Shown here piece after piece: positions 1 to 33,680 of a stretch of DNA of 33,680 bases. The position numbers and the translations under genes are program-made. Position 1 is the first letter of the stretch. Every line of letters begins with the position of its first letter. The notes below the pieces were generated by a model. The model was not told where the DNA came from. It worked only from the letters and a program-made list of their open reading frames with translations, and did not search any database. The DNA is from an uncultured Schlesneria sp. (GTDB lineage Bacteria > Planctomycetota > Planctomycetia > Planctomycetales > Planctomycetaceae), in contig CAILLA010000175.1 of NCBI GenBank assembly GCA_903834925.1, forward strand, positions 1-33,680, in the 5' to 3' direction.

Positions 1-165
1 CGGGAAAAGCGGGGTTCGAACGAAATCTTGTGCCACTGAATGATCGTCTTCGATCACTCAGTGGCCTTCAATCGCGAGTTTGAAGTTCGAAGACACTGCG
101 TCGGAGAAGACTCCGATGCAGTGGCACATCACATTAGTCCCATTCTGAAAAATCCTGGCGTTGCC
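1..165 (+). repeat. Double-hairpin repeat, copy A (left end cut by window)
   Basis: The core (30-127) begins GTGCCACTG and ends CAGTGGCAC and contains two hairpins with tetraloops TCTT and AAGA. Hairpin 1 differs from the other copies at one stem pair (T-A in place of C-G), and both sides have changed so pairing is kept. Hairpin 2 matches the other three copies over its 13-base arms and loop. The right flank ends in GCGTTGCC at 158-165, which matches the outer inverted repeat of copy C. The spacer between the hairpins is unlike that of copies C and D, so this is an older, diverged copy. Its orientation is the same as copy D and opposite to B and C. It contains no gene. Confidence 0.85.
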
Positions 166-480
166 TTAACAGGGCTAGAAATCGCAACGAACGCGGCCCC
201 AGGGCGGCGCTTCGCGGCTGATGCCGCTTCGCTCTGCCCTGGGCTGATTTGTGATGGCCTTTCAGGCCGGAAAAACATCAGTCCGAGCGTTCTGGGGTCG
301 ACGCCATGAACAGCAATTAGCCAATGGGCTGAGCGAAGCGACTCCACCGGATAGGGAGTCGGAAAAGTCTTGAATCCTGGAGGGATTGCAGAAAAAGCGG
401 GTTGGCAGATGTCATTCCAGAGAATACAGAAATGTCTGAACAAAGCTTCCGTCATCTTTTTTAAAAACCCGCCTCTCTTC
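166..480. repeat. Hairpin-rich intergenic stretch without a gene
   Basis: This stretch holds several palindromes but no convincing coding sequence. CCCAGGGC (198-205) pairs with GCCCTGGG (236-243), and GCGGC/GCCGC (214-218 and 223-227, loop TGAT) is nested inside. GGCCT/AGGCC (256-268, loop TTC) follows. The style resembles the dispersed hairpin-rich intergenic repeats I associate with planctomycete genomes, but I cannot check the copy number. A run of T at 453-462 lies after a weak structure and could be a terminator tail; I give that low weight. Confidence 0.45.
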
Positions 481-702
481 CGGCAGAATCATGGAGCAGC
501 CGTCAACTGAACAAGGCAGTTCAGTCTAATTATCGTACTTCTTCAGAACTCGATACACCGATTGAGTTGTGACCGAATCGGTCGTTGTCAGTGGTCAATT
601 GGGAAGCGTCAATCGTTAAACCTGTTGACTTTCCACGCGATGGGGACGTTCCACATCGCGAAAAGCCTCGTTTGTTTTTCCTTTCAGAAAGAGAAATCGA
701 AG

Positions 703-1584
703 ATGCGAACAATTGCCTTAAGCATGGTTTTGGGAATGGCGGTCCTGGTCTCAGCAGGCGTGCAACGGGTTGATGCCGGGGTGCTTTACGGTGCGACCGG
801 TTCGGGCGGGGTCAACGGCGAGCTTTACATCCTGGATCAGACGACCGGCGGGGTCATTCAAGACATCGGGGCGCTCGTGGATTCCGATGGGAAACATTAC
901 TCAATTACAGGACTTGCATTTCAACCAGGGACCGGCGTGTTGTACGGAGTCACGGCAGCCAATTCACCGACCGACCCCAAATGGCTGGTTTCTATTAATC
1001 CCACGACAGCCCTCGTGACAGCGATTGGAGCGTTGGGCACATTGAACAATAAACCGTTGGCCGACATCACTTTTTCTGGCGGGACGCTCTATGGTGCGAA
1101 CGCATCCCTCGGCGCTCTCTATACGGTTGACACCACGACGGGGGCAAGCACACGGATCAGCTCGTCGAACAACCCCATTACGACAGGCTCTGGGGGGCAC
1201 GGATTGGCGGCGCAAGGGGGAACGCTTTTTACGACTCCAGACGGTGCTTCGAGGAATCTTTACACTTATGACGCGACAACCGGTGCGGGAACAATCGTTA
1301 CGGGGCTTTCCGGTGCACCAATCAGTGATAGCATCAATGCGCTGGCTTTTGATGGCGCATTACCAACGCTTTATGGTGTGAACAGCGAGGAGAACAGTCC
1401 GTCACACACGCACCTGATCACGATCGATACCACGACCGGTGTCATCACGGATATTGGGGCTAGCGTAACTAACCTGGACGCGATCGCCTTTGCCGTCGTA
1501 CCCGAGCCATCAACGTTGGTGAGCCTGGTTGCCGGGCTTGCCGGGGTGCTTGGCTATGTCGCACGACGCAGGTCGATTGCGTAA
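703..1584 (+). CDS. PEP-CTERM sorting domain protein, propeller-like
   Basis: A predicted exported protein of 293 residues. It starts with a signal peptide (MRTIALSMVLGMAVL, cleavage near VDAG). The middle contains repeated units of the form LYG or LYTxDxxTG followed by ITDIGA, as in beta-propeller surface proteins. The C-terminus is a textbook PEP-CTERM signal: VPEPS, a hydrophobic helix, then ARRR. In known systems such tails are recognised by an exosortase, which sorts or anchors the protein. No exosortase gene lies in this window. I chose the ATG at 703 because the signal peptide begins there; the open frame runs up to 562 but the extra 47 residues look non-coding. A purine-rich stretch (GAAAGAGAAAT) precedes the start. 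Its ligand or role cannot be told from sequence. Confidence 0.85.
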   Translation: MRTIALSMVLGMAVLVSAGVQRVDAGVLYGATGSGGVNGELYILDQTTGGVIQDIGALVDSDGKHYSITGLAFQPGTGVLYGVTAANSPTDPKWLVSINPTTALVTAIGALGTLNNKPLADITFSGGTLYGANASLGALYTVDTTTGASTRISSSNNPITTGSGGHGLAAQGGTLFTTPDGASRNLYTYDATTGAGTIVTGLSGAPISDSINALAFDGALPTLYGVNSEENSPSHTHLITIDTTTGVITDIGASVTNLDAIAFAVVPEPSTLVSLVAGLAGVLGYVARRRSIA

Positions 1585-1607
1585 AACCTCGTTTGGTAGG
1601 ACCTGCA

Positions 1608-1648
1608 GCGCGGTTGAGCGATGATCTGTCGTCATCGTTTGACCGCGC
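1608..1648 (+). terminator. Strong 17-bp hairpin after the PEP-CTERM gene
   Basis: The left arm (1608-1624) and right arm (1632-1648) form a 17-bp stem with a 7-base loop (TCTGTCG). The only non-Watson-Crick positions are three G-T pairs, and on the + strand transcript all three are G-U wobbles, so an RNA helix would be unbroken. It begins 24 bases after the stop codon. No T-run follows, so a 3'-end stabiliser or a Rho-assisted stop is as likely as an intrinsic terminator. Confidence 0.6.
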
Positions 1649-1695
1649 CTCGCAGAGAAGCGGGCCAGGCGGCAGAATTGCCGTCAGCCGAGGTG

Positions 1696-1905
1696 TCATT
1701 GTTCGTTTGGATATTGCCGTTGTTTTGCGAATCCAGCTTCGACTCGCCAGTGATTCGGGTCCCCTTCCCAACCGTTCAGATTGGATCCGCTAAACAGCGG
1801 CAATCGCTTGTCGGGTTGTTGCGCATTGGCCATCGACGAAGTCATCAGGCAGATCAACGTGATGATGGTCCGAATGGTAAGACGACAAAAAGACATACCG
1901 AGCAT
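1696..1905 (-). pseudogene. 5' remnant of a DUF1080 (3-keto-disaccharide hydrolase-like) gene
   Basis: The reading frame encodes a signal peptide (TIITLICLMTSSMANA) followed by LPLFSGSNLNGWEGDP and NHWRVEAG. This is the usual opening of a planctomycete DUF1080 domain (consensus-like LFNGKDLxGWEGDPxxWRVEDG). After about 58 residues the similarity stops, and the frame ends eleven residues later. Full-length family members are much longer, normally 200 residues or more, so this is a truncated gene. No Shine-Dalgarno sequence is visible before either candidate ATG. It lies between the PEP-CTERM hairpin and repeat copy B. The remainder of the gene is not present elsewhere in the window. Confidence 0.7.
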
Positions 1906-2019
1906 CCAAAAACAGGAGGTCAGTGTTGGGGCGTTGAAATTGAAAAAGGCAGAGATTCAATCCGTAAGAGAATAGCACAAATCGAGAACGCACCCATCAC
2001 AGACGTGGGCAACTCAACG

Positions 2020-2178
2020 GGCAACGCAGTGAAGGATTCTTCAAAACGATACCGACACGATGTGCCACTGCATCGGAGTCTTCTCCGACGCAGTGTCTTC
2101 CACATATTAGGTTTGCTATTAAAAGCCATTGAGTGACCGAAGACGGTCATTCAGTGGCACACGAATTCTTCCTGCGGG
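2020..2178 (-). repeat. Double-hairpin repeat, copy B
   Basis: The core (2062-2160, 99 bp) is in the opposite orientation to copy A. Hairpin 2 reads identically to the other copies once reverse-complemented, whereas the spacer and hairpin 1 carry several changes. The outer flank at 2020-2060 (GGCAACGCAGTGAAGGATTCT, then AACGATACCGACACGAT) matches the flank of copy C. The other outer flank is shortened: only about 18 bases separate the core from the end of the amidohydrolase gene. The element therefore lies immediately behind that gene's stop codon. Confidence 0.85.
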
Positions 2179-2185
2179 ACAGTCG

Positions 2186-3139
2186 TTATCCGACAATGCG
2201 AAACAGCTTCTTCGCGTTTTCGTAAAAGATCTTTCGTTCAACAGCTTTGTTAGGGGCCAGCTTGCGAATGGCGGCAATGGTTTGGGAACCCTGACAAGCC
2301 GGCCCCGTTCCGACCCGATCGTCGCAGTCACTTCCGAACAGGATCTTGGCCTGATGCCGATCGAGGAACTCACGGGCGTGATCTTCGTCACGAGTCAGAG
2401 CATTCAGACCGGAACCGGCAGACATGTCAGCAAACATGTTCGGATAGCCGGTCAGGTATCGATCGGTCAGGCCACCTGCCGTAACCTTCCCTTTCGGGTA
2501 AAGGACCGTCTGATCGATATGGTTCTTGTCGATGTTTGCCCACCAGGTTTGAGCGTGACCGATAAAGTTTGTTTTCGGATACTTTTCGAGCATCTTCGAA
2601 AAGCGTTCGAAACCCAGGTTGTATGTTCCGTGCTGGAAATGGATCAGGATCGGAACTCGATATTCCGCAGCCAGGGCGTAGAGGACCTGGCTCGCTTCCG
2701 AATCGCAATCCAGCCCAAATTTCTGTTCGCCGATGATGATCGCGCCGAGATCGAGATATTTCGCAATCTCGGTTCGGGCATCCGAAACATCCGTCACTTC
2801 GTTCGCGCCAAATAGAAATTCTTTCGGATGTTGTCGCGACATCGTCAGCACGGTCTCATTTCCCCCCGCACCGACCCCGCCAAGACCGTTATGAATTCCA
2901 TCCCCCGTGGAAGGGCGTTTGACCGAACTTCCAGCAGGAAGCAGGATGGTCTGCGTGACACCCATCGCTCGCTGATGAGCGATCAACTGAGTGCTCGATC
3001 GGTCACGATAATTCGTGTGTTGATGAATATCGATGATCGGTTCAACAGGTGCATCGTCAGCACGTCCGACCGAACCCAGTACTGCGGCACCTGCCGATAA
3101 CGACGAGACCAGGAAACCGCGACGGGACAGATTGCTCAT
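2186..3139 (-). CDS. Tat-exported amidohydrolase family protein
   Basis: A metal-dependent hydrolase of the amidohydrolase_2 type (PF04909-like TIM barrel), 317 residues from the chosen start. The N-terminus carries a twin-arginine-like signal (SRRGFLVSSLSAGAA), so export is expected. The metal-binding opening IIDIHQHTNY holds the H-x-H pair. FGLDCDSEASQVL, LIHFQHGT and FIGHAQTWW follow, and the barrel closes with ILFGSDCD, the usual final Asp. The substrate is unknown. The ATG at 3139 is preceded by GGAGG five bases upstream, which decides the start over one 27 bases further out. It lies divergent to the chorismate-lyase-like gene, with 215 bases between them. Repeat copy B abuts its 3' end. 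Confidence 0.88.
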   Translation of the reverse strand: MSNLSRRGFLVSSLSAGAAVLGSVGRADDAPVEPIIDIHQHTNYRDRSSTQLIAHQRAMGVTQTILLPAGSSVKRPSTGDGIHNGLGGVGAGGNETVLTMSRQHPKEFLFGANEVTDVSDARTEIAKYLDLGAIIIGEQKFGLDCDSEASQVLYALAAEYRVPILIHFQHGTYNLGFERFSKMLEKYPKTNFIGHAQTWWANIDKNHIDQTVLYPKGKVTAGGLTDRYLTGYPNMFADMSAGSGLNALTRDEDHAREFLDRHQAKILFGSDCDDRVGTGPACQGSQTIAAIRKLAPNKAVERKIFYENAKKLFRIVG

Positions 3140-3354
3140 AAAAACCTCCGAATTGAGGCAAATCAATTGATTCAGAAAGACCCGCGATGAGGAACTCGGC
3201 GCGAGACAAGCATGATCTGATCCTTTCGGGGATGCAAGCAGATGTGGCTTTGAAGTCGACGTTCACCGATTGACGAGGGAAGCCCGGTGTTCTAAGACTC
3301 GTTCCACGTGGTTTGTTTCCGTGTGAAAAATTCCTTTTGAGATACAGCCGAGCG

Positions 3355-3897
3355 ATGAATCCTCACGACGAACTTCACTCACTGACAAAACTTTTTCCCG
3401 GTTCAGAATCGTTATTTCTTCGTGCGGAACATATTCCCTCTGCCCTCACGCCTGAGCCTTATAAGACGATGCTCGCACATGACCATCACATGACGATCGC
3501 GATGGAAACTTACCATCAATGTTCAGTTGATGTTCGCGTGCTCGACAGTAAGCTCGACGGCAACGAATATGCCCGCAAGATTCTTTTGTTGAAACACGGA
3601 ACGGACATTCCCGTTCAATTTGGATTTGTTCGCTTTCATCTTGAGTATGTGACCGAAGCTGTTCGGGAGCAGATCATTGCCGAGCAGATTCCACTGGGCC
3701 GAATCCTGATCAACCATAATGTACTGAGACACATTGATCTTGGCGCAATCCTGGAATTAACCGCCGGCCCGGAACTCGCACAACAACTTCAAATGCCGGT
3801 CGGTGCCGTGACCTACGGTCGACTTGCCACGATCTTCTGCAATCGTCAACCAGCCGTCGACCTGCTGGAAATCTCGGCACCTCTTATTCGAAAATAA
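3355..3897 (+). CDS. Chorismate-lyase-like (UbiC/DUF98 fold) protein
   Basis: A cytoplasmic protein of 180 residues with no signal or membrane segment. The C-terminal half carries features of the chorismate lyase-like fold (UbiC, DUF98/PF01947, UTRA relatives): [12 protein letters not shown], then [15 protein letters not shown], then [18 protein letters not shown]. In known members this fold releases pyruvate from chorismate or binds small ligands. UbiC proteins are of similar size. I infer the fold from the pattern of R/PLGR/YGR motifs, so the reaction is not established. I chose the ATG at 3355; the 14 residues possible upstream look non-coding. No ubiquinone or menaquinone genes are nearby. 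Confidence 0.6.
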
Positions 3898-3959
3898 GTC
3901 ACTTCCGTTTTCGGGCAGTCGAGAAACCCGTCGACCAAAAATTTAATTTCACCTGACAA

Positions 3960-4508
3960 TTACGGATCTTCACCAGGGAGATGCCAATACGACGGCCTCG
4001 TTTTACGTGGAATGCGGTCACCTTCCGGGGTAAAAAACCAGTTCATGAAAACCGCACTACAAAAACCTGCCATTTTCACTTCGACGAGACCGCGCCCTGT
4101 CATCATCGTCGCGTTGGTCTCGTCTGGGAATGTGACCTTTGCCGAACCGCAAAGGAGACATTTCGGGGGAGCAGCTCGATCGCGGCGCCAATCGACTCTT
4201 AATTCTGCCTCGTTGATCGCATTCGCATACAACTGCTTACTTCGTGCGCGATAAAGTGGTTCGTCGAAAGGTGGCTCGTCGTCAGTATAAAACCTGGATC
4301 TTGCTGACGTGGGATCTCGAAGTTGAGCAAGTTCATCTTCAAGGCTCTGGAGTGACGGTATCATTTCTCCGTTGACAAAATCCTGGCACTGATCACACCA
4401 CGCGGGGGTTGGCCAGACGTCAATTGTCGCGCCCCATTCGAATTCGTAGTAGAGACCGCGCATGTCGTACCATTCGATTTTCTCACCCGTATCCCAGGGC
4501 AATCGCAT
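3960..4508 (-). CDS. CxxC-pair protein whose 5' end was replaced by the ISAs1 element
   Basis: An unrecognised soluble protein, 182 residues as it now reads. It has two cysteine pairs (C38-x2-C41 and C117-x2-C120) suggesting one zinc site, and an acidic, helix-forming middle. I do not recognise the family. Its first four codons (MRLP) lie inside the IS terminal inverted repeat, which ends at 4495. The native 5' end sits on the far side of the IS at 5750-5785. Removing the IS and one target duplication gives MAFYEIQFLDTGEK running in frame into this sequence, for a native length of 186 residues. The current ORF therefore differs from the original in only its first residues. It may still be made if the IS end provides a promoter. 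Confidence 0.7.
   Translation of the reverse strand: MRLPWDTGEKIEWYDMRGLYYEFEWGATIDVWPTPAWCDQCQDFVNGEMIPSLQSLEDELAQLRDPTSARSRFYTDDEPPFDEPLYRARSKQLYANAINEAELRVDWRRDRAAPPKCLLCGSAKVTFPDETNATMMTGRGLVEVKMAGFCSAVFMNWFFTPEGDRIPRKTRPSYWHLPGEDP
4485..4494. repeat. Left target-site duplication of the IS
   Basis: The 10-mer ACCCGTATCC lies directly outside the IS end here and again at 5750-5759. A 10-bp duplication is within the range known for ISAs1-family elements. The exact match implies a fairly recent insertion. Confidence 0.92.
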
Positions 4509-4521
4509 CTAATTTTCGGGC

Positions 4522-4549
4522 AGTATAGGCAGGGTATTTTCAGAATCAA
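4522..4549 (-). promoter_or_regulatory. Possible outward promoter in the left end of the IS
   Basis: On the minus strand TTGATT (4544-4549) and TATACT (4522-4527) are separated by 16 bases, close to sigma70 -35 and -10 boxes. Transcription would begin near 4515, a few bases before the IS-supplied ATG at 4508. That leaves little room for a ribosome binding site, so translation would be leaderless or nearly so. This is inferred from motif match only. Confidence 0.35.
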
Positions 4550-4600
4550 TGGTTGTTGACTTAATGCCTTCGTGTTTGACCCATTCACGGAGGCTTTTTC

Positions 4601-5734
4601 ATGTTTCAAAACTTGATTGACGTTTTTACAACTTTTGAAAATCTTACCGATCCGCGTGTCGCGCGGACTCGCGACCACGAACTGTTCGACATCATGGTCG
4701 TCTCAATTTGTGCGACGATTGCTGGATCTGATAACTGGGCCGACATCGAACGGTTTGGCAACGAGCGGCTGGATTGGCTGCGAACGTTCCTGCCACTGAA
4801 AAATGGCGTTCCTTCACACGATACCTTTGGTTGCGTGTTCTCGCGACTCGACCCAGCCAAGCTGTCTGCCTGCGTTACGCAGTGGATGGACGATGTGGGA
4901 CGCGAGATTGGAAAGCACATTGCCATCGACGGGAAGACTTTGCGTGGCTCCTTCGACAATGCCACCAAACAGAACCCATTACACTTGGTGTCAGCTTGGG
5001 CTTGTGAAGCTCGATTGACGTTGGGCCAAGTGGCCACCGACGCCAAATCCAACGAAATCACAGCAATTCCGCTGCTTCTGGAACTACTCGATTTGAAAGG
5101 CGCCACGGTGACCATTGACGCGATGGGCTGCCAAAAAGAGATCGCGTCAAAGATCGTCGAATGTGAAGCCGACTATGTATTGGCGCTGAAAGACAATCAC
5201 CCAAAGCTGAGCGAGGCCGTCGAGAAAGCATTCGAAGCGGCCTTGGAAGACGGTGCCAAGCCATCCGGCCTGCGACGTCATCGAACGGAGGCGACCAGTC
5301 GTGGGCGCGAAGAGTGTCGCCAATATTTTGCGATGCCAGCACCACGAACATTGCCCGGCTTTGCCAGTTGGGCAAACTTGATGACAATCGTGATGGTGGT
5401 TCGTACAACGATCATCAATGGTCAAGAGCGGGGCGAAGTCTGTTATTTCTTGTCGAGCCTGCCTGCCAAGGTCAAGAATTTGGCCAAGCTCATTCGGCAA
5501 CACTGGAGCATCGAGAATCAATTACACTGGGTTTTAGATGTAACATTTACAGAAGACGCCAGCCGCATTCGCAAGAAGAATGCACCCCAAACATCCGCGA
5601 TTTTACGACGTTTGGCAGTGTCCATCTTGTCACAGGACACTTCGACAAAAGATAATATACGAGGTAAACGATACCGTGCTTCAATGTCCACGGACGTCCT
5701 CGAACGTATTCTTCTCGGTTTTACCGAGAAATAA
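4601..5734 (+). CDS. ISAs1 family DDE transposase
   Basis: A full-length transposase of 377 residues, the usual size for the family. The N-terminal associated domain contains LTDPRVARTRDHELFDIMVV and IAGSDNWADIERFG. The DDE core follows with HIAIDGKTLRGS (first Asp), VTIDAMGCQKEIA (second Asp), YVLALKDNHP, and the C-terminal HWSIENQLHWVLDVTF (catalytic Glu region), which is diagnostic of this family. GGAGG at 4589-4593 lies eight bases before the ATG, and its own promoter probably lies in the first 100 bases of the element. The last codons encode a perfect 8-bp hairpin (TTCTCGGT/ACCGAGAA, 5712-5730). I see no frameshift or missing motif. Confidence 0.95.
   Translation: MFQNLIDVFTTFENLTDPRVARTRDHELFDIMVVSICATIAGSDNWADIERFGNERLDWLRTFLPLKNGVPSHDTFGCVFSRLDPAKLSACVTQWMDDVGREIGKHIAIDGKTLRGSFDNATKQNPLHLVSAWACEARLTLGQVATDAKSNEITAIPLLLELLDLKGATVTIDAMGCQKEIASKIVECEADYVLALKDNHPKLSEAVEKAFEAALEDGAKPSGLRRHRTEATSRGREECRQYFAMPAPRTLPGFASWANLMTIVMVVRTTIINGQERGEVCYFLSSLPAKVKNLAKLIRQHWSIENQLHWVLDVTFTEDASRIRKKNAPQTSAILRRLAVSILSQDTSTKDNIRGKRYRASMSTDVLERILLGFTEK
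5712..5730 (+). terminator. Perfect hairpin overlapping the transposase 3' end
   Basis: TTCTCGGT (5712-5719) and ACCGAGAA (5723-5730) are exact complements around a TTT loop. The stem ends two bases before the TAA stop. It could end or protect the transposase transcript, or block read-in from outside. There is no T-run after it, so its role is uncertain. Confidence 0.45.
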
Positions 5735-5749
5735 GATGCGATTGCCCTG

Positions 5750-5785
5750 ACCCGTATCCAGGAATTGGATTTCGTAAAATGCCAT
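5750..5785 (-). pseudogene. Severed first codons of the CxxC protein gene
   Basis: Read on the minus strand from 5785, the sequence is ATG followed by codons for AFYEIQF and then the second copy of the target duplication (5750-5759). Joined to the sequence left of the IS with one duplication removed, it gives MAFYEIQFLDTGEKIEWYD in a single open frame. This recovers the pre-insertion N-terminus. No strong ribosome binding site is visible upstream. Confidence 0.8.
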
Positions 5786-5970
5786 GGCGACACGCATTCA
5801 ACCCGAGTTAAGAAAAGAAAGCCACAGACTTACGATACACAACAATTGATCGAACACAAATCACGTCCGCTCGTATTTCGGCAGCAATTCTTGTATCAAA
5901 CTTGGGATATCGGCGGTTACAATCCTGGGACTCTGAAGAATCCTCACCCTGCTCCGAACGGACAAGTTCG

Positions 5971-8900
5971 ATGGTGCGACGTTTGCCAAATTCATTGCGA
6001 TTTTGTTGGCTTCCTTTCGCCGCCATTGCGTCGATTGCCATCGTCTGTTGTCAATTATTGATTGCCGCCGAGACTGCACCGATAAAGCTGGAATTCAATC
6101 GCGATGTCCGGCCGATACTGTCCGATAAGTGCTTTGTCTGTCACGGTCCTGATTCCGCCAAACGTGCGGCGGGACTTCGGTTGGATCAGCGTGATGCGGC
6201 GACTGCGGAACGTGACGGCGCGCGGGCTATCGTTCCTCACAATTCAACGAACAGCGAGGTTTACCGTCGAATCAGCTCGACCGACCCCGACGAACAAATG
6301 CCACCTCCTGCATCCAGCCTGAAATTGTCTGCTGCGGAGATTGACCTGCTAAAACAATGGATCGACCAGGGTGCGGAATATCAGCCGCATTGGTCGTTCA
6401 TTCCCCCCAAGGGAATTGTACCACCGACAACTCACCAATCGGCAGGGTCTCGAAATCCGATCGACAGTTTCGTCCGTGACGGGCTGGATCGAGAAGGATT
6501 TCATGCCGCGACTGACGCAGAGAAATCGACACTGATTCGACGGGTTAGTTTTGATCTGATCGGGCTGCCGCCGACTTTGGCCGAGATTGACGAGTTTATT
6601 TCTGACCTGTCACCCGATGCGTTCGAAAGACTGGTCGATCGCCTGCTCGCTTCGCCTCGCTATGGGGAACGAATGGCAGCCAACTGGCTCGACGCCGCTC
6701 GCTATGCGGATACCAATGGATATCAGACCGACGGGCCACGATTCATGTGGCGCTGGCGAGACTGGGTCATTGACGCGTTCAACCAGAATCTGACGTTCGA
6801 TGAATTTACCATCGATCAACTCGCCGGAGACATCATTGGAGCACGAGCGGATCGTACGACAACTGACTCCAATGGTACGACATCACCGCTTCCCTGGCGT
6901 AACCCGTTCCGTGATCCAGCGACCGCGAATGCTCGGATGATTGCTACGGGATTCAACCGCAATCATCGTGGAAATGCCGAAGGGGGAATCATCCCGGAAG
7001 AATTCCGCATCGAATATGTCGTTGATCGCGTTGAGACGACCTCCACCGTCTGGCTGGGTTTGACGATCGGCTGTGCTCGTTGCCACGACCACAAATACGA
7101 TCCGATCAACCAGCGTGAGTTCTACCAGTTGTTTGCCTTTTTCAATCAGGTTCCTGAACCGGGAAAATACATCCGGAATGGCAACTCCATGCCCTACCTT
7201 CCTGCTCCAACAGCGGATCAGCAAAGGCATTTGGAGAATCTCAAACAAGAATCGATTGCCGCCCATTCGATATGGCTTTTTATGCAGCCAGCAGTCCGTG
7301 CTGGAATGGATTCCCTCGCCGCAAACATTCGCGAGAAAGGTGAACCACTCGACTGGAGTTTCCGCGAAGGGCTCGAATCACACATCGCGTTTGACGGAAA
7401 CAACCTGGTCGAACGACCTGTTGTTCCGTTGAAATCAGCTCAAGATCAAAAGGTTGAGTCGCACAAACCGGCCAACAGGGGGCAAGAAGAAAGACTTTCG
7501 TGCGTCTGGCGAGGTGGAGAACCCGACTTTTCTAACGGGCGAATTGGACAAGCAGCAAATCTTGACGGTCGGGAATGGATCGAAGCGCCTGAAATCGCGG
7601 ACTTCGGTGATGACGAATCGTTTGCCATTTCCTGCTGGGTAAAACCCAAAGGTGCTGGCGCGATGACGATCCTCGCAAAAATGGACCACGATAATGCTTC
7701 GCGCGGCTATGAATGGCGTCGCGAAGCGAATGGACGTCTGCAGGTCCTGTTCTCGGGCCGCATCCTGGATGACCTGATTCGAGTCGAAACGGACGAGGTT
7801 CTGTCAGCAGATCAATGGTCGCACATCTTCGTCTCTTACGACGGTTCAAGTGCTGCACGGGGTGTCAGTGTTCGGATCAATGGAGCTGAAGCAAAACTGA
7901 CAGTGCTGATCGATCTGCTCAGTAATCCGATCAAAGTGAAACCGCCGCTGTGCGTTGGAGGAGGCGGCAGTGCGAAGCCATTTGTCGGTCAGATTGACGA
8001 ACTTCGGTGTTACCGAGGTCAATTGACGGTACAGGCCGCGTTGTCACTTTCGGAAGGGGACTCAATTTCAGAAATTGCCGCCCGGCCACTCGAAACTCGA
8101 CAACGACAAGCCGCGATTGAAAAGTTGAATGAATTCTACCTTGCCGAGCATGCCCCGGAAAATCAACGCCAGGCACGACGGAATTCTTACGAGGCGAGAT
8201 CACATTATCTGGCGTATCTGGCCACGGTTCCAACAACCATGGTGATGGCGGATCAGGCAAACCCGCGCGAAACTCACATTCTAAAACGAGGGGAATACGA
8301 TAAACCGGGCGATCTTGTCGAAACAGCTTTCCCCACGTCATTGTCGCAGCGACCGATCAATGTGACGGACACGAATGGATCGAGTCGACTTGATCGACTC
8401 GATCTCGCCCGTTGGTTGGTCTCGCCAGAAAATCCACTGACCGCACGCGTGACGGTGAACCGATTGTGGCAATCGTTGTTCGGCGTTGGACTGGTGAAGA
8501 CCGCAGAAGATTTCGGAACCCAGGGTGAAGCGCCAACCCATCCCGAACTACTTGATTGGCTGGCGGTTGAATTCCAAGGACGGAAGCAACAACGAACCCG
8601 AGTCGAAGACGATTCGCGCGAGCAAAATCCGATCTTTGATGATTTTAACCCTCAGAATAACCCTGCGGCCTGGAATCTCAAGCACATTCTTCGGCAGATG
8701 GTCACTTCGGCAACGTACCGACAATCGTCATACGTCTCGGACGAGTTACGTCAGCGAGATCCAGACAATCGCTGGCTGGCGCGAGGGCCTCGGTTCCGAT
8801 TGCCTGCAGAAATGATTCGGGATGCGGCGCTCGCAACCAGCGGGCTTCTGGTCGAAAAATTGGGTGGTCCCAGCGTGAAGCCGTATCAGCCGGCAGGACT

Positions 8901-9432
8901 TTGGGAAGAACTGAGTGCCGATGCCGTGCCTGGTCCTTTTTCGATTTACGTGCAGGATCACGGGGCCAACTTGTATCGGCGTGGCGTGTATACGTACCGC
9001 AGACGAACGGCACCGCCCCCTGCCCTGGCAATTTTTGATTCTTCGCCGCGAGAAGCTTGCCGAGTCAGCCTGCCTCGGACAAACACGCCACTGCAAGCTC
9101 TTAACTTGATGAATGACGTGGCCTATATCGAAGCGGCTCGCGTCCTTGCAGAACGAGCGATCAAAGAAGGGGGGGCATCCGCTCCCTCTCGCCTGGAATG
9201 GGCTGTTCGCCGGATACTTTCCCGTAATCCGAGTGATCGCGAATTGAATGTGCTTATTGAGGGATATGAGCGACGGCGAAAGTCGTATCTGGAACATCCG
9301 CAACAGGTCGAACAATTCCTGGCACTCGGTGAGACCCCCAGAGATCAATCGATTGACCCAACGGAATTGGCAGCCTACGCGGCCACAATGAGCGTGATCT
9401 TCAACGTCGACGAGGCGATTGTAAAACCTTAA
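5971..9432 (+). CDS. PSCyt1-DUF1549-LamG-DUF1553 protein
   Basis: A large exported planctomycete protein of 1153 residues. In order: a hydrophobic signal segment (about 10-33), a cytochrome-like PSCyt1 domain with CFVCH (54-58), DUF1549/PSCyt2 with [10 protein letters not shown] and [17 protein letters not shown], a second CxxCH (CARCH, 368-372), a LamG/concanavalin-like insert (about 540-690), and DUF1553/PSD1 from about residue 805 with [25 protein letters not shown] and [14 protein letters not shown]. The CxxCH motifs suggest covalent heme outside the cytoplasm; the catalytic role of the family is unknown. It is followed after 31 bases by a DUF1501 gene, the usual partner. I chose the ATG at 5971 because the signal starts there; an in-frame ATG at 5902 is less likely. 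Confidence 0.92.
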
Positions 9433-9463
9433 GAATCGTCCTGTTTCAATCGAAAGATTTCCG

Positions 9464-10930
9464 ATGCACGCATCGCTATACAATTCAATACAGAGAAATT
9501 CTCGACGAGCGTTTCTCAGTGGTGCTGGATGTTCGCTTGGTCTGACGGCCTTGGGTTCTTTGCTGGCCGATGACAGCCAGGTCACTGACCGAACTGGCAC
9601 TCAGGCGGCTCCTGTCGCGAACGACCTGATTCATGCGATCCCACGTGCCAAGCGAGTGATCTTTCTATTTCAGTCCGGGGCACCATCGCAGATCGAATTG
9701 TTCGACCACAAGCCGGAACTGGTGAAGCGGCGGGGTGAAGACTTACCTGAATCGATCAGACGTGGGCAACGATTGACGAATATGACGGCGGGACAGGACA
9801 AGTTTCCCGTCGTTCCTTCAATGTACAAGTTCGCTCAGCACGGTCAGAGCGGAGCGACAGTCAGCGAATTACTGCCGCATATCGGTAGCATGTCCGATGA
9901 CATCTGCTTTATCAAATCGCTTTATACAGAAGCGATCAATCACGACCCGGCGGTGACGTTCCTGACGACCGGTGCACAATTGGCGGGTCGGCCCAGCCTG
10001 GGTTCGTGGTTGTCGTACGGACTCGGATCCGAAAACAAGGATCTGCCGGCGTTTGTGGTGATGCTTTCGCGAGGGACCGGTCGCCCGAATGATCAACCTC
10101 TGTACGATCGGTTATGGGGTTCCGGTTTTCTTCCTTCGCAGCACCAGGGAGTCAAACTGCGCGGTGGTGGTGATCCTGTTTTGTACTTGTCGAATCCGCC
10201 AGGAATCGATTCTTCCCTGCGTCGCGGGATGCTGGACGATCAGGCGGCACTCAATCGAATTCAACTTGAACGCGTCGGTGACCCCGAGATTGAAACGCGG
10301 ATCAAGCAGTATGAACTGGCTTACCGGATGCAGACATCGGTTCCAGAACTTGCCGACGTCTCCAACGAAACAGCACACACCTTCGATTTGTACGGACCCG
10401 ATTCCCGGAAGCCAGGGACGTTTGCCGCCAACTGTTTACTGGCACGTCGACTGGCCGAGCGAGGTGTCCGGTTCATCCAATTATTCCACATGGGTTGGGA
10501 CCAGCACACAAATCTGCCCGCGCAGATTCCGAACCAGGCCCGCGATATCGACCAACCTTGTGCGGCGCTGATCCGCGACCTGAAACAACGAGGCCTGCTG
10601 GAAGACACGCTGGTTGTCTGGAGTGGCGAGTTCGGGCGGACCGTCTATTGCCAGGGAAACCTCAGCGCCACGAATTATGGCCGCGATCATCATCCTCGCT
10701 GTTTCACGATCTGGATGGCCGGCGGAGGAATTCGCGGCGGGATGACGCATGGTGAGACCGACGACTACAGTTACAACATCGCTCGCGATCCCGTCCATGT
10801 GCATGACTTGAACGCCACGATCTTGCATTGCCTGGGGATCGACCATCATCGGCTGACGTTCAAGTTCCAGGGTCGCCACTATCGCCTGACCGACGTACAC
10901 GGCGAGTTGATCCGTCCCGTACTGGCTTGA
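9464..10930 (+). CDS. DUF1501 domain protein (partner of DUF1549/DUF1553)
   Basis: A 488-residue member of the DUF1501 family, which has an alkaline-phosphatase/sulfatase-like fold. The N-terminus has a twin-arginine-like segment ([15 protein letters not shown]), so folded export is likely. Family signatures are [18 protein letters not shown] near residue 70, [28 protein letters not shown] and [15 protein letters not shown]. It sits 31 bases after the DUF1549/DUF1553 gene on the same strand, and the two are probably co-transcribed. Such pairs occur in many copies in planctomycete genomes; the substrate is unknown. Purine-rich GAAAG precedes the ATG. Confidence 0.92.
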
Positions 10931-11024
10931 GAAGAGACCAGGTCCTTGACTTCCCCAACGGCGTCTGATTTAACAATCGAATTCGGTTTGTAACCACATC
11001 CTGTTTTGTCTAAACACTATCCGA

Positions 11025-11222
11025 GGCGCTGATCCTGCCAAGTTTCCCGTTATCGCATTGGAATCGCTGGTGACGATGAAGCTGGTGTCGAACCGCGACA
11101 AAGATCGAACTCACTTGCGGGATTTGATCGGGGTCGGGCTGATTGATGCATCCTGGCCGATGAAATTGCCAAAAGAATTGGCCGATCGATTGCAACAGAT
11201 TCTCGACACGCCTGATGCATGA
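11025..11222 (+). pseudogene. C-terminal remnant of a nucleotidyltransferase-like gene
   Basis: In one frame, with no start codon near its beginning, the sequence reads GADPAKFPVIALESLVTMKL, then RDKDRTHLRDLIGVGLID, LPKELADRLQQILDTP and stop at 11220-11222. The pattern L-x2-LV-x-MKL, R-x-KDR-x2-L-x-DLI, VGLID and RLQxLLDTP is typical of the C-terminus of planctomycete nucleotidyltransferase/DUF6036-like proteins, often found as toxin-antitoxin or AbiEii-type partners. The family call is from memory of that pattern. Upstream in frame there is only about 50 bases before a stop, so the catalytic N-terminal part is gone. The rest of 10931-11293 shows nothing I can name. Confidence 0.6.
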
Positions 11223-11293
11223 TGATCTAATGTCGATTCAATTCGTGCATTTCGCGCCGCAATCAAATCGCAACTCTGTTACGAGATGCTACC

Positions 11294-12535
11294 GTGCTGA
11301 TTATTCGTTTGCTGTTGCTGATGTTGATTGTCGTATTCGGCACTTCGCCGACATCGGCTGAGAACTGGCCTCGGTATCGCGGCGCTGAAGGTTCAGGAGT
11401 GTCGGAAGCCAAAGGGTTTCCAACGTCCTGGAGTCAAGGGGATTACGAGTGGGTCGTTGAACTTCCTGGTGAAGGGCATTCCTCGCCCGTGATCTGGGAT
11501 CGGGATCTGTTCGTGACGACGGCGACAGACGAAGGGCGAGTTCGGTATCTCTTGTGTCTGGATGCCGACACCGGAAAGGTAAAATGGTCACGAGCGGCGG
11601 GTTTCAACACGAATCCCAAACACGCAAAGAACAGTTATGCATCGAGTAGTCCCGCGACTGACGGCGAACGAGTCTATGTGGCATTCGCGGATGAAGAACG
11701 GTTCGGCCTGTCTGCCTATGACATTGAGGGGAATCTGCTCTGGCGGAACTGGCTTGGTCCGTTCCTTAGTCGTCATGGCCAGGCGACGTCGCCGATTGTG
11801 TTTGAAGATCTGGTCATCATCCCGAACGACCAGGACGGGCCAAGTTCGATCGTGGCCTATGATCGGCGCGATGGTCGGCTGGTCTGGAGTTCACTCAGGT
11901 CGGCACGTGAAGCTTCGTACGCGACACCGATGGTGCTCGAACTTCCGGGAAAGAAACCGCAATTGATCTGCCTGAGTGGAGCGACCGGATTGACGAGTCT
12001 CGATCCCTGGTCCGGCGGGTTGAACTGGTCGACCGCCGAATTACCCAAGCGAACTGTCGCATCGCCGACTTATGCGTCTGGCCTGGTCTACGCGATCTGC
12101 GGCGAGGGAGGCAAAGGGGTTCGCATGATCGGGGTTGATCCCTCGGGAAGCGGTGCGATCGAGACGACTCATGTGAAGTTTCGGCGAGATAAGGATATTC
12201 CGTATGTTCCCGCAGTAGTCGGCGTAAACGATTCCGTATTTCTCTGGACGGATAACGGAGTGGTGATTTGTCTTGATCCGAAAACCCAGAAAACTCGTTG
12301 GCAGGAGCGGATTGGAGGAAATTTCAGTGGTTCGCCAATCTGTGTGGACGGAAAGCTGTATTGTATTGAAGAGTCAGGTAAAGTGATTGTGGTAGATGCT
12401 GGAACGGAATTTCGGTTGCTTGGTGAAAATCCGATCGGAGACCCTAGCTACTCGACTCCCGCCGTGGCCAACGGGCGATTGTACCTAAGGTCCTTTCACC
12501 GACTTTCGTCTCTTCGTTCATCACTCCCAGATTGA
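11294..12535 (+). CDS. PQQ-type beta-propeller protein, secreted
   Basis: A 413-residue exported protein. A signal peptide (MLIIRLLLLMLIVVFGTSP) leads into the planctomycete outer-membrane-propeller opening ENWPRYRGAEGSGVS. Repeated blades follow, such as SSPVIWDRDLFVTTA, LLCLDADTGKVKWSR, SSPATDGERVYVAF and GVVICLDPKTQKTRW, typical of PQQ_2 repeats. Cofactor binding is not implied; many homologues are only scaffolds. The start is GTG at 11294, with only a weak purine stretch upstream; the next in-frame ATG would leave a shorter signal peptide. The end (LYLRSFHRLSSLRSSLPD) departs slightly from the usual LYLRTFxxL ending, so the last residues may come from a changed 3' end. Confidence 0.88.
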   Translation: MLIIRLLLLMLIVVFGTSPTSAENWPRYRGAEGSGVSEAKGFPTSWSQGDYEWVVELPGEGHSSPVIWDRDLFVTTATDEGRVRYLLCLDADTGKVKWSRAAGFNTNPKHAKNSYASSSPATDGERVYVAFADEERFGLSAYDIEGNLLWRNWLGPFLSRHGQATSPIVFEDLVIIPNDQDGPSSIVAYDRRDGRLVWSSLRSAREASYATPMVLELPGKKPQLICLSGATGLTSLDPWSGGLNWSTAELPKRTVASPTYASGLVYAICGEGGKGVRMIGVDPSGSGAIETTHVKFRRDKDIPYVPAVVGVNDSVFLWTDNGVVICLDPKTQKTRWQERIGGNFSGSPICVDGKLYCIEESGKVIVVDAGTEFRLLGENPIGDPSYSTPAVANGRLYLRSFHRLSSLRSSLPD

Positions 12536-12581
12536 AAACAGGTTCATAACTTCCCCCAAAACGCATGAAGGAATTTGAGAG

Positions 12582-13013
12582 ATGCCCGCTTGGCCCGGCG
12601 GCCCATGTCCGCAATGTGGCGACGATATGCCACCCAATATGATTCACTGTCGCACCTGTCGCCAACTCCTTAATCTGGAGCTGGAAAAAGACAGTGTCGA
12701 AGTACCGACTTTTTTCCCACTTCAGGAGGTCGAAAGCGTGGTTGAAATTACGCCTGTGGGACTGTTTGTAGAATGCACCAGCTGCCACCAGGAATTGAAA
12801 ATCCATCGTAAGTACTTGGGGCAGCGGGTTCAGTGCAAATTCTGCTCTGCGGATTTCAAACTCGACCCGACCAGCAACGCCATTTTGGGTGCTGATTCGT
12901 ATTCCCAGTGTCCTCACTGCCAGGAACAATTGCGTTTTTCCAGCAAGTACATCGGCTCAAAAGTCGCGTGCCGTTTTTGCAATGGCAAGGTCCATATTTT
13001 AAAGCCTGAGTAG
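12582..13013 (+). CDS. Triple zinc-ribbon protein
   Basis: A small soluble protein of 143 residues with three CxxC...CxxC zinc ribbons: C9/C12 with C23/C26, C65/C68 with C85/C88, and C110/C113 with C130/C133. The second and third ribbons share the spacing and the motif (Q)CK/RFCxxxF/V, with the loop Y-x-G-x-K/RV-x-C, so they arose by internal duplication. There is no enzymatic domain. Similar ribbon modules in planctomycetes often sit at the head of larger membrane proteins; here the module stands alone. GAGAG lies just before the ATG. It follows the propeller gene by 46 bases and could share its transcript. Function unknown. Confidence 0.82.
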   Translation: MPAWPGGPCPQCGDDMPPNMIHCRTCRQLLNLELEKDSVEVPTFFPLQEVESVVEITPVGLFVECTSCHQELKIHRKYLGQRVQCKFCSADFKLDPTSNAILGADSYSQCPHCQEQLRFSSKYIGSKVACRFCNGKVHILKPE

Positions 13014-13247
13014 TTCGCTTTGCCGAATTTCTCATCTCCAATTTGGGGTGGGTGTATGTTTAACAACATGGAAGCCGGATTGCTGTTCAGACGACTGCGT
13101 AAAAACACTTCGCATATTGACCGACGATGTCGTGTCACGATTACATGAATTTCATTGATCTTTCATCTATTCTTCGTTGTCCTTTATTCCAAAAATGAGA
13201 TGATGGTTTGGCGGTTACTTAATTCTTTCGTAATTGGAGATTTCTCG

Positions 13248-14312
13248 ATGGCAAGACAAACTGTTTCGAAACGGAATTTGGGTTTCACATTAATTGAATT
13301 GCTGGTGGTCATTGCGATCATTGCTGTTTTGATTGCATTGCTGTTGCCTGCCGTCCAGCAGGCTCGTGAGGCGGCGAGGCGAACCCAGTGTAAAAACAAT
13401 CTCAAGCAGATTGGTCTGGCGATGTTCAACTATGAGTCCACGAATTCGCGATTTCCCATCCCTGCGTGGTACTCGATGAAGAATGGGACCGGTTACGGAG
13501 GGATGTTGAGTTCCACAGTCTGGTCACTGGGGATCTTGCCGTTTATCGACCAGGCACCGACTTACAATCTTTACAACCAGAATTATTCTGCATACGACCC
13601 GGCGAACGTCACGGCCGGACAAACGCAAATCAACGGATATCTTTGTCCGTCAACTCCGCGCTCCGGCAAATCGATCAATCAGTCAAATCCGTACGTTGTC
13701 CCCGGTGGCCTTTCAACAGCACCGTGGATTCTGACAAACGCAGGTGCCATCGATTACATTGCGACAATTCAAGTTCAAGGCGCGTTCCTCGACCTGGTCA
13801 ATAACACCTCTGGTTCCTCAAGTTTGGATGGTTGGGGCGTCGGAGGCACCACGGTTGGTGGTGTGACTCTCAATACAGCAACGGGCGGACGAATTGCCGA
13901 CATTACCGATGGGACTTCAAGCACGATGATGATCGGTGAACTGAGCGGACGAGATGTGCTTTATCGATCGGGAAATCAATTAATTTCTGCGACGACCGAC
14001 ACGGAGGGCATCTGGCAGGCAGCATTCGGGGGCGGAGCATGGGTTGATCCTGGTAATGGACAATGGAAGTTGTCTGGTCGCAATTACGACGGGTCGAATA
14101 CAGTCGGCCGCTGTACGATCAATTGCTCAAACGCGCGTGTGAAATATCAAGATCCGACACAATATTCGGCAGGCTTGTATTCCTGGCATACGGGTGGTGC
14201 ACAGGTTTTGATGTGCGACGGTTCAGTTCGATTCCTCAGCCAAAACATTGATGGCCGGACGATGGCTTCACTCGTCACAGCCCGCCAAGGTGAAGTCGTC
14301 GGCGATTACTAA
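13248..14312 (+). CDS. DUF1559 pseudopilin-like protein (H-X9-DG)
   Basis: A type II secretion/type IV pilin-like protein of 354 residues. The prepilin peptide [18 protein letters not shown] starts about 14 residues in, followed by the family's [14 protein letters not shown]. The DUF1559 domain follows, and the C-terminus has the H-X9-DG motif (H, then TGGAQVLMC, then DG). Planctomycetes carry dozens of these; they are presumably processed by prepilin peptidase and exposed at the surface. GGAG lies nine bases before the ATG at 13248, which fixes the start; an open frame extends upstream to 13155 but looks non-coding. A lipoprotein gene follows, as is usual for the family. The 234 bases before it show nothing clear. 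Confidence 0.95.
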
Positions 14313-14339
14313 CTGAAGCGTTCGGCTCCACATTCGCGA

Positions 14340-14378
14340 AAAGATGCGGGTCTTTTGGCTCGCGTCTTTCGTTTCTTG
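14340..14378 (+). terminator. Terminator after the DUF1559 gene
   Basis: AAAGATGCG (14340-14348) pairs with CGCGTCTTT (14361-14369), giving nine pairs of which one is a T-G wobble, around a 12-base loop. A T-rich tract (CGTTTCTT) follows. It lies 28 bases after the pseudopilin stop codon. Confidence 0.6.
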
Positions 14379-14505
14379 CCTGGACGAACGGACGAATTTC
14401 CTTTTGGATTTTGATCAAATCAGCACCTTCGAACGACACGCTTGCGATAACATTTGAGCGGCTTTTGGTTCGCACGACAGTTCTCAAATTGAATTAGGGT
14501 ATTTC

Positions 14506-14937
14506 ATGCAGTTGCGATTCCTGTTTAGGACTTTCTTGATCTGTTCGGTGTTATCTTTTGGATGTTCGGAAAAGCCAAGAGGTGGACCGCGTCTGACGAC
14601 GACACCTGTCACTGGAACTGTTGAGGTCGATGGCGAAGCAGCCGAAACCCTGACCGTCGAATGCCATCCCGAACCTGATGCTGAGATCAAACATCCCGTG
14701 ATCGCCACAACTGACGCAGATGGTCGTTTTTCGATTTCCATGTATCAAAAGGGAGACGGACTTCCGGAAGGGACTTACCGTTTGACATTCAAATGGGAAG
14801 AATTTGGAATTCCGATCAAGGACAAGTTGAATCGAGCCTATACCGACCCGTTAAAGTCGACGTATAAAGTCACCGTTACAGCGGGTGAGCCAAACGATCT
14901 TGGCCTCATTGAATTGTCGACTAAAGCCTCAAAGTAA
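14506..14937 (+). CDS. Lipoprotein with carboxypeptidase-regulatory-like domain
   Basis: A 143-residue predicted lipoprotein. The N-terminal hydrophobic stretch ends in VLSFGC, a usable lipobox with the acylated Cys at residue 20. The mature part is a small beta-sandwich of the transthyretin/CarboxypepD_reg type: PVTGTVEVDGEAAE, then TTDADGRFSISMY, LPEGTYRLTFKW and YKVTVTAGEPNDLGLIEL. Proteins of this kind regularly follow DUF1559 pseudopilin genes in planctomycetes, as here. No enzymatic residues are visible; a structural or binding role at the cell envelope is likely. A terminator-like hairpin separates it from the pseudopilin, so it may have its own promoter. Confidence 0.82.
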   Translation: MQLRFLFRTFLICSVLSFGCSEKPRGGPRLTTTPVTGTVEVDGEAAETLTVECHPEPDAEIKHPVIATTDADGRFSISMYQKGDGLPEGTYRLTFKWEEFGIPIKDKLNRAYTDPLKSTYKVTVTAGEPNDLGLIELSTKASK

Positions 14938-14972
14938 ACCTCAACTCTAAGAAAAGCTGCGAGATCAACCTG

Positions 14973-16277
14973 ATGCGATCAATTTCGTTTTTTTGCGTAG
15001 CCCTCGTGTGGGGAACGTCCCTTTTCGCTCAAGCACAGCCGGCTCCCGTCGCTTCACCTTTGCAGGATTATCTGAACCTGCCTGACAAGGTTTTTGGCTG
15101 GAAGCTCAATGAAAAAATCGATAACCCGCTCGGGAAAATCTACGACATCGAACTGACGTCGCAGGCATGGATGGATATGACGTGGAAGCACGTCATGATG
15201 GTCTATGAACCAACCGAGCTGAAACACAAAGATCATGTCTTGCTATTCATCACCGGCGGTGGCCATCTGAATAAGCCGAACGAAGGGGATCGGGTCATGG
15301 GCCTGATGCTCGCACGGCTTTGCGGTGCCCGAGTGGCCATGCTACATCAAGTTCCCAATCAGCCGCTGCTGGGCGGACGCAACGAAGATGATTTGATCAC
15401 CGACACGTTCCTGTTTCAGCTCGCAACTGGCGACAAACGCTGGCCATTGCTGTTCCCCATGGTCAAAAGCGCCGTCCGGGCAATGGATGCAGTCGAACAA
15501 CTGGCGATCAAGGAATGGGGTTCATCCGTGAAAGGATTCGTCGTCACGGGCGCGTCCAAACGAGGCTGGACGACCTGGCTGACCGGCGCATCGGACAAAC
15601 GCGTCATCGGCATCGCGCCGATCGTGATTGACACTTTGAACTTCCCCAAGCAAATGGAATACCAGCTGGAAACATGGGGTCGTTACAGCGAACAGATCGA
15701 GGATTATGAACGCAAAGGTCTGATCAAGCACCTGAAAGACGATCCGGATTTCCCACTTTGGCGCTGGGTCGACCCTTGGTTCTATCGTACTCATCTGACA
15801 CTCCCCAAGCTGATTATTAACGGCACCAACGACCGGTATTGGACGGTCGATGCCCTGAATCTTTATTGGGATGATCTTTCTGGCGTGAAATATATTCGAT
15901 ACGTCCCAAACGCAGGTCACAACCTTCAAGGGGGCCGCGAAGGTGCGCTGACGACTTTGGCTGTCTTCTTCCAGCATGTTGTTGAAGGAAAAGCAGGACC
16001 TTCCGTCGAGTGGAAACATGAGACTGTCGGTGATTCGCTGCAGCTGACGATCCAATCGAATACGCCTCCTACGGCAGTCCGGCTTTGGACCGCATCCTCT
16101 TCCACGAAAGATTTCCGTGAATCGAAGTGGTCTTCCCAACCGATCAAGTCGTCGAATGGGTCTTACACGGCGTCCGTCCCCAAGCCTTCAGAGGGGCATG
16201 TCGCTCTTTACGGTGAGATTCAGTTCAACGCGTACGGACAGGAATACTCCGTAACGACGCAGATCCGACGCGAGTAA
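14973..16277 (+). CDS. PhoPQ-activated pathogenicity-related family hydrolase
   Basis: An exported alpha/beta-hydrolase-fold protein of 434 residues in the PhoPQ_related family (PqaA/AprA-like, PF10142). A signal peptide (MRSISFFCVALVWGTSLFAQA) is followed by LLFITGGGHLN, the likely nucleophile motif VTGASKRGWTTWL (Ser195), the acid in IINGTNDRYW (Asp287) and the base in PNAGHNLQGG (His316), so the triad is complete. A C-terminal beta domain ends the protein. Members are annotated as secreted hydrolases; the substrate in planctomycetes is not known. It starts 35 bases after the lipoprotein stop codon, with GAGA upstream, and could be co-transcribed with it. Confidence 0.92.
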   Translation: MRSISFFCVALVWGTSLFAQAQPAPVASPLQDYLNLPDKVFGWKLNEKIDNPLGKIYDIELTSQAWMDMTWKHVMMVYEPTELKHKDHVLLFITGGGHLNKPNEGDRVMGLMLARLCGARVAMLHQVPNQPLLGGRNEDDLITDTFLFQLATGDKRWPLLFPMVKSAVRAMDAVEQLAIKEWGSSVKGFVVTGASKRGWTTWLTGASDKRVIGIAPIVIDTLNFPKQMEYQLETWGRYSEQIEDYERKGLIKHLKDDPDFPLWRWVDPWFYRTHLTLPKLIINGTNDRYWTVDALNLYWDDLSGVKYIRYVPNAGHNLQGGREGALTTLAVFFQHVVEGKAGPSVEWKHETVGDSLQLTIQSNTPPTAVRLWTASSSTKDFRESKWSSQPIKSSNGSYTASVPKPSEGHVALYGEIQFNAYGQEYSVTTQIRRE

Positions 16278-16568
16278 CGGCCGGCACAGCCGGTTTATGC
16301 GCGTTGAAAGATGGGTTGAGAATAGGTGGATCTTTCGCGCGTTGATCGAGAGGCCAATGCCGCCAGCGTACAATGAGTCATCCCTCCTTGTGGTCACCCG
16401 ATCGTGCGAGCGTAGCTCTTAAGGAATGGGCTCGGCGGCTTCCGGCCACCGAGTTTCCTTTGATTCGTTGAAATCATCTGGACATCAGCAGATGATGGTG
16501 TCGGTGGGTAGTTGCTATTTTTCGCGGCGGCTGGAAGCCTCCGCTACGCGTAAATCAGGAAATCCCGC
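16278..16568. other. Gene-free gap with three hairpins
   Basis: No gene is visible here. CTCGGCGG (16431-16438) pairs with CCACCGAG (16446-16453) with one mismatch, followed by TTTCCTTT, a plausible terminator. ATCATCTG/CAGATGAT (16473-16480 and 16489-16496) form a perfect 8-bp stem. GCGGCGGC/GCCTCCGC (16524-16544) with one mismatch ends 24 bases before the start of the next gene and could affect its translation. A short CCGGC/GCCGG hairpin lies directly after the hydrolase stop codon. Confidence 0.5.
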
Positions 16569-17831
16569 GTGACATTGACTCGACCCTCGTTGCGTGCTGG
16601 CATGGTCGGCATGGGCATGATTTTCGATGAGACTTACCGGCCATTTTTCGAGCGGGTCCATCGCGAAGGATTATACGATCACCGGTTTGGAGCCGTCGAT
16701 GTTCCGTTGACGGCAGTGGCTTCAAAGACCGGACAACGGGCCGAGGCATATCGGAAACAAGCGGGTTCGAACATTCATTCGTTTGCCAGCTTTGCAGGCG
16801 AACAATCTGTCGACCAATTGATCGCAGCGGGTATTGATTTTGCCTGCGTCGCTACTCCCGACAATCGTCATTTTGAGGCGGCTAAGAAATTGCTCGAAGC
16901 GGGAGTCCATGTCCTGATTGAAAAGCCTTCGGTGCTGTTTCTGCGGGAATTAGAAGAATTGACAGAACTCGCGAAGCGAAAAGGATTGCTCGCAAAAGTC
17001 GTTTACCACAAATTGCTGGACCCTGACCACAAGAAGCTGAGAACTCTTGTTGCCGATCATGTGCTGCGTCACGTGAATAATGGGTATTGTTCGCTTCTCG
17101 AACCCAAAGTGATTTCAGGAAGCCAGTTCTCGGAATGGATTACTGGCCGCAATCCCGGCACTTATGTTGCCGTGCATTACATCAAGCTGATCGATTTCAC
17201 GTTTGGCGGCCGATTGAAAACTGTCACGGCAACCGGCCAGCGAGGTATCGTCGGACCCAAAAACGGGCCGACCTGGGATAGTACTCAGCTAAGGATGATC
17301 TACGAATACGACGACGGTCGTGAAGCGGCTTTTGACATTCATACCTCATGGGTGACGCCCGATAATTTTCCGGGATACGTCGAGCAGGAAGTCCAGTTCC
17401 GGTTCGACAACGGCGTCTGGAATGGTCATTCCCGCAAACGCGGCGTCGAATGTACGGTCGAAGGGGAAACACCGATCACTCGCAAGATCACAATGAACAA
17501 CCATTACAACGGGACGTTCCTCGAACCCTGGGGCGAACGTTCACAACGCGGATACGGAGTTGAAGTCCTCGAACGATTTGCCCGGGAACTGGCTTATGTG
17601 AAGTTTGCCGGACCGAATAACGAACAACCAAAACGATACGAACAGATTCAGTCCCTCGCGTACAACGATCTTTCCGCGGACTGGCAAACGGTCGCAGCGG
17701 TTCAAGGACTCGAAGCAATTCTCGGACGACAGGCCGCCGGCGAACCCGACTGCGTCGTGCGAATTGGTGATCCTCTCGGGAAACTCGTCCTTTTTCGTCC
17801 GGGTCAGTCGACACCAACAGTGCTCGTATAA
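16569..17831 (+). CDS. Gfo/Idh/MocA family oxidoreductase
   Basis: A predicted NAD(P)-dependent dehydrogenase of 420 residues acting on a sugar or cyclitol. The N-terminal Rossmann domain carries AGMVGMGMIFDETYRPF in place of the strict GxGxxG, then DFACVATPDNRH and the family-defining EKPS (E118-K119-P120). The catalytic-domain helix is represented by YVAVHYIKLIDFTFGG, with the His that usually helps catalysis. There is no export signal, so it is cytoplasmic. I chose the GTG at 16569 because AGGA lies eight bases upstream; the ATG at 16602 would cut the first strand. It stands alone between a gene-free gap and the asparagine synthetase gene. Confidence 0.9.
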   Translation: MTLTRPSLRAGMVGMGMIFDETYRPFFERVHREGLYDHRFGAVDVPLTAVASKTGQRAEAYRKQAGSNIHSFASFAGEQSVDQLIAAGIDFACVATPDNRHFEAAKKLLEAGVHVLIEKPSVLFLRELEELTELAKRKGLLAKVVYHKLLDPDHKKLRTLVADHVLRHVNNGYCSLLEPKVISGSQFSEWITGRNPGTYVAVHYIKLIDFTFGGRLKTVTATGQRGIVGPKNGPTWDSTQLRMIYEYDDGREAAFDIHTSWVTPDNFPGYVEQEVQFRFDNGVWNGHSRKRGVECTVEGETPITRKITMNNHYNGTFLEPWGERSQRGYGVEVLERFARELAYVKFAGPNNEQPKRYEQIQSLAYNDLSADWQTVAAVQGLEAILGRQAAGEPDCVVRIGDPLGKLVLFRPGQSTPTVLV

Positions 17832-17939
17832 AATGTAGGGTGGGTCGAGTCTTCGAGCCCCACCAAGTTATTTCGCGCATCAAGTTTCAATTGGCGCGTT
17901 AAGTTTTGGACTCTTCGGAATCTTTGGGATGTCTGATCC
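17832..17939. repeat. Short palindromic intergenic repeat
   Basis: GGTGGG plus TCGA at 17840-17849 pairs with TCGA and CCCACC at 17854-17865 around GTCT, with a 2-base bulge. The wording TAGGGTGGGTCGAGTCTTCGAG resembles dispersed intergenic repeats seen in many bacteria. GCGCATC... and GGCGCGTTAA follow. It could serve as a transcript end for the oxidoreductase gene. Confidence 0.4.
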
Positions 17940-19961
17940 ATGTGTGGTTTGGCCGGATTCCTGAACGTCTCGCGGAACCAGACCGCTGATCAGGTGTTGT
18001 CGCTCGTCGGTCGAATGGCTGACACGCTGCGACATCGCGGTCCCGATGATGGGGGAACGTGGTGCGACGCCAGAGCCGGAATTGGACTCGGTTTTCGCCG
18101 ACTTTCGATCCTTGATCTCTCACCGATGGGTCATCAGCCGATGATCTCGTCATGCGGTCGTTTTGTCATCGCGTTTAATGGCGAGATTTACAATCACGAT
18201 GAGTTACGCATCGAGTTGGCGGCCGAGGGTCGGTCGTTTCGGGGGCGTTCGGATACGGAAGTGCTTGTTGAAGGATTTGCCAAATGGGGAATCGAGCCAA
18301 CGATTAAACGATGTCTCGGCATGTTCGCGATTGCTGCCTGGGATCATCAGAGGCAAGAACTGACGTTGATTCGTGACCGACTCGGGAAAAAGCCGCTGTA
18401 CGTAGCGAAGTTTGGCCCGACGGTCCTCTTCGGCTCTGAACTCAAAGCGTTACGTGCTCATCCTGCCTTTCGAGATGAAATCAATCGAGAAGCGATCGGT
18501 GAATTCCTGCGCCAGTCGTATTTGTCGAGCCAATCCATTTATCGAAATGTCATGCCACTGCGTCCCGGTTCGTCGGTCACAATCAAACTCAACGACGATC
18601 AATACTGGTCGAATTCAATGATTCCCGGACAACAGGAGTATTGGGATTTTCGACGGGTTGTATCGAATGGAAAAACCCAACCATTTACTGGTAATTATGA
18701 CGAAGCTGTTGAACGTCTTGATCAGCTTCTGACCGATGCGGTCGGGCGTCGGATGGTGGCGGATGTCCCACTCGGAGCGTTTCTTTCCGGGGGGATCGAT
18801 TCATCGCTTGTTGTTGCCCTGATGCAGAAGCAGTCGTCTCGTCCAGTGAAAACATTCACAATTGGATTTGAGGAAAAAGCCTACAACGAAGCCCCATTCG
18901 CCAGGAAAGTGGCGAGTCATCTGAAAACAGACCACACTGAGCTGATCGTGACATCGAAGGAGGCACTGGAAGTCATCCCATTACTGCCGCAACTGTTCGA
19001 TGAACCGTTCGGGGATTCGTCAGAGATCCCGACATATCTTGTCAGTCATCTGGCTCGTCGCTACGTGACGGTTGCATTGTCGGGAGATGGCGGCGATGAG
19101 CTTTTTTGTGGATACCGACGCTACTTCGAAGCACTCGATCCGTTTTCTACGAGCGATTCGACAACGCGAAGTGCGTTTCTGCGAATTGTCCGAGTCCTTC
19201 ATTCGATGCCACCCTTCGTTCGGACGTCGTTCGGACGGGCCTGCCAGGTCGCGGGATGTCTTCCGTTTGGTCGTCTGGCGACATTGTTTTTGCGAGCGTC
19301 TGAGGTTTTGAATGAAAAGGGGCCGAATGATCGTTATTTAAGAAACATGTCTCATTGGCGCGATCTGGACAAAGTCGTCATCGCGATGTCGGATACAGAT
19401 CGCGATCGGCTGGAGTTACTGTCGGACGAAGATCCCTCGCTTTCGCTTGGGTCTGGGGTTTCAGGAGATCCCAATGATGCGACGACATCCGAAAGATTCC
19501 AGCAATCCTGGCAGGCTTACGACACGCTAAACTACCTACCGGGCGACATCCTCACAAAAGTCGACCGTGCGAGTATGGGAGTGTCGCTCGAAGCGAGAAC
19601 ACCGCTGCTCGATCATCGTGTCGTGGAATTTGCGTGGTCTTTGCCCCACGCATTCAAAGTTCAAGGACGTAGCGGAAAACGAATCCTGCGTGACGTCTTG
19701 GCAAGGTATGTTCCTCGCGAATTGTTCGAACGACCAAAAGTCGGATTTGGTGTCCCGATTGGCGACTGGCTGCGTGGACCGCTTCGCGATTGGGCCGAAA
19801 ATCTGATCAATGAACCTCGCTTGAAAAGTGAAGGCTTTTTTCATCCCGGGCCGATCCGACAGAAGTGGGCCGAACATCTTCAAGGTCGGACTGACTGGTG
19901 TTATCTGCTCTGGGATGTCCTCACGTTTCAGGCCTGGTTGGAAAAGTATCCCCTTGCCTGA
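17940..19961 (+). CDS. asnB: Asparagine synthetase (glutamine-hydrolysing)
   Basis: Converts aspartate, glutamine and ATP into asparagine and glutamate. It has 673 residues, the length of the bacterial AsnB group often found in exopolysaccharide clusters rather than the 554-residue E. coli type. Cys2 after Met1 is the glutaminase nucleophile (MCGLAGF). RHRGPDDGG, FNGEIYNH and SDTEVLVEGF complete the Ntn domain. The synthetase domain has the pyrophosphate-loop motif SGGIDSS (283-289), FTIGFEEKAYNEAPFA, SGDGGDELFCGYRRY, and DxxTPLLDHRVVEFAW-like ARTPLLDHRVVEFAW. All catalytic motifs are present. GGGA lies about 12 bases before the ATG. No polysaccharide genes are nearby, so it may serve either general metabolism or cell-surface amidation. 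Confidence 0.92.
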   Translation: MCGLAGFLNVSRNQTADQVLSLVGRMADTLRHRGPDDGGTWCDARAGIGLGFRRLSILDLSPMGHQPMISSCGRFVIAFNGEIYNHDELRIELAAEGRSFRGRSDTEVLVEGFAKWGIEPTIKRCLGMFAIAAWDHQRQELTLIRDRLGKKPLYVAKFGPTVLFGSELKALRAHPAFRDEINREAIGEFLRQSYLSSQSIYRNVMPLRPGSSVTIKLNDDQYWSNSMIPGQQEYWDFRRVVSNGKTQPFTGNYDEAVERLDQLLTDAVGRRMVADVPLGAFLSGGIDSSLVVALMQKQSSRPVKTFTIGFEEKAYNEAPFARKVASHLKTDHTELIVTSKEALEVIPLLPQLFDEPFGDSSEIPTYLVSHLARRYVTVALSGDGGDELFCGYRRYFEALDPFSTSDSTTRSAFLRIVRVLHSMPPFVRTSFGRACQVAGCLPFGRLATLFLRASEVLNEKGPNDRYLRNMSHWRDLDKVVIAMSDTDRDRLELLSDEDPSLSLGSGVSGDPNDATTSERFQQSWQAYDTLNYLPGDILTKVDRASMGVSLEARTPLLDHRVVEFAWSLPHAFKVQGRSGKRILRDVLARYVPRELFERPKVGFGVPIGDWLRGPLRDWAENLINEPRLKSEGFFHPGPIRQKWAEHLQGRTDWCYLLWDVLTFQAWLEKYPLA

Positions 19962-20128
19962 AGCATGTCGATTCTTCTGAACGGACAAAACTTGCCCAAC
20001 CTCTAAACCTGAGAGAACCGAATCGTGTTGATCCACTTTCTTCAAAACTTCAGGATGGACATTCATCCCAATTTTTCCGTACGCTATCACCTTGGGGAAT
20101 TTTGATGCGAAGGTTGCGAGGGTGAGTC

Positions 20129-21478
20129 ATGCTGAATCTGCTGGGAACTCGGCACCGATTTTGTGACGGGATCAGCCGCCGGTCGCTCTTAAAAATCGGC
20201 GGTTTGGCCATGGGCGGTCTCGGTCTGCCCGAACTTTTGCGTGTGGAAGCAGCCTCGGGAAAGGCGTCGCACAAGTCTGTGATCATGGTCTTTCTGTCTG
20301 GCGGGCCACCACATCAGGACATGGTTGACTTGAAAATGGATGCCCCGGTCGAGATCCGTGGCGAGTTCCAGCCGATCGCCACGAAGGTTCCTGGTATTGA
20401 AATCTGCGAGCTACTGCCGTTGCTGGCCGAACGCATGGACCGACTCGCAATCATTCGTTCTCTGGTCGGGTCCGAAGGGCGTCATGCGGCATTCCAGTGT
20501 ATGACGGGCCACAGTGTGAATGGTCAGCCAGCGGGTGGCTGGCCATCGTTCGGTGCCGCCGTTTCCAAAATTCAAGGGACGGTCGAACCAGGAACACTCC
20601 CCTTCATCGGGTTATCGCCTCGGATGAAGAACGCGGCATGGGGTGACCCGGGTCAGGCAGGTTTCGCGGGACAAGCTCATGTACCGTTTGCTCCCAATGC
20701 GGAACAGGCTCGTCTCGGACTGGCGGGGATCAGTGTGGAAAGCCTGCGGAATCGCAAACAGCTTCTCAACGAGATCGATCGGCTGAAGCGTGAGGCTGAA
20801 ACGAGTGGTGCGCTGCTTGGTTTAGAATCACAATATCAGGCGGCATTCGGAATTCTGACATCGAGCAAGCTGGTTGATGCACTGGATCTTGAGCAGGAAG
20901 ATCCGCGAGTTCGCGATATGTACGGACGAGGCGCGACGGAAAATGCGGGTTACGGCGATGCGGGACCGCTGATGAACGATTACCTTCTTGCAGCGCGGCG
21001 ACTTGTCGAGGCTGGAGCTCGCGTCGTGACTTTGGCATATGGCCGCTGGGACTGGCATGGTCGCCCGCACGGTACGAACTTTGAAAATGCTCGCGACCAC
21101 TTGCCGATTTTTGATCAGGGACTGTCCGCCCTGCTCGATGATCTGAAAGACCGGGGATTAGACAAAGACGTCACGGTGATTGTCTGGGGGGAATTCGGTC
21201 GTACACCCGTCATCAACAAAAACGGCGGTCGAGACCACTGGCCTCAAGTAGCGTGCGCCATGCTTGCCGGCGGAGGCATGCGAACCGGCCAGGTGATCGG
21301 ATCAACAAATCGCCTGGGTGAGCATCCCAAGGATCGCCCCGTCCATTTCCAGGAAGTCTTCGCCACGCTGTACCGTTGCCTGGGGATCGATGTCGCCCGC
21401 ACGATGCTGCCCGACGTGTCGGGCCGACCACAATATCTGGTCGATCCCATTTATGAGCCACTGCCAGAACTGGTGTAA
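20129..21478 (+). CDS. DUF1501 domain protein, Tat-exported
   Basis: A second DUF1501 protein, 449 residues. The twin-arginine signal is clear (SRRSLLKIGGLAMGGLGL). Family motifs follow: VIMVFLSGGPPHQDMVDLK, APVEIRGEFQPIATKVPG, CELLPLLAERMDRLAIIRS, VVTLAYGRWDWHGRPHG, VIVWGEFGRTPVIN and GGRDHWPQVACAMLAGGGMR. It belongs to a different branch from the first DUF1501 protein in this window, and its neighbour is a WD40 gene, not DUF1549/DUF1553. GAGGGTGA precedes the ATG. The WD40 gene starts 7 bases after its stop codon, so the two are almost certainly one transcript. The 167 bases before it show nothing I can name. Confidence 0.92.
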   Translation: MLNLLGTRHRFCDGISRRSLLKIGGLAMGGLGLPELLRVEAASGKASHKSVIMVFLSGGPPHQDMVDLKMDAPVEIRGEFQPIATKVPGIEICELLPLLAERMDRLAIIRSLVGSEGRHAAFQCMTGHSVNGQPAGGWPSFGAAVSKIQGTVEPGTLPFIGLSPRMKNAAWGDPGQAGFAGQAHVPFAPNAEQARLGLAGISVESLRNRKQLLNEIDRLKREAETSGALLGLESQYQAAFGILTSSKLVDALDLEQEDPRVRDMYGRGATENAGYGDAGPLMNDYLLAARRLVEAGARVVTLAYGRWDWHGRPHGTNFENARDHLPIFDQGLSALLDDLKDRGLDKDVTVIVWGEFGRTPVINKNGGRDHWPQVACAMLAGGGMRTGQVIGSTNRLGEHPKDRPVHFQEVFATLYRCLGIDVARTMLPDVSGRPQYLVDPIYEPLPELV

Positions 21479-21485
21479 TATTTCT

Positions 21486-22373
21486 ATGTTAAGGCTGGAA
21501 CGAATCAGGACGTTGACGCACGGTAACGCCGTATACTGGGCTGCGTTCTCTCCCGACGGCAAGCGGTTAGCGACCGCCAGTCTCGACAACACCGTTCGAT
21601 TATGGGATGCGTCAAACGGTGAATTGGTCACGACACTGAAAGGACACGGCGATGGAGTTGCGTACGTGGGATATTTGGCAGATGGCCGAATCGTGACCGC
21701 CAGCCTGGACCGAACTCTAAAATACTGGCCAGCAGACGGCGGAGCCGTGCAGGCAACGTTGAGTGGTCATCAGGATTACCTGTCGTGTGCCGCAACGGCA
21801 CGCACAGGAACACTATTGGCATCCGGCGGGTTCGATAAGACGATTCGACTGTGGGACACCCAGACGAACGCATCCGTCGCTGTTTTGACGGGTCACGATG
21901 GAAACCCTCAGTGCGTGGCAATCAGTGGCGACAGCAAACTGGTTGCTTCCGGCGGTGACGATCTTTCGATCCGGTTATGGAGTGTGGAATCGAAAACGTT
22001 GATCAGGACGATCACCGGACATTCCAAGGGGGTCGAAGGGCTGGCATTTTCGCCCGACGACAAGCTGCTTGCATCAGCATCAGCCGACAGCAATATTCGC
22101 CTGTGGACGAAGGCCGGCGATCCTGTGTCGACACTGGAAACAAATTCCGGCGTTGTGAAGTCTCTGTCGTTTTCCCCTGACGGAAGAATGCTTGTCTCAG
22201 GCGGAGCCGATGGAATTCTACGAGTATGGGAACCGGCCAGTTCTCGAATGCTGCTGTCGACGATCGCTCATAAGAATACGGTCTATGGAGTGGCATTCAG
22301 TCCTGATGGCAAACAAATCGCCTCGGCAGGATTTGATCGTACGATTCATGTCTGGATGGTGGCTGAGGTATAG
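21486..22373 (+). CDS. Seven-repeat WD40 beta-propeller protein
   Basis: A 295-residue protein that is a single WD40 propeller. I count seven repeats, each about 40 residues with a terminal WD-like pair: VRLWD, LKYWP, IRLWD, IRLWS, IRLWT, LRVWE, IHVWM. Seven blades close the ring, so the fold is complete with no extra domain. There is no signal peptide, so it is probably cytoplasmic, unlike the exported DUF1501 protein encoded just upstream. WD40 propellers are binding scaffolds; the partner is unknown. The ATG at 21486 lies 7 bases after the DUF1501 stop; an open frame extends back into that gene to 21318 but is a shadow. Start and gap suggest translational coupling. Confidence 0.9.
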   Translation: MLRLERIRTLTHGNAVYWAAFSPDGKRLATASLDNTVRLWDASNGELVTTLKGHGDGVAYVGYLADGRIVTASLDRTLKYWPADGGAVQATLSGHQDYLSCAATARTGTLLASGGFDKTIRLWDTQTNASVAVLTGHDGNPQCVAISGDSKLVASGGDDLSIRLWSVESKTLIRTITGHSKGVEGLAFSPDDKLLASASADSNIRLWTKAGDPVSTLETNSGVVKSLSFSPDGRMLVSGGADGILRVWEPASSRMLLSTIAHKNTVYGVAFSPDGKQIASAGFDRTIHVWMVAEV

Positions 22374-22462
22374 GGTGAATTTTCCAGCTAACCAGTCAAT
22401 TCCGTCTAACGTCATGCAGTCACGTCGTACAGTGGGATCAGTAGACTGAAGAAAACTCTCAA

Positions 22463-23602
22463 ATGGGGGTACGGTCGATGGAGGCCAACTCAACCACTGT
22501 TTTCAAGAACGAGGAAATCACGTTTCGATCACGTCCACGCTGGGGGCTTGGGCTTGGTGTCGGCGTGATGACATGGCTGATCTTGATGATCGCTTTTGGT
22601 TTTGCCATTGAAAACCTTCCACCAACCCCAAAACCAGCGGGCACGATTGAGATCGTCTTCCGATTTGCAATTCTTTTGATCGTCCTGCTGCTGATCCCGA
22701 TCTGGTTGGGTTTGTCCGTGGGACGCGGCGGTGTCTGCATTTTCAATGATGACGGAGTGCGGTTGATCCGTGGCGGGAAGGAGGTTTTCTGCCCGTGGTC
22801 ACTTTTTTCCACTTCAGGTCAGCCAGTCATTCATTTCGTACAAAGTATGATCGGGAAAAACGCCTCCGATCTCTTTGAACTTCCTGTGAATCCTGCAGCA
22901 GTAGCGTTCACGGAAATCCGCAAGAACGGCCAGACAATCGCAAACGGAATGATGGTCAAGACCGCGCAGTTCCGTTTTCGTTCCTCCGAATTAGCCAGCC
23001 TCACGAATTTCTACCATGTGCGTACCGAAGATTTGGCGAGTCTGCTGCTGCATCATGGCCGACTTCGAGCGAAAGCTCCGGTAGTGGGTTCCCATGCAGC
23101 GTTGGAATCAGCCGTCTGTTTACAACAAAACGGATGGATGACGATCAGTCTGACTCGCCTTAGATTTCCCCAAGTTTGTTGCGACTGTAGGAATCACACA
23201 ACCACAACACAACCATTCCGAGTGCTCCATATGACGGGATATGCGTGTATTGCGATCCCTCTTTGCGAAATGTGCCAACGCACGTTTCAGCGAGCCTTCC
23301 GGCGGGCGTTCTGGAAGCATTTCCTGATGTTTGTTGTCAGCACTACGACCTGTGGATTTGTCGCGGGAATGATTGTCAGCCAAGGCCAGCGTCGATTCGG
23401 ATTCCCCGAAATTCCCATAATTTTCGCAGTTCTGGCTGGAATTTGCGGATCGTTCGCTGGATGGTTTTTGAGTAAATCTATGGCAACCAGAAAAGTTCCT
23501 GCACCAGTCGAACTCCATCGCTATCTCAAAAACGGAAGCGTTACGATTCGATTCCGCAGTCCGCAATACACTGAAAAAATGCGTGAGGAGATCCAGATGT
23601 AG
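22463..23602 (+). CDS. Four-helix membrane protein with cysteine pairs
   Basis: An unrecognised protein of 379 residues. Two hydrophobic helices at about 28-49 and 63-86 are followed by a soluble domain of about 200 residues. That domain ends in a cysteine cluster: C239-C240-x-C242 and C268-x2-C271, which could bind one zinc. Two more helices at about 285-305 and 317-336 follow, then a short tail. The domain between helices 2 and 3 has a PH-like look (GVCIFNDDGVRLIRGG, then CPWSLFS), but that is only an impression. An alternative start at 22478 has GGGGG eight bases upstream and may be preferred. It converges with the redoxin fusion gene; the 120 bases between them hold no clear terminator. 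Confidence 0.65.
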   Translation: MGVRSMEANSTTVFKNEEITFRSRPRWGLGLGVGVMTWLILMIAFGFAIENLPPTPKPAGTIEIVFRFAILLIVLLLIPIWLGLSVGRGGVCIFNDDGVRLIRGGKEVFCPWSLFSTSGQPVIHFVQSMIGKNASDLFELPVNPAAVAFTEIRKNGQTIANGMMVKTAQFRFRSSELASLTNFYHVRTEDLASLLLHHGRLRAKAPVVGSHAALESAVCLQQNGWMTISLTRLRFPQVCCDCRNHTTTTQPFRVLHMTGYACIAIPLCEMCQRTFQRAFRRAFWKHFLMFVVSTTTCGFVAGMIVSQGQRRFGFPEIPIIFAVLAGICGSFAGWFLSKSMATRKVPAPVELHRYLKNGSVTIRFRSPQYTEKMREEIQM

Positions 23603-23722
23603 CTCGATGGAACCAGAATTTCATCGAATGAAAATCTCTGGCGATCGAAACGTAAGCCGTCAGTCCGCCGGGGCAGTCTGCGAAAAGGTTTCATCGCTTA
23701 ATGAACGGAGGACGTCATTGCC

Positions 23723-25660
23723 TTACATTGGAAACAATTTGCGTAACTCTGGAATGCGTGGCACCAGTTCCTCTTCTGTGACGATTCCGTCCTGGTTGGC
23801 GTCGATTTTATCAAAGATGGGCCTTTGAACGGGATCAACTTCGTCTCGTGCCAGCTGACCGTCTTTGTTCTTGTCGAACATAATAATGATCTTTTTGGCA
23901 ATTTCCTGGTCGGCCACATTTTCCGAACCCTTAGGGATCGCGATATCGAAGTATCCGAGATGCATCTCATCCCAGGATTGATCACCCCATCTCACCGTCT
24001 TTGAAGGGTCGGGGTTTGCGAGATTATTTGGTGAATTGTCATAAGAGGAATATGTTTTCAGCTTCGATCCCCGAGGGATGATTCTCGGTTCAGCCAGACG
24101 ATAAGCTGTTTGCCAATTGAAATCGTAATGAGGCACATCGAGCAATGTTTCTTGTGTTCCGTCAGGCAGCGTCAATTCGTAGCGGAATGATTTGCCGCGT
24201 AAGTGCATATGCGGTGACATGGAAAGCAACGTCAAATCGGCCGGAGCCGTCACGACCTGTGATTGAAAGGACTGATTGTCCAATTGAGGTTCGATCTTGA
24301 ATCGCCGATTGATCGTCGTTGCGGTTCGAACTTCGTGCGTCACTTCAGCCGGATCGGCGAAAACCAGGCCGATCTGAGTTCGATCCTCGCAAGCGACACC
24401 GTTTGGTGTGTAATGCATCTGAAAGATAAACTTCGACCCCGCTGGAATTTTCTTGGCCATTCCTTTGGGAAACGGCGTAATACGAAGGCCGGGAACGAAT
24501 GCCGTGACCATCTGCCGTTCTGAATCCTGAACTTTTCCGTCGGTCGTCATGAACACGATGACGTGATGCACAACTTCGCGATTGCCCGGAATTACCTCGG
24601 CTGAGGTCAACCATTTGTCTTCCGTCAATCCGGAATCGGCGGTGAAATACTGATAACGAACCGTTCCCTCCGCTGGCACTTGGTAAGGGGTTTCCGACAT
24701 CCAGACAATATGGTCTGGTTGCCGAGGTAGCTGCCAGCCTTCGGTATAGGTTTTGGGGGGTGGCAAATCGGCTGGATTTCCTTCCGGTACACCTGCTGCA
24801 ACCCATTGTTGAAGCAGGTCCAGTTCCTCAGCCGACATGCGTCGCTCGTTGACGAAATGTCCAAATTCCGGCGAGGCATGCCACGGAGGCATTTGATGCG
24901 ACTGAGTCACTTCCACGATCATTTCAGCCCAGCCAGCAACTTCCTGGTACTCGGTCAAACTGAAAGGAGCGATCTCGCCGGGACGATGACACTCGACGCA
25001 GTTCTTTTGCAAGATCCGGGCAATCTGGTTCGAGTACGTGACCGTAGCGTCCGGTTTCGGCGGACGGGAACGTCCAATCAAGCAACCGATTGCCGTTGTT
25101 TCAGGGACACTGACCGGATTCCCTGCCAGTAATTCGTCGATGGCCGACTTCAAATCTTCTCGGGTCGGTGCTGGTCGCGTCCGCCCTCCGACCGCGAATT
25201 GATCGTCCACGCGACCTCGGTATCGCACGACGCGTTGAGAATCGAGCAGGAATACTTCAGGAGTCCGCAGTGCCTGCAAGTTTTCGACGAGATCCTGATT
25301 TAAGTCTTTCAGAATCGGCAACGACAATGAGTTTGTCCTGGCAAACGCCGCAATCTCGGCCAGAGAATCCTGGCGATTTGCATCGACTCCAAGGAACGTG
25401 ACACCACGATCTGCGTATGCGTCAGCCAGTTTCTGCAGTTTGACCGCGTATTGCTTCGCGAGCGGGCATTCCGTTCCCAACACGGCAATTACGACGAGCG
25501 GACTCGATTTGTACTCTTCCAGCGTGTGCGTTTTCCCTCGAAAATCCTTCAGGGAAAAATCCGAGACGGTCTGACCGAGTCGCTGTGGAACGCTTTCAGC
25601 AGCCGGTGCAGTAGCGACGACACCCAAAATCAATAATGAAAACAATCCAAATCGACGCAT
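23723..25660 (-). CDS. Redoxin / cytochrome c / copper-monooxygenase-like / EF-hand fusion
   Basis: An exported redox protein of 645 residues. In order: signal peptide (1-20); thioredoxin-fold redoxin domain (about 28-175) with a single cysteine in GTECPLAKQY (C65), not a CxxC pair; c-type heme motif CVECH (221-225); a region resembling the copper-dependent, ascorbate-dependent monooxygenase fold (PHM/DBM type) with candidate copper ligands H365-H366 in VVHHVIVF, H416 in HYTPNG and H484-x-H486 in SPHMHLRGK; and two EF-hand loops DKNKDGQLARDE (596-607) and DANQDGIVTEEE (620-631). Electrons may pass from heme to copper, but that is inference. AGGAAGA lies just upstream of the ATG. It is divergent from the coiled-coil gene. 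Confidence 0.88.
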   Translation of the reverse strand: MRRFGLFSLLILGVVATAPAAESVPQRLGQTVSDFSLKDFRGKTHTLEEYKSSPLVVIAVLGTECPLAKQYAVKLQKLADAYADRGVTFLGVDANRQDSLAEIAAFARTNSLSLPILKDLNQDLVENLQALRTPEVFLLDSQRVVRYRGRVDDQFAVGGRTRPAPTREDLKSAIDELLAGNPVSVPETTAIGCLIGRSRPPKPDATVTYSNQIARILQKNCVECHRPGEIAPFSLTEYQEVAGWAEMIVEVTQSHQMPPWHASPEFGHFVNERRMSAEELDLLQQWVAAGVPEGNPADLPPPKTYTEGWQLPRQPDHIVWMSETPYQVPAEGTVRYQYFTADSGLTEDKWLTSAEVIPGNREVVHHVIVFMTTDGKVQDSERQMVTAFVPGLRITPFPKGMAKKIPAGSKFIFQMHYTPNGVACEDRTQIGLVFADPAEVTHEVRTATTINRRFKIEPQLDNQSFQSQVVTAPADLTLLSMSPHMHLRGKSFRYELTLPDGTQETLLDVPHYDFNWQTAYRLAEPRIIPRGSKLKTYSSYDNSPNNLANPDPSKTVRWGDQSWDEMHLGYFDIAIPKGSENVADQEIAKKIIIMFDKNKDGQLARDEVDPVQRPIFDKIDANQDGIVTEEELVPRIPELRKLFPM

Positions 25661-25934
25661 TTATTCTTCCTGTGATCGCTTCTCGACTTCAAACGGAGGT
25701 ATCCGCCAAAGTCGCATGATGTCCCGACGATAACGTTACCTATTGTAGTAAGGTTGGGTTTCATTCGTGGTCCTTTCTGATACTCAGTTCACCGTTTTTT
25801 CATCGTTCCGAAGAATTTCCCAGATTTTCCGCAAGATTTTCCCTTGAGCGGCGAATTAAACGATGAATACGACGTCGGCAGTGATTGCAGGACGTCCGTG
25901 GCTGAAATTTTCTCGCTTTCAAAACCAGGGGTTG
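25661..25934. other. Divergent intergenic region
   Basis: This separates two divergent genes and must hold both promoters. On the minus strand TACAAT (25742-25747) could be a -10 box for the redoxin fusion, but no good -35 box is placed correctly. An ATG at 25863 is in frame with the coiled-coil gene; the 24 residues it would add look non-coding. Confidence 0.3.
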
Positions 25935-26741
25935 ATGATGATTAAGAAAAGTTTGATGGGTTTAAGTTTGGCAGTACTCGTTGGCACCTTTGTGTTTGGG
26001 CGTGAAGCAGTCAGCTATTTGCGCGCCGGCTGCCAGAATGTACGCAACGCGGTCAAAGCGGAAGTTCCGATCGAATTCGAAATGGAACGGGCACGAACAC
26101 TGATTGATCAACTTGTTCCTGACATTCGGCAGTGCATGCATGTCGTTGCCGAGCAACAAGTTGATATCGAACACCTTCAAACAACGCTCGCTCAGAAAGA
26201 AACTGATGTCGCAAAGCAGAAGGATGCGATTCTGGCCCTTCGAAGCGATCTCGGCAGCGGCAAAGGTGCCTATGTGTACGCACGTCACTCCTACTCTGCA
26301 TCTGACGTAAAGCGAGACCTTGCAACGCGATTCGAGCGATTCAAGGCTGCGGAAGAAATCCTCGCCGCTGACCGCAAGATTCTGGCGGCTCGCGAAATGA
26401 CACTCGTTGCCAATCGCGACAAGCTCGAAAACATGATGCAGTCCAAAAAGGATCTGGAAGTGAAGCTGGAGCAACTTCAGGCCCGCGTCCACACCGTCAA
26501 GGCGGCCGAAACCGTCAGCCAACTTGCGATTGATGATTCGAACCTGAGCCACGCTCGTAAACTGATCACGGAACTGAATAAGCAACTCGACGTCAAGCAG
26601 AAGATGCTCGATGTCGAAGGAAAGTTTGTCGGCCTGATCCCGGTCGAATCAGTGGCTCCTTCGGTACCAGTCGATCTCGACAAGCAGATTGACGCTTACT
26701 TCAGCCAATCGACGCCAGAAGACGCTGTCGCAGTAAAGTAA
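25935..26741 (+). CDS. Membrane-anchored coiled-coil protein
   Basis: A 268-residue protein from the chosen ATG. A single N-terminal hydrophobic helix (about 7-22, SLMGLSLAVLVGTFVFG) is followed by a long heptad-rich region to about residue 220, for example IEHLQTTLAQKETDVAKQ, LENMMQSKKDLEVKLEQLQ and LITELNKQLDVKQKMLD. The tail is acidic. The picture is a membrane-anchored filament or tether, somewhat like PspA-type or DivIVA-like helpers, but I do not claim homology. AGGGG lies eight bases before the ATG at 25935; a second ATG follows at 25938. Repeat copy C starts 75 bases after its stop codon. No enzyme motif is seen. Confidence 0.75.
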   Translation: MMIKKSLMGLSLAVLVGTFVFGREAVSYLRAGCQNVRNAVKAEVPIEFEMERARTLIDQLVPDIRQCMHVVAEQQVDIEHLQTTLAQKETDVAKQKDAILALRSDLGSGKGAYVYARHSYSASDVKRDLATRFERFKAAEEILAADRKILAAREMTLVANRDKLENMMQSKKDLEVKLEQLQARVHTVKAAETVSQLAIDDSNLSHARKLITELNKQLDVKQKMLDVEGKFVGLIPVESVAPSVPVDLDKQIDAYFSQSTPEDAVAVK

Positions 26742-26815
26742 TGGTTTTTCGATGATCTGAAATCGCCTCCGCGACGTTACACTTGGCAATGAGCTCAAAC
26801 GAATCGCCCCGTAAC

Positions 26816-27007
26816 GCAACGCCGTGAAGGATTTTCCAAAACGATACCGACGTGACGTGCCACTGCATCGGAGTCTTCTCCGACGCAGTGTCTTCGACCT
26901 GTAAACTAGCAATTGTAAGACACTGAGTGACCGAAGACGGTCATACAGTGGCACAAGATCTCGTTCGAGCCCCTGTTTTCTCGAAGAAAATTCCTTCACG
27001 GCGTTGC
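26816..27007 (-). repeat. Double-hairpin repeat, copy C (complete)
   Basis: The best complete copy, 192 bp. Its ends are inverted repeats: GCAACGCCGTGAAGGA on the left and the exact inverse TCCTTCACGGCGTTGC on the right. The core (26857-26954, 98 bp) matches copy D at 97 of 98 positions once reversed. The sequence CCCGTAACG occurs at both boundaries (26808-26816 and 27007-27015) and looks like a target duplication, although similar letters flank other copies, so part of it may belong to the element. It lies between the coiled-coil and kinase genes and encodes nothing. Confidence 0.88.
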
Positions 27008-27160
27008 CCGTAACGGAGGATCGAATTTTGAAATCGCGTGATATGCTGGAGCTGCCGCCCCAGACGGAACTGGTGCGGGCAAGAGCCATGAGTTTTCTAG
27101 TAGGATGACGCTGACTTCGTGATCGAAATAACCGAACCCAACTTTTGACGTAACCAATTT

Positions 27161-29143
27161 ATGCGTTTCACTTATCAGACCGGTGCCCAGCCTCTCGCAG
27201 GCTACACAATCCAGCGCGGTATTCACCGCGGCGGGTTTGGCGAGGTCTATTTTGCTCACAGTGACGCTGGCAAGGAAGTCGCGCTGAAGCTGTTGCATCA
27301 CCAGGATCAGGATGTTGAGATTCGCGGAGTGACTCAGTGTCTGAACCTGAAACATCCGAATCTCGTCAATCTGTTCGATCTGAAGACCGATGCCCAAGGC
27401 GATCACTGGGTCGTGATGGAGTATGTCGCTGGATCGAGCCTCGAAGATGTTCTATCATCGTTTCCGAACGGACTGCCGCTAGATGAAGTTCGGGACTGGT
27501 TGAGTGGTCTGGTTGCAGGAGTCTCTCATCTGCATGACCGGGGTATCGTCCACCGCGACCTGAAGCCAGCAAACGTCTATCGCGAGAACGGCGCGGTAAA
27601 AGTCGGCGATGTTGGCCTGTCAAAACGACTCGACGGTGATCGTCGTGGGCAGCATACGCAAAGCGTTGGAACCGTCTATTACATGGCTCCCGAAGTCGCA
27701 CGCGGGCAATACGGGCCTGAGGTCGATGTCTATTCTCTCGGCGTGATGTTATATGAACTGATCACGGGGAGGCTGCCATTTACCGGCGAAACAACGGCCG
27801 AAATCCTGATGAAGCACCTGACGGCTCAGCCTGATCTGATGCCAATCCCGTCCTCACTTCGTTCGACGATTGCTCGGGCACTCGAAAAAGACCCACGAAA
27901 ACGAACTCCAACTGCCAAAGAACTCGAACGGGATTTCCTTTGGGCCACTCAGGGGCCTGCCGAACCATTGGTCATTCCCGAAACGTCGTTTCTTCCCCAA
28001 ATTCCGACGGGTACACACAAACAATCGAAAGTGGGAAACGCCCCGTGGAAAGGTGTTCCTGCCGGTCGGCCGTTACAGAAACTCTTCTCATCAGATCCAC
28101 AAGCTGATTTTGGGTCGACCGCCAGTAAGTCTGACAAATCCAACATTGTGACCGCGGTGATCATGTTGCTGTTCGGGGTCTCGGGCATCGGCGGATTGTT
28201 CGGTGTCGTCATTGCCGCCTACGCTTTTGTGGTATTGATCAACTATTCCAACAAGTTGTGGTTACTGATTTCCTCACCTTGGCGTTCGTTTGGGACAATC
28301 AATTCGTTACCCCGTTCATTGCCCGCTTTTCAGGACCCGTTTTCGGCACCAGCATCGCCTCGTTGGGAGGATCAAATAAATGTCGAGCGGAGGACGTCCG
28401 CCACCGCGCCACAATCGAAGCCGACATCGGTACCGACTGCGACCCGACGGACGAAATCCTCGATAAAAGCGAGCATCCCCGTGCTCCCTTTCAGACGGCG
28501 GTTGCCTGAACTGGCAAATTCTCTGGGAACGGCATCGATCATCGCGTCAATCTTATCGATAACGATTTACCTGGCCGCTGCCATAGCAATCTCGCTCGGT
28601 TTGTTTCGGTCGGTTCCGTTATTTCCGACTCCGATCCATGCCGCGTTCTTCGCTGCGACTTCGGTCGTTGGTGCCTGGTTGTTGCTGACCATTCATGCGG
28701 GAACTCTTGGAACGTATTGGACGAATCGACAGCGATGGATCGTACGAATGGCCGCCGGTGCTGTGATCGGCTCATTCGCTTATGGTTTGGGAAAATTTCT
28801 AATGGTCGAAATCCCTCTCATTTCGTTTGTCGGCGATCCGCCGTTTACATCGTTGGGAGAGCATCCGCTGGCCGGTCAAAATGGTGATCCAACATGGTTG
28901 GGTTATGGATGGTTCTTCGCGGGATGGCTTTGGATGCGGCGATGGTCCCGCGATCTGGACCCACACCGCCAACAACGCTTTCGAATTGGAAATGTCATCG
29001 GAGCCGTTGCCGCAGCATTCTTTATGTCGATGTTATTCCAATTTCCACAGGCCTATGGAATGGTCTGGGCGGGAACAATTTCAACAGCTGTTCAACTCGC
29101 GTCAAACTGGACACCCTGCCCCCCGATGATTGAGGGGAAATGA
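27161..29143 (+). CDS. Membrane Ser/Thr protein kinase
   Basis: A Hanks-type kinase of 660 residues. The kinase domain covers about 14-265: glycine loop HRGGFGEVY (first loop Gly replaced), Lys43 in VALKLL, catalytic HRDLKPAN (Asp133, Asn138), metal site D150-V-G in place of DFG, GTVYYMAPE, and DVYSLGVMLYELITG. The essential Lys and Asp residues are present, so it should be active. A linker of about 60 residues leads to two helices (about 327-370), a Pro/Ser/Thr-rich stretch, then several further helices to the C-terminus, perhaps six to eight in all. Planctomycetes have many such kinases; the membrane part is probably the sensor. No clear ribosome site precedes the ATG. The next gene starts 3 bases after the stop codon. 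Confidence 0.92.
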   Translation: MRFTYQTGAQPLAGYTIQRGIHRGGFGEVYFAHSDAGKEVALKLLHHQDQDVEIRGVTQCLNLKHPNLVNLFDLKTDAQGDHWVVMEYVAGSSLEDVLSSFPNGLPLDEVRDWLSGLVAGVSHLHDRGIVHRDLKPANVYRENGAVKVGDVGLSKRLDGDRRGQHTQSVGTVYYMAPEVARGQYGPEVDVYSLGVMLYELITGRLPFTGETTAEILMKHLTAQPDLMPIPSSLRSTIARALEKDPRKRTPTAKELERDFLWATQGPAEPLVIPETSFLPQIPTGTHKQSKVGNAPWKGVPAGRPLQKLFSSDPQADFGSTASKSDKSNIVTAVIMLLFGVSGIGGLFGVVIAAYAFVVLINYSNKLWLLISSPWRSFGTINSLPRSLPAFQDPFSAPASPRWEDQINVERRTSATAPQSKPTSVPTATRRTKSSIKASIPVLPFRRRLPELANSLGTASIIASILSITIYLAAAIAISLGLFRSVPLFPTPIHAAFFAATSVVGAWLLLTIHAGTLGTYWTNRQRWIVRMAAGAVIGSFAYGLGKFLMVEIPLISFVGDPPFTSLGEHPLAGQNGDPTWLGYGWFFAGWLWMRRWSRDLDPHRQQRFRIGNVIGAVAAAFFMSMLFQFPQAYGMVWAGTISTAVQLASNWTPCPPMIEGK

Positions 29144-29146
29144 ACG

Positions 29147-30052
29147 ATGAACCGAATTTCTGTTAATCAACTCAGTTGGGCAGTCGTTGTCCCGATCCTG
29201 CTGGCTTTCATCGGATTCGCTGGAATCATGGTGTTCCGAAGGATCGTTCGTCGTTGGCGGGTTCGAGAGAATCCTGGTGCGACAACTCCCGCACGAACCA
29301 CAACGCTACGCGAGGTCGTTCGCAGTTGGGTGGCGCCAACGGGAGTGATGGCGGTTTTTCTCGCTCTCAGCGGCGTATTCAGTCATGAATTTGAGCGATG
29401 GTTTTCGTTGACTCCCATCACGGCGATTTCGGCCCCCGTCCAACACTCAGACTTGCCAACTCAATCTGACAATCTGTCCAACACTTCAATAGCCCATTCC
29501 ACGCTTCCAAAACCAAGTTGGATTGAAGAGAGAGACAAACAAATCAATGACGTTCAGCGAAAAGTCTTGAAGAGCGAACTTTGGGTAACCGAAGCGGAAG
29601 CGCGCTGTGAGCTTGTTCCCATCGCCGCATCACATGTTCGGGCATACTTTGCTGAACGACATCATGGGCTGTTCGATCAACCACGTCATCAATTTTTGAG
29701 CGACGAACGTCTGGCCGATTTCGCCGTGAAGCAGGAATACCTGGAACCTGTCACAAAAACGTCTGGCTCACTGGAGTTACCAATGTTTCAGTTGTGGCAA
29801 CAGATTGAGATTTCGCCTACTGTCCACGACGAGATTTACCCTGCCTGGAAATCCGCTGTTCTTCCCATTCGCGTCATGTTCATCGGCACCATCCTTTCGC
29901 TGATGACTCTTGCCGCCAACGTTACATCGTTGTTCGTGAAATTGAAACGTCTGCCAAATCGCGGCACAGCATATGCGACTTCGATCGCTGGCAGTTCTGC
30001 TGCTGCCTGGATTGTTGGTGATTTACTGTTGGCAATGCGACTGTGCCAATAG
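29147..30052 (+). CDS. Membrane protein coupled to the kinase gene
   Basis: An unrecognised protein of 301 residues. Four hydrophobic helices are visible: about 10-30 (VVVPILLAFIGFAGIMVF), 63-85, 243-268 (VLPIRVMFIGTILSLMTLA) and 275-298. Between helices 2 and 3 lies a soluble region of about 150 residues with a charged helix (IEERDKQINDVQRKVLK) and a domain containing RAYFAERHHGLFDQPRHQF. Its ATG lies 3 bases after the kinase stop codon, so the two are translated from one message and probably work together, either as kinase partner or as substrate. No catalytic motif is seen. The 148 bases that follow before the symporter gene hold nothing clear. Confidence 0.75.
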   Translation: MNRISVNQLSWAVVVPILLAFIGFAGIMVFRRIVRRWRVRENPGATTPARTTTLREVVRSWVAPTGVMAVFLALSGVFSHEFERWFSLTPITAISAPVQHSDLPTQSDNLSNTSIAHSTLPKPSWIEERDKQINDVQRKVLKSELWVTEAEARCELVPIAASHVRAYFAERHHGLFDQPRHQFLSDERLADFAVKQEYLEPVTKTSGSLELPMFQLWQQIEISPTVHDEIYPAWKSAVLPIRVMFIGTILSLMTLAANVTSLFVKLKRLPNRGTAYATSIAGSSAAAWIVGDLLLAMRLCQ

Positions 30053-30200
30053 AGGGAGCGGGCATTCAGATTTCAAAATTGTCCGCGGGGAGACTTTTAA
30101 CGAAAGTTGTCGATCCCTGGGACGCTTTTTGAATTGAACACCCGATCCCGAATGACGAGGCCATCAACACGATTGAGTTTGGGTCACTTATTCAACTGGT

Positions 30201-31484
30201 CTATATCTGATCTGATCGTGTTCGCATCAAAGCATCATTAAGCTCAACTGCCGTGATCTCATTCTCCGACCGGCTGATCACAACCGTCGCGACGCCATTA
30301 CCAATCAAATTCGTGATCGCCCGGCATTCACTCATAAATCGATCAATGCCAACCAGAATGGCGACCGACTGAACAGGGATCGAAGGGACCGCAGAGAGGG
30401 TTGCCGCCAATGTGATGAATCCAGCGCCGGTCACACCTGTCGCCCCCTTTGACGAGACCATGGCGACCAGCAGAAGCCTGATCTGTTGGCCTAAGTCCAA
30501 AGGAGTATCGGTCGCTTGAGCCAGAAATACTGCGGCCATTGTCATGTAGATGTTTGTCCCATCGAGATTAAAGCTGTATCCCGTTGGAACGACAAAACCA
30601 ACCGTTGATTCTGCACAGCCCAATCGCTTCAGCTTTTCGAGCAATCCCGGTAGCGCGGTCTCGGATGAACTGGTCCCTAACACCAGCAGGATTTCTTCCT
30701 TCAGATATCCAATCAAACGGAAGATCGAAAATCCCGCAGTCCAGCAAATCAGACCGAGCACTCCCACCACAAAAACAAATGCCGTTACGTAAAAACCGAT
30801 CATCAGCGAAAAGAGTGGTCCGAGAGCACTGATCCCGTGACTTCCAACTGTATAGGCCATCGCTCCGAGTGCCGCCATCGGCGCAACCTTGACGATCATG
30901 TGCATGATTCCGAAGAAGACCTTTTCACCAATCGCCAAAGCATTGAGGACGGGCTTTCCTGCGTCTCCCATGAACGAAATCGCAAAACCTGTCAGGATCG
31001 AGATCAACAACACCTGCAGAATATCCCCCGTGGCAAACGCGTCGAAATACGACTTGGGGATGATGTTTAAGAAGAAATCGACGGAAGTATGCGACTGACT
31101 CGATGCGGCATATCCCTTGCCAATCGATGGATCGAGCGACATCGGATCAATATGAAATCCGACCCCTGGCTTCCACAGATTGACGACAATTAACCCAATA
31201 ATCAGAGCAAACGTTGACACAATTTCGAAATAAATCAGAGTCTTGATCCCCAACCGCCCCAGCTTTTTGCCGTCACTCATCGAAGCGATCCCGTGAACCA
31301 CGGTGCAAAAAATGATCGGAGCAATGATCATTTTGACAAGTTTCACAAACCCGTCGCCGAGCGGCTTCAGTGACTTCCCGAATTGAGGAAAGCAGTAACC
31401 GATCGCGATCCCGGCCACGACCGCGATCAATACCTGTACGTACAGAATCCGATACCAGGGTTTCCGATCATGAGAACTGTGCAA
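30201..31484 (-). CDS. Dicarboxylate/amino acid:cation symporter (DctA/GltP family)
   Basis: A secondary transporter of 427 residues, almost exactly the length of E. coli DctA. It imports C4-dicarboxylates or glutamate/aspartate with Na+ or H+. The family's core motifs are present: the hairpin-1 serine run LVLGTSSSETALPGLL, VVPTGYSFNLDGTNIYM, the hairpin-2 motif SSKGATGVTGAGFI, and in the last helix VGIDRFMSECRAITNLIGN. The Asp, Arg and Asn of that helix bind substrate in known structures. Sequence alone does not separate dicarboxylate from glutamate transport. The start appears to be TTG at 31484, with CAGGAGCG six bases upstream; no in-frame ATG lies before the first helix. It is divergent from the 6PGDH gene. 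Confidence 0.9.
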   Translation of the reverse strand: MHSSHDRKPWYRILYVQVLIAVVAGIAIGYCFPQFGKSLKPLGDGFVKLVKMIIAPIIFCTVVHGIASMSDGKKLGRLGIKTLIYFEIVSTFALIIGLIVVNLWKPGVGFHIDPMSLDPSIGKGYAASSQSHTSVDFFLNIIPKSYFDAFATGDILQVLLISILTGFAISFMGDAGKPVLNALAIGEKVFFGIMHMIVKVAPMAALGAMAYTVGSHGISALGPLFSLMIGFYVTAFVFVVGVLGLICWTAGFSIFRLIGYLKEEILLVLGTSSSETALPGLLEKLKRLGCAESTVGFVVPTGYSFNLDGTNIYMTMAAVFLAQATDTPLDLGQQIRLLLVAMVSSKGATGVTGAGFITLAATLSAVPSIPVQSVAILVGIDRFMSECRAITNLIGNGVATVVISRSENEITAVELNDALMRTRSDQI

Positions 31485-31835
31485 AGAACGCTCCTGTATA
31501 CATTTAAGGTGATTCGATCAAAGAATCCTCAGGGCTCAGACTTTCCCAGTTCTGGCTCTTAAATGGGAATTACGTTGCCACGGAGACCTTGGCTTGTCCA
31601 GACCATCGGGCAGTAATTCTCTTGTGACTGCGCTTTCTGGACGATAAATCCCTTTCTCTTGAATTCCGTCTCAGAAAATCGGTTTCACAATTGGTCGGCA
31701 ACTGTTCCCCTTGATTTGCTCAGTCTGCCCTGATCCGCATACAATCTCACCTTCCCTCTTGAGGCGGAAATTCGTCCGTTCCGTTTGTCTGGATCGGTTG
31801 ACTCGTTTCACCCCGTCGATTTGGATTTTTTTAGA
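31485..31835. promoter_or_regulatory. Divergent promoter region between the symporter and 6PGDH genes
   Basis: A 351-base gap with no gene. A possible sigma70 promoter for the + strand gene is TTGCTC (31716-31721), an 18-base spacer and TACAAT (31740-31745), about 90 bases before its start codon. The -35 box is weak. Nothing comparable stands out for the minus strand, apart from the strong ribosome site at the symporter start. I see no operator-like palindrome. Confidence 0.35.
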
Positions 31836-33308
31836 ATGTCGAAGCACGATATCGGTCTGATTGGCCTGGCCGTAATGGGTCAGAATCTCGTTCTCAACAT
31901 GGCCAATAACGGCTTCTCGGTTGCCGTCTACAACCGCACGACCGCGACCACCGATGATTTCGTCGGTGGCCTGAAAAACGAACCGGCTGACAAAGTTCAT
32001 GCCGGTACCGCCAGCCGGATCGAAGGCTATCACACACTGGAATCGTTTGTCTCCAGCCTGAAATCGCCACGACGAATGATGATCATGGTCAAGGCGGGGG
32101 GACCGGTTGATGGTGTCATCGAACAGCTGAAGCCATTGTTGTCGCCTGGCGACATCATCATCGACGGTGGAAATTCAGACTTTGTTGATACCAACCGCCG
32201 TGATAAAGATCTCAGAGCTGCGGGTCTACGGTTTATCGGGACCGGCGTTTCGGGTGGTGAAGAAGGAGCCTTGAAAGGCCCCAGCATCATGCCGGGTGGT
32301 CATCATGATGCTTGGCCTTTTGTCAAAGACATCTTCCAGAAAATTTCGGCCAAAGTCGGTCCAAACAACGATATCCCTTGTTGCGACTGGGTCGGCGACG
32401 CCGGCGCTGGCCACTATGTGAAAATGGTTCACAACGGAATCGAATACGGCGATATGCAGTTGATCTGCGAAGCTTACCTGATTCTGAAAAACGCCCTGGG
32501 CCTGACCAATGACGAACTTTACCACGTCTTCAAAACGTGGAACGAAGGGGAACTCGAAAGCTATCTGATCGAGATCACCCGAGATATCTTCACGGTCAAA
32601 GACAAAGAAACAGGTGAGTATCTCGTCGACAAGATTCTCGACACGGCCCAGCAAAAGGGAACAGGGAAGTGGATGAGCCAGCACGCGCTCGATCTCGGCG
32701 TTCCAACGACCCTGATTACCGAAGCGGTTTACGCTCGTTGCCTGTCGGCTCAAAAGGACGCACGCGTCCGAGCCAGTCAAATCCTGCACGGCCCTGCAGA
32801 CGCGAAGTTCACCGGTGACAAGAAGCAGTTCATCGAAGACGTTCGCCAGGCATTGTATGCATCGAAGCTTTGCAGCTACGCCCAAGGCTACGTCCAGTTG
32901 GACGCAGCAGCCAAAGAATTCGGCTGGAAGCTGAACAATGGCAACATCGCGTTACTGTGGCGCGGCGGCTGTATTATCCGTTCGCGATTCCTGGGCGACA
33001 TCAAGGCCGCGTTCGACAAGAATCCAACGCTCGAAAACCTGCTGCTGGACGACTTCTTCAGCAATGCCGTCCAGAAAGCTCAACCAAGCTGGCGACGAGT
33101 CCTCTCAACAGCAGTACAACTGGGATTGCCAACACCCGTCTTCAGCGCAGCCCTCAACTACTTTGACGGATACCGATCAGCCCGACTTCCGGCCAACCTG
33201 TTGCAGGCTCAACGCGATTACTTCGGGGCTCACACCTACGAACGGATCGACAAGCCACGCGGTCAGATGTTCCATACCGAATGGATTCAGGATCGAAAGC
33301 TGAGCTGA
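31836..33308 (+). CDS. gnd: 6-phosphogluconate dehydrogenase, decarboxylating
   Basis: Oxidises 6-phosphogluconate to ribulose 5-phosphate, CO2 and NADPH in the pentose phosphate pathway. It has 490 residues, the length of the long (homodimeric) type. The NADP-binding start is GLIGLAVMGQNLVLNMANNG, followed by YNRT. FIGTGVSGGEEGALKGPSIM and the signature KMVHNGIEYGDMQLICEAY hold the catalytic Lys and substrate-binding residues. The C-terminal LLQAQRDYFGAHTYERID and FHTEW are also typical. I chose the ATG at 31836; the frame is open upstream to 31785 but that stretch looks non-coding. No clear ribosome site precedes it. No other pentose phosphate gene is in view. Confidence 0.96.
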   Translation: MSKHDIGLIGLAVMGQNLVLNMANNGFSVAVYNRTTATTDDFVGGLKNEPADKVHAGTASRIEGYHTLESFVSSLKSPRRMMIMVKAGGPVDGVIEQLKPLLSPGDIIIDGGNSDFVDTNRRDKDLRAAGLRFIGTGVSGGEEGALKGPSIMPGGHHDAWPFVKDIFQKISAKVGPNNDIPCCDWVGDAGAGHYVKMVHNGIEYGDMQLICEAYLILKNALGLTNDELYHVFKTWNEGELESYLIEITRDIFTVKDKETGEYLVDKILDTAQQKGTGKWMSQHALDLGVPTTLITEAVYARCLSAQKDARVRASQILHGPADAKFTGDKKQFIEDVRQALYASKLCSYAQGYVQLDAAAKEFGWKLNNGNIALLWRGGCIIRSRFLGDIKAAFDKNPTLENLLLDDFFSNAVQKAQPSWRRVLSTAVQLGLPTPVFSAALNYFDGYRSARLPANLLQAQRDYFGAHTYERIDKPRGQMFHTEWIQDRKLS

Positions 33309-33396
33309 AACGTGAAACGAAAAATCCCGCGTCGTCGTGGTTCGAACGATGCAGGAAAATAAGCCAAAAGTGCATGATCTGATCGAAACCCCACCC

Positions 33397-33500
33397 CCTC
33401 TACGGGGGTGGTTAGAGGGCCTTTGCACCAGATTTATCCGGTGCTTTTGAAGCAGCATTGAGACTCTAGGGCAAAGGCCCGTTAACCAACCCCGTAGAGG
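33397..33500. repeat. Long imperfect inverted repeat after gnd
   Basis: The 32-base arms at 33397-33428 and 33469-33500 are near-exact inverses (about 28 of 32 match) around a 40-base loop. Key segments are CCTCTACGGGG with CCCCGTAGAGG and GGGCCTTTGC with GCAAAGGCCC. The right arm runs directly into the left end of repeat copy D. It may act as a transcript end for gnd or may be another small mobile repeat. Confidence 0.65.
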
Positions 33501-33680
33501 CAACACCGTGAAGGAATTTTCTTCGAAAAAACTGGGGCTCGAGATCTTGTGCCACTGAATGACCGTCTTCGGTCACTCAGTGTCTTACAATTGCTAGTTT
33601 ACAGGTCGAAGACACTGCGTCGGAGAAGACTCCGATGCAGTGGCACGTCACGTCGGTATCGTTTTGGAAAATCCTTCACG
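33499..33680 (+). repeat. Double-hairpin repeat, copy D (right end at window edge)
   Basis: The left outer repeat GGCAACACCGTGAAGGA is followed by ATTTTCTTCGAAAAAACTGG and the core (33549-33646, 98 bp). The right outer repeat reads to the window edge (GAAAATCCTTCACG). The core differs from copy C at one base, in an outer stem position of hairpin 1, and the right outer flank matches copy C exactly as far as it is visible. This near identity implies recent spread or gene conversion between C and D. The orientation is the same as copy A. Confidence 0.87.

Follow-up and report, generated by a model that had tools for sequence, protein, structure and literature searches.

A probable RAYT-linked family of paired T1 and T2 REP hairpins in Schlesneria, with one copy lying inside a terminal inverted repeat element

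The double palindrome at the right end of contig C175 of an uncultured Schlesneria sp. is a REP doublet (REPIN/BIME), formed by two convergent hairpins, one each of types T1 and T2, that share the outer foot GTGC. Our overall reading, to which we give a probability of about 0.84, is that it belongs to a family of T1/T2 doublets linked to a RAYT, and that this copy (copy D) is carried inside an element bounded by terminal inverted repeats (TIRs). The window analyzed is the entire contig, 33680 bases, from a draft genome of 9.02 Mb in 307 contigs. It also holds copies A to C, and the coordinates of all features are collected in Table 1.

An earlier note on the window described the core of copy D as two 38-base halves that differ only at facing positions of their stems, and the comparison bears this out. 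Compared with half 1, the reverse complement of half 2 is identical at 28 of 38 positions, and the ten that differ are 10/29, 13/26, 14/25, 15/24 and 16/23, with pairing kept in both halves. The mismatch at 11/28 is likewise present in both, as A.C. The note also stated that the loops TCTT and AAGA are complementary, which is correct, but they are one loop seen from opposite strands. Its span of 33549–33646 describes the core accurately and falls short of the whole unit, as the enclosing element runs from 33501 to beyond the window end. When folded as single-stranded DNA, the 98-nt core reaches −27.4 kcal/mol; 200 shuffled versions average −11.8 (z = −7.1).

Table 1. Positions of copies A to D and their parts in the 33680-base window
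Feature	Position	Strand	Remarks
REP hairpin T1 of copy D (half 1)	33549..33586	+	foot GTGC, stem CACTGAATGACCG, loop TCTT, inner foot TCTT
Spacer between the convergent REPs of copy D, 22 nt	33587..33608	.	
REP hairpin T2b of copy D (half 2)	33609..33646	-	38-nt identity to T2b REPs flanking the genome's RAYT gene
Left TIR of the ~190-bp MITE-like element around copy D, CAACACCGTGAAGGA	33501..33515	+	
Right TIR of the element around copy D, truncated by contig end	33672..33680	-	matching right flank: end of contig C263 (L015)
Copy D target duplication (9 bp), CCGTAGAGG	33492..33500	.	right partner at C263 end; we infer the cross-contig link
Copy C, complete MITE-like element	26817..27006	-	both TIRs and REP doublet (26857-26894 +; 26917-26954 -)
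Copy C target duplication (9 bp), first flank, CCCGTAACG	26808..26816	.	
Copy C target duplication (9 bp), second flank, CCCGTAACG	27007..27015	.	
Copy B	2022..2160	-	TIR 2022-2036, T2b REP 2062-2099, changed T1 REP 2123-2160; second TIR unrecognizable
Copy A, REP doublet	1..168	+	34-mers 30-63 and 94-127, GATCG T1 subtype; truncated by contig start

The hairpin pattern GTGCCACTG-N14-26-CAGTG matched the 9.02-Mb genome 564 times (287 forward, 277 reverse), a count in which a few near-symmetric hairpins (e.g., on C11, C12 and C58) appear on both strands; the reversed control pattern matched twice. Of the 564 places, about 100 are listed individually. The same pattern gave 0 to 308 matches in 14 genomes of the genus. 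G006 had none, yet a hairpin with this foot flanks its RAYT, in a shorter form that is outside the pattern's reach. Constancy of the foot is partly by construction, because the pattern and hairpin searches required or nearly required GTGC. The tetranucleotide foot of REPs is usually GTAG or GGAG; the GTGC of this family departs from that rule, which counts against the assignment.

Arrangement was analyzed in 53 stretches totaling 1.07 Mb, the window included, in which 82 hairpins were located. These stretches come from contigs already known to contain copies, with 76 hairpins per Mb compared with 63 genome-wide. Neighbors no more than 60 nt apart were convergent in 26 cases and divergent in 2, and 52 of the 82 hairpins lie in convergent pairs. 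By labels that we assigned ourselves, 40 hairpins are T1 (..TGACCG TCTT CGGTCA.. plus variants), 22 are T2b (..TCGGAG TCTT CTCCGA..), 11 are T2a (..TCGGAG TCTT CGGAGA..) and 9 are others. T1 was joined to T2 in 21 of the 26 convergent pairs (T1 + T2b in 15, T1 + T2a in 6), and the remaining 5 include an unclassed hairpin; no pair among the 26 carries the labels T1 + T1 or T2 + T2. The gap between 34-mers is most often 30 nt (11/26). Copy D is a T1 + T2b doublet. Its halves therefore differ because they are two regularly paired REP types, and the paired differences lie mainly between types, not in drift within one element. REPs are high-copy palindromes of 20–50 nt, as a rule intergenic. In the window, open reading frames of at least 120 amino acids overlap neither copy A nor copy D; those that overlap copy B (1621–2136) and copy C (26649–27089) are mechanically listed, putative frames. 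Contigs C173, C175, C183, C259, C263, C306, C65 and others end inside repeat copies, so that copy number is probably underestimated and the draft may break REP arrays.

The upper stem of the family covaries. This was assessed on 52 distinct, related 34-nt hairpins from fetched loci of the same genome, restricted to exact feet and with opposite-strand-loop rows removed by pattern; constancy of the foot and lower stem in this set is by construction. Facing pairs take the forms C-G, A-T and G-C at 10/29, G-C and C-G at 13/26, C-G, G-C and T-A at 15/24, and C-G, A-T and G-C at 16/23. Cells were paired in 89.2% of cases as against 78.6% after shuffling, the covariation score was 0.208 (0.070 shuffled, no more than 0.066 slid), and 47 cells carried a change on both sides, compared with 14.4 in shuffles. 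Two of the five measures did not rise clearly above the shuffles, namely pairs changed on both sides (6 versus 5.5) and pair types (15 versus 12.3, a value reached by 35 of 500 shuffles). Position 11/28 is unpaired in 24 of the 52 hairpins, as an A.C mismatch in 22 of those. The earlier note held that copies with unpaired stem changes would speak against selection or copying of the folded shape. Such copies exist in part: T2a (CTTCGGAGTCTTCGGAGAAG) has three unpaired inner positions.

A candidate partner gene was found through the relatives. The REP pairs of G010, G012 and G015 led to the RAYT family, the Y1 matches that they flank being weak or outside the listed ones. A profile (A1) was built from an alignment of three Y1-like proteins of these genomes, whose genes are flanked by REP pairs. 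Run against the own genome, it gave six matches, of which a single one was strong, a 243-aa frame on contig C171 (E = 8e-81). This frame scored 90.1 bits against NCBIfam NF047646 (REP-associated tyrosine transposase; cut-off 80), and a second profile (A2, five such proteins) matched one PDB sequence, E. coli TnpA-REP 4er8 (E = 7e-7). The HUH and catalytic tyrosine motifs of the C171 protein (locus L175) read MPEHVH and YIHQNP. Three exact-foot hairpins lie on each side of the gene within about 250 nt, T1 and T2b alternating. The T2b hairpins match half 2 of copy D at every one of 38 nt; the T1 hairpins depart from half 1 at the compensated 10/29 pair and within the inner foot. Among 200,000 random 730-bp intervals in the 1.07-Mb sample, none had hairpins on both sides. 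The suggestion of a REP/BIME-type element with a Y1 transposase thus gains support from the 564 matches, the covariation in 52 hairpins, and the presence of these hairpins to either side of the RAYT gene.

The closest named relatives of the C171 RAYT come from Schlesneria MAGs; the L224 protein is 87% identical, and the hairpins flanking it read the same as those of G001. GTGCCAC hairpins stand on both sides of 17 of 43 RAYT-like frames, or 12 distinct loci once five doubly fetched ones are removed. The 43 were kept at more than 100 bits and include fragments and duplicates; 26 of them are without this hairpin on both sides, two being flanked on one side. Stems at the GTGCCAC-flanked genes, which include a fair share of the related RAYTs in other planctomycetes, are paired and vary (CTTCGGAG.., CTTCTCGAAG, GGTTGGCC.., CTGGCTTGTCCAG, GGCGTCTCGCC). 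The flank search required the foot and so shows hairpin position and stem change only. G002 and G005 hold 100 and 194 hairpins, and their best RAYT-profile matches reach only 2.6e-18 and 4.2e-21; the RAYT model would require that the gene was lost from these genomes or falls into a gap of their assemblies, and this counts against it. A search with PF01797, which returned 10 matches in the own genome and others in relatives among the matches listed, missed the C171 partner. When 39 such Y1 loci were scanned with at most one foot change, the only clear copy was at C306, a MITE adjoining the gene, and the PF01797 genes were rejected as partners. The Y motif of the C306 gene (L114 3314-3646), YIAEQETHH, fits the Y---Q--HH given for subclass 1.2 TnpA-Y1 (PMC6006769). 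Beside this gene lies a CCCAGGGC/GCCCTGGG palindrome, followed by the REP-carrying MITE; a palindrome resembling it, CCCAGGGC...GCCCTGGG, adjoins copy A at 199–242.

Copies for alignment were found by similarity, with 40 of 427 candidates scored. In an alignment of 41 places, the copy D doublet sits within a unit of about 190 bp with the ends CAACGCCGTGAAGGA...TCCTTCACGGCGTTG and 15-bp TIRs. Fifteen elements with both TIRs (at most 4 changes) and a REP foot were collected from 54 fetched sources, copy D being left out as it is cut by the contig end. Their 9-bp flanks were identical in 10, alike at 8 of 9 positions in 2 and without agreement in 3; 8 agreements are reached by 4.3% of mismatched flank pairs. 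The elements measure 185–191 bp, prefer the target CC-N5-GG, and have the TIRs, target duplication and length below 300 bp of a MITE. The TIRs and 9-bp duplications are the mark of a second transposase besides the RAYT; Y1 transposases are not known to produce a 9-bp target duplication.

Copy C has an empty counterpart in relatives. Its place reads CCCGTAACG-element-CCCGTAACG-GAGGA in the own genome, CCCGTAGCG-GAGGA in G001 and G005, and CGCGTGGCG-GAGGA in G002, in each relative with no element and one copy of the target, as judged by eye. The left flank is well conserved and the right one only over GAGGA before a gap of about 200 nt in the own genome; the empty site is therefore evident on the left and thinly supported on the right. 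Just past copy C, at 27016–27030, the own genome is without these roughly 200 nt, which are common to G001, G002 and G005; there they resemble the start of a small gene, which may be broken here. For copy D, the right flank is assigned to the end of C263, since the 9-mer recurs there together with the second arm of the palindrome interrupted by this copy. Taken together, 33386–33500 and the C263 end (L015) show that copy D interrupts a further inverted repeat within its right arm (CCCCACCCCCTCTACGGGG...CCCCGTAGAGG|GGGTGGGG), and at L019 a like element occupies a like place in an apparent second copy of that interrupted repeat.

TIRs lie within 80 nt of only some of the 26 doublets of the sample: on both sides of 5, on one side of 3 and on neither side of 18 (at most 4 changes in 15). 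Elements with the same TIRs occur in G004 and G007. Among 12 that were viewed (L249–L260), the TIRs bound 117 to 431 bp with very different insides, several of them with paired hairpins (CCCTGTCG.../CGACAGG). Three hold GTGCCAC doublets (L252, L258 and L260, one of them decayed), that of L252 in G007 with another stem, and the 9-bp duplications were exact in two (L255, L257) and 8/9 in three (L252, L258, L259). An autonomous partner, with a transposase bounded by these TIRs, was sought and not found among the matches listed. No TIR pair with the spacing of a small IS appeared among those listed for the own genome, and two longer TIR-bounded stretches in G007 (L248, L261) had no matching 9-bp flanks and no transposase frame recognized by eye. 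Another element, with inverted ends (ATGATGGCTACTTTGG), was noticed at L042 (C132) and at L277/L280 (G005), in both genomes within a REP doublet or immediately next to one; REPs may be its target.

Could the hairpins simply be the inside of a TIR element that a DDE transposase moves, with the RAYT irrelevant? The clear TIRs, the 9-bp duplications in 12 of 15 elements, the absence of copy C at the matching place in three relatives, and the occurrence in G004 and G007 of elements that share the TIRs and carry different hairpins speak for such an account. It does not explain why 18 of 26 convergent pairs are without a TIR at the distance and tolerance given above, nor why doublets flank the RAYT gene. 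At 25 diverged places, moreover, the hairpins are 85–92% alike pairwise compared with 42–60% for TIRs and spacers, a difference that is favored by the choice of places by similarity and by the chance that some never had TIRs. We consider this account improbable.

That hairpins outlast their flanks at those 25 similarity-found places (with the same bias) can also be taken as a sign that a host role keeps them, with copying incidental; RNA stability, termination and protein binding are named for REPs (PMC8266576). One doublet locus shared with G005, where a changed T1 half remains, fits this too. No terminator-like site is present at 33300–33680, which dismisses an intrinsic terminator there, and the range of 0 to 564 pattern matches within one genus suits a selfish or semi-selfish repeat better, leaving a host role slightly less probable than a TIR element alone. 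The paired covariation would also suit a non-coding RNA or riboswitch-like structure. At gathering thresholds Rfam matched 0 families in the window, both strands show an inverted-symmetric fold, and the same hairpins flank the RAYT, all of which make an RNA very improbable. An integron attC site was considered from the end sequences and rejected by eye. The RAYT-linked T1/T2 doublet, carried in copy D inside a TIR element, remains the reading that we prefer.

Folding energies of copy D, computed without G-T pairs, were −24.0 kcal/mol for two hairpins, −26.6 for the minimum (a cloverleaf), −23.3 for a hand-drawn cloverleaf and −19.0 for a hand-drawn in-register long hairpin. Since the upper stems of the two halves differ, a single long hairpin is disfavored and two hairpins or a cloverleaf are formed instead; a doublet next to the G012 RAYT, whose hairpins are alike, folds into a single long hairpin. 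TnpA-REP proteins already known bind REPs in single-stranded form, depend on the foot, make their cut close to it and then rejoin (PMC8266576), and a "clover" form has been proposed by Bertels and Rainey as the form usable by a RAYT (PMC3116915). By analogy with TnpA-REP, the Schlesneria RAYT would bind the GTGC-footed hairpin as single-stranded DNA and read its foot; it might then cut and rejoin, thereby spreading and keeping the hairpins. Pairing of T1 with T2 may keep doublets active and out of the long-hairpin form. The outer element would be moved by a different, double-strand transposase of DDE type, in which case copy D arrived as MITE cargo. The doublet itself was not seen to be excised, cut or newly inserted. 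The TIR-less doublet at C285:26260 offered no empty site, G005 having a changed T1 half there and then another element.

A bolder and, we stress, tentative proposal is that two unrelated transposition systems travel in one parcel. The TIR element carries REP doublets in at least three genomes of the genus (G000, with CGGAG/GACCG stems; G007, L252; G004, L258 and the decayed L260) and other paired hairpins elsewhere (G004, L254 and L259). A double-strand transposase might disperse the parcel, the RAYT, acting on single strands, might keep the hairpins and perhaps move them further, and the two REP types might avoid an inert long hairpin and preserve a RAYT-usable cloverleaf. Nesting in the TIR element suggests that their own RAYT is not the sole means by which REP doublets can spread; among the literature matches listed, the available text gave no account of such spread. 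In the same literature on REP, RAYT and TIR elements, we recognized no description of this sequence in the text available, nor of a TIR-enclosed REP doublet in planctomycetes, and earlier mention in figures or supplements is possible. The result is a planctomycete REP family with a GTGC foot tied to an identified RAYT (one strong match, some 560 REPs), so that the foot-recognition model based on GTAG becomes testable with a different foot. The regular T1/T2 pairing likewise makes the cloverleaf-versus-long-hairpin proposal for REPIN mobility directly testable.

Among known systems, the family resembles REPIN/BIME elements with their RAYT (REPtron; Pseudomonas fluorescens SBW25 and E. coli), as described in PMC3116915, in its high-copy inverted doublets, RAYT-adjacent clusters and compensatory changes. 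E. coli REPs share a conserved stem mismatch, which they need, and combine two types, y with z1 or z2 (PMC8266576). Unlike the REPtron, the Schlesneria foot is GTGC and not GTAG, the heterotypic upper stems disfavor a long hairpin, and some doublets are enclosed by TIRs. In TIRtrons (TIRYT), tyrosine transposase genes are accompanied by inverted, sometimes double palindromic, non-GTAG repeats, some of them in families, and the planctomycete R. baltica has many tyrosine transposase genes with flanking repeats (PMC3733652). Compared by description, those repeats flank the transposase gene, whereas the Schlesneria TIRs bound a non-coding element of about 190 bp with a 9-bp duplication. Subclass 2.6 and class 3 TnpA-Y1 proteins have REPs without GT[AG]G feet, and class 3 is found in Planctomycetes (PMC6006769). 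With motifs matched by eye, the YIHQNP and WQ of the C171 RAYT fit subclass 2.6 (YIH[QN]NP, WQ); unlike that subclass, which is mostly from Bacteroidetes, its HUH motif is EHVH and not NH[LIV]H (PMC6006769). Class 3 differs in its CnGA foot and in a Y----Q motif that is missing from the C171 RAYT (PMC6006769). In IS200/IS605 elements, hairpins bound an IS that moves as a unit; the Schlesneria genome has a single strong RAYT match, with several hairpins to each side. The enclosing element is like the bacterial MITEs RUP, NEMIS and Nezha (PMC3733652), as a short unit with TIRs, a target duplication and inner hairpins. Unlike them, it carries the REP doublet of a second, Y1-type system.
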